Shown one piece after another: positions 1 to 54,448 of a DNA stretch of 54,448 nucleotides (its first letter is position 1; every line of letters starts with the position of its first letter). The notes beneath the pieces are model-generated. The model saw only the letters and a list, made by a program, of their open reading frames with translations. It was not told where the DNA came from and did not search any database. The position numbers and the translations under genes were made by a program. Source of the stretch: Desulfobacterales bacterium (lineage in GTDB: Bacteria; Desulfobacterota; Desulfobacteria; Desulfobacterales; JAHEIW01); contig JASJAN010000040.1 in NCBI GenBank assembly GCA_030066985.1, forward strand, positions 1-54,448. The letters are read 5' to 3'.

Positions 1-2
1 TT

Positions 3-812
3 CACGGTCTGGACGATCCCGGTAAGGTGTGGCAGAATTTGGCCCCTACACTGGTTAAACAAGATTATAATGTATGGCTGATGCGCTACCCCAATGACCA
101 GCCGATCGTGGAGTCGGCCCAGCTGTTTTTCGGCAAGCTGCAGGAGTTTAAACAACAAGGCATCAATTCCATTTCGATTGTAGCCCACAGCATGGGGGGT
201 CTGGTTACCCGAGAAATGCTCACCCGTCCGGAAATAGACTATGGCAGATCAGCAGATCGCCATCAGGTGCCTATGGTCGAAGCTTTCATTATGGTGGGAA
301 CACCCAATCATGGTTCTCAGCTGGCAAGATTCCGGGTGTTTGCTGAAATGCGTGATCAACTGGAGCGTTTGGTAAAAGGCGAAGCAGACTGGCTGGGGTC
401 CATTATCGACGGTGTCGGCGAGGCCAAGATCGACCTGCTGCCGGGAAGCCGTTTTTTAACCGAGCTCAATGCCCGACCGCACCCGGCGGGGTTAGAAATG
501 TTGATTATTGCCGGTGTGACCAGCCCCTGGAAGGAAAGTGAAATCAACCGCTGGGTGACTGACGTACGTCGAAAAGTGCCGCCTGAGCAGCAAAAATGGG
601 TGGATGACCTGGGAAAAGATATGATTGCCCTAACCCATGGATTGGGGGATGGCCTGGTGACAGTCGCGTCAACCCAACTGGCAGGGGTGCCCCACCGGAC
701 AGTGGACGGCACCCACCTGTCGATGATTCGCAATATTACGCTCAGCAGCCAACGCATACCACCGGCGGTGCCCATCATTGTCAATCAGCTCAAGGGTCAA
801 GAAACTCAATAA
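3..812 (+). CDS. Lipase-like alpha/beta hydrolase, 5'-truncated by the window edge
   Basis: The frame is open from the first complete codon of the window, reading HGLDDPGKVW before the first possible GTG at 27. The usual oxyanion-loop HG is therefore present and the true start lies upstream of the window. The nucleophile elbow AHSMGGL, then GTPNHGS, and a late DGTHLSM with the likely catalytic histidine identify a serine esterase/lipase of the alpha/beta-hydrolase fold (PGAP1/lipase-like). GDGLVTV may carry the acidic residue. The substrate cannot be read from the sequence. The gene converges on the ion-channel gene at 1022-1690, and the gap between them holds an inverted word-repeat array. 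Confidence 0.85.
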   Translation, partial: HGLDDPGKVWQNLAPTLVKQDYNVWLMRYPNDQPIVESAQLFFGKLQEFKQQGINSISIVAHSMGGLVTREMLTRPEIDYGRSADRHQVPMVEAFIMVGTPNHGSQLARFRVFAEMRDQLERLVKGEADWLGSIIDGVGEAKIDLLPGSRFLTELNARPHPAGLEMLIIAGVTSPWKESEINRWVTDVRRKVPPEQQKWVDDLGKDMIALTHGLGDGLVTVASTQLAGVPHRTVDGTHLSMIRNITLSSQRIPPAVPIIVNQLKGQETQ

Positions 813-980
813 GGTTTCAGGTTTCAGTGTTCAGGTGTCAGTCTTTGGCCCGGAGGGCCTAACCTTTGCCTTGAAAGCTGTGGACAAAAAGCGTTTCAAG
901 AGAGATTGCATGCCACGGAATAAAAGTTGAATGCTGACACCTGACACCTGATCCGCCTTCGGCGGAAACACTGAAACCTT
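811..980. repeat. Inverted array of the TTTCAG/GTGTCAG word repeat
   Basis: The left arm (811-841) is built from GGTTTCAG, TGTTCAG and GTGTCAG words. The right arm (934-980) carries the complementary CTGACACC and CTGAAACC words. The right arm is interrupted by a mini-hairpin, TCCGCC-TTC-GGCGGA, at 952-966. The array fills the gap between two convergent genes, so it could act as a bidirectional terminator. A second copy of the family lies at 27192-27259. Confidence 0.8.
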
Positions 981-1021
981 ATGAAAAACCAAATTCTAAA
1001 ATCAACTTCGAGACTCAATAC

Positions 1022-1690
1022 CTACTTTCTGGAGTTTTTAGACTTTGTAGCAACCCGCATTCCCACAAACCAGGCGATCACCACCACCAGATAAAGCTGA
1101 CCGATCACCGCCTCCAGAGCCGAGAACATTTTGGCCACGTTGGTAAGGGGGGTAATATCACCAAAGCCCAAAGTGGTCAGCGTCACAAAACTATAATATT
1201 CAAATAACAGTAAATTACCTAGTCCCCCTGACAAATTAAAGGCGGCCGCATCGATCAGATACAATAGCATGTAAACCATGGCCCACATCTTCGCGATCAA
1301 AATATAAAGCAGCATGGCCGCATAAACCACCTCCCGGGAGACCGTCTCTGTTTTAATAATCAACATTAAGGTGTTTTTGGTCACAACAAGCGTTAATAAA
1401 ATACCGCATATCATACTTACCGTAGAAAAAATATCATGTTCAAAGAAATTATCCAGCCACATCGTCAAGATCATTATGCCCGCCAAAACACCGCCAAAAT
1501 AGAGCAGACGTTTTCTGTTGGTGATTAGATACAGCATACATATGACGGTGGCTGTCATAAAGACATCGATCAGGTTGCTGACAGCCACGAAAGACTCCAG
1601 AATCGGCCCGACAATCAGCAGAGACAGGATGAGAACCGTCAGGATTAAAAATCGTTCGCTTGTTTGCATTACCTGGTGTAGTGATTTCAA
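1022..1690 (-). CDS. Potassium-channel-like membrane protein
   Basis: This is a 222-residue hydrophobic protein. About six membrane segments can be seen, near residues 13-35, 38-57, 61-80, 88-112, 120-146 and 185-212. A pore loop before the last segment carries the selectivity-filter-like motif TTLGFGD, the K+ channel TxGYGD signature with F for Y. The would-be fourth segment lacks regularly spaced arginines, so voltage sensing is unlikely, and no cytoplasmic RCK/TrkA domain follows. The listed start is TTG. ATG at 1669 (seven residues later) is an alternative, and neither has a strong ribosome-binding site. Ion selectivity is inferred from the filter only. Confidence 0.8.
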   Translation of the reverse strand: MKSLHQVMQTSERFLILTVLILSLLIVGPILESFVAVSNLIDVFMTATVICMLYLITNRKRLLYFGGVLAGIMILTMWLDNFFEHDIFSTVSMICGILLTLVVTKNTLMLIIKTETVSREVVYAAMLLYILIAKMWAMVYMLLYLIDAAAFNLSGGLGNLLLFEYYSFVTLTTLGFGDITPLTNVAKMFSALEAVIGQLYLVVVIAWFVGMRVATKSKNSRK

Positions 1691-1740
1691 CTAAAGTGTC
1701 CTTTGTGTGTATTCTGGTCGATTGATAACTGTTTCGACTC

Positions 1741-4700
1741 TCATTGCTGCTCAGTTTCGAGTCTGTTCCGGGCATGTTCCACCGCGGCATCACAGGGATT
1801 GGCCTCACCGGTGCCGCGGTCACTAAAGGCAAAGACCAGGAAAGCAGGATTGACCAGGCCTGCCAAAATGCCCGAACCGGCCACCTGACGTCTCCGGGGG
1901 AGCCGGGTGACCGATACTTCCGGTTCGGTCAGGGTGCCTTGAATTCGCACTGGATTGGCCAGACTGACGAGACTGGCCCGCTTGGGTCTGGGGGCCATGA
2001 TGATATCCAGTTCTTCATTTTCAAGATTCAGTATACCGCCGGCGGCGATGGTAATGCGCTGGGTATCGAGCAAAAATTCTTCTATCGCTGCCTGGCCTTC
2101 CCCCACCTCGATGCGGGCAACGAGACAGTTTGTTTCAGTTACATCCTCACTTTCCCATTGGTTGGATAACATCGTGGGGACCAGGTCGGCCGCCCACAGA
2201 TCGATCTTTCGGCCCGAAATTCGGCCGGGACCGCCGATGACGCTGATGCGGCCTGCGACATTTCCAAGAATGTTGTAACGTGTGGTGCCGCTGCCGGCAA
2301 GATCGACCAGCAGGTCGACGTTGCCTTCAACCAGGTCGGTAACTTCCAGGTTGCTCAGCAGAAATCCCAAATCAATATCGTTAGCCTTTATGTGTAACCT
2401 GGACAACGGCGGATCCGAAGCGGCATCAACGTCAAACTCACCGTTGAACTGGGCGCCCTTAGACCCTGTAGCGCTGTAAGAAGATGTGAGCTGACCGTTT
2501 TTCAGGTGAAATTTAGAGATGATTTCACCGAGACCGCCCAATTTGCCGCGCACTTGTTTGGCGTTTAATTCTATGTCCACATCCACCGCGAAAAAGGCAT
2601 CAACCGGGATGGTGTAATCGGGAATGACGCGGGATTTATTTTCGGCTGCCGGCGTCTCACTGTCCACATCCAGCAGTTGCAGGTCATCCATATGTATTTG
2701 GGTTGCGGTTATGAGACCCTTGACTATGGGGCGCGGTGTTTGTTGAACAATGGTAAGATTGGCCTTAAGATCACTTTTGCCGACCCGCAGATCTTCCTCA
2801 TATGTGAAACGGTTGCCATTAGCCGTGAAGCGCCCCCGGGTATCGAACTCGCCCCGCAGCGGCACCAAAAAATTGGCTAAAGGGTCAATAACCTGTATGT
2901 CGGTGCCTGACATTTCGTACGCCAATTCAAACACTTTATTTTCAAATGGCCTGTTAATGCTTCCTTCGGCCTGTAACTGCAAGTCTTCTCTGTGAAACTT
3001 CACCCGCAACGGCAGGGGGGAGCCGGCTTTGCGAATTTGGGTCAAATTTGCGGTGCTGAATTCGGCATTAAAAGGCACATCCTGCAGTGTTCCTTTGATA
3101 TCACCCTTTAGTGGCAGATCTTTATCAGCCCCAATCGCTGCACTTTCGATCTCGAAATCGTAGATCCGGTCGCCAACATCAAGTGTGTAGGTCAAGTTGG
3201 CCGGCTTAATTTGCACAGTGAAGGACGGTTGTGCCAGCAATGCGCGCAGCGTATTCCCGCGACTGCTGCCATCAAAGGTGACTGTCTCCGCCGTCCCGGC
3301 AACGATATCCGGCATTTTTAGCTGTTTAAGTGTTTGGCCCACATCCATTTTAGCGGCCTTGGCCTTAAGCGAAACAGTGGCAACGTTATTACGCTGGCGC
3401 AGCTGCATTTGACCTTTTACGGGGTGGCCCGCCGCTTTTGTGCGAAACGTGACACCCAGGTTACCGTTTTCCAGTGTCACGGTAGATTTAACGTCTGTAA
3501 CGGGAATAGGGCTGTCCACTATATCCTTTACCGAAAGGTCAAGCTTGGCGTCAAAGGCTTTTAAACTCTCAAACTTTATAAGGCGATCCAACAGCCCCTT
3601 CGACTTGCTTTTCGCCGCTGTTTTGGATGAGGCGTTAAACGCGCTGAGGGTGAGGCGCTTGGCAGACAACTTGCCGCTCAGAGCCGGTCGGGGTGCTTTG
3701 TCTTCCCAGCGGGCACTTCCGGTAATTCGGTTTTTTCTAGCCTGAATCTGCAGGTTATTGATTTGGTGCCCAGTACCGTCGCTGTTGATGTCAGCCCGTA
3801 GATCGAATTTACCGATGGCTGGAAGAGAAGTACCGAACAACGGGCTCAGACTCTCAAAGCGATTGCCAGAGATACGCGTAGCAAGCTGTAAGACGTTGCC
3901 GCCTTCGCTGGTCCCGATAGCGCCTTCGCCCTTAATGGTCGCCCCGGAGGCAGCGGCTTCAAATTTTAGGGGCCAGGTCTTGTTGGCGGTCTTAGCGGTT
4001 GCTGTGGGGCCGCCTGTCATGGACAGCGTTAAGGGGACTTTGTCAAGCTTGGCGTCCAGTGATGCCGTTAGGGATCCTTTTTTGTTAGCGGTTATGCTGC
4101 CCTGTGCAACGCTTAGCGTCTGCCAGGGCCCAACTTTTTCAATGGTGCCTTTGAGTTTGCTGAAGGTGAAATGATCTTCTTGAAATTGAGTGCGAAATGA
4201 AAGCTGATAGGGACCGGTTTGCGGCAATCCCGCGTCGAGGAATTTTGCCAGGGCCTCCAGATTTTTGCCCTGCAATCGGGCATCAAACTCTAAACGTTCC
4301 TTGATATTGGTCGGGATCAATTCTCCTTTGATGGTCAATTTTGTATCCACCACGTCTAGTTGTGCCGCTATCGGCCAGGGGGCTGTATGCGAGATACCCT
4401 TAAGAGATTGCGAAGAGTTGATCTTAAGCGCAAACGGTGTTTCTCCAAACTGCCCCTGCACGGAAACCTGAAGCGGATCGTCCTGTCCGCCGGAGGCTTC
4501 TCCACTAAGGATATTGAGTGCGGGTGTTTCCGCAGGCCCCTGGAGTCGGGCGGTGATGTCGGTCACGCGGAAGGAACCCGGATATTTATTGACGTTGGCC
4601 GATAAATCAAAAGGGCCGGTGGTTGGAAAAGTCTCGCCAAATAGTGTTTCAAGAGAATCCGCCTGGCTGCCACTGATCTTGATGTGGTAGTCGCCCCGTT

Positions 4701-5415
4701 GCCATTTGAATGCCTGCTCCATTTGCCCGGCAAGTGCCAGTGACATATCGGGCCCTTGGATGTCCAAATGAATGGACCACGGGTTTTCAGGCGTCGATAA
4801 CTCTGCAGCACCATCAGCGGCCAGCAGGAGGGTAAATGTCATGTCTTTGGTTGAGCCCTTAGCCTCAATTCGTTCCGGCTCTCCGGGAATGTTCCAGAGC
4901 CGGGCGTGATTGATCCCAAAGCGCATGCTGTGTCCGTCAGCGGTTTTATAATCGATGACGCTGTCATTGACCTGGAAGCGTTCAACCGCCGGGAATAGCC
5001 TGGGTGCGTCGCTTTGGTCGCGATCTCCAAAAGTGTAATTATTGACACCGTCAGGGCCTTTCTCGATGATCAGATTCGCACCGTTAAATACAACATCCAG
5101 AACTTCCAATTTGCCGAAAAACAGTGGTATAAGAGCCACTTGGACAGCGACTTTTTCAGCCGTAGCAAAATACGGGCTCGTGGCCCAATCCGGGTTGGCG
5201 ATGGATATATCCTCGACGATTATTCGCGGTTGCAGGGAGCGTTCCAAATCAATGGGGCCGGCTATCTTAAATTTCCGGCCGAAGGCTTCGCTGGCTCTGG
5301 TCTCAATTTGATTGCGAAAAACAGAAGGATCCACGAACATCAGAGTCGCAACGGTCGCAACGGCCGCCAGCACCAGCCCAATAATCACAATTAAAACGAT
5401 TTTGTTTATGCGCAT
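1741..5415 (-). CDS. AsmA-family envelope protein (1224 aa)
   Basis: This very large protein has one N-terminal membrane anchor (about residues 5-27). A typical AsmA opening follows, in which a short anchor leads into an amphipathic RNQIETRASEAFGRKF segment and then a predicted beta-rich repeat body. The C-terminal third contains the AsmA_2-like stretch around VEGNVDLLVDLAGSGT and RISGRKIDLWAADLVP. AsmA-like and TamB-like proteins are thought to form long hydrophobic grooves that span the periplasm and carry phospholipids to the outer membrane, and that role is inferred here. At 1224 residues it is longer than E. coli AsmA (about 620). No clear Shine-Dalgarno sequence precedes the ATG. It is the most upstream of two minus-strand genes that run toward the channel gene. 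Confidence 0.85.
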   Translation of the reverse strand: MRINKIVLIVIIGLVLAAVATVATLMFVDPSVFRNQIETRASEAFGRKFKIAGPIDLERSLQPRIIVEDISIANPDWATSPYFATAEKVAVQVALIPLFFGKLEVLDVVFNGANLIIEKGPDGVNNYTFGDRDQSDAPRLFPAVERFQVNDSVIDYKTADGHSMRFGINHARLWNIPGEPERIEAKGSTKDMTFTLLLAADGAAELSTPENPWSIHLDIQGPDMSLALAGQMEQAFKWQRGDYHIKISGSQADSLETLFGETFPTTGPFDLSANVNKYPGSFRVTDITARLQGPAETPALNILSGEASGGQDDPLQVSVQGQFGETPFALKINSSQSLKGISHTAPWPIAAQLDVVDTKLTIKGELIPTNIKERLEFDARLQGKNLEALAKFLDAGLPQTGPYQLSFRTQFQEDHFTFSKLKGTIEKVGPWQTLSVAQGSITANKKGSLTASLDAKLDKVPLTLSMTGGPTATAKTANKTWPLKFEAAASGATIKGEGAIGTSEGGNVLQLATRISGNRFESLSPLFGTSLPAIGKFDLRADINSDGTGHQINNLQIQARKNRITGSARWEDKAPRPALSGKLSAKRLTLSAFNASSKTAAKSKSKGLLDRLIKFESLKAFDAKLDLSVKDIVDSPIPVTDVKSTVTLENGNLGVTFRTKAAGHPVKGQMQLRQRNNVATVSLKAKAAKMDVGQTLKQLKMPDIVAGTAETVTFDGSSRGNTLRALLAQPSFTVQIKPANLTYTLDVGDRIYDFEIESAAIGADKDLPLKGDIKGTLQDVPFNAEFSTANLTQIRKAGSPLPLRVKFHREDLQLQAEGSINRPFENKVFELAYEMSGTDIQVIDPLANFLVPLRGEFDTRGRFTANGNRFTYEEDLRVGKSDLKANLTIVQQTPRPIVKGLITATQIHMDDLQLLDVDSETPAAENKSRVIPDYTIPVDAFFAVDVDIELNAKQVRGKLGGLGEIISKFHLKNGQLTSSYSATGSKGAQFNGEFDVDAASDPPLSRLHIKANDIDLGFLLSNLEVTDLVEGNVDLLVDLAGSGTTRYNILGNVAGRISVIGGPGRISGRKIDLWAADLVPTMLSNQWESEDVTETNCLVARIEVGEGQAAIEEFLLDTQRITIAAGGILNLENEELDIIMAPRPKRASLVSLANPVRIQGTLTEPEVSVTRLPRRRQVAGSGILAGLVNPAFLVFAFSDRGTGEANPCDAAVEHARNRLETEQQ

Positions 5416-5475
5416 GTTTCGTGTTTTGTTCTAAAACGATGTCATATGGCTGAGATTTTTTATCAAAAATGATGC

Positions 5476-6453
5476 CTACTGCCCCGGGCTAAATAGAAAA
5501 ATTCCAGGAGTTTTCAATCTGGCACGATCGATAACGTCAAATACACCCAGGCCAAAGTTTAATCCGGCCACATAAAAAGTACTCGCCAAGCCGTATACAT
5601 TACGTGTTTCACCGGGAGTGTCGTATGCGGCAACGACTTGTAAAGATTTAGGGTTGCGAATATTGATAAGCTGAAGACCACCGGAACCGTCAGCGACCAG
5701 AAGCAGGTCATACAGCGGGTAGACACCCTGGGCCTCACCGGGTGTCACCAGCGACCCGGTCACACGCGGCTGTTTCGGGTTGCTGATATTGATCGTATAA
5801 ATACCACCGAGCAAATCAGCTACAAAGGCATTTTCTTCCAAGATAATAGCCGAGCGCGCATCTCGCGGTGCATTGACAGATGCCGCCAATATCGGCTGAG
5901 AAGGTCTTTTGATGTTAATAATCTGAAGACCGCCCCTGCCGGCTGCCACATACGCATGGTCGCCGGCAACAAAAACGCTGTGAGCCTTGCCCGGAAGAGA
6001 CAAAGATGCTTCTATTCTCGGGTGTGCGGCATCGCGTATGTTGATCACCTGAAGACCGGCCTGGGCATCCGCCACGCAGGCGTAATCGCCAAACACATAA
6101 ACATTGCGCGCATCACCGGGTGTCGCAATCGAACCAGTAATCCTGGGGCTATCCGGTTTGCGAATATCTATAATTTGAAGACCGGCAGAACCGGCGGCTA
6201 CATAAGCAAAGCTGCTGATGGCAAAAACGCCCTTGGCTTCTCCGGGCGTATCCACCGCGGCAACCTGGATAGGCTGATTAGCGCGGATATCGACTACGTG
6301 AAGCCCGTGCGTCCCCCCCGCAACATAGGCATGCTGACCCAACACAAAGACATCTGATCCCGTCAGCTTTTCGGCGCCGGCACCGGCTGAGACCAGAACA
6401 AGGCTTATCAAGATGGCTACGCGCACCAAAGGTAAAGAACGACGTTGTATCAT
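5476..6453 (-). CDS. Secreted LVIVD-repeat beta-propeller protein
   Basis: Seven copies of an approximately 42-residue repeat are visible. Each has a GLQIIDI-type core (GLHVVDI, GLQIIDI, GLQVINI, GLQIINI, GIYTINI, GLQLINI, GLGVFDV) preceded by an AYVA-type strand, as in the LVIVD family of predicted seven-bladed propellers. An N-terminal signal peptide ends near AGAGAEK. The ATG at 6453 was chosen because GGGAGG lies just upstream. The longer reading from a TTG at 6471 would place this ribosome-binding site inside the gene. The function is unknown; such proteins are secreted or surface-bound, probably for binding or structure. Confidence 0.85.
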   Translation of the reverse strand: MIQRRSLPLVRVAILISLVLVSAGAGAEKLTGSDVFVLGQHAYVAGGTHGLHVVDIRANQPIQVAAVDTPGEAKGVFAISSFAYVAAGSAGLQIIDIRKPDSPRITGSIATPGDARNVYVFGDYACVADAQAGLQVINIRDAAHPRIEASLSLPGKAHSVFVAGDHAYVAAGRGGLQIINIKRPSQPILAASVNAPRDARSAIILEENAFVADLLGGIYTINISNPKQPRVTGSLVTPGEAQGVYPLYDLLLVADGSGGLQLINIRNPKSLQVVAAYDTPGETRNVYGLASTFYVAGLNFGLGVFDVIDRARLKTPGIFLFSPGQ

Positions 6454-6621
6454 ATGACCTCCCAACTTCAATGCGACATTATCTCCGAATATTGTCGTGG
6501 CAGCTGCTGAAAACAGTGACTTATTGCATCCGTATTTATTTCTGGCGGTCTAACGATCATAAGTTCTATATTCTATGAACGAATACGGGTGAAATCAATA
6601 CTTCTTCCAAGATGAATCCAC

Positions 6622-7068
6622 TCAAATAACGCCGGGCTGTTGGCGGCAACCCATTAAATGACACTTCAATTTACGGCGCAATAGCCGATCGGACGGTTTG
6701 CGGCTGAATCTGAAAAGATGAGATGGGCAGCTGCAATCTGAAGCGCCGAAACCGATAATTGGAACTGAGGCACCTTTAAAACCATTGAAGGCGCCTGCCC
6801 ATCGGTGTTCATGTCTTTCAGGGTGATACGAATAGCATACTTCTTTTAGTTTTAAAATCGGTCGTAAATAATCCATGTGCCAGTGCGGACGGTGCGACAT
6901 GCGGATATGGTGGGCAATGCGCGCTTTGAGACCGCCGGGACCGAAGGCGCTGCCGACGTACACATAGCTGCCGGGTTTGATATTAAATCGGCCGAGCTTG
7001 CCGACCTCAACCTGTTGATCGGAATCACAAGTCATGATCAACGCATATGTACCGGGCTGAGCTTTCAT
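6622..7068 (-). CDS. GIY-YIG family protein of the DUF123 type
   Basis: The sequence has the DUF123 layout, with GTYALIM near the start, then GSYVYVGSAFGPGGLKARI (the GIY-YIG-like YVGSA segment). HWHMDYL and a late GASDCSCPSHLF motif with paired cysteines follow. DUF123 proteins are small stand-alone relatives of GIY-YIG endonucleases; their substrate is not known. A longer reading from GTG at 7110 would be translated from the CACAGAG repeat array, so I place the start at the ATG at 7068. The array separates it from tatD upstream, so co-transcription is possible but uncertain. Confidence 0.8.
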   Translation of the reverse strand: MKAQPGTYALIMTCDSDQQVEVGKLGRFNIKPGSYVYVGSAFGPGGLKARIAHHIRMSHRPHWHMDYLRPILKLKEVCYSYHPERHEHRWAGAFNGFKGASVPIIGFGASDCSCPSHLFRFSRKPSDRLLRRKLKCHLMGCRQQPGVI

Positions 7069-7085
7069 AGAAATAGTGTAAATTT

Positions 7086-7186
7086 TTACCACAGAGAGCA
7101 CAGAGCTCACAGAGATAAATTAAAACTGTTAAGCGTTAGATTGAAAGTTTTTGATTTCTCCGTGGGCTCCGCGAGCTCTGTGGTAA
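7086..7186. repeat. Inverted array of the CCACAGAG word repeat
   Basis: The left arm (7086-7115) reads TTACCACAGAG, then GCACAGAG and CTCACAGAG. The right arm (7155-7186) is its degenerate reverse complement, ending GAGCTCTGTGGTAA. The array starts directly at the stop codon of the TatD gene and reaches to within 20 bp of the GIY-YIG start. It could fold into a long hairpin between two co-directional genes. Confidence 0.8.
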
Positions 7187-7972
7187 TTATTTTTCAAAAG
7201 AAACTTCCGTTAACTTTCCGTATAACCGCTCGGTATTTTCAGTTACAGCCGTCACAACCTCTTCTTCAGAGACGTCCTTAATCTCCGCGATGGCTTTGAC
7301 CGATTGCCAGACATTTGCCGGTTCATTGCGTTCCTGCGGGGTGGGGCCCAGAACCGGGCTGTCGGTTTCTATCAGCAGACAGGAAAGGGGCAGGCGTTTA
7401 ACCAGTTTTTGCTTCTGGCGGGAGCGGACCACCGATGGTGGCACTGAAAAATAGTAACCGGCTTCAACCGCCGGTAAAGCGGCAGCGGCTTTGCCGTCAA
7501 AGGCATGCATTTGTACCAGGGCGGCATTGTTTTCCAGCAGCAGCGCAATCGCATGACGGCCGGCAGATCGGGAGTGTATGTTCAACGGCAGATTTAGCTC
7601 TTTTGAACAATCGATAAATATTTTTAGAATTTCGCGTTGCAGCTCTTTTTGGGGATCATCTTTTATGACCCAGTAATCGAGCCCCACTTCTCCGATGGCC
7701 ACCAACCGGGATTGATGATGGCGCAGAAAACCTGCCAATAGATGAGCTTGTTCTAAATCCAGGTGCGTCGGATATAGCCCGGCAGCCGGTTTGCATATCG
7801 GGTATTTGCGGGACAGCTCGATGTTTTTGCGCGCATCGCTAATATTTTCCCCAACAGCAATGATGGCATTGACACCGGCTTTGCCAGCTCTTGTCAAAAC
7901 CGCCTGCCGGTCGCCATCAAAGCTAGGATCGCATATGTGGGCGTGGGTGTCGGTCAGTCTTGCGTTTGGCAT
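7187..7972 (-). CDS. TatD-family metal-dependent hydrolase
   Basis: A 261-residue TIM-barrel amidohydrolase with the TatD metal ligands in order: DTHAH (H10, H12), GEVGLDY (E95), NIHSRSA (H133), QMHAFDG (H156) and ETDSP (D204). TatD enzymes are mostly 3'-5' DNases or general phosphodiesterase/deacylase-like enzymes. Most family members have H-C-R-A after the strand carrying H133, whereas this one has HSRSA. The start at ATG 7972 is used because a longer frame would overlap the cupin gene 10 bp upstream. It is the last gene of the cupin / MBL / cupin / TatD run. Confidence 0.9.
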   Translation of the reverse strand: MPNARLTDTHAHICDPSFDGDRQAVLTRAGKAGVNAIIAVGENISDARKNIELSRKYPICKPAAGLYPTHLDLEQAHLLAGFLRHHQSRLVAIGEVGLDYWVIKDDPQKELQREILKIFIDCSKELNLPLNIHSRSAGRHAIALLLENNAALVQMHAFDGKAAAALPAVEAGYYFSVPPSVVRSRQKQKLVKRLPLSCLLIETDSPVLGPTPQERNEPANVWQSVKAIAEIKDVSEEEVVTAVTENTERLYGKLTEVSFEK

Positions 7973-7982
7973 TGTCAGGCCT

Positions 7983-8258
7983 TTACCCGAACCGATAATG
8001 CTTTTTAACGTCTTTACGGATTTTCCAGGTGCAGGACATGCCGGTGGGGAAGGTGACCAGATCCCCTTTGCCGACTTCGACCGGTTCCTGCCCTTCGGGT
8101 GTGACGACAACATCGCCTTCCAGGAAGTAGCAGGTCTCAGATTCATCGTAGGACCAGGGAAATTCCGATGATTCCTTGGTCCATATGGGCCAGTCGCTGA
8201 CACCCAGCTCTTTGAGTTGCTCAGGGCTGGGATTGCGAATCACTTTAATCTTGCTCAT
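7983..8258 (-). CDS. Small single-domain cupin (DUF861/EutQ-like)
   Basis: A 91-residue protein with the layout of the DUF861 cupins: PWSYDESETCYFLEGDVVV, then a GKGDLVTFPTGMSCTW turn and a lysine-rich C-terminus ending in KHYRFG. Such proteins form one beta-barrel and are often annotated as ureidoglycine-aminohydrolase-type cupins, but the true ligand here is unknown. The first metal motif is weak, with E and C in place of paired histidines. It sits between the metallo-beta-lactamase gene (10 bp) and tatD (10 bp), so translation as one mRNA is likely. Confidence 0.8.
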   Translation of the reverse strand: MSKIKVIRNPSPEQLKELGVSDWPIWTKESSEFPWSYDESETCYFLEGDVVVTPEGQEPVEVGKGDLVTFPTGMSCTWKIRKDVKKHYRFG

Positions 8259-8268
8259 GTTATCTCCT

Positions 8269-9192
8269 TCAAGGTTTGATGGTTGTTTGCATATAGCCGT
8301 TTTGCGTTATGACGATACCGCGCTTCAAAAAATCTTTCATAATGGTATCATAGATGGGCCGGTATTCGGCATTAAAATACAGATCAACGGTTTCCTTATA
8401 CCAGTGGGTTTTCATCAGGTCATCATAAAATGAATTTTCATCCACAGTTTTGCGCATCATCAAAGTATAAATGGATATTTTTTTCAACAGGTCGAGACCC
8501 ATTTGATCACGATGGTTCAGAAAGTGATTGAGCCGTCTGCGGGTTCTCGTCAGGGCTTTATGCATATCCGTGAATGCTGGGCCGTGTCCGGGATAAACGA
8601 TCTGAACGTCGAGAGCCGACAGTTTTTCAAGGGACTCCAGCATTTGAAAGGGCGCTGCACTGCCCTCGATCTGCAGGGTCATAACGGCCATATCGTTTTT
8701 CCAGAGGGTATCGGAAGAGATGAGCAGTTTATCGCGGCGGTTATACAGCACGATCCCCTCCGCGGCATGGCCCGGTGTATGCATGACCGTGAATTCATGT
8801 GGGCCGACTTGGAGAATGTCCCCGTCGTTCAATTCGATTGTGCAGTCGAAAAAATCGGCTTCCTGATCGAAGTACCCCCACCAGGTGGCCCGATCATTGC
8901 GCGTATCAATAAAATGTTTTCCGATTTTATGCAGCGCAATATCACAACCGGATTGATCCTGAATGTGTCGATTGCCGCCGATGTGATCGCAATGGCAGTG
9001 GGTGCTGATAATCAACTGCACATCTGCCAGTTTTATGCCCAGCTGTTTGATCAACTTTGCGGTTTGGTCAAAATCGGCAATATAAGCGGTATCAATTAAA
9101 ACCGGTTTTTCAGACCAATAGGCAAAATGGTTGCCATTCAGGAAACCGCGCTCGATAAAAAACAGGTCTTTTAATATTTCAACAGGCTTCAT
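8269..9192 (-). CDS. Metallo-beta-lactamase-fold hydrolase
   Basis: A 307-residue MBL-fold enzyme with a full dinuclear metal site: THCHCDH (H65, H67, D69, H70), HTPGH (H142), SSD (D161) and PGHG (H203). After the catalytic domain comes a helical tail (about residues 215-290), as in the thioesterase-like or glyoxalase II-like MBL proteins that have a C-terminal substrate-binding domain. Substrate unknown; a thioester or lactone is plausible. It lies 32 bp downstream of the first cupin and 10 bp upstream of the second. Confidence 0.88.
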   Translation of the reverse strand: MKPVEILKDLFFIERGFLNGNHFAYWSEKPVLIDTAYIADFDQTAKLIKQLGIKLADVQLIISTHCHCDHIGGNRHIQDQSGCDIALHKIGKHFIDTRNDRATWWGYFDQEADFFDCTIELNDGDILQVGPHEFTVMHTPGHAAEGIVLYNRRDKLLISSDTLWKNDMAVMTLQIEGSAAPFQMLESLEKLSALDVQIVYPGHGPAFTDMHKALTRTRRRLNHFLNHRDQMGLDLLKKISIYTLMMRKTVDENSFYDDLMKTHWYKETVDLYFNAEYRPIYDTIMKDFLKRGIVITQNGYMQTTIKP

Positions 9193-9224
9193 GTGAACTG
9201 AGATACACTTTGTTTATGGGTAAC

Positions 9225-9542
9225 TTAGCGATGGGCTTCCAGGCAGGCGACACCCTCGGGCCCAACAACGGCATTGTGCCGCACACCGGCCGGCAAATTC
9301 AGGCGATCCCCGCTGTTCAGGGTGACTTTATCTCCGGCATCCGGCAGACCGAAAGTGATGGAGCCGCGAACCACAAAAATGACCTTGTGATAGGAATGGT
9401 CATGGGCACCGTAAACATCCCCGGGGCCGTTGGACCACACATAGGGGTGTAAATCTTCATCCGCCATCAAGCCGCGCAACAAGGCCTCATCCGGTGCTGT
9501 TTTTTCCAACCAGCGAATGACTTCAATATTATCTGATTGCAT
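9225..9542 (-). CDS. Cupin-domain protein
   Basis: A 105-residue one-domain cupin. The first cupin motif, GAHDHSYHKVIFVVRGSITF, has two or three histidines at the metal-ligand positions. The second motif, LPAGVRHNAVVG, supplies the last histidine, so a bound metal is likely, unlike in the second cupin of this operon. ATG 9542 has a GGAGAAGG ribosome-binding site. It is the first gene of the four-gene operon reaching to 7187. The biochemical role is unknown, possibly a small sensor, isomerase or dioxygenase. Confidence 0.82.
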   Translation of the reverse strand: MQSDNIEVIRWLEKTAPDEALLRGLMADEDLHPYVWSNGPGDVYGAHDHSYHKVIFVVRGSITFGLPDAGDKVTLNSGDRLNLPAGVRHNAVVGPEGVACLEAHR

Positions 9543-9660
9543 GGTGTCCTTCTCCGCTTTTGTTATTATTTAAAACCAATTTTATCGTTTGCATATTCTA
9601 ATTAAAACTTTGCATTTTTCATCTCAGGTCAAGCTTCGAGCCGCTCTTTGTTGCGGGCCC

Positions 9661-10317
9661 TCAATTCAGCCGCCGTCTTTTTTCAGAACGATCGGGGTAA
9701 ATTTTATACAGCGGGTCATCGTAAAAACCCGGGATGCCGTAAATTATTTTTCTGTCAGAATTCCGATCCAGTTCCAGCACCTGCCAGCGATGGTTCTCAT
9801 ACGCCACCACCCACATATGGCCATTGGAGATGCCGGCGTATGCATCGTAGCCGGCTGATACCAAAAATGACATCAACAGCAAGGATAAGCTTTTGCAATC
9901 TCCTTTGCGGGTCTGAAGGGTCTCTTCGACTGACTGCCATCTGTGGGGATCCATCACATACTGATAGCGGCTGAGGATGTACTGATAGATTCGCTTTACC
10001 TTGTGCGGTTCTCTGGAGATAACATCTGTGCGGAGCAGGACATTAATGGCGGCCACCTGCTCGGGTTCGATCAAATTCTGAATGATCGCACTGCCGTATG
10101 AGGTGTCGACGATAAATTCATAAGGGGCATAGTCGGTTGAATAATGCTGCTTGATTTGTGACATGTTTTCCTTGACAAAGGCCGCATAGCTTTCCAGCTG
10201 CCGTTTTTCTTCCGGGATAATGCTGTTTTCAGGGATCTGTTCGTGCCGGACGGCGGCACAACCCCACAGGATAAGTAAACACAACAAACTGGTGGTGATA
10301 ACGTTTGGTTTCATCAT
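9661..10317 (-). CDS. Lipoprotein with transglutaminase-like cysteine protease fold
   Basis: The N-terminus is a lipoprotein signal with the lipobox LILWGC (C20). The later part has the transglutaminase-like triad order: RKGDCKS (C141), SNGHMWV (H167) and LELDRN (D184). The length of 218 residues fits bacterial transglutaminase-like cysteine peptidases, which often process a surface protein or act with a c-di-GMP system; no partner was identified here. It is the last gene of a run that begins at 11924, 29 bp after the gene before it. Confidence 0.8.
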   Translation of the reverse strand: MMKPNVITTSLLCLLILWGCAAVRHEQIPENSIIPEEKRQLESYAAFVKENMSQIKQHYSTDYAPYEFIVDTSYGSAIIQNLIEPEQVAAINVLLRTDVISREPHKVKRIYQYILSRYQYVMDPHRWQSVEETLQTRKGDCKSLSLLLMSFLVSAGYDAYAGISNGHMWVVAYENHRWQVLELDRNSDRKIIYGIPGFYDDPLYKIYPDRSEKRRRLN

Positions 10318-10346
10318 TTAGCGACGTGGTGACAGTTGATCTGATA

Positions 10347-11093
10347 CTATCTCATTTGTATTTGGATATCCTCGATATCGATACTGACCAGGGTAATAAG
10401 GCGCAGCGGCGATCCGTCTTTTTTGCGTGGAAACACCCGCCGGCGAGTTGGAAATGGTATGCCGCTTATTTCCTTGTGATCCCAGGAGTAGTGCGCGGCT
10501 TTGGCAAAATTTCCAAAAACCAGGGCGGTGTAATCGTGACGTTTGAGCAAACCCTCGGTGTCAAAGTAAAATGTTTGCTGTGGAGAGTGGGTTAAGAGAC
10601 CCGGTGGGAAGGTAACTTGCAGGCGATTCCAGGTCTCGTTATTTTCCTGCCAGGGGGATAACTTTTGTAAATGAATCCCCGGCCGGCACAGCAAAAAGGG
10701 TGTTGTCAGGTAATTCCAGAGGGCATAGCCGGCAAAATGGGTGGCATCTAAATGATCCCACCAGATTTTATGGCGCCAATCTTTGAATGCCTTGCGGGCG
10801 CTTTGGCGTTCCTGAATGATTTCACCGTTTTCAGATTCAATACGGACGGTATCTTCGGAAAAGATGCCTTGCATCCCGGACCTGGGGTGTGGCGTAATCC
10901 GGACGTACACCTCGTGGGCACGGATGTGGGCACGATAATCCTTGAAGGCGCCAAATTTAAAGCGCAACGGCAAGGCGACGCCCCCGGTTTTGGCGTGCAT
11001 GCTGATTGATTCAACCGCAGACCAGAGCTTCATTCCCCCGTGACGCTCGATAATCCGGTTGATGAGATCTTGCCCATTTGGGTTATTAACCAT
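10347..11093 (-). CDS. Uncharacterised 248-residue protein
   Basis: I do not recognise a named family with certainty. The opening NRIIERHGGMKLWSAVESI resembles the start of several LolA-like lipid-binding families, in which a helix is followed by a curved beta-sheet. The alternating strand pattern (for example RHDYTALVFG and PTRRRVFPRKKDG, with an IDIEDIQIQ end) supports such a fold. No signal peptide is visible. It follows the 4-TM gene by 6 bp and precedes the transglutaminase-like lipoprotein, which suggests an envelope task. Confidence 0.7.
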   Translation of the reverse strand: MVNNPNGQDLINRIIERHGGMKLWSAVESISMHAKTGGVALPLRFKFGAFKDYRAHIRAHEVYVRITPHPRSGMQGIFSEDTVRIESENGEIIQERQSARKAFKDWRHKIWWDHLDATHFAGYALWNYLTTPFLLCRPGIHLQKLSPWQENNETWNRLQVTFPPGLLTHSPQQTFYFDTEGLLKRHDYTALVFGNFAKAAHYSWDHKEISGIPFPTRRRVFPRKKDGSPLRLITLVSIDIEDIQIQMR

Positions 11094-11099
11094 GAGTTA

Positions 11100-11498
11100 T
11101 CAGGGATTGGTTGCATCGTCTTGCAAATAAGCGAGACCTTCAAGGAGGCTCAGCCCAATTAGAAGCAGAACCAACAACCAAAGCAGGAGCTGTCCTCTTA
11201 AAGACAGCTTTAATGCACCGGACAGAAGCCAGACAGTCAGGACCAATCCACCACAAAGGTTAATGGCAATGGCGCCTCCCAGCCCGAGCCCATTGAAGCG
11301 GCTGGATTTCCCATAACATCCAAATAACAGGGCCAGGCCAATTCCAAAAAGTATACTGCCTAAAAGGGTTGGATAAAAGGATGACGCTGCCGGCGGGATG
11401 CCCAATACCTTTGCCAGTCCGGCCGGGAACGCCATCAACAGGATGCCCAAACTGATATTGATGGCGGCGTCCGCTTTGAGCAAAAAGTTGCGTTTCAT
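11100..11498 (-). CDS. Small four-helix membrane protein
   Basis: A 132-residue protein with four hydrophobic stretches (about residues 11-32, 42-62, 70-95 and 103-124) separated by short loops. It ends in the acidic QDDATNP. No motif of known function was seen. It is 3 bp from the gene upstream and 6 bp from the gene downstream, so it is probably in the same operon as 10347-11093 and 11502-11924. Confidence 0.72.
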   Translation of the reverse strand: MKRNFLLKADAAINISLGILLMAFPAGLAKVLGIPPAASSFYPTLLGSILFGIGLALLFGCYGKSSRFNGLGLGGAIAINLCGGLVLTVWLLSGALKLSLRGQLLLWLLVLLLIGLSLLEGLAYLQDDATNP

Positions 11499-11501
11499 CC
11501 G

Positions 11502-11924
11502 CTATCCCGGGAAGGTCAGGGTAACCCGATCTCCCTTCTCTTTGGATTTCATTTTGATCTTCAGTTCGATGCTGTCTTCACGAATACCCAATGCCAGAGG
11601 GGATTTGCCTTTACCGCTTTCAATATGTGTAATTTCACGAACGGTGCGCATGATCTTCTCGCCAATTTCGGTGCCTGGTGTTGGAAGTTCGGATTCGCGA
11701 TATGTGGCGGTCACCTTGATATTTCCATCTTTTGAACGCCTGATGGAAACCTCTTTGGCATTGTTGTTGACACCATGCAGCGCGGCCAGCGCGAGCCATT
11801 TGACGGCAGCCTCTTCCTGATCGCTTTCCCCCTCTATTTCGGACATTTCCTTCAACGGATCTGTGGTGGCATAACAATCACACATCTCCTGTACTTTTAA
11901 ATGTATATTCCGCTTTTCTTTCAT
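11502..11924 (-). CDS. Conserved-looking soluble protein, function unknown
   Basis: A 140-residue charged protein with no membrane segment. One CDCYAT stretch has two nearby cysteines. The C-terminal half looks like a small alpha/beta domain. The start at 11924 is clear because the ribosome-binding site AAGGAGGA lies 7 bp upstream of that ATG. The ten-residue longer reading has no such site. It opens the run of four minus-strand genes that ends at 9661. Confidence 0.7.
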   Translation of the reverse strand: MKEKRNIHLKVQEMCDCYATTDPLKEMSEIEGESDQEEAAVKWLALAALHGVNNNAKEVSIRRSKDGNIKVTATYRESELPTPGTEIGEKIMRTVREITHIESGKGKSPLALGIREDSIELKIKMKSKEKGDRVTLTFPG

Positions 11925-12075
11925 AATCGAGTCCTCCTTCATCGATAACCGCAAAAAATTTTAGGTTAACGCTAAATTATACACTTTTTTGCAAAATTCA
12001 AGACGACTTTATGCGGCTTTTTAGGGAATCCAGCCCCAGCTCCGATAGATAAAAAGGTGAAGGGCAAATTGCGTC

Positions 12076-12717
12076 TTAAAACGGTTCTGCAGAAGTAAAG
12101 TCCGGTGTGGATGAAGGCTTTTCTTGGCCGAATATTTCCTGATAGGCGACAGCCAAAATACAAATTTGAATAGGGATGGTTAAAACAACACCAATGCCGA
12201 AGGCTAGCGCGCCGATACTGCCAATGATGCTGGCGATGGCTGCCAGACCAAAAAAAGGCCAAAAATTGGTTTTGACCGCCTGGATGCTGATCTGAGAAGC
12301 CGGCCAGAAAGCCATCTGGCGGTCGACAATCAGATACAGACCGAACATCAAAAAGGCTTGGGCAGCATAGACGAAGAACAAGGAAGCCAGCTGCCCGATG
12401 ATCGGAAACAAACCCAGTACCAGGGAACCAATCAGGATCACAATTCCCCAGATGACGGTAAAGAGAAACGAATGCAGAAAATAGCTGAACCCTCTAAAAA
12501 CTGCACCGGGCTCAGGTTTGGGTTCTTCGCTGCGCACAAGTTGCAGCGTCATTATGATCAAACCGGCGATCATCGGGCCGGTTAAAATGCCGATGCTGAC
12601 CGTGCTTAAGACCAGCGCTATCAGCGCAGCCAGGACCAGTGTCATAAAGTTGTTTTTATACAAGTTGAAACCCGCTTCAATCCATTTGCCCATATGAACA
12701 TCTATTTTTTGCATCAT
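12076..12717 (-). CDS. Multi-pass membrane protein (DUF4013/DUF975-like)
   Basis: A 213-residue protein with five to six membrane helices and an N-terminal cytoplasmic stretch, KWIEAGFNLYKNNF. This resembles the opening of the DUF4013/DUF975 families of glycerol-rich membrane proteins. The last residues are polar. ATG 12717 is preferred since it has AAAGG upstream, while a longer reading from 12750 would overlap the GNAT gene. Role unknown. Confidence 0.72.
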   Translation of the reverse strand: MMQKIDVHMGKWIEAGFNLYKNNFMTLVLAALIALVLSTVSIGILTGPMIAGLIIMTLQLVRSEEPKPEPGAVFRGFSYFLHSFLFTVIWGIVILIGSLVLGLFPIIGQLASLFFVYAAQAFLMFGLYLIVDRQMAFWPASQISIQAVKTNFWPFFGLAAIASIIGSIGALAFGIGVVLTIPIQICILAVAYQEIFGQEKPSSTPDFTSAEPF

Positions 12718-12746
12718 GATCAGCCTTTCTCTCGGCAGTATATATT

Positions 12747-13241
12747 TCAAAAATTCAATTCAAATTTCTGCTCTTTGATGAGCTGACCCCATTGATCGAT
12801 CTCGTGGGATTCACACAATCGGAAATTGTGGCGCTCGTAAAGCCGGCGGGCGGCATCCAGCCCCTCAAAGGTCCACAAAAAAATTTTGGGATAGCTTTTG
12901 TCTTTGCAAAATTCGACCGCCCGAGAAATCAAGCGGCTGCCCAAGCCGGTGGCTTGAAATTTGGGATCCACGATGAACCAACGTAAGCGGGCCCCTTCAG
13001 TCATGGCCTGTTGGCCGTCGATGGCTACTGCACCCGCAAATTTTCCGTCTACGGTTGCCACCCATAGGCCATCGCGGTCTTCATCGAACTCATTGACAAA
13101 AATCGAAAGTTCTCTACCCACCTGGGTTTCAAATGAACAATCAAATCCCCAGTGATCATAATAATAGATGGCATGCAGTTCGGTGATCTTGCCCACAACT
13201 CCCGGGTAATAACCCCTGATTTCCATTTCCTGCATGGCCAT
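12747..13241 (-). CDS. GNAT-family N-acetyltransferase
   Basis: The acetyl-CoA binding motif A is visible as WFIVDPKFQATGLGSRLI, with the Q/RxxGxG/A signature as QATGLG. After it comes YERHNFRLC, the usual motif B with the tyrosine. It transfers an acetyl group to an unknown amine substrate. A longer TTG start at 13289 lacks a ribosome-binding site; ATG 13241 or 13235 is more likely. It is 29 bp upstream of the membrane protein gene. Confidence 0.82.
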   Translation of the reverse strand: MAMQEMEIRGYYPGVVGKITELHAIYYYDHWGFDCSFETQVGRELSIFVNEFDEDRDGLWVATVDGKFAGAVAIDGQQAMTEGARLRWFIVDPKFQATGLGSRLISRAVEFCKDKSYPKIFLWTFEGLDAARRLYERHNFRLCESHEIDQWGQLIKEQKFELNF

Positions 13242-13378
13242 TTTATAGTCGTCTGTTTGGTTTTGTGACCCGATCGATAATGATCTCAAAAATGGGAGTG
13301 TCCACCTGTGACCCCAACATCAGGTGGGATTTCGCAACAGATTTAAATATATTGAAATACACAAAAGACGCGCATCGA

Positions 13379-14119
13379 TCAAAAGGCTCTTTGGCCTGAT
13401 TTAGCCCTTTTCAGCTCCTGTCTTTCTTTTTCGATCAATTCCTGCTCGAGGAGCGCATTTATGTTGTCGACGAAAAATATTCGGATTTGATATGCTGGAT
13501 CACCGAACTGGTCTGGGACGAGGGATACCATGAAAACATCGTTGTTTTTCTGCCAATACAAAGATTGGCCGTTTTTGTGCTGCCAGTCAATTGTTTGGGG
13601 TTCGCCGTATTTGGTCTTGAGCGTTGCAACCACGCTGGCTTCATCTTCTTTGAAGTTGATTTTAAACAACAAAGGACGCTGGCTATAATTTGAAAAGACC
13701 AGCTCGACAAGATCAAATGGCAGGTCTTTTTTGCGGGCGTATCGATACATCAATTTTGAAATATTGTGCTCGATGCGTTCCCCGGAAGTAGGATTCAATT
13801 GAATGTTCAATGCGTGAAGGGCAGGAAAGTGTTCTTGCAGAAAGCCGTAATAGTTGATTTCCAGATTGAGCAAACTTTTTCTTTCAATAGCGTCATTTCC
13901 CAGTTGGCGATTGAGATTTTTTCGAACGCCCTCAGATAGCCTGGAATCTGTACCCAAATCGAAAAATGTAAAACTATCGGATGGTGCCTCAGTGCTTTGA
14001 TCTGTGGCGCTGTCTTTTTTATCACCACAGGCGGAAATCATAAAAAGCGGCAATGCGAACACTAGCGCATATAGCAATGTCCTGGATATGTGATTTCGCC
14101 TATTTTGTTCTGGTGTCAT
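13379..14119 (-). CDS. Lipoprotein of unknown function
   Basis: A signal peptide with lipobox MISAC (C31) gives an anchored lipoprotein of about 216 residues after cleavage. The mature part starts with a Ser/Asp/Thr-rich linker and carries a predicted alpha/beta region with KTKYGEPQTIDWQ, resembling the small GEP-type motif seen in many bacterial lipoproteins. The C-terminus is a charged helix (EKERQELKRAKSGQ). The residue after the lipid cysteine is G, not D, so outer-membrane sorting is likely. No family was recognised. Confidence 0.68.
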   Translation of the reverse strand: MTPEQNRRNHISRTLLYALVFALPLFMISACGDKKDSATDQSTEAPSDSFTFFDLGTDSRLSEGVRKNLNRQLGNDAIERKSLLNLEINYYGFLQEHFPALHALNIQLNPTSGERIEHNISKLMYRYARKKDLPFDLVELVFSNYSQRPLLFKINFKEDEASVVATLKTKYGEPQTIDWQHKNGQSLYWQKNNDVFMVSLVPDQFGDPAYQIRIFFVDNINALLEQELIEKERQELKRAKSGQRAF

Positions 14120-14169
14120 GTGACTTCAGCTGACTATTTATGAATAACCTTATTATAGCACGAATTGGA

Positions 14170-14258
14170 AGCTTCCATAGGCAAGGCACTTAAGGGCGAG
14201 GCTATAGTCGACTATGCTTCGCCCTTAATAATCCACCTGAGGCGGACCTATGGGAGCC
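14170..14258. repeat. Long imperfect palindrome with a perfect tip
   Basis: An outer stem is formed by GCTTCCATAGG and CCTATGGGAGC, and an inner stem by TTAAGGGCGA and TCGCCCTTAA (both 10 bases, perfect). The tip ATAGTCGACTAT (14204-14215) is a perfect 12-base palindrome. TCCACC-TGA-GGCGGA at 14232-14246 lies between the inner and outer right arms. No gene is present in the 330 bp between 14119 and 14450. Confidence 0.8.
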
Positions 14259-14284
14259 TCCGGCTCGCCGCGCTGTTCTAAGGG

Positions 14285-14406
14285 TGAAAATAGATGAGAA
14301 ATAAACAAAATCCTTATCTTTTTTCATTTTAATTAAAATAGTTTGTTTGTCACCCATATGCAAGTCTGCTGTAACTAAATGGTGAAAAGATTCTCATCTA
14401 TTTTCA
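14285..14406. repeat. Perfect 16-bp inverted repeat, arms about 90 bp apart
   Basis: TGAAAATAGATGAGAA at 14285-14300 is matched exactly by TTCTCATCTATTTTCA at 14391-14406. The spacer is AT-rich with no gene. The pair lies upstream of the minus-strand lipoprotein gene (start 14119) and downstream of the Nudix gene (end 14450). It may be a mobile-element footprint or a long hairpin. Confidence 0.75.
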
Positions 14407-14449
14407 TGCAAAATACAGGTATCATAATATAAAATGTGTACATCATCCG

Positions 14450-15013
14450 TCAATACTCGCCTGCGATTTCTCTTGTTTGCGGTAAAATGTCTCCCATGTG
14501 GAAGGGAAATGAACCAGTGGGTTTGTCTTTGAAGTATTGTCGCAATGTCGCTTCTATTACGGTGAAAGCAATTTCATCCCAGGGGATTTCGCTTTCCGCA
14601 AACAATCGTACGTCGCTGCTTTCGTGGCCGGCTGCAAAATGATCGTCGAGCATCCGCGCGCGGAACATCACATAAATCTGGCTGACATAGCTGATGTTAA
14701 ACAGCGCATACGGGGCGATAATATCAATGCGGGCTCCGGCCTCTTCCAGTGTTTCACGCTGAGCACCCTGCGCAACAGTTTCACCGTTTTCCAGGTAGCC
14801 GGCCGGCAGCGTCCACATACCGGAGCGCGGTTCGATCGCCCGCCGGCACAGCAAAAGCTTTTCACCCATTTCCGGTATGCAGCCCACTACCACCTTGGGA
14901 TTTTCGTAATGGATGGTGCCGCAGGATGCGCACAAGTGGCGTGGTCGATCATCACCCGGGGGTGTACCCAATTCCACTTTGTGTCCGCAGTTACTACAGT
15001 AGTTCATCGTCAA
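14450..15013 (-). CDS. Nudix hydrolase with N-terminal zinc ribbon
   Basis: Cysteines C6/C9 (CSNC) and C28/C31 (CASC) form a small zinc ribbon. The Nudix box GYLENGETVAQGAQRETLEE (residues 72-91) follows, with the REx2EE catalytic core. This is the architecture of NADH pyrophosphatase-like and related ADP-ribose/FAD-handling Nudix enzymes. The exact nucleotide substrate is not readable. A second protein of the same architecture lies at 18953-19492. Confidence 0.88.
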   Translation of the reverse strand: MTMNYCSNCGHKVELGTPPGDDRPRHLCASCGTIHYENPKVVVGCIPEMGEKLLLCRRAIEPRSGMWTLPAGYLENGETVAQGAQRETLEEAGARIDIIAPYALFNISYVSQIYVMFRARMLDDHFAAGHESSDVRLFAESEIPWDEIAFTVIEATLRQYFKDKPTGSFPFHMGDILPQTREIAGEY

Positions 15014-15079
15014 ATGCCTTTAGGCTTGGCGTTATCAATCAATGTCCAATCAGAAATCGATAAATCAAATCTGGGTACC

Positions 15080-15177
15080 GGAAGATTGGAATATTGATAT
15101 GAAAGACAGAATGTCTAATTTTTATCATTCTGAATTCCAAGGCCCAATATTCCAGCATTCCATTATTCCACAATTCC
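15080..15177. repeat. Inverted array of the TGGAATATTGGAAT word repeat
   Basis: The left part (15080-15113) reads GGAAGATTGGAATATTG, and the right part (15126-15177) is a series of complementary ATTCC words (CAATATTCC, GCATTCC, TTATTCC, CAATTCC). CAGAATG on the left pairs with CATTCTG on the right. It lies between two co-directional minus-strand genes, the Nudix gene start and the ChaN gene end. Confidence 0.75.
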
Positions 15178-15229
15178 AAAAAAGCTGCTTTGCTTGATCG
15201 GTTTAGGTGACTACGGTTTTTGACACCAG

Positions 15230-16084
15230 CTATTTTTGTAGACCGAGGATGATATAATCGGCCTCATTTGAGCTGATGGTTTGCTTGTCGATGCCCCCGG
15301 CGACCTCCGGTAAAATAACCGTATGGGGCAGTTTTGATCGCAATTGGATTTGCCTCGGCACCGCACCTTTTTGGGCATGACCGACACCGGTCAGGAGCAC
15401 AACGACGGCATTTGGATTTTTTTCCAGATAGTTTAGTGAATAAACAGCGAAAGCCGTATCCCATACCATCTGGGCTTCGCAGAAGTAGATAAAATTAAGC
15501 TGACCATGACCGTGGCCGCCAAAGGCCTGCCTGATGTAGTTCATATACTGCTGGTCGACCACACAGCTGACTTCAGCCAACTGTCCTTTCTGCTCAGGTG
15601 TCAGCGATTTAAAACCGTCGCGGGATACTTTGCGGGTAATTTCCCGCGGGACATTTAACCCGATCATCGGTATTTGATTTTCACGGGCATACTCAAAGAT
15701 CATGCTATAGGCTTGCCAGGGAAAATTCCAATTGTCATAGTATATTTTCTCGAAGCTCTTGGTGTCGATTTTACCGGATACCCACCGGTCAAGCTCAAGC
15801 TGGCTTTCATGGCGAAACATCTCCAGGCCAATGGCAACTTCAACGCCGGCTTCCTTAAGGGCGCGAATTACTGCAAGTTGGGCTCTGTGATGCTGAACCT
15901 TACTGTGATGCTCGCCCACCAGCACGATCCGGTTTTTTTTCAAATCGGCGACCGCCTCAGCAAGCGTCAAATCCATTCCACGATTAAAATCGTGTAGACG
16001 ATAGGCTTCATGCGCGGAGCCGGCTCCAAAAGTCATACCAATCACCAAAACAGCAATAAAGATCACAACGGTACTTTTGCTCAT
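15230..16084 (-). CDS. ChaN-family (DUF399) secreted haem-binding-like protein
   Basis: A signal peptide precedes AGSAHEAY. The family motif IVLVGEHHSKVQHHRAQ is followed by IGLEMFRHESQLELDRW. This is the signature of ChaN/DUF399 proteins, which are iron-regulated and bind haem in the periplasm or at the cell surface. A haem role is inferred here. The ATG at 16084 has GAGGA upstream. A longer in-frame ATG at 16099 overlaps the stop of the M1 peptidase gene (ATGA), so the two genes are probably translationally coupled. Confidence 0.82.
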   Translation of the reverse strand: MSKSTVVIFIAVLVIGMTFGAGSAHEAYRLHDFNRGMDLTLAEAVADLKKNRIVLVGEHHSKVQHHRAQLAVIRALKEAGVEVAIGLEMFRHESQLELDRWVSGKIDTKSFEKIYYDNWNFPWQAYSMIFEYARENQIPMIGLNVPREITRKVSRDGFKSLTPEQKGQLAEVSCVVDQQYMNYIRQAFGGHGHGQLNFIYFCEAQMVWDTAFAVYSLNYLEKNPNAVVVLLTGVGHAQKGAVPRQIQLRSKLPHTVILPEVAGGIDKQTISSNEADYIILGLQK

Positions 16085-16095
16085 AATCGTATTCC

Positions 16096-18264
16096 TCATT
16101 TCTTGCTTAGCTTAGTATTATGCGGCATCCTGTCTGATATCTCAAAAGCACCGTATGGGGACCGGCGGCTAATATTTGGCGAGCGAGTGCTGCCGCTCTG
16201 CAACCATTGGTATTCAAGGGGTGATTGCTCGGTCAACCAGAAGCCCTTATCGCGGTTTGATCCCTTTTGAAATGCCAGATAACTATATTTACCGTAATGC
16301 GTTACCTTGCGGGCGACTTCTTCCGCATGCGCCGACGACAGCGGCAAAAACAACGCCGTCACACGGTCTTTGCGCTGCGGGTGGACAAATACCCCAAAAA
16401 ATATGTCCGTTGCATGGTCATAGGATTTTTTGTTTAGGATAAAGGATTTTGGGTTGATAACCACCTGCTGTGGCATTTTTGAAAGCAGTTCCTTTTGTTT
16501 TGGATAACCAACCATCAATATGTCATTTTCGCTAAACTCTTGTTGATCAAAGGCGCTTTCCTGTGCAAATGTGTAGTTCTTGACGCCCAAAGAGCGCAGC
16601 AGCATTCGCGTCGCGCTTTTGATATCCGGCTCAAGGTTATCTGCCAGTAAAACCAGCAGCGCCTCAGTGCTTTTGAGAGAATTAATCGCCGGGGGAATTT
16701 CGTCAGCAAACAGTAACCTGAATAGATCAACATCGGGGTCCGCACTCAGTTTGAGCGGCATGGAATCACTGACCATTTTAAATCGCGTTTCTTTATGAGC
16801 CACCTGGATGGTCTGGGAGATCGTCTTGCCGCGATTTTGCAGCACCAAATTCATCTCAAAGCTGAAGGTTGGATTCTTCTGCACGACACGCCCTTCAATG
16901 GTCCAGGTCTTACCGGTCTGTCGTGCTTGAACGTCATCCAGGTAAATTTGGGGGGCCCCTTTGCGAAATACCCATTGTTTAAAGAAGCCTTCCAGTGATC
17001 GATCGGCACGGGATTCAAAAACCTTTTGCATATCGTGCCAAGAGGTTTCCTTAAACAGTCGCTCCCGGTAAATGTCTTTGAGGGCTCCCCAGAACGCATC
17101 ATCGCCCAGCTGTTGTCGCAGCATATGAAATACCATGGCCCCTTTGTCATAACCGATGGTTTTGGTAATCGGATTATATCGGCTTTGAAAACGATGCAGC
17201 GCAAAATCCTGACCCGGTTTGACCAGGGTGGCGTAGTTTCTCAAAATCTGTTGTCGATATGCGCGGCCGTCGTCTTTGGATTTCATTTCTTTGTATAAAT
17301 AGTCAGCTACATAAGTGGTTAATGCTTCGCTCCAGTTGCCCGCCTCATAATCGACCAGTACGCCGTTGCCCCACCAGCAATGGGCAATTTCATGCCCTAG
17401 ACTGGTATGGATGATAAACGGCAATCTCAGGACCCGCCCGCCGATCAGGGTGTAAGAGGGGAAACCATATCCGGTTGGAAAGAAATTCTCAACGACCGCA
17501 AATTTATCGAACGGATAAGGACCGAAAAGATCCTGATACAGCGTCAGATATCTAACCGTAGCATCCAGGTAAGCATCTGACAGGTGATCGGTTTCCGGAA
17601 AGAAATAAGTCGCAGCAGTAATTTGGCCTGCCTTTTTTTGGCGCACGACGTATGGACCAACCGATAAACTGAGTCCCCGGATGGGATCTTTGATCAGCCA
17701 TGTAGATACGCTTTTACCGTCCTGGGTTCTATGCCCTTTGGATTGACCGGCAGTTACGGCCAGCATGCCCTTGGGTGCAATCACCTTCAACGTATAGGCC
17801 GAATGCCCCTCAACCCACTGGGGGTACCAGCCGGAGCCGGCCAGCAAAAAACTGCCACGTTCGGAGATCGTGGCACTGACACCGTATCCGGGATTGTCGG
17901 CATTTGCCGGGCGTATGGGGGCCGGATCATCAAAAACGGCCGTATAACCAATAGTTATCTGGCTTTTTGAGCTGCTGTGGTCTTGCGGCAATCTGACCAG
18001 CAGCAGACCGCCCTCAAAATCAAATTCAAGTGAGCTGCCGTTTTGAGAAACCTCGAGCCTTTTCGCCCGAGGTGAAAGTTTAAATGTCGCTGTACCATTC
18101 AAGCTGTTCTCAAAAGTTATCTGATCCAGCACTTGCAGACGCTGTTGCCCTGGAAACAATTCGACCTGAAGGTGATGCCGAGCGGTGTTCTGCGACCCCT
18201 GAGCAACAGGTGTCGTTAGGGCAAGAATGATCAACAGTATGATAGCGGTGGCACCATTCATCAT
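16096..18264 (-). CDS. Secreted M1-family metallopeptidase
   Basis: About 722 residues from ATG 18264, starting with a signal peptide that ends near VAQGSQ. The zinc motif HEIAHCWW (HEIAH at residues 291-295) and the third ligand E313 (NWSEAL) are intact. The upstream substrate motif is a degenerate GxMEN, reading VVEN (257-260). The domain after the catalytic one is not recognised. A 62-residue longer N-terminus from 18450 would place the signal peptide internally and is not likely. It probably cleaves peptides N-terminally, outside the inner membrane. It overlaps the region of the ChaN start. Confidence 0.85.
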   Translation of the reverse strand: MMNGATAIILLIILALTTPVAQGSQNTARHHLQVELFPGQQRLQVLDQITFENSLNGTATFKLSPRAKRLEVSQNGSSLEFDFEGGLLLVRLPQDHSSSKSQITIGYTAVFDDPAPIRPANADNPGYGVSATISERGSFLLAGSGWYPQWVEGHSAYTLKVIAPKGMLAVTAGQSKGHRTQDGKSVSTWLIKDPIRGLSLSVGPYVVRQKKAGQITAATYFFPETDHLSDAYLDATVRYLTLYQDLFGPYPFDKFAVVENFFPTGYGFPSYTLIGGRVLRLPFIIHTSLGHEIAHCWWGNGVLVDYEAGNWSEALTTYVADYLYKEMKSKDDGRAYRQQILRNYATLVKPGQDFALHRFQSRYNPITKTIGYDKGAMVFHMLRQQLGDDAFWGALKDIYRERLFKETSWHDMQKVFESRADRSLEGFFKQWVFRKGAPQIYLDDVQARQTGKTWTIEGRVVQKNPTFSFEMNLVLQNRGKTISQTIQVAHKETRFKMVSDSMPLKLSADPDVDLFRLLFADEIPPAINSLKSTEALLVLLADNLEPDIKSATRMLLRSLGVKNYTFAQESAFDQQEFSENDILMVGYPKQKELLSKMPQQVVINPKSFILNKKSYDHATDIFFGVFVHPQRKDRVTALFLPLSSAHAEEVARKVTHYGKYSYLAFQKGSNRDKGFWLTEQSPLEYQWLQSGSTRSPNISRRSPYGAFEISDRMPHNTKLSKK

Positions 18265-18466
18265 CAGGCCGTTTAATCTCTCTGGAAGAGATATACACTT
18301 TAAAATTGTGACTTTTTGAGCCAATCTTCTAAACCTTTCATGCACACACCTATGATTTGATAAGCTGCGTTTAATTTCTCTAAAATGTTCAAACAAATTA
18401 AGTATTCTGCAGAATATGTCAAAATCGATCCGGTATTCAATTTCACTCACAGCTCTAATGCTCGAG

Positions 18467-18519
18467 TTGACTTCCGCGTCATTACCCTTAATATTTTAAT
18501 AAGGAGTACGCACACTCCT
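18467..18519 (+). promoter_or_regulatory. Sigma70-like promoter and 5' hairpin of the small cysteine-rich gene
   Basis: TTGACT at 18467-18472 is spaced 17 bp from AATATT at 18490-18495, which places the transcription start near 18503. Directly there lies a short hairpin, AGGAGT-ACGCAC-ACTCCT (18502-18519). The gene start follows after about 75 bp of leader, which has a GGGAGG ribosome-binding site at its end. Confidence 0.55.
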
Positions 18520-18577
18520 GAGCCTAATTGAATAAGTTCTAACTACACCCGCTAACGGTTCACAAGGGAGGTGCCAC

Positions 18578-18748
18578 ATGGCCAATCATGAAAATGCAAA
18601 GATTTGCTGTTCAATGGAAAAAAGAAGGTTGATGGATGACCTTGAACGCTGTGATTTTTGTTCAGAAAATTATGAGGAATTTCACAACTGTTATCGCAAG
18701 GCAGCTCGCGAAAGCGGAAAGCGGTCACGAGCCTGTATTAACGGCTGA
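18578..18748 (+). CDS. 56-residue cysteine-rich protein, unknown
   Basis: The frame starts at ATG 18578 with AAGGGAGG seven bases upstream, and stops at TGA 18746. The protein is charged and has six cysteines: a CC pair near residue 10, a CDFC motif near residues 25-28, and two single cysteines further on (HNCYRKAA and RACING). The spacing suggests metal binding (zinc or Fe-S), but no known family fits clearly. A likely promoter lies upstream and a terminator 90 bp downstream, so it is transcribed alone. It is too short for usual gene finders and is well supported by its signals. Confidence 0.75.
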   Translation: MANHENAKICCSMEKRRLMDDLERCDFCSENYEEFHNCYRKAARESGKRSRACING

Positions 18749-18838
18749 TAAACAGCCATTATCCAGATGCCTTAAGCGCTCCCCATCGTTTTTTCAAAAT
18801 TAACAAAATAAAACTACAACATATCATCCTTTAAACCT

Positions 18839-18867
18839 AAAGCCCGGCGGTGTTACCGGGCTTTTTT
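18839..18867 (+). terminator. Rho-independent terminator
   Basis: The stem AGCCCGG / CCGGGCT (18841-18847 and 18856-18862) with loop CGGTGTTA is followed by a T-run to 18867. It ends the transcript of the 56-residue gene, about 90 bp after its stop. Confidence 0.85.
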
Positions 18868-18952
18868 CTGACATAGTTGTTTGTAAATTACAGCTTAAGC
18901 CCAAACAGTCAGAATCAAAGCAAAGCGGTTCATCTGTTAGGAAGGGGTTCAT

Positions 18953-19492
18953 ATGGATTTCCAATTTTGCCCTTTTTGTGGCCAGACGCTCAAGCAGTCA
19001 GAGAGCGCCCAAATGGCGCATCTCTTTTGTGACCATTGTCGCTGGACCCACTACCGCAATCCTACCGTAGGTGTTGCCGTTATTGTGGTTGAGGAAAATG
19101 ATCTGCTGCTGGTCAAAAGATTGGGTTCGTATGCCCATCAGTGGTGTATTCCCTGTGGCCACGTGGAATGGAACGAGGATATCCGAATGGCTGCGGTACG
19201 GGAGTTTAAAGAGGAAACTGGTTTGCAAGTAGCGGTAGGCCCTGTGTTTGATGTGCATTCCAACTTCCACGATAAGGAACGGCAAACTGTCGGGATCTGG
19301 TTCTGGGGGACAGTCACCGGGGGTAAACTGCAAGCTGGCTCTGATGCGGCTGAGGTCCGATTTTTTGCGCTTGATGATCTGCCATCAGCGCTGGCCTTTC
19401 CCACCGACCGTTTGATTTGTAACAAACTCAAACGCTGTCTGTCTTCCGGCGATTGGTCGACCTGGCTGAATTCCTGTCCGGCTCAAAGATAA
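18953..19492 (+). CDS. Nudix hydrolase with N-terminal zinc ribbon
   Basis: A CPFC (C6, C9) and CDHC (C26, C29) zinc ribbon precedes the Nudix box [20 protein letters not shown] (residues 69-88), which has the REx2EE core. It has the same architecture as 14450-15013, but the body differs, so the two are distant paralogues. The substrate is a nucleoside diphosphate linked to another group, not further defined. It starts about 85 bp after the terminator and is probably transcribed with the TPR gene that follows it. Confidence 0.86.
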
Positions 19493-19562
19493 ACGATTAA
19501 ATAGATTTACCCGGCCGTTTTCGTGTTTATATTTAGGCAAATTTGACAGTTTAGGGGGGGAA

Positions 19563-20180
19563 ATGGCAAAAAAACAAAAACTGGAACAGGGTCAGTATGT
19601 CCGCAAGGAAATATTTTTAATGGTCTCGCTGCTGTGCCTGGCAGTGGGGTTTTTCGGTGGGGTTGTCTTTGCGGTTTTTAAGTCCGATTCGCGTGCACCG
19701 GTCACTTCTCCACCAGCCCAAATGGGAGCACCCTCATCGGTAAGCGCTGATCGGATTGCAGCCCTCAAACGCCAGACCGAGGCTGAGCCCGGAAATGTTA
19801 AAGTCTGGACAGAATTGGGAAATGCCTATTTCGATTCCGATCAGCACCAAGCATCCATTTCCGCCTATCGCAAAGCACTGGATCTGGACCCCCATAATCC
19901 CAATGTTTGGACCGACATGGGTGTCATGTACCGGCGCAGCGGCAAACCTGAAGAAGCTATCAAAGCCTTTGACCAGGCCATTTCCGTAGATCCCAAACAC
20001 GAAGTATCCCGCATGAATAAAGGCATTGTGATGCTGCATGATCTCAATGACGCCGATGGCGCCATCAAAGCCTGGGAAGGGCTGCTGGAGGTGAATCCGA
20101 TTGCCGTGGCACCCAACGGCATTTCAATTGATCAGATGGTCACGCAGCTCAAAAAGCAGCAGGCGGGACAAAAGCCTTAG
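19563..20180 (+). CDS. TPR protein with one membrane anchor
   Basis: A basic N-terminus and a single membrane helix (about residues 18-40) lead into a linker and then three tetratricopeptide repeats, with hallmarks such as VWTELGNAYFDSDQHQASI and VWTDMGVMYRRSGKPEEAI. This layout resembles the NrfG/CcmH-type TPR chaperones that serve cytochrome c maturation and other assembly factors on the periplasmic side; the partner is not known. The ribosome-binding site is GGGGGGG just before the ATG. Its stop codon overlaps that of the convergent Hsp33 gene. Confidence 0.82.
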   Translation: MAKKQKLEQGQYVRKEIFLMVSLLCLAVGFFGGVVFAVFKSDSRAPVTSPPAQMGAPSSVSADRIAALKRQTEAEPGNVKVWTELGNAYFDSDQHQASISAYRKALDLDPHNPNVWTDMGVMYRRSGKPEEAIKAFDQAISVDPKHEVSRMNKGIVMLHDLNDADGAIKAWEGLLEVNPIAVAPNGISIDQMVTQLKKQQAGQKP

Positions 20181-21118
20181 CGCAAATGCACTTTGGAACT
20201 GTAAACTTGCTGGATCTCTTCTTTTGAAAATCTATAGCTTGTATTGCAAAAATGACAGCGCATCTCAAGCGGAAACGGCCCCTGATCGCGGATATCCTGC
20301 AATTGATCAATAGGCAGCATCTTTAGAACACGTCGCAGGCGTTCAGGGCTGCAATGGCACATAAACTCAATGCGCTTATCGGCCAGAAAGTGGGGCGTGT
20401 ATTTTATGAATACCTTCTGCACCAAATCCTGAGGTTCCTGCCCATCGGCAAAGGCTTCACCTAACGACGGAAATTCAATCACCAAATCCTCAAGCTCCGC
20501 GGCCAGTGTATCATCAGCACCGGGCATGGCCTGCAAGAACAGCCCACCGGCACCGGTTACCTGTCCGTCCTTATCGTACTTAATACTGAGGTTGAATGCG
20601 GTCGGGATTTGCTCGGATGTCAGATAATAATTGGCCAAATCCTGAGCGATGTTGCCGTATTCCAAGGCGATTTTGCTGGTAAACGGCTGTTTGGCATCTG
20701 CCATGTTGCGAATCACCGAGAGAAACCCGGCACCAAAAAAAGGGGAGAGATCAAAATTTTCCATGGGCTTGTCAATCGGAATCGGCACATTTTTCAAAAA
20801 CCCGCGCACCTCACCGAAAGTGTTGGCCTCCACTGTAAGGCCCTTGATGGGCCCCGAGCATTCGATCTTTAAACTGACACTCTCGATGCCTTTTATATTA
20901 GCAGACATCAAGGCAACGCCCAGATAGGCCCGCCCCAGCACCAGGGTCTCCAAGATGCCCAGCTCATGGTTGGCGCGCATTTCATTGACCATGCGCGTGC
21001 CATGCAAAACTGCACCCCGAACCGCACCATCGGCCAGTAAAAAATTATACAGGCGATCCTTGGCGCTGGCCACTAAGCGTTCTTTTAAGGATTCAGCCGG
21101 AAGCTGTTTTTTAATCAC
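20177..21118 (-). CDS. hslO: Redox-regulated chaperone Hsp33
   Basis: A 313-residue protein of the Hsp33 family with the zinc site at the C-terminus: CHC (residues 254-256) and CHFC (288-291), the pairs that lose zinc on oxidation and unfold the linker to activate the holdase. The N-terminal core starts with the typical LADGAVRGAVLHGTRMV. The start is GTG 21118, because AAGG lies upstream at a good distance; a longer reading would run deep into the upstream gene. Its start overlaps the stop of the PdeM gene (GTGATTAA), so the two are coupled. In most genomes hslO is not part of the ligase-associated cluster. Confidence 0.9.
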   Translation of the reverse strand: MIKKQLPAESLKERLVASAKDRLYNFLLADGAVRGAVLHGTRMVNEMRANHELGILETLVLGRAYLGVALMSANIKGIESVSLKIECSGPIKGLTVEANTFGEVRGFLKNVPIPIDKPMENFDLSPFFGAGFLSVIRNMADAKQPFTSKIALEYGNIAQDLANYYLTSEQIPTAFNLSIKYDKDGQVTGAGGLFLQAMPGADDTLAAELEDLVIEFPSLGEAFADGQEPQDLVQKVFIKYTPHFLADKRIEFMCHCSPERLRRVLKMLPIDQLQDIRDQGPFPLEMRCHFCNTSYRFSKEEIQQVYSSKVHLR

Positions 21119-21806
21119 GACGTGATACCTTGCTTTTCTCCGTTGTTGGCCGGATTGGAGCTGGCATAATCTGATCTTCGGCGACAATATACACACGATC
21201 CCCGGCAGAGGGGCGTACGAGGTGATGCCCGGTGAAACTGCCAAATGCCGGTAAGATAGCATAATCGGCAGAAAAATAGAAACAGGCAAAGCGTTCCTTA
21301 TGCCGCCCTTTTCCCTTTAGCATAACGGCCGGATGAACATGGCCGGCGATCGTGTATCCGCGGGCCTGCTGACAGGGTTGATGCGCGAAAATGATGGGTC
21401 CGAGGCTGTAATCCTTCTGAACGTGATCAATTCTTAATTCCGATGGCGGATCGCCGGACCTGCGGTCGTGATTTCCCTGAATCAGTCTGATGCGAAGATC
21501 TGAAAAATTTTGACGCCACTGACGCAATTCGCTCAAAACATAGCGGCTTTTGCTGCTGGCAGAATGAATCAAATCGCCCAGGATGACCAGTTGGCGCGGC
21601 CGAAGCAAACTGATCAAATCTGCCAGGCGGTCCAGATCATGGCGGGTCGTTCCCCTGGGGATGGCAATACCCTGCGAGCGAAAACTTGCTGCTTTGCCGA
21701 AATGCGGATCGGCAATGAGCAGTATCCCTTGTTCCTTCCAGAATGCTGCACGTTGCGCCATCAGAAGGAAATGATTTTGCTGTATGGTGTGCCAGGTCGA
21801 TTTCAT
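21111..21806 (-). CDS. pdeM: Ligase-associated metallophosphoesterase PdeM
   Basis: A 231-residue calcineurin-like phosphoesterase with all metal motifs: ADPHFGK (D33, H35), GDLIHS (77-82), GNHD (111-114) and GHVHP (155-159). This is the PdeM-type phosphoesterase of the ligase-associated repair cluster, thought to be a Mn-dependent DNA endonuclease or phosphatase. The ATG has only a weak AAGA upstream. It follows the helicase gene after 74 bp and overlaps hslO by 8 bp. Confidence 0.88.
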   Translation of the reverse strand: MKSTWHTIQQNHFLLMAQRAAFWKEQGILLIADPHFGKAASFRSQGIAIPRGTTRHDLDRLADLISLLRPRQLVILGDLIHSASSKSRYVLSELRQWRQNFSDLRIRLIQGNHDRRSGDPPSELRIDHVQKDYSLGPIIFAHQPCQQARGYTIAGHVHPAVMLKGKGRHKERFACFYFSADYAILPAFGSFTGHHLVRPSAGDRVYIVAEDQIMPAPIRPTTEKSKVSRRD

Positions 21807-21880
21807 TTTGCAATCTTAAAGTATATGCTGTATTGATACCACCCCCAATCACATGACGGCCCTTTCAGTCTTCGCCTTGC

Positions 21881-24400
21881 TCACGACACCTTATCCGCAG
21901 CTGCTTCAAGCCGCAATTGCATTTTGCGGACGCGGTCCGTCAGTTTTTCCGAGCTGATTTTGGCCCGTAGGCGATTGACCATAATGGGAAACGCCAGCGG
22001 TGTGGGGTGCTGGACATCGACGATGTGTATCCGGCTTGCAGACATCTTGTTCAAGGTGGCCGTTAAGCGTTGATGCTCCAGTTGGTTTTCCAAAACCTCG
22101 CGGTCGGCCTGCGCTACAAGAAAATTGTCCGGTTCATAGCGCTTGAAAACATTAAAAATCAGGCTGCTCGATGCCTGAATCTGGCTGTTTTTCTTCGGCC
22201 TTCCAGGGTATCCTTGAAATACGAGACCGGCAATTCTGGCAATTTCGCGAAATTGCCGCCGTGCCATTTCAGACACATTAACACTTTGCAAAATATCATC
22301 GAGCAGGTTTTCAGTTGCCATCAGTTGTTTTACATTCGATCGTTGCAACGGAATATTGGCATCTGACAGCAGTTCGAAACCGTAGTCATTAACAGCCATG
22401 GAAATGGTCAGCGGCTTTAGTTTAGCCAAACGAAAAGCGAGCAGCGCTGCCAACCCCTCATGCGTCAGATGACCCTCGAAGGGATAAACGAAAAGATGAA
22501 AACCATCACGGGATGTGAGGCGCTCTATCAACAGCGTATTTTCATCCGGCAGCATTGACCATTGGGTCTGCAGTTCAAGCAACGGTTTGACGGCCGTCAA
22601 TTCTGTGCTGTCAAATCGATTTTGCCCGGCGTGCTTCATTTGTAGACGAACCGAATATGCCAGCTGGCTAGACAGCGGCATTCTGCCTCCCATCCATTGC
22701 GGCACAGGGCCTTTGTGCGGCCCCGCTTTTTTGACCAGTAGCGTCATGTCCTTGATCTTGACAAATTCCAGCTTATGGCCGGCAAAAACAAAGCGGTCAC
22801 CTTTATTGAGCCTGGCGGCAAAGCTTTCTTCAATGGTTCCCAACCGTCGTCCATTGCGGTACTTGACGGCCATGGCGGCATCACTGGTGATGGTGCCGAT
22901 GTTCATACGATGTCGTTTAAGGATCTCCTTGTTGCGAACGTGGTAGCTGCCGTTTTTGCGGACGAGGCGAGCATATTCAGGATAGGCCTGCAATGTCGGC
23001 CCGCCGCTTGTGACAAATTCCAGGACGCGTTTGAATTCAGCGTAGGTTAACTGACCGAAGGCATGGGTGTTCTTGGCTTCGCGGTAAATATCATCGGCTG
23101 AAAAGCCGCCGCCGGACGCGATGGTAATCAAATGCTGGGATAAGACATCCAGGGGGTTGATCACCGGTTGGCGCAGCTCGATGTTGCTCTTAACTATCGC
23201 CTGTCTGGCCGCCGCGATTTCAATTAGCTCCAGCGCATTGGTGGGCACACAGGTGATGCGACTGCGTTCACCCGGCTGGTGCCCGCTGCGGCCGGCGCGC
23301 TGCATCAAGCGGGCAATGCCTTTGGGGCTGCCAATCTGGATGACGTGGTCGACCGGTAAAAAATCTACTCCCAGATCAAGGCTTGAGGTGCAAACGACAC
23401 ATTTGAGCTGCCCCTGCTGCAATTGGCTTTCGACAAATTGGCGCTTTTTTTTATCCAGCGAGCCATGGTGTAAAGCCATGCGACCTGCCCAAGCAGGCTG
23501 CGCTTCCAGAATGGCTTGATACCAGATTTCAGTTTGCGAGCGCGTATTGGTAAACACCAGGGTGCTGCGGGCAGCTGCAATGGTTTCAATGACCTGTGGC
23601 AACAAGGTGAGCCCCAGATGCCCGGCCCATGGGAAGCGCTCGATGTGCTCAGGCACGACACTTTCAACCGTAATTTCTTTGGGCATCAGCCCCTGTATTT
23701 TCAATCCGCCGGCTGCCCGGGCTCCCAACAACACCTGCATGGCGGTATCGGTGTTGCCCAGTGTTGCTGAAAGCCCCCAAATTCGCAAGTCTGGGCACCA
23801 GCTGTGCAGGCGGGCCATGGCCAGTTGCGCCAAAACCCCGCGCTTGCTGCCCATCAGTTCATGCCATTCATCGGCGATAATTGCAGCCAGGGAGCTGAAC
23901 TTACGCTTTGAGCCGGGATATGACAACAGGAGCGAAAGACTTTCAGGGGTGGTAATCAAAACAGCGGGCAATTGTTTTTGCTGCCGGGAGCGCACCGAAG
24001 CGGGCGTGTCCCCGGTGCGTGTTTCCACTGTCCAGTCCAGCTCAACAGTCGATAAAGGTTCGCGCAATGCCTGGCAGATGTCCTCTGCCAAGGCACGCAG
24101 GGGTGTTAACCACAAGACCTTTAAGGCTGGCAATTTTGCGCCCGGGTCTGCAGATGGACCTTCGCCTGAATGGCGGTTGTGCGTATCGGTAAGCTCCGCC
24201 ATCAGAGGGCCCATAAAAGCTGCATAGGTTTTTCCAATACCGGTGGGCGCATGAATCAAACCGCTGCGGCCCTGCAGGTAAGCATGCCATGCCTGTTTCT
24301 GAAAATCGAACGGCCGCCACTTTTTCGATTGAAACCAGCGGGTCACCTGCTTGAAAGCGGGCCGATATCGTTTGCTAAATGTTGGCGGTTGTCGGGTCAT
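21881..24400 (-). CDS. Ligase-associated DNA-damage DEXH-box helicase (Lhr-core type)
   Basis: An 839-residue superfamily 2 helicase. Walker A is APTGIGKT (51-58), motif II is DEWH (177-180), and motif VI is QRAGRSGHQPG. A C-terminal winged-helix and beta domain follow the two RecA-like domains, as in Lhr-core helicases (the ligase-associated DEXH box family). It is expected to unwind 3'-tailed nucleic acid with ATP, coordinating with the neighbouring ligase and nuclease. It begins 13 bp after the ligase gene. Confidence 0.92.
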   Translation of the reverse strand: MTRQPPTFSKRYRPAFKQVTRWFQSKKWRPFDFQKQAWHAYLQGRSGLIHAPTGIGKTYAAFMGPLMAELTDTHNRHSGEGPSADPGAKLPALKVLWLTPLRALAEDICQALREPLSTVELDWTVETRTGDTPASVRSRQQKQLPAVLITTPESLSLLLSYPGSKRKFSSLAAIIADEWHELMGSKRGVLAQLAMARLHSWCPDLRIWGLSATLGNTDTAMQVLLGARAAGGLKIQGLMPKEITVESVVPEHIERFPWAGHLGLTLLPQVIETIAAARSTLVFTNTRSQTEIWYQAILEAQPAWAGRMALHHGSLDKKKRQFVESQLQQGQLKCVVCTSSLDLGVDFLPVDHVIQIGSPKGIARLMQRAGRSGHQPGERSRITCVPTNALELIEIAAARQAIVKSNIELRQPVINPLDVLSQHLITIASGGGFSADDIYREAKNTHAFGQLTYAEFKRVLEFVTSGGPTLQAYPEYARLVRKNGSYHVRNKEILKRHRMNIGTITSDAAMAVKYRNGRRLGTIEESFAARLNKGDRFVFAGHKLEFVKIKDMTLLVKKAGPHKGPVPQWMGGRMPLSSQLAYSVRLQMKHAGQNRFDSTELTAVKPLLELQTQWSMLPDENTLLIERLTSRDGFHLFVYPFEGHLTHEGLAALLAFRLAKLKPLTISMAVNDYGFELLSDANIPLQRSNVKQLMATENLLDDILQSVNVSEMARRQFREIARIAGLVFQGYPGRPKKNSQIQASSSLIFNVFKRYEPDNFLVAQADREVLENQLEHQRLTATLNKMSASRIHIVDVQHPTPLAFPIMVNRLRAKISSEKLTDRVRKMQLRLEAAADKVS

Positions 24401-24413
24401 GAATTCTCTTTGG

Positions 24414-26003
24414 TCAGGCAGCTGTCAGCAGGGATTTTAACGTCTGCAGCGAATCGGCATCCTGTATTTTTTTATCAGTTCGCCAGCGCGATATGCGCGG
24501 GAATCGGACGGCGATACCGGATTTGTGACGGGAGGATTGGCGAATGTCTTCAAAGGCGATTTCAAATACCAGCTGCGGTTCGACAGAGCGCACCGGCCCG
24601 AAGCGCTCCAGCGTATGGGTGCGAACGAAGCGGTCCACCTGACGAATTTCTGCATCTGTTAATCCTGAATAGGCTTTGGCAAAGGGCACCAGTTTGTCCG
24701 CATCCCAGACCGCAAAGGTGTAATCCGTATAAAGTCCGGAGCGCCGTCCATGGCCGCGCTGGGCGTAAAGCAGCACGGCATCGATCATCAGCGGATCCAC
24801 TTTCCACTTCCACCAATCACCCCGGCGGCGTCCCACACGGTAAGGTGAAGACAAGCGCTTTAACATCAAACCCTCGACACCCCGGCTGCGGGCCTGCTCT
24901 CTGGCCCCGGCCAGCTGTTGCCAACTGCCGGCGGTGACCGGTGATATTTTCAAGATCTTATCGTCCGGCAGTGTGGCTGAGATTTGTGTCAGGGCCTCAA
25001 AACGTTGCGTGAGGGTGTGGTCGCGTACATCTTTTCCGTCAACTTCCAGGATATCATAGGCCATCAGGATCACTGGCACCTCTTTTAGCAGTTTGGGGCC
25101 GACGTTTTTACGGCCGATGCGGCGCTGAAGTTCGGAAAAATTTAATGGCCGCTCGTTATCCCAGGCTAAAATCTCACCATCGAGCACGGTTCCGTTGGGT
25201 AACCTTTCAGCGGCCTGCGATATCTCCGGAAATTTATCGGTCACCAATTCTTCCCCCCGAGACCAGATAAACACCTGATCCTGCCGTTTGATCACCTGGG
25301 CGCGAATACCGTCCCATTTCCATTCAGCCTGCCAGTCATTGATGTCTCCCAGGTCGGTGGTTTTCTGATCGAGCGGGTAAGCCAGATAAAACGGATAGGG
25401 CCGACTGATGTCACTATCGCTTGTGTCGGTTGACAGAATCTGATGATAGGTTTGTGCGTCGGGCGTCCAGTCTCCCATCAAGCGATGTGCGATCACAGCG
25501 GCATCGATGCCGCTCAGCTGCGAAAGTGCCCGGGTCACCAAACGTTGCGATACTCCGACCCGAAAGGCACCGGTGATCAGTTTGTTGCACACAAATCGCT
25601 GCGGGCTGTCCAGCTGCTGCCACGTATCCAGGATGGTTTTTTGCTGGTCCGTTTCGTCTTTTCCGCGCAGGGGTAAAAGGATGTCTTCGATCCAGACGTG
25701 CAACGGCCGGTTTTGCAACCGAGTGCTCAGGGGCAATACCAGGGTAATGGTTTCCGCCAGATCGCCGACCACGTCATAGGAAGCATCAAACAACCAATTG
25801 GGTATACCGGCAAGCTGGGCGGCCCATTCTCTGAGCTTGCGTGTCGGGACCACCTGACGCGGCTTGCGGCCAATCAGAAAATGAATGGCCCAGACGGCAT
25901 CCTTCGGAGGCGCTTGCTGAAAATAATCCACCAGGGCCTGGATCTTGACATTGGTCCGGGTGGTTTCATCCAGAGCCGTATAGAGTTGCGCAAATAATTT
26001 CAT
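24414..26003 (-). CDS. ATP-dependent DNA ligase of the ligase-associated repair cluster
   Basis: A 529-residue ATP-dependent ligase. The nucleotidyl lysine is K229 in KWDGIR, motif III follows as DGEILAW, motif IV as EGLMLKR and motif V as WWKWKVDP. An N-terminal DNA-binding domain (about residues 1-200) precedes the catalytic core, and an OB domain follows it, as in the bacterial LigC/LigB-type ligases of this cluster. It seals nicks using ATP rather than NAD, and is distinct from LigA. It is 36 bp downstream of the exonuclease gene. Confidence 0.92.
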   Translation of the reverse strand: MKLFAQLYTALDETTRTNVKIQALVDYFQQAPPKDAVWAIHFLIGRKPRQVVPTRKLREWAAQLAGIPNWLFDASYDVVGDLAETITLVLPLSTRLQNRPLHVWIEDILLPLRGKDETDQQKTILDTWQQLDSPQRFVCNKLITGAFRVGVSQRLVTRALSQLSGIDAAVIAHRLMGDWTPDAQTYHQILSTDTSDSDISRPYPFYLAYPLDQKTTDLGDINDWQAEWKWDGIRAQVIKRQDQVFIWSRGEELVTDKFPEISQAAERLPNGTVLDGEILAWDNERPLNFSELQRRIGRKNVGPKLLKEVPVILMAYDILEVDGKDVRDHTLTQRFEALTQISATLPDDKILKISPVTAGSWQQLAGAREQARSRGVEGLMLKRLSSPYRVGRRRGDWWKWKVDPLMIDAVLLYAQRGHGRRSGLYTDYTFAVWDADKLVPFAKAYSGLTDAEIRQVDRFVRTHTLERFGPVRSVEPQLVFEIAFEDIRQSSRHKSGIAVRFPRISRWRTDKKIQDADSLQTLKSLLTAA

Positions 26004-26039
26004 AATAATGATCGAGGATATTTTAGATCGCTAAATCAC

Positions 26040-27050
26040 CTATGCCTCGGTGCGATCGATTCCGCTGCTGAACCGGGTGTCGACCTGACGGGCGTTTAAG
26101 CCCTGCTCCTGCAGGTACTGAACCACTTCGGCTGTGTAGCCGTGTGTTACCCAGATGTTTTCCGCTTCGCTGGCCATAATCGTTTTGATCAATCCGCTCC
26201 AATCGGAATGGTCTGAGAGCACAAATCCACGATCGACGGACCGCCGTCGGCGCATGCCGCGGATCTGCATCCAGCCGGAGGTAAACGCTTTGCTGACGTT
26301 GGTAAATCTTTTGGTGTAGGCCGGCGTATCGGCTGAAGGCGGTACGACCACCATTCCGCCGACAAAGGCATTCTTTTTTTCCACACTGGCTACGTGGCGG
26401 GTTTCCGGCAGTGAAATACCCGCCTGCAGATAGCATTTGTTAACATTTTCAACCGCACCATGCGTGAAAATTGGGCCGAGAGTTGCGTCCAGTCCGGCAA
26501 TGACCCGCTGAGCCTTACCCAGCGAATATGCAAACAACACACTGGTTTTTTCAGCAGCCTGGTTGGACCGCCACCAGCCATTAATGTCTGCAAAGACGTC
26601 TGTTTGCGGTCGCCATTTAAAAACAGGCAGGCCAAACGTCGATTCGGTCACAAATGTATCGCATTTAAGCTGCTCGAAAGCAGCGCAGGTCGTATCCGAC
26701 TCGATTTTGTAATCGCCGGAAACCACCCAGACTTCGCCTTTGTGTTCGATTCTGACCTGAGCGGATCCGAGCACATGTCCGGCCGGATGCAATGATACAC
26801 TCACACCGTTGAGCGCCACTTTTTCCCCGTAGCCTACTGATTGCAACCGGATATCATTTCCCAGTCGCAGCCGCAAAATTCCTTCACCGTCCGATGCAGC
26901 CAGGTAATGCCGGCAATCCGGCCGGGCATGATCGGCATGTGCGTGGGTGATGACCGCGCGGTCGACCGCCTGCCAGGGATCGATGTAAAAATCGCCCGGC
27001 CGGCAGTAAATGCCGGCCGCAGTTATTTCGAGAAGCTCATTTTTAGGCAT
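26040..27050 (-). CDS. Ligase-associated exonuclease (MBL/beta-CASP-like)
   Basis: A 336-residue metallo-beta-lactamase-fold nuclease. Metal ligands include THAHADHARPD (HAHADH at 36-41), HPAGHVLGS, SGDYK, LSDHSDW and HGY near the end, as in the SNM1/CPSF-like nucleases of the ligase-associated cluster. The ATG at 27050 has AAGGTGA upstream. The longer form from 27083 (11 more residues) is possible but has no such site. It is the first gene of the repair operon and lies upstream of the ligase. Confidence 0.9.
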   Translation of the reverse strand: MPKNELLEITAAGIYCRPGDFYIDPWQAVDRAVITHAHADHARPDCRHYLAASDGEGILRLRLGNDIRLQSVGYGEKVALNGVSVSLHPAGHVLGSAQVRIEHKGEVWVVSGDYKIESDTTCAAFEQLKCDTFVTESTFGLPVFKWRPQTDVFADINGWWRSNQAAEKTSVLFAYSLGKAQRVIAGLDATLGPIFTHGAVENVNKCYLQAGISLPETRHVASVEKKNAFVGGMVVVPPSADTPAYTKRFTNVSKAFTSGWMQIRGMRRRRSVDRGFVLSDHSDWSGLIKTIMASEAENIWVTHGYTAEVVQYLQEQGLNARQVDTRFSSGIDRTEA

Positions 27051-27191
27051 GGACCGATCACCTTCACGTTGATTTTTGACCAATCGTTAACATAATTACC
27101 CATGAGGTCTTTGCAATATGTCAATCTATCGTAGGGGTACGGGGAACCAATCTTTTGCCTGCAAACAATATACAAAGAAAAGTAATACATT

Positions 27192-27259
27192 TGGTTTCAG
27201 GTGTCAGGTGTCAGGTTTCAGGGCCGATTACAAGGGCTGACACCTGAAACCTGAAACCA
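27192..27259. repeat. Inverted array of the TTTCAG/GTGTCAG word repeat, second copy
   Basis: Arms TGGTTTCAGGTGTCAGGTG... (27192-27214) and its near-perfect complement (27237-27259) match at 22 of 23 positions. It sits between two divergent genes, so it cannot be only a terminator. See also 811-980. Confidence 0.85.
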
Positions 27260-27298
27260 TATTTTGCTAATGAGTTAGAAATGGGCTAAGAACTTAAA

Positions 27299-28555
27299 AT
27301 GGGAACCACTACTGAAATGGTGATCATCGTGGGAGCCGGCATAGCCGGCCTGAGCTGTGCGCGGCGACTGCAAAAGGCCGGAATTCCTTTTCAAATTATC
27401 GAGGCTTCGGACCGTATCGGCGGACGTGTCAAGACCGATCAAATTGATGGATTCATACTGGACCACGGTTTTCAGGTCTTGCAGGATGCCTACCCCGAAG
27501 CCCGGCGGCAGTTGGATTATGAGGTCCTGGATTTGCGCCCATATGCACCCGGCGTCATTGTACGGGCCGACGGCCGATTTTATCGCCTGGCCGACCCTCG
27601 ACGCATGCCGCAATATGTAAAGGAGACCCTGCGGGCGCCGATTGGCACCTTTATGGATCGTCTAAAACTGGTACAATTAAGTCGTCGGGTCAGTCACGGG
27701 TCATTGGCGGATCTTTTCCAGCAGCCGGATATGCTGACGGACGATTTTCTGCGAACCAACGGCTTTACAGAAACCATGATCCAACGATTCTTCAAACCGT
27801 TTTTTAGCGGGGTGTGCCTGGATCCGCACATTCGCGTGTCCAGCAACTTCTTTCAATTTGTCTTTCGCATGTTTGTCAAAGGAGACGCCACCTTGCCGGC
27901 TGAAGGCATGGCGGCTATCCCCCGGCAGCTGGCTGCGGGAATTCCGGACGATTCGATCAGATTCGGTCAACGGGTGACATCGGTAGGCGAGAACCGGATC
28001 CGTCTTGAGTCCGGCGAGGAGTTGAAGACACGCGCTTTGGTTCTCGCCACTGACGGTCCTGAAACGGCGCGCTTGTTAGTAGCCGGTGAGACGATTGCCT
28101 CCCGCCCGGTGAGCTGTGTGTATTATGCTGCCGACAAACCGCCGATCAAAGAACCTTTTCTGGTGCTTAACGCTGACGGCCCCGGTCCGGTCCACAGCCT
28201 GAGTGTGCCCAGTTTGGTGGCGCCGACCTATGCGCCGCCGGGGCAGGCGCTAATATCGGTTGTGGTGCTCGGCAATTTAGATGTGGCGGACGCTGTTTTA
28301 GAAGGGCAGGTCAGAAAGCAGCTCTCCGGCTGGTACGGGGCAGCGGTTGATGGCTGGCGCTTGATTAAAATGTATCGAATCCAGCATGCATTGTCAGCTG
28401 AAGGGCCGCCGATGCACAATCCGATTTTACCTGTCGGCCAAATCAAGCGGGGCATTTATGTTTGCGGGGAGTATCGAAGCACACCGTCAATTCAGTGGGC
28501 CCTGGTGTCCGGCCGCCAGGCCGCCGAGACACTCATTGCGGATCTGAAACAATAG
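27299..28555 (+). CDS. FAD-dependent amine-oxidase/desaturase-like oxidoreductase
   Basis: A 418-residue flavoprotein with the N-terminal Rossmann motif VIIVGAGIAGLSCARRLQKAG, then EASDRIGGRVKTD, and a C-terminal GIYVCGEYRSTPSIQWALVSGRQAAETL that closes the FAD fold. This is the pattern of the monoamine oxidase / phytoene-desaturase-like family. The substrate is unknown. The ATG lacks a clear ribosome-binding site. It converges with the hydrolase gene that ends at 28590. Confidence 0.85.
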   Translation: MGTTTEMVIIVGAGIAGLSCARRLQKAGIPFQIIEASDRIGGRVKTDQIDGFILDHGFQVLQDAYPEARRQLDYEVLDLRPYAPGVIVRADGRFYRLADPRRMPQYVKETLRAPIGTFMDRLKLVQLSRRVSHGSLADLFQQPDMLTDDFLRTNGFTETMIQRFFKPFFSGVCLDPHIRVSSNFFQFVFRMFVKGDATLPAEGMAAIPRQLAAGIPDDSIRFGQRVTSVGENRIRLESGEELKTRALVLATDGPETARLLVAGETIASRPVSCVYYAADKPPIKEPFLVLNADGPGPVHSLSVPSLVAPTYAPPGQALISVVVLGNLDVADAVLEGQVRKQLSGWYGAAVDGWRLIKMYRIQHALSAEGPPMHNPILPVGQIKRGIYVCGEYRSTPSIQWALVSGRQAAETLIADLKQ

Positions 28556-28589
28556 GTTGGTGGTTGGGTGTATCGACGACCTGAAAGGC

Positions 28590-29456
28590 TTATTTGCTTA
28601 AGAATTTCAGAATATGGGCGTTAATGCTCTCCGGCTGATCCAAGATCAGGAGATGACCGGCGTCTGCAATGATTTCAAATGTTAGATCGGGCATTAATCG
28701 TTGCGCGCGTTCGATAGCCTTGCGGGGATTGTATATCTTTTCGGCATCACCGATTAACAATAGAGCGGGCAGATCGATCTGCTTGAGTTCCTGATCTGTA
28801 TACACGGTCGGATATATCATGGCCGGGCGACAATAGCGCGTGACTTCCTCCATCAGATGAACAAAGGTCTCTTCCAGCACCGTTTGTTTGGCGGCCGCTG
28901 CCTTTAACATCGACCTTGCGGGGGGATGAATCCTGAACTCACCCAGAAAAAATACGAGTTTCGTTATGAAACCCAGGGGGCGGTAGGATGCCGCCGGGGC
29001 CAGCAATACGATTTTGCGCAGCCGCTGCGGAAAGGCCTGCGCCATATTCAGCGTTAACCAGCCCCCGTAGGAATGCCCCAGCAGATCTCCTCTTTCAATG
29101 TTTAACCCGTCAAACACCTCTTTTAGCCATATTGCATAATCTGCCCGCTTATCCAGTAGTCGCTCCGCCACGCTTTTGCCGGCGTCCCCGATCATATCGA
29201 CCGCGTAAACCCGATGATGGGCGCTTAACTGAGCAATGTTGGCGAACCAGACGGTTGAGCTCAAACCGGCGGCATGCAACAGCACCAGCGGATACCCATC
29301 CTCAGAACCACTGGCATTGATATGGGTAGAGCCATAGCTTGTTTTGACGTCAATGGCATCATGGGGCACTTTCCACAGCGAAAACATGGCCTCGTAGGCC
29401 GCCAGATATTGTTCGCGACCCTCCACAGTTGAAAAAATAGGTAGTTTCCTTTTCAT
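28590..29456 (-). CDS. Alpha/beta hydrolase, paralogue 1 of the cluster
   Basis: A 288-residue alpha/beta hydrolase. The nucleophile elbow is LLGHSYGGWLT, the early strand is PLVLLHAAGLSS, and the catalytic histidine lies in DAGHLLILD. The opening FSTVEGREQYLAAYEAMFSLW resembles that of the third hydrolase (30545-31438), so these two are close paralogues. No signal peptide. Last gene of the LAL-regulator block; it follows the second hydrolase by 18 bp. Confidence 0.86.
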   Translation of the reverse strand: MKRKLPIFSTVEGREQYLAAYEAMFSLWKVPHDAIDVKTSYGSTHINASGSEDGYPLVLLHAAGLSSTVWFANIAQLSAHHRVYAVDMIGDAGKSVAERLLDKRADYAIWLKEVFDGLNIERGDLLGHSYGGWLTLNMAQAFPQRLRKIVLLAPAASYRPLGFITKLVFFLGEFRIHPPARSMLKAAAAKQTVLEETFVHLMEEVTRYCRPAMIYPTVYTDQELKQIDLPALLLIGDAEKIYNPRKAIERAQRLMPDLTFEIIADAGHLLILDQPESINAHILKFLSK

Positions 29457-29474
29457 CGTCGCACCGAATCCTTT

Positions 29475-30413
29475 TCATAAATGTTTTTTTAAAAAGCCGG
29501 CAATAGCGTCTCGACATTGTTGGTGAATTCCAATTACAAAATGCCCGCCGCTTGGGAATGTGATCAGCTCGGAATCGTGTATGCGCGCATGCGCGTAGGT
29601 TGCAAAATCATAATCATTCAGGCGGTCATCCAATGCATGTAAAATCAATGTCGGAAGATTGATTCTATCAAGATCATATTGCTTGTTCGAAATCGTTGCT
29701 TTTTGATCATTTCTTATTCCCGGGTATCTTTGGCTGGCGGGATGAAATATCTGCAGCACTTCTTCTACCCATTTCTTTTCATCATGGTTTAAGGTTTTGA
29801 GAACAGCTGGATCGACCCCAAATTTTTTAATGAGAAAATTTTTAACGGTATGAGATACAGCCCAATAAATGAAATCGAACCGAAAAAGGCTATTATAAAA
29901 CCAATCCGATATGGGACGTTTTGGTGTTGTTTTACTTATGGCCGACTGGAGTACCAACGCAGCGCAGCGGTCTGGGTGGCGCAAAGTAAACAACAGCGCT
30001 GAAGGGCCCCCGATAGATAACCCAATAATGGCGGCTTTTTCAATCTGCAGATAATCCAGCAGGGCTGCATAAGCATCTGCCTGGGCTTCAAAGGATGCAT
30101 CCGGCGGTATCGGCGTTCGTAGATATCCAAAACGTGATGGACAAATCCAGAAAAAATCTTCCCCGATCAGTCGCGCAAATAAAAGGCCCATATCATGCCC
30201 GCCGCCGGCACCATGGACAAATAGCACCGGCAGACCCTCCCCGGTGGTTGAATATTCGATGCGTCCTCGCGCGGTCTCAACCACCTGGCTTTCTTCTAAA
30301 ATTCGTTTTCTAGCGGTCGATACTTCCGCTTGAAATTGTTTGATCGATAAACCATCGGCGGAAAAAACAGTTCCGCTAGCTGGCAATGGCATTAACGCTT
30401 TTTTTAGTTTCAC
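29475..30413 (-). CDS. Alpha/beta hydrolase, paralogue 2 of the cluster
   Basis: A 312-residue alpha/beta hydrolase with elbow GLSIGGPSALLF, VLFVHGAGGGHDMG for the oxyanion region, and the histidine in GGHFVIG. It is more distant from the other two. The start is GTG 30413, preceded by GGAGG five bases upstream; the listed longer frame from 30470 has no such site. It has an N-terminal helical extension before the core. Confidence 0.86.
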   Translation of the reverse strand: MKLKKALMPLPASGTVFSADGLSIKQFQAEVSTARKRILEESQVVETARGRIEYSTTGEGLPVLFVHGAGGGHDMGLLFARLIGEDFFWICPSRFGYLRTPIPPDASFEAQADAYAALLDYLQIEKAAIIGLSIGGPSALLFTLRHPDRCAALVLQSAISKTTPKRPISDWFYNSLFRFDFIYWAVSHTVKNFLIKKFGVDPAVLKTLNHDEKKWVEEVLQIFHPASQRYPGIRNDQKATISNKQYDLDRINLPTLILHALDDRLNDYDFATYAHARIHDSELITFPSGGHFVIGIHQQCRDAIAGFLKKHL

Positions 30414-30544
30414 TCTGACCTCCGTATATAAAGCCTGGTTTACCTCACGTCCGGCCGACATAAAAACCATCTTCAGCCTCTACGAGACGTGCAATTGCAT
30501 GTGGTTCTTTTTTTGGAAAAGCAGAAACGGTTGGTTATTATGTG

Positions 30545-31438
30545 TCACCGTTCTCTCAAGAACTCGAGAATTTTTTTATTCACCATTTCCGGATGCACAA
30601 ATGTGAGGTCGTGACCGGCATCGGGAATAACCTCTGTTTTTATCTGGGGTGCCATCTTATGAAGGCGCTGGATGGCTTTGCCGGCAGAATAGATTTTTTC
30701 GTGCTCACCGACCAAATAAAGTGTGGGTACGTTGATGTTCATTAGATCCGCATCGTCTAAAACCGTCGGACGAATCAACCGGATGGTTTTAAAGCACCGC
30801 ATACGCACAACTATTGCGTCCACCTCTTCTTCTAACATGATGCGGCTATCTTCATCTTTTTTCACTAAATCTTCCAGCAGCCAGAATAAAAAACGTTTGG
30901 TGAAGTAGCGATGGGGCAAAAAGCAAAGTACAGCCCGCAAGATCCACTCTAACCGTATGGGTAACACAGTGCCGGCCGGCGCCACCAACACCATTTTAGC
31001 GAGTCGCCCGGGAAAGCGGAGTGCGTACTGGCTCGTCAACCAGCCACCGTAAGACAGGCCCATAAGTTTGATATGGTTTCCCAGCCCCAGCGCACTGAAC
31101 AACTCATCAAGCCATTGCACATAGTCATCCGGGTTCTTTATGACTTGGGTGTATATACTGCGACTGTAGTCATAAATATTATCTACCGCAAAGACGCTAT
31201 ACCGTCTGGATAGCGCCTCAATGTTGGGAATCCATTGTAACGAATCGCCACCGGCGCCATGCAAGAGCACCAGTGGTGAGGCGCCGGCTGGTCCGCTCAG
31301 GCGCACAAATGTCTGGCCGTAAGCCGTATCCACGAACTGGGTCCGCGAATCGACCGGCCACTTCTTAACCCTCTCATCATATAACGCAAGATACTCTTTT
31401 TTAGCGGCCTTTGATCGAAAAGGGTGGTATGCTGTCAT
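30545..31438 (-). CDS. Alpha/beta hydrolase, paralogue 3 of the cluster
   Basis: A 297-residue alpha/beta hydrolase with LVLLHGAGGDSLQW, nucleophile elbow MGLSYGGWLTS, and the histidine in DAGHDLTFVH. The start at 31438 is supported by AGAGGA upstream. The longer reading (20 more residues) lacks one. The closest relative in the window is 28590-29456 (same FxSxxxKKEYLALYD-like opening and same GWLT after the elbow). Confidence 0.86.
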   Translation of the reverse strand: MTAYHPFRSKAAKKEYLALYDERVKKWPVDSRTQFVDTAYGQTFVRLSGPAGASPLVLLHGAGGDSLQWIPNIEALSRRYSVFAVDNIYDYSRSIYTQVIKNPDDYVQWLDELFSALGLGNHIKLMGLSYGGWLTSQYALRFPGRLAKMVLVAPAGTVLPIRLEWILRAVLCFLPHRYFTKRFLFWLLEDLVKKDEDSRIMLEEEVDAIVVRMRCFKTIRLIRPTVLDDADLMNINVPTLYLVGEHEKIYSAGKAIQRLHKMAPQIKTEVIPDAGHDLTFVHPEMVNKKILEFLRER

Positions 31439-31600
31439 TTCATATCCTCTGGTTGCGATCGAACAAATCTTAACCATGCTGAATTGTTTTCCTGACAAAA
31501 CCAGCTTACAAGCAGAAAAGTCAATATCAATCTGATACAGTTCCGTGCTTGAGTGATATCAATAACAATGAACGGCCGGGCCGACTGGCTATCCCCATTG

Positions 31601-32752
31601 TTATATCTTGGCTTCAATAATCCGCATTGTCATCTCAAATGAATCATCTTCGGGATCTTCCCAGTTGTGATTCTTATTGTAACGCTGCACGATGACGAGT
31701 TTTAAATCCGGTATAACCACCAAGACATAGTCATCCGCTCCGATATGATAGTAACCCGAATAGCCGATCATCTGCCCTAGATCCGAATCCTTTGGAATAA
31801 TCTTCCACAAATACCCATAGCCCAGACCGTCTGTATCCGGAATCGTCGAATACGCCATGGTGCTATCATCTATCCAATATTCTTGAATGATCCGCGAGCC
31901 ATTCCAACGACCATTTTTCTGGTATAGCACACCGAATTTGGCCAGGTCTCTGGGACTCATCTTGAAATGATATGCCGGATGCAAGGATTTATTCCATTGA
32001 TATTGGTAAGAACAGTTGTTGAAGTCATAATCCACCATTTCCACGCCATTGGCGATTTCCGTTTTAAAAGCCATACATATAGCTTCACCGGTCTCCTGCT
32101 CAAAAATGGTTCCCAGCGTATTAACGTCCCATTGGTTATGATAAAAGAACGAATTCGGGGCATGGCTTCCTCTATCAGGTCTATAATCGACCATCGCCGG
32201 GTCTTCATCTGCGGCTTTATGGTAAACTCCCGAGCGCGACATCAATAGATGCTCCACTCTGGCTTGTTTTTCAGCATGGGTCAGACCCGGCGGGATGTCG
32301 GCGATATGCAAATCCGCCAGGGTGGCATTAAGGTTGATATTGCCCCGGGCATCGTGAATGCCATAGATCGCATTTAAAAATACTTCTCCGATCGAATCGA
32401 CCGCATAATTTTTGTGAATATTGCCCCGGGAAAAAAAGATTTTACCGTCATGCAGTGCCATGGCGGCCTGACATCTCGTCTGAATGGCAAATTCATGTGC
32501 GTCCTGCAATTCGGCAGAAGACCAGCCTGCGTCTTCCGGTGCAATCCATTCCAGAGCCGGATCTTTTGCGGGCAGATTAACTGTGCCACCATTAACTTCA
32601 CCTTTAATTTCACTATCTGCCGAGCAGCCCATTGCAAAACCGATCAATACACAAATTATTAGGATAAGCAGTAATTTGACCGACATTAAATTGATGAAAC
32701 GTTTGATCGTAAACATTTTTAACCCCCCTGATGTTGTTTTGAATAATTTCAT
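31601..32752 (-). CDS. Beta-lactamase-fold lipoprotein with a degenerate SxxK motif
   Basis: A 383-residue serine-hydrolase-fold protein. The signal peptide has lipobox FAMGC (C43). Motif 2 (Y204-H-N206) and the C-terminal HIG are present. The first motif should be SxxK, but it reads S120-I-G-E123, with glutamate in place of the catalytic lysine. The codon is GAA, one base from AAA. This may make it a non-catalytic binder, or reflect a sequence error. Two starts are possible: 32752 (AAGGAGG) and 32716 (GGGGGG). It is part of the block with three alpha/beta hydrolases. Confidence 0.85.
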   Translation of the reverse strand: MKLFKTTSGGLKMFTIKRFINLMSVKLLLILIICVLIGFAMGCSADSEIKGEVNGGTVNLPAKDPALEWIAPEDAGWSSAELQDAHEFAIQTRCQAAMALHDGKIFFSRGNIHKNYAVDSIGEVFLNAIYGIHDARGNINLNATLADLHIADIPPGLTHAEKQARVEHLLMSRSGVYHKAADEDPAMVDYRPDRGSHAPNSFFYHNQWDVNTLGTIFEQETGEAICMAFKTEIANGVEMVDYDFNNCSYQYQWNKSLHPAYHFKMSPRDLAKFGVLYQKNGRWNGSRIIQEYWIDDSTMAYSTIPDTDGLGYGYLWKIIPKDSDLGQMIGYSGYYHIGADDYVLVVIPDLKLVIVQRYNKNHNWEDPEDDSFEMTMRIIEAKI

Positions 32753-32785
32753 TTTGCCTCCTTGATTGATGAAAGTTTTTGGAAT

Positions 32786-33031
32786 CTATCCCTTTTCCAG
32801 TTGAACCGGTTCGATGCATTCGATCGACAGCAGCGCTATATTCAGGTCGTGTATGCGGTTTAGCAGCCCATGTAATGCGGCCTGATCCGCCACCGAACCG
32901 ATCAGAATCGTGTCGTCTGCCTCCGTGGAAATGACCATCTGCTCAAACCAATCTGACCATTTGGGGTCGAGGTGGCCTTTCAATCTGATCCGGTAATTTG
33001 TTGGGCCATGAAATTTATGTGGATTTGTCAT
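32786..33031 (-). CDS. 81-residue conserved-looking protein next to a LAL regulator
   Basis: ATG 33031 has AGGAGGAA a few bases upstream. The protein is small, soluble and charged, with a pattern NYRIRLKGHLDPKWSDWFE and later DQAALHGLLNRIHDLNIALL. I recall similar small proteins near LuxR-type regulators, but there is no named domain. It could be a small accessory subunit or a regulator of the downstream hydrolases. It is 33 bp upstream of the lipoprotein gene. Confidence 0.8.
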   Translation of the reverse strand: MTNPHKFHGPTNYRIRLKGHLDPKWSDWFEQMVISTEADDTILIGSVADQAALHGLLNRIHDLNIALLSIECIEPVQLEKG

Positions 33032-33091
33032 GAAAATTCCTCCTGTTGGCCTGCGTTTTGGACTCAGATCCGGTAAAATTGAGTGAACGGT

Positions 33092-33182
33092 TCAGAAATT
33101 TCTGAGGTCGTCCGGTAGAAATATAGGAAATCAGAGGGGTGCGGTCATCACACTAAGGGGTGATTTTGAGGGGTGATTTTGA
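33092..33182 (-). promoter_or_regulatory. Candidate LAL/MalT-like operator and promoter of the hydrolase block
   Basis: On the plus strand, three GGGGTG hexamers in the same orientation start at 33136, 33157 and 33170; the last two sit in a perfect tandem of the 13-mer GGGGTGATTTTGA. The MalT box core is GGGGATGAGG-like. On the minus strand TATATT (33125-33120) is a good -10 with no good -35, as expected for an activator-dependent promoter. A 14-bp palindrome, TCAGAAATTTCTGA, lies at 33092-33105 in the leader. Confidence 0.5.
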
Positions 33183-33323
33183 ACCTATCTTAAAAATGTG
33201 TCTAAGCGCCCAGGGCTGCGTTGTACCGCGAATTGAAATACTCACGTACTCTGTGTACGCTCTGTTTTCAATTCACGGAAAGCCTTGCCCTGAACGCTGA
33301 TCCACTATTTTTAATATAGGTTC
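33181..33323. repeat. Palindromic element, copy A (143 bp)
   Basis: Terminal inverted repeats GAACCTATCTTAAAAAT and ATTTTTAATATAGGTTC frame nested arms GAATTGAAA / TTTTCAATTC and a tip, TACTCACGTACTCTGTGTAC. It shares the architecture with the copies at 39173 (inverted orientation) and 51252, and the ends with 46316. It starts at the last base pairs of the GGGGTGATTTTGA tandem. No gene inside. Confidence 0.85.
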
Positions 33324-33411
33324 TAAATTAGTCAGAAATGCAAATTGAAGGATCAGGTGCAGGATTGAAGATGATCTATACGCGCCGAGAGCTATATCAG
33401 GTTTTGCATAC

Positions 33412-33474
33412 TCGGTTTATGAATCGGTTTTCGCCTTGCCCTCGAACGTTATCTACAATTTTTGAGATAGTTTT
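33412..33474. repeat. Palindromic element, right half only (copy D)
   Basis: TGAATCGGTTTT is followed by CGCCTTGCCCTCGAACG and ends with TTTTTGAGATAG-TTTTTT, matching the right half of the copy at 51252. The left half is not recognisable. The rest of the 33324-33578 gap has no gene. Confidence 0.7.
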
Positions 33475-33578
33475 TTAATAGAATCAGGTTTTCATTATTT
33501 TTATGTAAGTTCAGGTTTTAAATAGGGCGGGGAAGTTGTCAGCGTGTGGGATTGATTTAAATTATTGCGCGCCGGGCG

Positions 33579-36284
33579 CTATATAAGTCCCAGCTCTTTG
33601 GCGCGGGTGACGGCTTTGATACGGCTGTTAACATCTAATTTGCTGTTGATGCTCTTGGTGTGGGTCTTTACGGTGTTTAAAGAAATGAAAAGTTTGTTTG
33701 CGATTTCGCGGTTTGATAAGCCGGCTGCAATAAGCTGTAAAACTTCCATTTCACGTTCGCTGATCGGGTCCATCAGACCTTCGATTTTCGGTGGGGTGGC
33801 TGTTTTAAAGGCTGTGAGGATTTTTTTGGCGTAGGATAAAGAAAAACCGGCCTGGCGAAGTTCATGATTCCGCTTTTTGACCGCAACCAGTTTTTCCAGC
33901 AAATCAGCTACGGGCTTTCCTTTGCTGACAAAGATCATTGTTAATCCACCGGGTTCAGCCAGCGCTAATGCGGATTGCAGCTCAGCCATTGCCGAGGCGG
34001 TTTCAGCCTTTAGTAGAAAGATCGTTAACCTGCACAACCGCATCTCGATCATCATATACACGTGATCACCGGCCTTGGCCGTTTCAATTAAACGCTGAAG
34101 CAAGTGATCCGCCTCATCCAGCCTATTTTGAGCGATCAGAATATGAGCCAAGGTCAGATATTCCAGCTGATACAGGTTGCTTATCTTATCATCAATGCTC
34201 AATCCTTTTTCCTGAGCCCAGTTTATAGCCGCATTCAGGTCGCCGGTCGCCAACCAGACAAACACCTTGAAAGCACCAAGGGGGCTGGTAATCCAGGGGG
34301 GCAGTGCAAAATTACCCGCACGCGCAGTTATTTCATCCATCAGTTTTAACGCACCGGCAATATCCATCCGATACATTAATGCTCGCACTAAACCAATCTG
34401 GCAGCTTGCCAGAATGACCGGATCGCGTCCCAGTTCACTCAGTTCGATGCCTTTGCTGATCAGACGCATGCCTTCTTCAAAATCGTTCCATTCACATAAA
34501 ATGCTGCCCAAACTTCCATACAGGGAGCCAGCAATTCCGGTTTGTTCGATGCCATTCTCTATCGCCAGATCCAGCAACTGGCGGTTAAGAGCTTCGGCCT
34601 CTTTTAATTGGCAGCGTCTAAACATGATTGATCCCAGACAACTGCCGGCGAAGATATGATAGTAGACATTGCCGGCGGTTTTGCTAATCTTCATCGCCTC
34701 GACAAAAGCCTGCTGCTGTTCGGCCAACGTGCCTGTTATATTGCCCATTCCCAATGTCGTGGCGGCCACACTTCGCCAGTTTAAATCTTCTGGGGGGAGC
34801 AGCTTCAATGCCTGCTTTGAGAAAGTGACGGCTCTCAAGAGATCACCTGTTCGCGTTAACATGTACGCGCGAATCACCGCAATCCTTCCCAACAATCCAT
34901 CCCTTTCTGAATCGCTGTCCGAAATGGACTCTATCGTTTGTTCGGCTGCTTGCAGTCTCTTTTCAGCATCATCCATGTATCCACTTTTAAACAATTCCCG
35001 GGCATAAAAGATACAAAGCTTTGGATGCGCGTCGATTTGTTCATCCGGCAGCTTTTTAAACCATCTTAAGAGTTGGCTTTCGCGGGCACGATCCCAATCG
35101 ATTTCTGCAATTTCTTCTATCAAAAGCGCTGCGCTTATATAATCTTGAGCCAAAAACGCGTGATCCACCGCTTCGTTCTTAAAACCATTTTCTGCATACC
35201 ACTGGCTTGCCCGGCGATGCAGTTCAGGGACCCGATCCTCCTGCTTCATGGGCAATCGCTGTTCGAGTAAATCACCAAACAAATGATGGTAGCGATACCA
35301 GCTGCGTTCATCGTCGAGTGGTATAACAAACAGATTGGCTTTTTCCAGGGTGTTCAATACCTGTGTGCTGTTTTCCTGATCGGTAACGGCATCGCAGAGC
35401 GGGCCGCACAGACGCCCTAAGATAGACGTTTGCAGCAGGAAATTACGGAGATGCTCGGGCTGACGGCTCAGCACCTCTTCGGTGAGATAGTCGGCAATAT
35501 AGCGATTGTCGCCTTTAAAGCCTTTGATGAAATCGGATGGATCCTTGCGTCCTTGCAGCGACAGAGCAGCCAGCTGCAGACCAGCAGCCCATCCTTCGGT
35601 GCGGGTTTCCAGCAATTGGATATCCGGGGCGGAAAGCTGTACATTTAAACTTTGATTCAAAAGGCTGGCGGTTTCATCGACAGTGAAACTCAGATCAACG
35701 GCACGCAGCTCGGTCAGCAGGTTTTGACCACGCACCCGCGCCAGTGGCAAAGGTGGGTCCGATCGGGTGGCGATGATCAGATGCATCTGCTCGGGCAGGT
35801 TTTCGAGCAAAAACGCAATTAAATCATGAATTGGTTTGGCGTCGACCAGATGATAATCATCCAGAACCAGCGCAAGGTCTAGCGAAATTTGGCTTAAATC
35901 ATTGAGCAGACTTATCAAAATGGATTCGATCGGCGGTGGCTGCGGTGAGTTGATCATCGTCAGGGCCGCCTTGCCGGCAGCGGCCTCCAGGCTCTGAAGC
36001 CCAAGGATGACATAGGTCAGAAAATGCAAGGGTTCATTATCAGCTTTGTCCACTGAGAACCATGCGGCCGGTATTTTGTGGGAGTGGATCCAGTCGACCA
36101 AGAGGGTGGTTTTGCCGAAACCGGCTGGAGCAGATATGAGGGCAAGCTTACGTTCAAACCCCTCATCCATCCGCTTGACCAGGCGCGGTCGCGAAATCCA
36201 GTTTGGCCTCAGTGGAGGAACGCACAGTTTTGTTCGTAACGGCGTCAGTTGACTGTTACCAGTAAATTCAGGCTTCATCCGCAA
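33579..36284 (-). CDS. LAL-type (MalT-like) LuxR-family transcriptional activator
   Basis: A 901-residue large ATP-binding LuxR regulator. Walker A is APAGFGKTT (53-60) and Walker B is VLDDYH. A long helical/TPR-like middle follows. The C-terminal LuxR helix-turn-helix reads SEREMEVLQLIAAGLSNREI to SLNTVKTHTKSINSKL. It is related to MalT, which senses an effector through the central region and activates transcription with ATP. The TTG at 36284 has AGGAG upstream; ATG 36278 is the alternative. The gene block that follows it on the same strand is a likely target. Confidence 0.9.
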   Translation of the reverse strand: MRMKPEFTGNSQLTPLRTKLCVPPLRPNWISRPRLVKRMDEGFERKLALISAPAGFGKTTLLVDWIHSHKIPAAWFSVDKADNEPLHFLTYVILGLQSLEAAAGKAALTMINSPQPPPIESILISLLNDLSQISLDLALVLDDYHLVDAKPIHDLIAFLLENLPEQMHLIIATRSDPPLPLARVRGQNLLTELRAVDLSFTVDETASLLNQSLNVQLSAPDIQLLETRTEGWAAGLQLAALSLQGRKDPSDFIKGFKGDNRYIADYLTEEVLSRQPEHLRNFLLQTSILGRLCGPLCDAVTDQENSTQVLNTLEKANLFVIPLDDERSWYRYHHLFGDLLEQRLPMKQEDRVPELHRRASQWYAENGFKNEAVDHAFLAQDYISAALLIEEIAEIDWDRARESQLLRWFKKLPDEQIDAHPKLCIFYARELFKSGYMDDAEKRLQAAEQTIESISDSDSERDGLLGRIAVIRAYMLTRTGDLLRAVTFSKQALKLLPPEDLNWRSVAATTLGMGNITGTLAEQQQAFVEAMKISKTAGNVYYHIFAGSCLGSIMFRRCQLKEAEALNRQLLDLAIENGIEQTGIAGSLYGSLGSILCEWNDFEEGMRLISKGIELSELGRDPVILASCQIGLVRALMYRMDIAGALKLMDEITARAGNFALPPWITSPLGAFKVFVWLATGDLNAAINWAQEKGLSIDDKISNLYQLEYLTLAHILIAQNRLDEADHLLQRLIETAKAGDHVYMMIEMRLCRLTIFLLKAETASAMAELQSALALAEPGGLTMIFVSKGKPVADLLEKLVAVKKRNHELRQAGFSLSYAKKILTAFKTATPPKIEGLMDPISEREMEVLQLIAAGLSNREIANKLFISLNTVKTHTKSINSKLDVNSRIKAVTRAKELGLI

Positions 36285-36686
36285 TCACAACTCCTACACG
36301 AAATTGCATTCGGTGATTTTTCGGATCTGATGCATTTTGGGCTCTCATCTCCCGTCTGATCTCCTAACTGCCGTATCATGCTTTTGTGAGTTAATAGCGC
36401 TGCAGAAATTGATGCGTCAAAGGATCACAACTATCAGATGAGCGACAACATTCGATTCAGAGTGAGAAGCCGTGCTTCATATTTGATGGAGTAGGAAAAT
36501 CAGGCAGTATGTATGCGTTTATAGTCAAATCGACGGGTTCCCGTCAATCATAATTAAATGCACACGCAATTATTGATCTCTTGAAGATATCAGACCAGAT
36601 AACCGGTGAGATGAAAATCTTATTTTACGGAGATGGGGGATCTAATGTAGTAAGGTTTTAAAATTGATTCTGAAGTTGAGTGCTAA
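36285..36686. other. 402-bp gap between the LAL regulator and the Lon-like protease gene
   Basis: No gene, RNA or larger repeat was recognised. A small perfect hairpin, GACGGG-TT-CCCGTC, lies at 36532-36545. The region upstream of the LAL start (36285-36400) presumably carries its promoter, but no convincing -35/-10 pair was found. Confidence 0.6.
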
Positions 36687-39095
36687 TTACTCTGCTTCGT
36701 CTTCAAGTTCCTTTTTGAGTTTTTCGGTTTGCTTAATATAGCCCCTTAGTTTTTGTTGGACTGCGCCGTACACGCTTCCTACAGGATACATTCTCTTTTT
36801 ATTGGGTTTGCCGGCCGGAACGCCGGTCAGGATCTCGATGCCCTCTTCAACCCTGGAAACTTTGTAGATATGAAACTTCTTCTGCTTGACGGCATCAACC
36901 ACTTCTTTTTTGAGCATCAGGTTTTTGACGTTGGCCTCCGGAATGATCACCCCTTGCTCACCGGTGATGCCTTTTTCCTTGCACACCTCATAAAAGCCTT
37001 CGATTTTCTGGTTGACATCACCGATGGCCTGAATTTTTCCTTTCTGGTTGACCGAGCCGGTGACCGCAATACCCTGCTTGATGGGCATATCGGCCAGACT
37101 GGAGATAATGGCATACAGCTCGGTGGATGATGCGCTGTCACCGTCGATGCCGTAATAGCTTTGCTCGAAGGTGATGCTGATCGACAGGCTCAATGGGTGC
37201 TGCTGGGCAAAGGTTCGCCCCAGATACCCGGATAGAATCAATACCCCTTTGTCATGGGTGGCGCCGCTGAGCTCGGCTTCGCGTTCGATATTCACAACGC
37301 CCTGCTTGCCCATATAGGTTTCAGCAGTGATGCGCGCCGGCCGGCCGAATGCGAACTCGCCGATCTGGTAAACCGCCAGAGCATTGACCTGGCCGATCAC
37401 AGCGCCTTTGACATCGATCATAATGGTGTTGTCCAAATAGGATTCATGCATTTTGTGTTCATACAGATTGTGACGGAAGCGATGATCATTGAAGGCTTTA
37501 ATCACATGTTTATCCGTTACCTGGCGGGCGTTGTTCTTGCGTGCCCAGTAATCCGCTTCCTTGAGAATACCGAGGATGGGACCGAATCGAATGGACAGCT
37601 TATGCTTGTTGGAAACATATTTTTCGCCATACTCCACCATAAGGGCTACTCCTCTGGGGGTAAACGGCAGCAGGTTTTCCTCCCGGCAAACCCGGGCGAT
37701 AAAACGGGCATATTGCTGGATGGTGCGCGGAGTGCGATCGACTTCCGAGTCAAAATCGGCCCGCACCTTAAATATTTTATTAAACCGGGGGTCTTCGCTC
37801 TGAATAATTTCGAAGATGTCATAGCTGCCCAGCAGAATGATTTTCACATCCAGCGGGATGGGTTCCGGCCTAAGAGAGGTAGTGCCGAAAGCACTTTCTT
37901 CCGGGATGTCTTCGATTTGCAGGCATTTGGTGCGCAACGTTCTTTTCAGCGCTTCCCAGACATAGGGGTTCATCATCACCGAATCGATTTCCATGATCAA
38001 AAAGCCGCCGTTGGCGCTCAACAAAGAGCCGGCCTGCACCATGGTAAAATCCGTGTTGATGGTGCCCATAAAGGCGCGTTTTTCGATGCGGCCGAATACA
38101 TTATAAAATGTCGGATTGGTTTCGAAAATAACCGGCGCACCCCTGGTGGTCTCCTGATCCACCAGCACATTGACTTCATATTGCTGGAAGGCAGCGCTCG
38201 CATTGCGCGGCTGATGCTCTGACGGAGGGGTCTCACCTTTATTCGGCGGGATAAACAAATTGAAGTTTTCAACGATATGCTGTTGCACGGCATTCAGGTG
38301 GGCGACGATGGCTTCGCAGGTTTTAAATTCTCTGCGCATTGGACGAAGTCGTTTTTTTACCACCGATAACGCGTAGGTATCCATCAGTTTTTCAATATCG
38401 GCGTGCAGGGTCAGGTTATTTTTGTCCATATCCATGGCGGTGGCCTCGATTTCAGCCTGGATGGACATTAGATTTTCTTCGATTTTGGCCCGGGCCCTGG
38501 CCGGCAGGGCATTAAACTCCTCGGGGGTAATTGGTTGACCGTCGACCATGGGGATGGTCTGAAAATCGGTTTCGGTTTGCTCGATATACAAATTTCTTGA
38601 AGCAGCATAAGCTTCCAACTGCTCAAACAGGGCATGCTGCTGCTGGGCAAATGTGTTTTTTAATTTGGATAATTTTTTTAAATAGGCATCGTCTTCGAAT
38701 ATTTCCGGCAACTCTTTTTTTAATCCTTCAATAGCCCTTTTCATTTTTATGCTGAATTTAATGGAAACGCCGGGTGGAACCACGATGGCTTTAGGGCGAA
38801 ATTCGTCTTTGAAATTGTTGACCAGGCACAGGTCATTGGGGGTAGGCAGGCGTTTGGCGTGCTTGTTGACCAGATCCCTGACAATCGTCGATTTGCCGGT
38901 GCTGGCCAAACCGGTCACAAATATATTGTAGCCGGGATCATCCATGTTCAGGCCGAAATCAATGGCCTGCACGGCGCGTTCCTGCCCGATCACCGTATCC
39001 AGGGGCTTGACCTCGGATGTATTTTTAAACTTGAAAACCTTTGGATCGCAAATCAGCCTTAAGTCAGACGCCTTCAGCTCAAATTTCTTCGCCAT
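36687..39095 (-). CDS. Lon-like AAA+ protease (AAA_32 / Lon proteolytic domain)
   Basis: An 802-residue ATP-dependent protease. Walker A is GLASTGKST (62-70). The C-terminal Lon-type proteolytic domain has the catalytic Ser in DGDSASSTEL (S654) and Lys near GDVNQK (K697), forming the Ser-Lys dyad. The middle region (about 200-310) is coiled-coil rich. It lacks the Lon N-terminal domain and belongs to the LonC/LonB-like class of anaerobes. It probably degrades misfolded proteins. The ribosome-binding site is a weak GGAAAAATT. Confidence 0.88.
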   Translation of the reverse strand: MAKKFELKASDLRLICDPKVFKFKNTSEVKPLDTVIGQERAVQAIDFGLNMDDPGYNIFVTGLASTGKSTIVRDLVNKHAKRLPTPNDLCLVNNFKDEFRPKAIVVPPGVSIKFSIKMKRAIEGLKKELPEIFEDDAYLKKLSKLKNTFAQQQHALFEQLEAYAASRNLYIEQTETDFQTIPMVDGQPITPEEFNALPARARAKIEENLMSIQAEIEATAMDMDKNNLTLHADIEKLMDTYALSVVKKRLRPMRREFKTCEAIVAHLNAVQQHIVENFNLFIPPNKGETPPSEHQPRNASAAFQQYEVNVLVDQETTRGAPVIFETNPTFYNVFGRIEKRAFMGTINTDFTMVQAGSLLSANGGFLIMEIDSVMMNPYVWEALKRTLRTKCLQIEDIPEESAFGTTSLRPEPIPLDVKIILLGSYDIFEIIQSEDPRFNKIFKVRADFDSEVDRTPRTIQQYARFIARVCREENLLPFTPRGVALMVEYGEKYVSNKHKLSIRFGPILGILKEADYWARKNNARQVTDKHVIKAFNDHRFRHNLYEHKMHESYLDNTIMIDVKGAVIGQVNALAVYQIGEFAFGRPARITAETYMGKQGVVNIEREAELSGATHDKGVLILSGYLGRTFAQQHPLSLSISITFEQSYYGIDGDSASSTELYAIISSLADMPIKQGIAVTGSVNQKGKIQAIGDVNQKIEGFYEVCKEKGITGEQGVIIPEANVKNLMLKKEVVDAVKQKKFHIYKVSRVEEGIEILTGVPAGKPNKKRMYPVGSVYGAVQQKLRGYIKQTEKLKKELEDEAE

Positions 39096-39172
39096 AATTT
39101 TTCCAATCCAGTAGAGGAACTTAAGATTATTTAATTGCCAAACAGCACCAAATATATGGTTATTTTAATGTT

Positions 39173-39320
39173 TAAAATTCGCTTTAAAAGGTTAGCTGAT
39201 ATTCGAGGACAAGGCTTAATTCGCTTCAAAAGCGGAGCGTACACGATAGTACGCGAGTATTTTGAAGCGGATTGTAACGCAGTCATCGGATACCAGATGA
39301 GGTTTTAAAGCTAATTTTTA
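39173..39320. repeat. Palindromic element, copy E (inverted orientation)
   Basis: Arms TAAAATTCGCTTTAAAAG and TTTTAAAGCTAATTTTTA enclose CGCTTCAAAAGCGGAGCG and CGAGTATTTTGAAGCGG. The reverse strand has the conserved core CTGCGTT, TTCAAAATACTCGCGTACT, and GCCTTGTCCTC, closely matching copy A. It sits upstream of the Lon-like gene start and downstream of the nitrilase gene. Confidence 0.8.
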
Positions 39321-39343
39321 AGTATAGCAAGGAAGAATATATT

Positions 39344-40159
39344 TTACAATCTTGTCAGCGGCTTATAGTGCTGCGGCTGTCGGTCGGTGACGACGTCATT
39401 GATGGGATTAAAGGATTTATCGCGTGCCTTTGCCGGAATGAAGTCTGCCAGCAGGACCTCATCATCGTTATTTCCGGCCTGTGCCAGTTCGCGGCCGCTA
39501 TAATCATAGATGACGGAGCGGCCTTTGAATTTCAATTCTTCATCATTTCTTCGTTCAATACCGGCGCGATTGGCAACCGCCAGATAGACATTGTTTTCAA
39601 TGGCCCGGGCAGGCATCACCTGCTGCCAGGCCGTGGTGATTAAATTGGCAGGGCAGACAATCACATCGGCCCCCAAAAGGGTTAGCACCCGGGCCGATTC
39701 GGGAAAGCGCCAATCGTAACACACCATTGGCCCGATGCGGACATCTCGCTTTTTATCGGTCACCACAAAAAAGCCGCTATCGCCGGGATCGAAACAATCG
39801 GTTTCTTTATAAAAAAGGTGTGTTTTGCGATAGACAGACGGTTTTTGAGTTTCCGGAACGATGACAAAACAGGAATTATACAATTTTTCTTGATGGCGTT
39901 CGGCAAATCCGGCCACCACAACAGCGTTTTTTCGTTGCGCCATATCATTAAAAAAATCATAACTTTCACCGTCAGCCGTTTCAGCCACCCGGTCGATTTC
40001 CTCCCGGGCAAGAAAAAAATAGCCAGTGGTGCACAGTTCGGGAAAGACAATGATGTCCGCCGTGACCTTTTCAACCAGCTGCTGCATGCGGGCGAAATTT
40101 TTTTGTTTCTCATTGAATTCGGGCGTAAACTGGACCGCGGCCAGCTTCAATTGTTTCAT
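39344..40159 (-). CDS. Nitrilase-family amidase (carbon-nitrogen hydrolase)
   Basis: A 271-residue enzyme of the carbon-nitrogen hydrolase family. The catalytic triad is Glu in VFPELCTTGY, Lys in VYRKTHLF, and Cys in VCYDWRFPE. It most resembles the omega-amidase/NIT-type branch, hydrolysing an amide or nitrile to ammonia and acid, with the substrate unknown. AAAGGAAGAG upstream of ATG 40159 is the ribosome-binding site. Confidence 0.9.
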   Translation of the reverse strand: MKQLKLAAVQFTPEFNEKQKNFARMQQLVEKVTADIIVFPELCTTGYFFLAREEIDRVAETADGESYDFFNDMAQRKNAVVVAGFAERHQEKLYNSCFVIVPETQKPSVYRKTHLFYKETDCFDPGDSGFFVVTDKKRDVRIGPMVCYDWRFPESARVLTLLGADVIVCPANLITTAWQQVMPARAIENNVYLAVANRAGIERRNDEELKFKGRSVIYDYSGRELAQAGNNDDEVLLADFIPAKARDKSFNPINDVVTDRQPQHYKPLTRL

Positions 40160-40907
40160 CGTAGCGCTCTTCCTTTCATCCAGGTTGGCGATGCTGATTT
40201 ATACTAAATTATCAGGCCTCTGGCTACTGGCCGATCGGAATCTGCAAACTGCATTTTTTCAGACAGGATCTACAGGATTTACAAGATTATAATTTTTCAT
40301 TTTCAGTTTCCAGAAGAAACTGAAAATACACAATCGCCTTCGGCGAAGGTGAACATACGCTTCGGTTTTTAGATACTTAACGGCACTACAAAAATAATAC
40401 AAAGTAAATGGGGCCAACTAGAGGAATTAATGTTACGCTGAAAGCGGATTGAGTTTTCTCACTTTCATTCCGCCGTCGCTAAAAATATTAGCTATGGTGC
40501 GGCAGGCCCGGAAAGCGAGAAAGATCAAAATTAATCCTGTTCGATCCTTGTGACCGTTAAATGCTGCACCCATGACAGTTTAAGCCGTAAAACGACACGT
40601 CATGGCTCCAGAACGACAATTCAGGCCGGAGAACGACATATTAAGCATCAGAAGTCAGATGACAGAGGACAGAAAACAGATGTTGAAACTGGGAATTCAT
40701 CAGACAATCCTTTTTCCTGGCCTCTGGCTACTGGCTGCTACCTCTGAACCCGTAAACACAGAAAGTCAAAGATTAATAAAGACGAACGTCCAACATTCAA
40801 CGTTTAACGTCCAACGTCGAATGGTTGATCGTAGTTGGTCGGATTAAGAGCGATGAGCGAAGCGATATCCCAATTGGAAGTTCGATGTTGGGCGTTAATT
40901 ATTACAT
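40160..40907. repeat. Gene-free 748-bp region filled with several word-repeat families
   Basis: In order: CCTCTGGCTACTGGCC (about 40215) and again near 40724; a run of ACAGGATCTACAGGATTTAC (about 40263); the perfect hairpin at 40299-40327; TCGCC-TTC-GGCGA at 40334-40346; AGTCAGATGACAGAGGACAG near 40650; a run of AACGTCCAAC/AACGTTTAAC words near 40785-40825. No open reading frame here has a coding signal. Confidence 0.7.
40299..40327. repeat. Perfect stem-loop
   Basis: ATTTTCAGTTTC (40299-40310) and GAAACTGAAAAT (40316-40327) pair without mismatch over 12 bases around a CAGAA loop. It is located about 140 bp upstream of the nitrilase start on its coding strand, with no gene in between. Confidence 0.75.
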
Positions 40908-43900
40908 CTACTTTACCTTTGAACCTTTGAACCTCTGAACCTCTGAACCCTGAACCTCTGAACCGTTGAGATACCGCTGAAAGCACCTGGCAGTATGAGA
41001 TTTAGCACTAAATTTGAGAAGCTCCGCCGGTGATCCGGTGGCCACCACACGGCCGCCTTGATCGCCGCCTTCCGGGCCCAGGTCAATAATGTGGTCAGCT
41101 TCTTTGATGATTTCCATGTTGTGCTCAATAATGGCCACGGTGTTGCCCTCATCTACCAGGGCTTGCAACACGTTGATCAGCCGCATAATATCGGCCAGGT
41201 GCAACCCGGTGGTCGGCTCATCCAATATATAGAACGTGTGTCCATTTGAGCGCTTAACCAGTTGCTTGGCCAGTTTGATGCGCTGGGCCTCACCGCCGGA
41301 TAGGGTCGGGCTGGGTTGTCCCAGGCACAGATAGCCGAGTCCGACGTCACAAACAAACTGCACGGCGCGGCGGATGTTGGGGACGGCCGAGAAAAAACGT
41401 ACCGCTTCGGCAAAGGTCATTTCCAAGACATCAGCCATGCTTTTGCCTTTGTACTGGATAGCCAGGGTCTCCTTATTATACCGCTTGCCGCGGCAGATCT
41501 CGCAGGGTACATACACATCCGGCAGAAAACTCATTTTCACTTTAGGTCGCCCCTGTCCTTTGCAGGCATCACAGCGGCCTTCGGCCACATTAAATGAAAA
41601 GCGGCCGGGTTTATAGCCTCTGGCCCTGGCCGTCGGTGTCAATGAAAACAATTTTCGAATTTCGCTTAAAAAACCGACATAGGATGCGGGCACCGATCGC
41701 GGCGTGCGCCCGATGGGGCTGTGATCAACTTCTAATACCCGCTGAATCTGCTGCCAACCTTTAATGTCCTTGCATTGGCCGGCCGGATAATTTTTCTTCT
41801 GCAGGCGGTTGCGCAGACCCTTATACAGCGTTTCTTTAAGCAAAGAGGATTTGCCCGAACCTGAGACACCGGTGATGCAAACCAGGCGGCCAAGAGGAAA
41901 ACGCGCGCTGATATTTTTGAGGTTGTTGGTCTTGGCCCCCTGAACAAACAGTTTTTTGGCCGAGCGGTAGGGTCTGAGCCGGGATGAAATTTTCTTGGCA
42001 TGCCCGTCAATCAGAGCACCGGTAATCGACGATTTGACTTTCTTTAAATGATGGAGCCCACCGGAGGCTACCACCTTGCCGCCGTCCTGACCGGCACCCG
42101 GACCTAAATCGATAATGGTATCCGCTGCGCGAATGGTTTCCTCGTCATGCTCAACTACCAGAATGCTGTTGCCGCGGTCCCGCAGGGTCTTGAGGGCATC
42201 GATCAGGATCCCGTTATCACGGGCATGCAGCCCGATGGTGGGTTCATCCAGGATGTAGCAGACACCGGTCAGATTTGAGCCCAACTGGGCGGCCAGGCGC
42301 ACCCGCTGGGCCTCGCCGCCAGACAAGGTGTCGCCGCTGCGCGACAGTGACAGATAGGATAGGCCCAGCTGGTTGAGCAAAGACAGTCGCGTCAGAATTT
42401 CGTTGACCACCGGTTCGGCGATGGGTTTTTGCGCTGCAGGAAATTTTAATTTTTTGATGGCGTTAAATGTGTCCTGCGCCGGTTTGCGTACCAGGTCCCA
42501 GATGGAATGACCGCCGACTTTAACCGCCCGGGTCTGGGGCTTGAGACGGCTGCCTGCGCAGCTCACACAGACTGTGGTGGCAATCGGAACGTCGTCATCG
42601 TCGATTTCCAGGATGCCGGTTACCCCCAGCCCGCCGCAATCGGGGCAGGCGCCCTGCTTGCTATTAAAGGAAAACAATCGCGGGTCAAGGGGTTCCAGGC
42701 TGATACCGCAAGTCGGGCAGGTGCCTGAGAGGCTATAAATTTCTTCATGACCCCCCCGGCCGACAAGCGTGAGGCTGCCGTTGCCGATTTTCAAGGCTTT
42801 GTCCACCAGTGGCGCCAGATTCTTAGACGGCAGGCGCCCGACCACCAATTCAATCGTGTGTTCGTGATAGCGGCTCAAGGCCATACCTTCTTTGAGGGGC
42901 GTCATGCGGCCATCGATGCGGGCCTTTTTGAATCCTTTTTTCAGTGCACGGGCCAGCACGTCTTTATGAAAACCCTTGCGCCCGAAAACCTGGGTGGCCA
43001 GCATTGTTGCCCGCTTTCGGGCATAACGTTGACGGAGTTGCTTGACGATGGCAGCCTGGCTTTGGGCTGTTAGCTGTCGGTCGCATCCCGGGCAGTGCTG
43101 ATGGCCAAGTTTGCTGAATAACAGCCTGAGAAAATGGTAAATTTCAGTCAAGGTGGCTACCGTTGAGCGGCGGCTCGAATGACTGATGCGCTGCTCGATG
43201 GCCACGGTCGGTGCCAGACCGGTGACCAGGTCCACATCCGGGCGTTCCAATATTTTCATATACTGGCGAACGTAGGGGGCGAGGCTTTCCAGGTAGCGGC
43301 GCTGCCCTTCGGCAAACAGAATGTCAAAGGCCAGAGTGGATTTGCCCGAACCCGAAACCCCGCTGAGCACCACCAGTTCGTTCTGGGGAACGGTCAGGCT
43401 GATGTTTTTCAAATTGTGCTCGCGGGCGCCTTTTAAGGATATACGCTTCGGCGTTGCTGAAGCGCCGAAAGCGGCCATCGGATCGGCAACCTCAGCCGGT
43501 CGGCCGGATGTCGGTCGTTTCAGACGGCCTTTTCCTTCCAAATAGGCTTTTAGGAACCGTCCGGTATGTGAATTGCCGTTTTGGGCGATTTTTTGAGGCG
43601 TTCCGCTGGCCACCAGTTGGCCGCCGTCATCTCCGCCTTCGGGCCCCAAATCAATAACCCAGTCTGCGGTTTTAACCACATCCATGTTGTGCTCGATGAC
43701 CAAAACCGTATTGCCGTCATCCACCAGGCGCTGCAGGGATGCGAGCAATTTGCCGATGTCATCAAAATGCAGACCGGTGGTAGGCTCATCGAAAATAAAC
43801 AGGCGCTGGCCTGCCCTTTTACCGTTGGACTTTAAATGGCGCGACAATTTCAGGCGTTGGGCCTCACCACCGGAGAGGGTGTTGATCGGCTGACCCAGGC

Positions 43901-46283
43901 GCAGATAGCTCAAACCAACACCGGCCAGCGGTTGCAGAGCGGTCACAATTTTGGACTGATCAATAAAAAAATCCAGGGCCTGGCTGACGGTTAGATTGAG
44001 AATATCGTTGATGTTTTTTCCCTGATAGGTGATCTGCAATATGGCTTCTGTAAAACGGCGCCCCTTACAATCAGGGCAGGTAATGAACACATCCGACAGA
44101 AACTGCATTTCAACCTTTTCGAAACCATCGCCTTTGCAGGTTTCACACCTTCCGCCGTCGACGTTAAAGGAAAAATAGCCCGGCCCAAAATTTTTGGCGC
44201 GGGCGTCTTCGGTGGCGGCCAGCAGTTTGCGGATGGGGTCAAGGGCTTTGGTGTAGGTCAGCGCATTGGCACGCGGTGTGCGCCCGATGGCGCGCTGATC
44301 GATCAACACCACATCGTCGATGTGGTTTATACCAGTGAGCTTCTGGTGGCGACCGGGGCGGTCCTGGGGATCGCCCAGTGCACGTTTGACGGCTTTGTAA
44401 AGGATTTCCTCTGCTAGGGTTGATTTGCCGGAACCGGATACGCCCGTCAGACAGACGAACATTCCCAGCGGAATCCGCACATCGATGTTTTTTAAATTAT
44501 TTTCAGCGGCTTTTTTGATGGTGATCCAGCGGTTTTTATCGGGGCGCCGGGTTTGCCTGCTATGCTCAATGCGGCGTTTGCCTTTCAGGTACTGGCCGGT
44601 CAGCGAGCCGTTGACATTGGCCGTGGGGCCAAAATACATTACCTCGCCGCCCTTTTCGCCGGCCCGGGGCCCCAGGTCCAGCAGAAAATCGCTTTCGCGG
44701 ATAATTTCCGGATCATGCTCGACGACCACGACGGTATTGGACAGGTTTCGCAATCCCTTCAAAATGCGAATCAGCCGATGGTTATCGCGGGGATGCAAAC
44801 CGATACTGGGCTCATCGAGAACATACAGGGTATTGACCAATGAGGATCCCAGGGCGGACGCCAATGCCACCCGTTGGACTTCGCCGCCGGAAAGGGTGCG
44901 GGATTGGCGGTCCAGGGTCAGATACCCCAGGCCGACATCTTTAAGATAGGTCAGACGGCTGCGAACTTCATCGCGAACCAGCAGGCCGGCCTCATCCCGT
45001 TCGGGCAGTCTCAGGCGATTGAAAAAATCAAGGGCTTGGAGCACATTTTTTTGGTAAACTTGGGCGATGGTGCGATCGGCCAATCGGTAAAGCAGGGTTT
45101 CATCTTTGAAGCGCGCGCCGTCGCAATCCGGGCAGATATCATAGCTGCGGTAGCGCGACAGAAATACGCGTACGGGCATCTTGTAGGTTTTTCTCTCCAG
45201 CCAGCGAAACAGGCCTTTGACGCCGTAATAGTTAGATGTGCCTTCGATGATCGCTTTTTTGTCGGCCGCCTTTAGCCGTTTAAATGGAACTCGGGTGGAA
45301 ATCCTGCGGCGCCGGCAAAAATCCATCAGATCATCGTACTCCATACGCCCGTCTTTTTCTGACCCAAAGGGCTTGATAGCGCCGTCTGCCAGTGAGCGGG
45401 AGGGATCCGGGATAATCAGATCCATATCAATGCCGATGGTGCGGCCGAATCCTCGACAGGTATCGCAGGCACCCAGCGGGCTGTTGAATGAGAACAGATT
45501 GGGCAGCGGCGGGTTGTAGGTGATATGGCATTTAGCGCATTGCAGCTGGTTGCTGAAGGCTTTGTGGCCGTGGGGTGGAACCCAGATATCCAGCTGTCCG
45601 CCGCCGAAACGATAGGCCAGCTCGAGGGAATCTAGGATGCGCTCACGGTCTTTGTCCCGCAGGATGACGCGGTCGACCAATACCGGAATCCGCTTTTGAT
45701 CTTTTGCCGGCTGCCATTCGTCCAGGTGAACAATGCGGTTTTCGAGGTAAAGGCGGTCAAAACCCATCTGCATCAGATAGCGCCGCACTTCATCGAAGGG
45801 TGATCCCTCCAGTTGATAAGGAAAGGTGATCACCACCTGGGCACCGGGCGGCTGGCTTATTAAGAAATTCCATACATGCGCCGGTGTTTCGGGCTTTACC
45901 GGCTGTCCGCACATCTGGCAATGAAGCTCCCCGAGTCGGGCGTACAGCAATTTGACGTAATCGGTGATTTCGGTCATGGTGCCGACCGTTGATCGCGAGG
46001 TTCGCACGGGGTCTTTGCGGTCGATGGCGATGGCCGGCGGAATCCCTTCGATTTTGTCCACCTGCGGCCGATCCATGCGATCCATAAACTGGCGTGCATA
46101 GGGTGAAAACGTTTCCACGTAGCGGCGCTGTCCTTCAGCATAGAGGGTATCAAAAGCCAGCGACGACTTGCCGGAACCGCTAACGCCGGTGACGACCGTA
46201 ATCCGGTTCAGAGGGATGTCGATATCCAGGTTTTTGAGATTGTGCTGGCGGGCGCCTTTGACGCTAATGGATTGCGTTTTCAT
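40908..46283 (-). CDS. Double-length UvrA (two fused UvrA copies, four ABC modules)
   Basis: A 1791-residue protein made of two UvrA-like halves joined near residue 945. Walker A motifs GVSGSGKS occur near residues 33, 614, 974 and about 1475, each with an LSGGE signature. Zinc-finger cysteine sets (CAKC/CDTC, CETC/CPDC, CPTC/CPDC, CDAC/CEIC) are present in both halves. Both halves keep the region that binds UvrB in ordinary UvrA. UvrA is the DNA-damage recognition ATPase of nucleotide excision repair. The final residues [19 protein letters not shown] are encoded by the GGTTCAGA word repeat and are probably not native. Confidence 0.92.
40915..40966. repeat. Direct array of the GAACCTCTGAACC word repeat
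   Basis: Seven or so units of TTTGAACC/TCTGAACC in tandem (CCTTTGAACC, CTCTGAACC, etc.). On the reverse strand it is read as codons of the UvrA C-terminus, so the gene's own stop was apparently replaced by the array. Confidence 0.85.
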
Positions 46284-46315
46284 AGGTATTCGTAAGGAAA
46301 ATGATCAGGATAACT

Positions 46316-46393
46316 AGAACCCATCTCAAAAATGCATCTAATCCGCCTGAGGCGGACCCTTGAGCGTGATCACCTATTTTTGAGATAGGTTCT
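46316..46393. repeat. Palindromic element, deleted form (copy B, 78 bp)
   Basis: Ends AGAACCCATCTCAAAAAT and ATTTTTGAGATAGGTTCT match at 17 of 18 positions. The interior carries TCCGCC-TGA-GGCGGA (46342-46356) instead of the conserved tip of the longer copies. It lies between the uvrA start and the ferredoxin gene end, both on the minus strand. Confidence 0.8.
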
Positions 46394-46438
46394 AATGAAT
46401 TTAATCGAATCGGAATAAAATTCAGATATATAAATGCC

Positions 46439-46633
46439 CTATTCTTCGACAATGATCGCACCGGGAGCGCATTCAGCGGCTGCCTGTCGGACCACATCAT
46501 GATACTGTTCGGGCACTTCGTCAACGATGATCCTGGCCTGCAATTGGTCGGTATCGTAATCGAAGACTTCCGGGCACAGTTTGTTGCAGTTGCGATCACC
46601 CATACATAAATCATAGTCAATTTTCACTTTCAT
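46439..46633 (-). CDS. Small single-cluster ferredoxin with Asp at the second ligand position
   Basis: A 64-residue ferredoxin. The ligand motif reads C10-MG-D13-RN-C16-NKL-C20-P, and the fourth cysteine is C55. The second cysteine is replaced by aspartate, as in Pyrococcus furiosus ferredoxin, so a [4Fe-4S] cluster with an Asp ligand or a [3Fe-4S] cluster is expected. It carries electrons at low potential. AAAGGAAAA upstream is a good ribosome-binding site. It lies upstream of uvrA, on the same strand. Confidence 0.85.
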   Translation of the reverse strand: MKVKIDYDLCMGDRNCNKLCPEVFDYDTDQLQARIIVDEVPEQYHDVVRQAAAECAPGAIIVEE

Positions 46634-46816
46634 TTTTTTTTCCTTTCGATTACAGTATTTGAATTCGTAAAACTTGAAATGCTCAATTTGGGGAACTAAA
46701 TTGATACACTCGATTTAGGAAAAGGTAATTATTGATTAGGATATTGTCATTAATGATTGCTTTGGATACAAATTTTTTTTCAGATTTTTCCATATCGCAT
46801 CGAGGGTTTTATCCTT

Positions 46817-48031
46817 ATGACCAAACGAGGCTCAACACCAAAAATGACAACACTGCAGAAAATGGGTTGCGGATGCGCATTGATCATGCTGGTTTTAATG
46901 TTCCAGGCTGCTCCTGTCTCCGGTTCCGAGATGTTGACCGAAACTCAGGTTCCCGAGAGCCTTTCGCCAGGATTGATATATCTGTTGGATCTGGCGGATC
47001 CTTCTAAGCATCAATCCTTTCAGCCCGCTAAAATTAAAAAATTACTGGAATTTGTACAAAAGCCAAAAGCCACGGATGCCCTTTACTATGCGGACACCAA
47101 ACTAGGCTCCCCCTCTGCGTATCTGGACTTTGATATCCGGCAGCATTTTGATCATATTCTTAAATATTCTTTTAATCCCAATTTTCCCAGCTATCTTATG
47201 GCGCCCTCGTCCACTCGGCTGTCACACTGGAGCCAGGTACAGGGTTCAGACGATCGGATGCCGGTGCTGTGGGATACGGTCGACAACCTTGAGGCGCCGG
47301 TGATTGTTAAAGGTCTCGAAACTATTGAAAACACACCAGATGTCTTCTCCGGCGCTTACTATCGCTATCAGCTGCATCGCACCCTTATATTGTTTAAAGA
47401 CAACAATCGCAAGGTGCTTATATCGATTTCCAAGCAAACAGGCTCTTCGGATGTGGGCAAAAAGGGCTATGTGCTGGGCTTGGACGACAACTGGGATTAT
47501 TTTTATTCGGGCAAGCCGGGACTCACAATTCCAGGGTTGGGCTGGGTGAAATCCCGCATGTATGATTCATACGGCATTAACATATACACCGAAATGGATC
47601 CCGCAGAACCTTTGCTGCGCTGCGGGGTATTCAGGTGGGTACAGGCCGGCTGGTCCAAAATCAACGTTGTAAAAAAACACCATATCCACAACGGGATAAA
47701 ACGGTTCGCCAAATCATACAAGGAAATAATAGAGCATCCCGACCTGCCAAGCATCGACGCGCTGGCGACGATGTATTCCAATATAAAAGCGTTGCCTGAA
47801 GCGGAGCTCAAAGAAAAAATCACCACCTATCTGACGATCCTGGAAAATCATTACGGTCATGATTATCGGCCGCCCCGCAGATGGTCCCCCCGGATTTTCA
47901 AAGATAAAAAGCCCTGGTTTCAAATGTCAACCGAGGCCATGCACGCCGTATTGATGGTGGAGTTCATGAAGCATTCGATGGGCAAGCGTGATGCCAAGGA
48001 TGTTGTGGCGCTCCGGGGATTATCGAAATAA
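46817..48031 (+). CDS. Secreted protein of unknown function
   Basis: From ATG 46817 (GAGGG upstream) this is 404 residues with an N-terminal signal segment (after about residue 38, VSGSE). The mature part is alpha/beta with two distinctive stretches, SYLMAPSSTRLSHWSQV and RYQLHRTLILFKDNNRKVLI. No known family was recognised. The longer frame from 46757 adds 20 residues and puts the signal segment further from the N-terminus. It is followed by the SDR gene after 49 bp, so the two may form an operon. Confidence 0.7.
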   Translation: MTKRGSTPKMTTLQKMGCGCALIMLVLMFQAAPVSGSEMLTETQVPESLSPGLIYLLDLADPSKHQSFQPAKIKKLLEFVQKPKATDALYYADTKLGSPSAYLDFDIRQHFDHILKYSFNPNFPSYLMAPSSTRLSHWSQVQGSDDRMPVLWDTVDNLEAPVIVKGLETIENTPDVFSGAYYRYQLHRTLILFKDNNRKVLISISKQTGSSDVGKKGYVLGLDDNWDYFYSGKPGLTIPGLGWVKSRMYDSYGINIYTEMDPAEPLLRCGVFRWVQAGWSKINVVKKHHIHNGIKRFAKSYKEIIEHPDLPSIDALATMYSNIKALPEAELKEKITTYLTILENHYGHDYRPPRRWSPRIFKDKKPWFQMSTEAMHAVLMVEFMKHSMGKRDAKDVVALRGLSK

Positions 48032-48080
48032 AAACGCGTTCTATTCAAACCATTCGCCTTTCAATACCGAGGGTTTCAAA

Positions 48081-48872
48081 ATGCCTGAAAATCCCGTCGT
48101 CATCGTTAGCGGTGCATCACGTGGTGTTGGCGCGGCAACTGCGCGCTGGCTGGCCAAAGCCGGTTCGACCGTCACTTTAATCGCACGCTCGGCGGATGAT
48201 CTTGAGAAGGTGGCTGAAGATGTGCGGCAGTTGGGGGGCACTTCGCTGGTTTGTACAGGTGATGTTTCCGATGCAGACGCCTGCCGCGTGGCGGTCGCCA
48301 AAACCCTGGAACAATTCGGGCGGCTGGATGCGGTGGTCAACAACGCCGGTATGGTCGAACCGCTTGCGCCGGTCAGCGGCAGTGATGTTGACCACTGGCA
48401 AACCAACATCGCGGTCAACCTGCTGGGGCCGTTCTATCTGATCCGGACAGCCATCGACGACTTGCGCGAGCAAAATGGCCGAATCGTAAATGTCAGCAGT
48501 GGTGCGGCCACGATCACAGTTGAAAATGCCAGTGCCTATTGCGCGGCCAAAGCAGCGCTGAATCATCTCAGCCGGGTGCTGGCAGCCGAAGAGCCCCGGC
48601 TGACGGTAATGGCTGTCAGACCGGGTGTGGTGGATACCCAAATGCAGGATACGATTCGGCAAAAAGGGCAGGGTGTGATGTCTGCCGAACAGCTGGCCTA
48701 TTATCAGAATCTTAAAGCGGGGGGGCAGCTTGAAAAGCCGGAGGTGCCCGGGCGCGCAATTGCCTGGCTGGCGCTTCACGCACCCGGTGAATTCAGCGGA
48801 CAATTTTTAGACTACGATGATCCCCGCATCAGCCAACCGGCCCTGGCGGCATTCGGCGAGAAAATGAGATAA
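48081..48872 (+). CDS. Short-chain dehydrogenase/reductase (SDR)
   Basis: A 263-residue classical SDR. The cofactor motif is SGASRGVGAAT, the active-site motif is NNAGM, and the catalytic Ser-Tyr-Lys is in NVSSGAA ... SAYCAAKAAL. It reduces or oxidises a carbonyl/alcohol with NAD(P); the R residue after the glycine-rich loop (IARSADD) suggests NADP. ATG 48081 has GAGGG upstream. The longer reading from 47988 would overlap the preceding gene. Confidence 0.88.
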   Translation: MPENPVVIVSGASRGVGAATARWLAKAGSTVTLIARSADDLEKVAEDVRQLGGTSLVCTGDVSDADACRVAVAKTLEQFGRLDAVVNNAGMVEPLAPVSGSDVDHWQTNIAVNLLGPFYLIRTAIDDLREQNGRIVNVSSGAATITVENASAYCAAKAALNHLSRVLAAEEPRLTVMAVRPGVVDTQMQDTIRQKGQGVMSAEQLAYYQNLKAGGQLEKPEVPGRAIAWLALHAPGEFSGQFLDYDDPRISQPALAAFGEKMR

Positions 48873-48970
48873 CATAATCCCAGTGATGCTATTCATCTTG
48901 GATTTTAGATGACCTGAATTTACGCGGTTCTCTGCACACAATCTTTAAACAGATAACCTTGGCCCGCTGT

Positions 48971-49609
48971 CTACAGCGTCTCCTCCACGGCCTCGGTGCT
49001 GGTAATCAATATCTTCCCGTCTACTATTTCATATACTGATTTCTGGTGCGTCCGCACCTTGACTGCCATGCCATTGACCAGAGTTGAGTTTTCAACCAAC
49101 GTCACCTCATTAATCGCTTTTTGTTTGCCCCGAGCCACGGTGACTTTTTGACTTTCAATGTTCACCCGGTACGATCGAATTGCAGGCCATGTCTCATTCA
49201 GTAAGGCAACATATTCGGCGCGCGTCAGGCTCAATTCACCTACTGAGGTTTGCATCCTGACCGTAAAGGACGGTGCCAGATAAGCGATCATCCCGTTAAG
49301 ATCTCTGTTGCTTGACGATTCGATCATTCTTTTAGAGATATTGCGGATATCCGACTCTCGAATTTCAGAGATTCCGCTCTTTTGGCTCGACCTGGCCACC
49401 CGTCGGCTGGATTTTTTAAATGCTTTTGAACTCCAGGTTTTTTTGGAACGCTGATAGGCATCCGCATTTTTGTCAGCCAGCCGATCATACTCTGCGCGGG
49501 TGATTTTGCTGCCATCCGGCGCAAAATAGACCACCTCGCGCGCTTGACCGGGATAGGTCCATAAAGCCGCTAATACGATCAGAATCGAAACGGTTGCTAA
49601 TTTCTTCAT
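48971..49609 (-). CDS. Secreted NTF2-like (SnoaL-like) protein
   Basis: A signal peptide ends near GQAREV. A basic, serine-rich linker (about residues 55-85) follows, then a domain with the NTF2/SnoaL-like pattern RDLNGMIAYLAPSFTVRM ... VYEIVDGKILITSTEAVEET. No catalytic residues are apparent. It may bind a small ligand or be part of a larger envelope complex. AGGAGAC precedes the ATG. It converges with the SDR gene. Confidence 0.72.
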   Translation of the reverse strand: MKKLATVSILIVLAALWTYPGQAREVVYFAPDGSKITRAEYDRLADKNADAYQRSKKTWSSKAFKKSSRRVARSSQKSGISEIRESDIRNISKRMIESSSNRDLNGMIAYLAPSFTVRMQTSVGELSLTRAEYVALLNETWPAIRSYRVNIESQKVTVARGKQKAINEVTLVENSTLVNGMAVKVRTHQKSVYEIVDGKILITSTEAVEETL

Positions 49610-49822
49610 GGGGATATGTCTCCTATTCTCAAAGTGGTATTTTTGCCTCGAAACCCTTTGCGGGTCTGATAGCCGCTTGCCATTCTAAAATATTTGGATT
49701 ACAGGACTTTGTGTAATTATCGGACAATAATGACATAACTTTATAACGTGTTGATAAAAATGCTCGTGATGTCTCTGTGGTGGACACAGCCGGCTGGCTG
49801 TCAAATACGAGTTGAAGTCAGA

Positions 49823-49842
49823 ACATTATTAAATGATAATGT
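49823..49842. promoter_or_regulatory. AT-rich palindrome upstream of the LbtU-type porin gene
   Basis: ACATTAT (49823-49829) and ATAATGT (49836-49842) form a perfect inverted repeat around TAAATG. The pattern is reminiscent of Fur boxes (repeats of GATAAT-type hexamers) and would suit an iron-regulated porin. It lies about 195 bp upstream of the porin start. No confident promoter was found in the 427-bp gap 49610-50036. Confidence 0.4.
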
Positions 49843-50036
49843 TTGCATAAGCTTGGGATAATGTTGTCCGGGTATACAGTATATTGCCTAATCAACTGTA
49901 AAAATTATAAAAAATGGTTTTCATGAAGGACTCCGATCATAATTGGCCGGGGATGCGGTTTTGAAGGCGGCTGCGGGTCTAGGGGCAGCAACGTTAAACA
50001 GAATTAATGTTTAAGTTTGTGTTCTGGAGTAGCATC

Positions 50037-51251
50037 ATGCTGAACCGATCAGAACGGTCATGGTGTGCCAAAGGCAAAAATATCGACAGGTTTATGCTGT
50101 TTTTTGCCATGGTGATGGTTCTGTGGCCCTATGGTTTGATCTGGGCGGATGACAATCCCGATGATCAAGACGTTAAACAAGAGCTTAAAATAGTCGATGA
50201 GGAAGAAGAAAAAGAAGAGTGGGAGCTTAGCTGGCTCAATCAACAAATCCAACCGGTCTTTGGCGAAAAAGTCAGGCTCAATGGCGGTCTTGAACTGAAC
50301 TATCAATATCTCGAGCCCAAAGATGTGGATGATGAAAATAGTGACACCAGTTCCGATTTTTTTATCAGCACAGCGGAATTGGCTTTGCGTCTTTTTTTTA
50401 ACGAGTGGAGCAAGGCCAAAATCGTCGCTGCGGCGGAGGATGTCGGCCAACAGGGTGATAAAGGGGAATTGCGACTGGATGAGGCCATCGTTACCTTAAA
50501 AAGCACGCAGTTCCCCATGTATTTTGTGGGTGGCAGAACCGTGTTTCCGTTCGGTGTTTTTGAAGATCATTTGATTGAAGGCACGGTGGTCGAAGATATT
50601 TATGAGATCGATGAATGGGGTGCCACCATTGGCTTTAACCCTGACTTTTACGGGCTGGACCTTTCATTTTCTGTGTACCGCAACCCGCAAATCCCCGATC
50701 AACTGAATGATTTCGAAACCCACGATTTTCGAACCGGACGCCAGCAACAGGACAAATTCAGATCCTACATTGTCAATGCGACCCTTGAGCCCATTGAAGA
50801 CACCCTGATGTTGAGTGCCTTTTATAACAGTGAGCCCGGTGACGGGGACCGCAACCAGTCCATTGGTGGCGCGTTGACACTAAATTACTGGAAGTTTACC
50901 CTGGATGCCGAATATGCCAGGGCGCTCGAGCGCGAGAAAGGAGAGAACGAGGAAGAAAACAAGGAAAGTGCCGGGGTGGTGGGGCTGGCGTTTGATGTGC
51001 TGGATTCATTACAATTGGCCGCACGTTATGAAGCTTTCAGCGATGATACGCACGGAGATCAGGATGAGGTTTTGGATTATCGTATCATCACAGGATTTAA
51101 CTGTTCCTTGTCAGATCTGTTCGATGTCTTCTTTATAACCGACACCTCCCTATTATTTGAATATCGATATTCTAAATTTGAAAAAGAAGACGACAGCGAG
51201 GCCACAAATTCACAGAATATGTATCAGGTTCAGCTGGTCTTTGAATTTTAA
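50037..51251 (+). CDS. LbtU-type outer-membrane porin
   Basis: From ATG 50037 (GGAG upstream) this is 404 residues with a signal peptide (cut near LIWADD). An acidic linker (VDEEEEKEEWEL) follows. Then there is a long run of alternating beta-strands ending with QLVFEF, the typical C-terminal barrel signal. Stretches such as GGRTVFPFGVFEDHLIEGT match the LbtU family of siderophore porins (legiobactin uptake in Legionella). The substrate here is only inferred. It is followed by a palindromic element and a two-component system. Confidence 0.78.
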   Translation: MLNRSERSWCAKGKNIDRFMLFFAMVMVLWPYGLIWADDNPDDQDVKQELKIVDEEEEKEEWELSWLNQQIQPVFGEKVRLNGGLELNYQYLEPKDVDDENSDTSSDFFISTAELALRLFFNEWSKAKIVAAAEDVGQQGDKGELRLDEAIVTLKSTQFPMYFVGGRTVFPFGVFEDHLIEGTVVEDIYEIDEWGATIGFNPDFYGLDLSFSVYRNPQIPDQLNDFETHDFRTGRQQQDKFRSYIVNATLEPIEDTLMLSAFYNSEPGDGDRNQSIGGALTLNYWKFTLDAEYARALEREKGENEEENKESAGVVGLAFDVLDSLQLAARYEAFSDDTHGDQDEVLDYRIITGFNCSLSDLFDVFFITDTSLLFEYRYSKFEKEDDSEATNSQNMYQVQLVFEF

Positions 51252-51397
51252 AAAACCTATCTCAAAAATTCATCTAACGCCCAATGGCATTGTTGAAAAC
51301 CGATTCAAAATACTCGAATACTACCGTGTATACTCCGTTTTTGAATCGGTTTTGCGCCGCGCCCTTGGACGTGATCTGCTATTTTGAGATAGGTTTT
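51252..51397. repeat. Palindromic element, copy C (146 bp)
   Basis: Starts at the base after the porin stop codon. Ends AAAACCTATCTCAAAA and TTTTGAGATAGGTTTT are perfectly complementary. The inner arms AAAACCGATTCAAAA and TTTTTGAATCGGTTTT enclose the conserved tip (ATACTCGAATACTACCGTGT). It may act as a terminator for the porin mRNA. Confidence 0.88.
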
Positions 51398-51453
51398 GGT
51401 AATCGATCTTAAATACATTTTTAAGATAGCTTTAGGTTATCGAATGGTAACCC

Positions 51454-51466
51454 TCGTGTAACACGA
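51454..51466. promoter_or_regulatory. Perfect 13-bp palindrome upstream of the response-regulator gene
   Basis: TCGTGTAACACGA lies 30 bp upstream of the response-regulator start. OmpR-type regulators often bind their own promoter, so this is a candidate autoregulatory site. A TATACT hexamer at 51478-51483 is too close to the ribosome-binding site to be a certain -10. Confidence 0.4.
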
Positions 51467-51496
51467 CCATAACATTCTATACTATAAGGTAATGCC

Positions 51497-52174
51497 ATGC
51501 GCTTACTACTCGTTGAAGACGACGTTAAAATTGCACAATTTGTGACCAACGGTCTCAAAGAAGCCGGATTTGCGGTCGACCACGCAGCCAATGGCGAAGA
51601 CGGAATGCATCTGGCGTTGACCGAACCCTATGACATTGCCGTTGTGGATCTGATGCTGCCCAAACTTGACGGTTTAACCCTTATTGAGGAGATCCGCAGA
51701 AATAATATCAATACGCCGGTGCTAATTTTAAGTGCCAAAAGATCCGTAGACGATCGCGTCAAGGGATTAAAAACCGGCAGCGATGATTACCTGGTCAAAC
51801 CGTTTGCTTTCTCTGAGCTGCTGGCGCGGGTTCAGGCGCTCATTCGACGCTCAACGCGCGTCACTGCGCCTGCCGAGCTGAATGTTGCCGATCTGAAATT
51901 GGATCTGGATAAGCGCAAGGTCTTTAGAGCGGATCAGGAGATTTTTCTGCAGCCCCTTGAGTTTTCCTTGCTTGAGTATCTGATGCGAAACGCCGGCCGG
52001 GTGGTTTCCAAAACCATGATTATGGAGCACGTCTGGGATTACAATTTCAATCCCCAGACAAATGTGGTCGAAGCCCGTATTTGTTATTTACGGGACAAGA
52101 TTGATAAAAATTTTGATGCTAAGCTGATCCATACGGTTCGGGGAGTCGGATATGTTCTCAAAGAAACTTCGTGA
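51497..52174 (+). CDS. OmpR-family response regulator
   Basis: A 225-residue response regulator. The receiver domain has the phosphorylated D51 (VVDLMLPKLDG), the acidic pair EDD (7-9), and the conserved Lys in LVKPF. The C-terminal winged-helix domain is of the OmpR/PhoB type, with VVSKTMIMEHVWDYNFNPQT and VVEARICYLRDKID. It is most like the CusR/CopR branch that responds to metals. AAGGT upstream is the ribosome-binding site. It overlaps the kinase gene by 23 bp. Confidence 0.92.
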   Translation: MRLLLVEDDVKIAQFVTNGLKEAGFAVDHAANGEDGMHLALTEPYDIAVVDLMLPKLDGLTLIEEIRRNNINTPVLILSAKRSVDDRVKGLKTGSDDYLVKPFAFSELLARVQALIRRSTRVTAPAELNVADLKLDLDKRKVFRADQEIFLQPLEFSLLEYLMRNAGRVVSKTMIMEHVWDYNFNPQTNVVEARICYLRDKIDKNFDAKLIHTVRGVGYVLKETS

Positions 52175-53552
52175 TCTAAAAAACTCGTTACTCTTTCGCC
52201 TGACCCTTCTGTATGCCGTCGCATTTACGGTCCTATCCACTATCGGTTTTCTGATCTTTTATTACCGGATTTATTCCGTCACCATGGAACATCTGGACGT
52301 TGAGTTGCTGGGTGAATCTCAAAAATATTCTGAAATAATCAAAGAAGGCAACGTAGAAGCCGCTGTATCCAAAATCTCTCAAGAGGCTGAGCTTGAAGAC
52401 CCGGCTGAAGATTTCTACCGTCTGTTTAATTTCAATGGCGACGTTATGTTCACCACCGACATGTCTGCCTGGGGAGCGGTTGGCAAGCAGAAGATCCTGC
52501 AAAAATTGCAAAAAGAAGGATCGACTTCCGTCATCCAAACCTTGTCCATCGAGGAGCGCGATGACAAGGCCCGCATGATAACCGCCATTGTCGGCCCGGA
52601 TACCGTTTTGCAGATCGGCGAAAGCCTGGAAGAGGTAGACGAGTATCTGGATATTTTTCTGCAGTTGTTTTCCGTTTTGATTATCAGTTTGATCATCGTG
52701 TCCGCTATCATAGGATGGCTGCTGGCGCGGCGGGCCACGATGGATATGCAAGCCGTTACTGAAACGGCGGAGGAAATATCAAACGGTGCCTACGACCGAC
52801 GCGTGCAGATCAAAGGGCATCTTAAAGAAGTCGAGCGGTTGGGCGCCACCTTTAACCGAATGCTGGATCGCATTCAAAGCCTGCTCAAATCCATGAAAGA
52901 AATTAACGACAATATTGCCCACGATTTGAGAAGTCCCCTGGCCAGAATTCGCGGTATCGCCGAAATGAGCCTGCTTAGGGAAAAAGACATTGACGAATAC
53001 AAAGACATGGCTGCCAGCACGATTGAAGAATGTGACACCTTGATCGAAATGATTAATACCATGTTGGACATCACCGAGGCAGAAGCAGGTGTCAATGGCG
53101 AAACAGATAAAGAATTCGAACTGGTGGATCTCATCCGCGAGGCCTGTGAACTTTTCCGCCCGATTGCCGAAGCCAAAAAAATAGATTTGAAAACCAGCCT
53201 GCCGGAATCGCTGGCAGTGACGAGCAATCGCAGAAAAATACAGCGGATCGTGACCAACCTGCTGGAAAATGCCATTAAATACACTTCTGAAGACGGAGTG
53301 GTTAAGGTATCTGCCGCAGCACAAAATGGCGAGGTTCGAATCGAATTTGAGGACACCGGCATGGGTATTTCCGAAAACGATCTGCCCCATATCTTCGAGC
53401 GCTTTTACCGCTGCGACCGCAGCCGGTCCCAGGGCGGCACGGGCCTGGGCCTCAGCCTGGTCAAGGCCTACACCGAATCCCTTAACGGCAGCATTCGCGT
53501 CGAAAGCGCCCTCAATCAGGGCAGCCGCTTTGCCCTGGTATTTGCTAGTTGA
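52152..53552 (+). CDS. Membrane sensor histidine kinase
   Basis: A 466-residue kinase. Two membrane helices (about 15-38 and 168-192) frame a periplasmic sensor region of about 130 residues. Then come a HAMP linker (from about 193), the phosphoacceptor H257 in NIAHDLRSPLARIRG, and the ATP-binding motifs NLLENAIKY, DTGMGIS and GGTGLGLSLV. The pair with the response regulator is of the CusS/CusR-like type, but the periplasmic domain has no clear metal-binding cluster, so the signal is unknown. Confidence 0.92.
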   Translation: MFSKKLRDLKNSLLFRLTLLYAVAFTVLSTIGFLIFYYRIYSVTMEHLDVELLGESQKYSEIIKEGNVEAAVSKISQEAELEDPAEDFYRLFNFNGDVMFTTDMSAWGAVGKQKILQKLQKEGSTSVIQTLSIEERDDKARMITAIVGPDTVLQIGESLEEVDEYLDIFLQLFSVLIISLIIVSAIIGWLLARRATMDMQAVTETAEEISNGAYDRRVQIKGHLKEVERLGATFNRMLDRIQSLLKSMKEINDNIAHDLRSPLARIRGIAEMSLLREKDIDEYKDMAASTIEECDTLIEMINTMLDITEAEAGVNGETDKEFELVDLIREACELFRPIAEAKKIDLKTSLPESLAVTSNRRKIQRIVTNLLENAIKYTSEDGVVKVSAAAQNGEVRIEFEDTGMGISENDLPHIFERFYRCDRSRSQGGTGLGLSLVKAYTESLNGSIRVESALNQGSRFALVFAS

Positions 53553-53586
53553 TCCCATCAAATCCACATGACACTGGATCTTTGGG

Positions 53587-53707
53587 GATTGCTTCGCTTC
53601 ACCCCGCCCGCCTCGCCTGAGCGGCTCGCGATGGCGGGCAGGTCGCAATGACGGCGAAAATCATAAAAAGGTCATTGCGCTGAGTCATGGCGACGATGCA
53701 ATCTTTT
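53587..53707. repeat. Inverted word-repeat array of the GATTGCTTCGC/GCAATGAC type
   Basis: GGATTGCTTCGC (53586-) and GTCGCAATGACGGC (53642-) are followed by the inverted GGTCATTGCGC (53670-) and CGATGCAATC (53694-). A GC-rich hairpin, CCCGCC...GGCGGG, lies between. It fills most of the gap after the histidine kinase. The remaining gap to 53958 has no clear gene; a candidate frame at 53599-53814 on the minus strand runs through this repeat and is rejected. Confidence 0.7.
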
Positions 53708-53957
53708 TTAAGTTCCAACAGCGCATCAAGACCTAAATATCCTCCCATCTCCTCCAGCCCGATTTCTTTTCCCACATTTATTAGCTCATCTTCGCGCCTT
53801 TCCCACATTATCAAATAGTAATCTTGTCATAATCTTCCGGTTAAATTTGTCGTTTATACTCGGAGGCCAGAGTCACAGGTAAGTTTCAAGAAGCTCCTGA
53901 ACATAATTCCTTGTGTCTAACACTCGAAAAAGATCTTTGCAGTGCCGAGGTATTTTG

Positions 53958-54448
53958 ATGAGTTCCAACCGGGTCATGAAACAGCTTTTTTTTAGATTAT
54001 TGTGGGCAATCCTCTATCTTGCAATCGGATTTTCGGCGGCCCGGGGAGCCGAGGTAAGGGATCTGGAGATGAACTCCTCCCAGAGCTATCTGCTTTTATC
54101 TGTAAAGATCAGTGATGTAATTGCCGGTGATGTCAATGCCTCTTCCGCCGATGAATTATCCGCTACCATCATTTTTTCGATTGCCCTTTATGAGGTCAAA
54201 TCCTTCTGGTTCGATAAAAAAATGGCGCATCACACCGCAACGAATACCATTAAGCACCACCCCCAAAAAAATGAATACCGCTTGTTGCGCTCATGGGATA
54301 ACGGGCCGCCGCCGGTAGTCGAATCTTTAAATCAAGCGCGGCTTCTGATGACTGAAATCAAAAACCTGAAATTGACACCGCTGGCCGTGCTCGAGAGGGG
54401 TAAAGATTACCAGATCCGGGTACAGGCCATCTGCCAGGATAAAAACGC
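53958..54448 (+). CDS. DUF4390-domain protein, 3'-truncated by the window edge
   Basis: The frame runs from ATG 53958 (GAGG seven bases upstream) to the end of the window without a stop. It starts with a signal peptide (cleavage near ARGAEV). The body has the typical DUF4390 pattern: EVRDLEMNSSQSYLLLSVK, FSIALYEVKSFWFDKKM, YRLLRSW, and QARLLMTEIKNLKLTPLAVL. In related Desulfobacterota, DUF4390 genes usually sit next to an NtrY-like histidine kinase gene; whether one follows here cannot be seen. Function unknown, envelope-located. Confidence 0.82.
   Translation, partial: MSSNRVMKQLFFRLLWAILYLAIGFSAARGAEVRDLEMNSSQSYLLLSVKISDVIAGDVNASSADELSATIIFSIALYEVKSFWFDKKMAHHTATNTIKHHPQKNEYRLLRSWDNGPPPVVESLNQARLLMTEIKNLKLTPLAVLERGKDYQIRVQAICQDKN

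Follow-up and report, generated by a model that had tools for sequence, protein, structure and literature searches.

Introduction

In front of a gene for an 81-residue protein (p81), on the minus strand of the 54,448-nucleotide stretch of Desulfobacterales DNA analysed here (the window), short G-rich hexamers are clustered in and beside an exact tandem, and the question raised by this locus is whether they form an operator, of what kind and for which regulator. In our judgement 33120-33176 is probably a MalT-type activator-dependent promoter, at which the LAL regulator encoded just upstream would bind the boxes and thereby activate p81 together with the hydrolase genes. For most LAL regulators, to our knowledge, neither sites nor targets nor ligands are known; an operator that recurs before an unnamed small gene, itself recurrent, offers a route to predicting sites of the LAL class from sequence. 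Neither this operator nor p81 turned up in a search of the literature.

The Probable Operator Region

On the plus strand GGGGTG starts at 33136, 33157 and 33170, and 33157-33182 is an exact tandem of the 13-bp unit GGGGTGATTTTGA; these three same-orientation hexamers and the tandem, noted in an earlier sequence-only reading, are indeed found at these places. Since p81 lies on the minus strand, the boxes read TCACCCC towards it, and the order on that strand is TCACCCC, a second TCACCCC 13 bp on, the inverted half-site GTGTGATGA (33153-33145) and TATATT (33125 to 33120). The features of the locus are as follows.

33170..33176, minus strand: direct box 1, TCACCCC; in the exact 13-bp tandem; kept in the orthologous block L104
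33157..33163, minus strand: direct box 2, TCACCCC, 13 bp from box 1; the de novo motif falls here; counterpart in L104 TCACACC
33145..33153, minus strand: inverted promoter-proximal half-site GTGTGATGA; within the de novo motif; kept in L104; covaries with direct box 2 across loci
33143..33148, minus strand: weak -35-like hexamer ATGACC (4/6), overlapping the inverted half-site
33120..33125, minus strand: probable -10, TATATT, with the predicted start at about 33113; same distance in L104; 22 nt behind GTGTGA
33136..33141, minus strand: third box of the earlier reading, probably outside the operator; without conservation in L104; two mismatches from the MalT core
32786..33031, minus strand: p81, first gene behind the operator, of an unnamed family, without significant Pfam or NCBIfam family
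33579..36284, minus strand: LAL (MalT-like) regulator, presumed binder; TPR_MalT and GerE; matches to MalT structures and sequence
31601..32752, minus strand: beta-lactamase-fold protein, presumed to be in the same operon; also the second gene behind the LAL gene in L104
30545-31498, 29475-30470 and 28590-29456, minus strand: three alpha/beta hydrolase genes, presumed to be in the same operon

The core hexamer of MalT sites is given as GGA(T/G)GA, within the consensus GGGGA(T/G)GAGG, in the part of the literature report drawn on here (PMC7567727). The GGGTGA of the copies at 33157 and 33170 is one mismatch away from GGATGA, and the inverted half, TGATGA, differs from it at one of six positions; the copy at 33136 has two mismatches. 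Of the box set of the sequence-only reading, the two direct boxes are supported as MalT-like; the inverted half-site at 33145-33153 had been overlooked. Counted from the predicted start, this half-site ends at -35 to -32, the place in which one would look for a MalT box, while the 33136 box would lie at about -23 to -28. The promoter had also been described as lacking a good -35; a weak one is present, ATGACC standing 17 nt from TATATT, so that the element is poor rather than absent. A promoter scan of the spacer returned six promoter-like sites against 0.9 in shuffles and does not, with so many, single out the pair ATGACC/TATATT; a scan of the window against Rfam gave nothing at gathering scores.

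The Regulator and Its Neighbours

The presumed binder is a protein of 901 residues, encoded upstream of p81 on the same strand, with TPR_MalT and GerE domains. It matches the MalT structures 8bob over residues 18-422 (1e-57) and 1hz4 over 460-803 (2e-11), and E. coli MalT over its full length (27.2% identity, 3e-86); with an N-terminal NTPase region, a MalT-type TPR region and a C-terminal LuxR HTH it qualifies as a LAL, or MalT-like STAND, regulator. No maltose or maltodextrin gene was recognised among the seven neighbouring proteins scanned, which are hydrolases, the beta-lactamase-fold protein and an amine oxidase; this is not the content of a maltose regulon.

According to the mechanism proposed, the LAL protein would become active through a ligand and would then bind the two direct TCACCC boxes 13 bp apart as well as the inverted half-site GTGTGATGA, which overlaps the weak -35; thus bound, it would recruit RNA polymerase to TATATT and turn on transcription of p81 and of the hydrolase genes that follow.

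Two further observations concern the gene content of the window. The stretch 28590-32752, behind the MalT-like regulator, encodes a beta-lactamase-fold protein and, one after another, three alpha/beta hydrolases; in E. coli, Aes, an alpha/beta hydrolase, inhibits MalT. Elsewhere, at 40908-46283, an open frame of 1791 residues looks, judged by eye from its translation, like two UvrA-type ATPases fused head to tail, and ends in a repetitive tail.

Recurrence before p81 Homologues

Of the 52 p81 hits (51 loci), 27 are preceded on their own strand by a LAL-type HTH gene that ends no more than 600 nt away, a count to be read with the provisos that two hits are pieces in one locus and that part of the non-LAL remainder is cut by contig ends. 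Although a scan of the spacers by structure only was significant in the aggregate (12/52 at a score of at least 11, shuffle mean 2.55), its best places lay off the later motif in many loci, and a motif search was used instead.

For this search the 51 spacers were reduced to 32 by removing related ones, leaving 18 that are LAL-linked and 14 that are not. On the coding strand of the 32 spacers the de novo motif reached a log-likelihood ratio of 172, compared with 82-93 in eight shuffled sets; its consensus, cattTtTccccCTTTtgGG.Ggtt, combines a direct box with an inverted one behind it, and the motif falls on the window's site. When each spacer was scored with a motif trained without it, 12/18 LAL-linked and 7/14 unlinked spacers reached p < 0.05 by shuffles, the other 6/18 and 7/14 being not significant; judged against 73 control upstream regions, 12 LAL-linked and five unlinked spacers did so. 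With p = 0.095 in the shuffle test and 0.082 against the 73 controls, the site in the window is marginal, which we think is due to its 13-bp period and its loop, both different from the commoner, 11-bp and T-rich form. The pattern TCACMCCN{3,8}TCACMCC has one other occurrence in the genome, at C16:101982.

The half-sites covary. Once the three spacers with the lowest scores (L038, L076 and L080) are set aside from the 32, the two direct boxes of the remaining 29 agree at 4.00 of six positions within loci and at 2.91 between loci, and direct and inverted boxes at 3.79 and 3.22, respectively, neither difference being reached in 5000 permutations; when the test is restricted to the 25 or the 17 top-scoring sites, it still gives 0/5000 for the direct pair, and five and 13 of 5000, respectively, for the direct-to-inverted comparison. 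Of 19 good sites, 10 have a -10-like hexamer at a distance of 20-24 nt behind the inverted box and nine have none in that interval; the shuffle mean is 1.76, the largest value in 2000 runs is seven, and none reaches 10. The window is outside these 19 sites, and its TATATT lies 22 nt behind GTGTGA.

The same operator is often carried by p81 genes without a LAL neighbour, which points to p81 as a core target. It also speaks for the strongest of the alternatives, that the operator is real but bound by a different regulator, the LAL gene being merely a neighbour: half of the unlinked spacers have the motif, and regulators with a LuxR-type HTH are common. A LAL protein encoded elsewhere in these genomes could, though, act on them, and the presence of a LAL gene upstream in 27/52 hits, the agreement of the layout and the 13-bp period with E. 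coli malP, and the correlation of a box 1 base with a residue of the LAL recognition helix (see below) all speak against another binder, which we regard as unlikely.

Recognition Helix and Box Letters

The residue at x in the helix sequence T-V-K-x-H contacts DNA in related HTH proteins. Of 27 LAL loci, 16 were retained for comparison (direct pair of at least 4/6, at least 150 LAL residues). Among these, box 1 has C as its second base in 10/10 loci with T or S at x and in 0/5 with K or R; the remaining locus has W at x and a box 1 with C. The relation is weaker for box 2, with C in 10/10 (T/S) and 2/5 (K/R). Outside these 16, inspection by eye found C present where x is S, A or T in L041, L058, L094 and L112, C absent where x is K or R in L063, L040, L098 and L113, G with A in L032 and L085, and W with A in L115; L096 and L066 are ambiguous, and L039, the L100-type loci and L116 are uninformative or without a clear box. 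E. coli MalT (TIKTH, TC boxes) agrees with the rule.

Relatedness confounds this correlation: box similarity correlates both with that of the HTH (r 0.34, p 0.015) and with that of the TPR region (r 0.29, p 0.015). Once the TPR region is taken into account, the correlation of boxes with the HTH has p = 0.066. The rule as proposed reduces to one residue and one base.

The Orthologous Block and the Hairpin Repeat

The block L104 has the same gene order as the window, with identities of 65% for LAL (513 aligned residues, only part of the gene being on the contig), 68% for p81, 65% for the beta-lactamase-fold protein and 76% for the first hydrolase. Being the only orthologous block found, it makes conservation at this locus a matter of a single comparison. 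The two spacers share one strong alignable stretch (63/82 positions, E 7e-14) and a second, weak one (19/22, E 0.005). Within the strong one lie both direct boxes, box 2 in the form TCACACC, together with GTGTGATGAC and TTTCCTATATTTC, and the spacing is unchanged throughout. The conservation in a relative that the sequence-only reading had itself called for is thus found for the direct boxes, and its assignment of TATATT as -10 gains from the unchanged distance; the GGGGTG of 33136 is not kept, and this box probably falls outside the operator.

Between the two aligned stretches the window has about 314 bp extra, the site of hairpin elements, which we infer were inserted upstream while the promoter was left intact. 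The boxes are separated there from the LAL gene by an imperfect hairpin of about 155 bp, whose folding z as DNA is -7.2. It belongs to a dispersed repeat for which 20 matches, counting the copy in the window, are listed in the genome: in the window it occupies 33176-33330, with a partial copy at 33433-33480, and further copies are L002-L020. A consensus fold from 17 of the 20 listed copies (L011, L017 and L019 being left out as partial) has 29 pairs, 19 of them with pair-keeping double changes; 102 double-changed cells stand against one single-sided change, and the near absence of G-U steps suggests that the symmetry is kept at the DNA level.

Insertions can give rise to tandem duplications, and the tandem adjoins the repeat, whose outer arm (from 33176) overlaps its last bases, so that the tandem might be a functionless by-product of the insertion. 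The repeat was nevertheless rejected as its source, and the explanation is a very improbable one: L104, without the repeat and the roughly 314 bp of insertion, has both boxes at the same spacing, and the exact 13-mer has no further copy in the 5.07-Mb assembly in spite of the 20 repeat matches listed. The rest of the window yielded no second exact tandem whose unit measures 11-14 bp.

Terminator and Chance

Box 2 and the inverted half could also be the stem of a terminator or attenuator behind the LAL gene, an inverted repeat behind a stop codon being what such an element would look like, and a run of four T does occur within 12 nt behind it in 5 of 20 sites examined. The run is missing from the other 15, however, a scan of the window's spacer found no terminator-like site on the minus strand, the unlinked p81 spacers carry the inverted repeat too, an additional direct copy covaries with the stem, and a -10-like hexamer follows at a set distance; we give this explanation even less credit than that of an insertion by-product.

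That G-rich hexamers have clustered by chance is the least credible reading of all: GGGGTG does occur in the window at chance frequency (28 against 27.75 expected, so that it is not rare and its frequency alone is uninformative) and the window's leave-one-out score is marginal, but a triple of like-oriented copies spanning no more than 40 bp is found a single time in the window and in 0/400 dinucleotide shuffles, two identical hexamers 11-13 bp apart with an inverted copy (at least 5/6), as present in the 250 nt before p81, appear in 0.32% of 5000 shuffles of those 250 nt, and the boxes are conserved in L104.

The p81 Family and Its Spread

The p81 of the window has no match in Pfam or NCBIfam, and 11 aligned members gave one weak match in each library (BON_like, 0.014; ArfA_OmpATb_N, 0.033) and one among PDB sequences (E 0.19). 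A model from the single sequence (mean pLDDT 69.7) has the order beta-alpha-beta-beta-alpha-beta; its best Foldseek matches are Lrp/AsnC chains (E 0.11), with none at E 0.001 or better.

The distribution of the family is patchy. Its profile found p81 in 31/389 genomes of the class sample and 4/395 of the phylum sample, the window's genome being counted in both, and in 5/86 and 3/30 in two families searched. It also occurs on eight plasmid records, from Cyanobacteriota, Chloroflexota, Deinococcota and Actinomycetota, three of which (Chlorohelix and two Deinococcus) have a LAL gene directly upstream; no relative was confirmed in viral contigs. The motif matrix fits the spacer of one Deinococcus plasmid, L115 (12.5 bits); by eye, two direct boxes and one inverted box are seen in Acaryochloris (L112) and Chlorohelix (L113), both of which score low, at most an inverted TCACC/GGGTGA pair in L117-L119, and nothing clear in L114 and L116. 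Searches for fresh loci bearing on the helix rule added two p81 genes, L122 and L123, for which the listed frames are without a LuxR-type HTH end.

The genes behind p81 differ among the loci examined: L104 has hydrolases followed by HlyD and AcrB types, L105 has ABC and MacB types, L108 DUF3786, L109 an epimerase, L110 a dehydrogenase and Chlorohelix MMPL. The cargo attached to the control part seems to vary. It is conceivable, and put forward here only tentatively, that LAL and p81 form a horizontally spread control cassette, in which a MalT-like STAND regulator, an operator of two direct boxes and one inverted box, and a dedicated, possibly ferredoxin-like p81 feeding back on the regulator stand before hydrolases, efflux parts or dehydrogenases, with box letters that follow the helix rule (T/S with TC, K/R with TA).

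Comparison with Known MalT and LAL Systems

The operator is probably of the known MalT kind; its recurrent target is an unnamed small protein family. MalT sites reportedly stand in direct repeat (a description ascribed to Vidal-Ingigliardi, 1991), and the window's two direct boxes are arranged in this manner, with the 13-bp period and the orientation towards the gene that E. coli malP and malK show, an arrangement kept in L104. Upstream of malP in E. coli K-12, TCATCC and TCCTCC, 13 bp apart, are followed by TAATCC and an inverted GGATGA; malK has an identical 13-bp pair. Like malP, the window has its inverted box on the promoter side, and its LAL protein has the length and domain order of E. 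coli MalT. The window differs in that its boxes read TCACCC instead of TCATCC/TCCTCC, in that malP has the further TAATCC box, and in the distance from the inverted box to the -10-like hexamer, which is 22 nt here and 31 nt in malP, where GATAAC, as read from the sequence, falls outside the 20-24 nt interval. Unlike the E. coli mal system, the window has no maltose genes recognised among its seven scanned neighbours.

SCO6993 of Streptomyces coelicolor is, like the window's regulator, a LAL protein, for which footprinted sites are described in promoters, its own included; unlike the window's boxes these sites are, in the part of that report considered here, short inverted repeats without a derived consensus, and SCO6993 is reported there as a negative regulator of antibiotic production, whereas the window's LAL protein is proposed to be an activator (PMC9628970). 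A parallel in position is offered by the MalT site of Actinoplanes sp. SE50/110, TCATCC-5 nt-GGATGA, which overlaps the -35 and has its 3' end 34.4 nt from the start (PMC7567727); the window's TCACCC-4 nt-GTGTGA likewise overlaps a weak -35 and ends at about -35 from the predicted start. In the portion of the Actinoplanes report used here the inverted pair alone is described, to which the window adds a second direct box ahead, and common to both, as far as that portion goes, are target genes outside maltose metabolism (PMC7567727).
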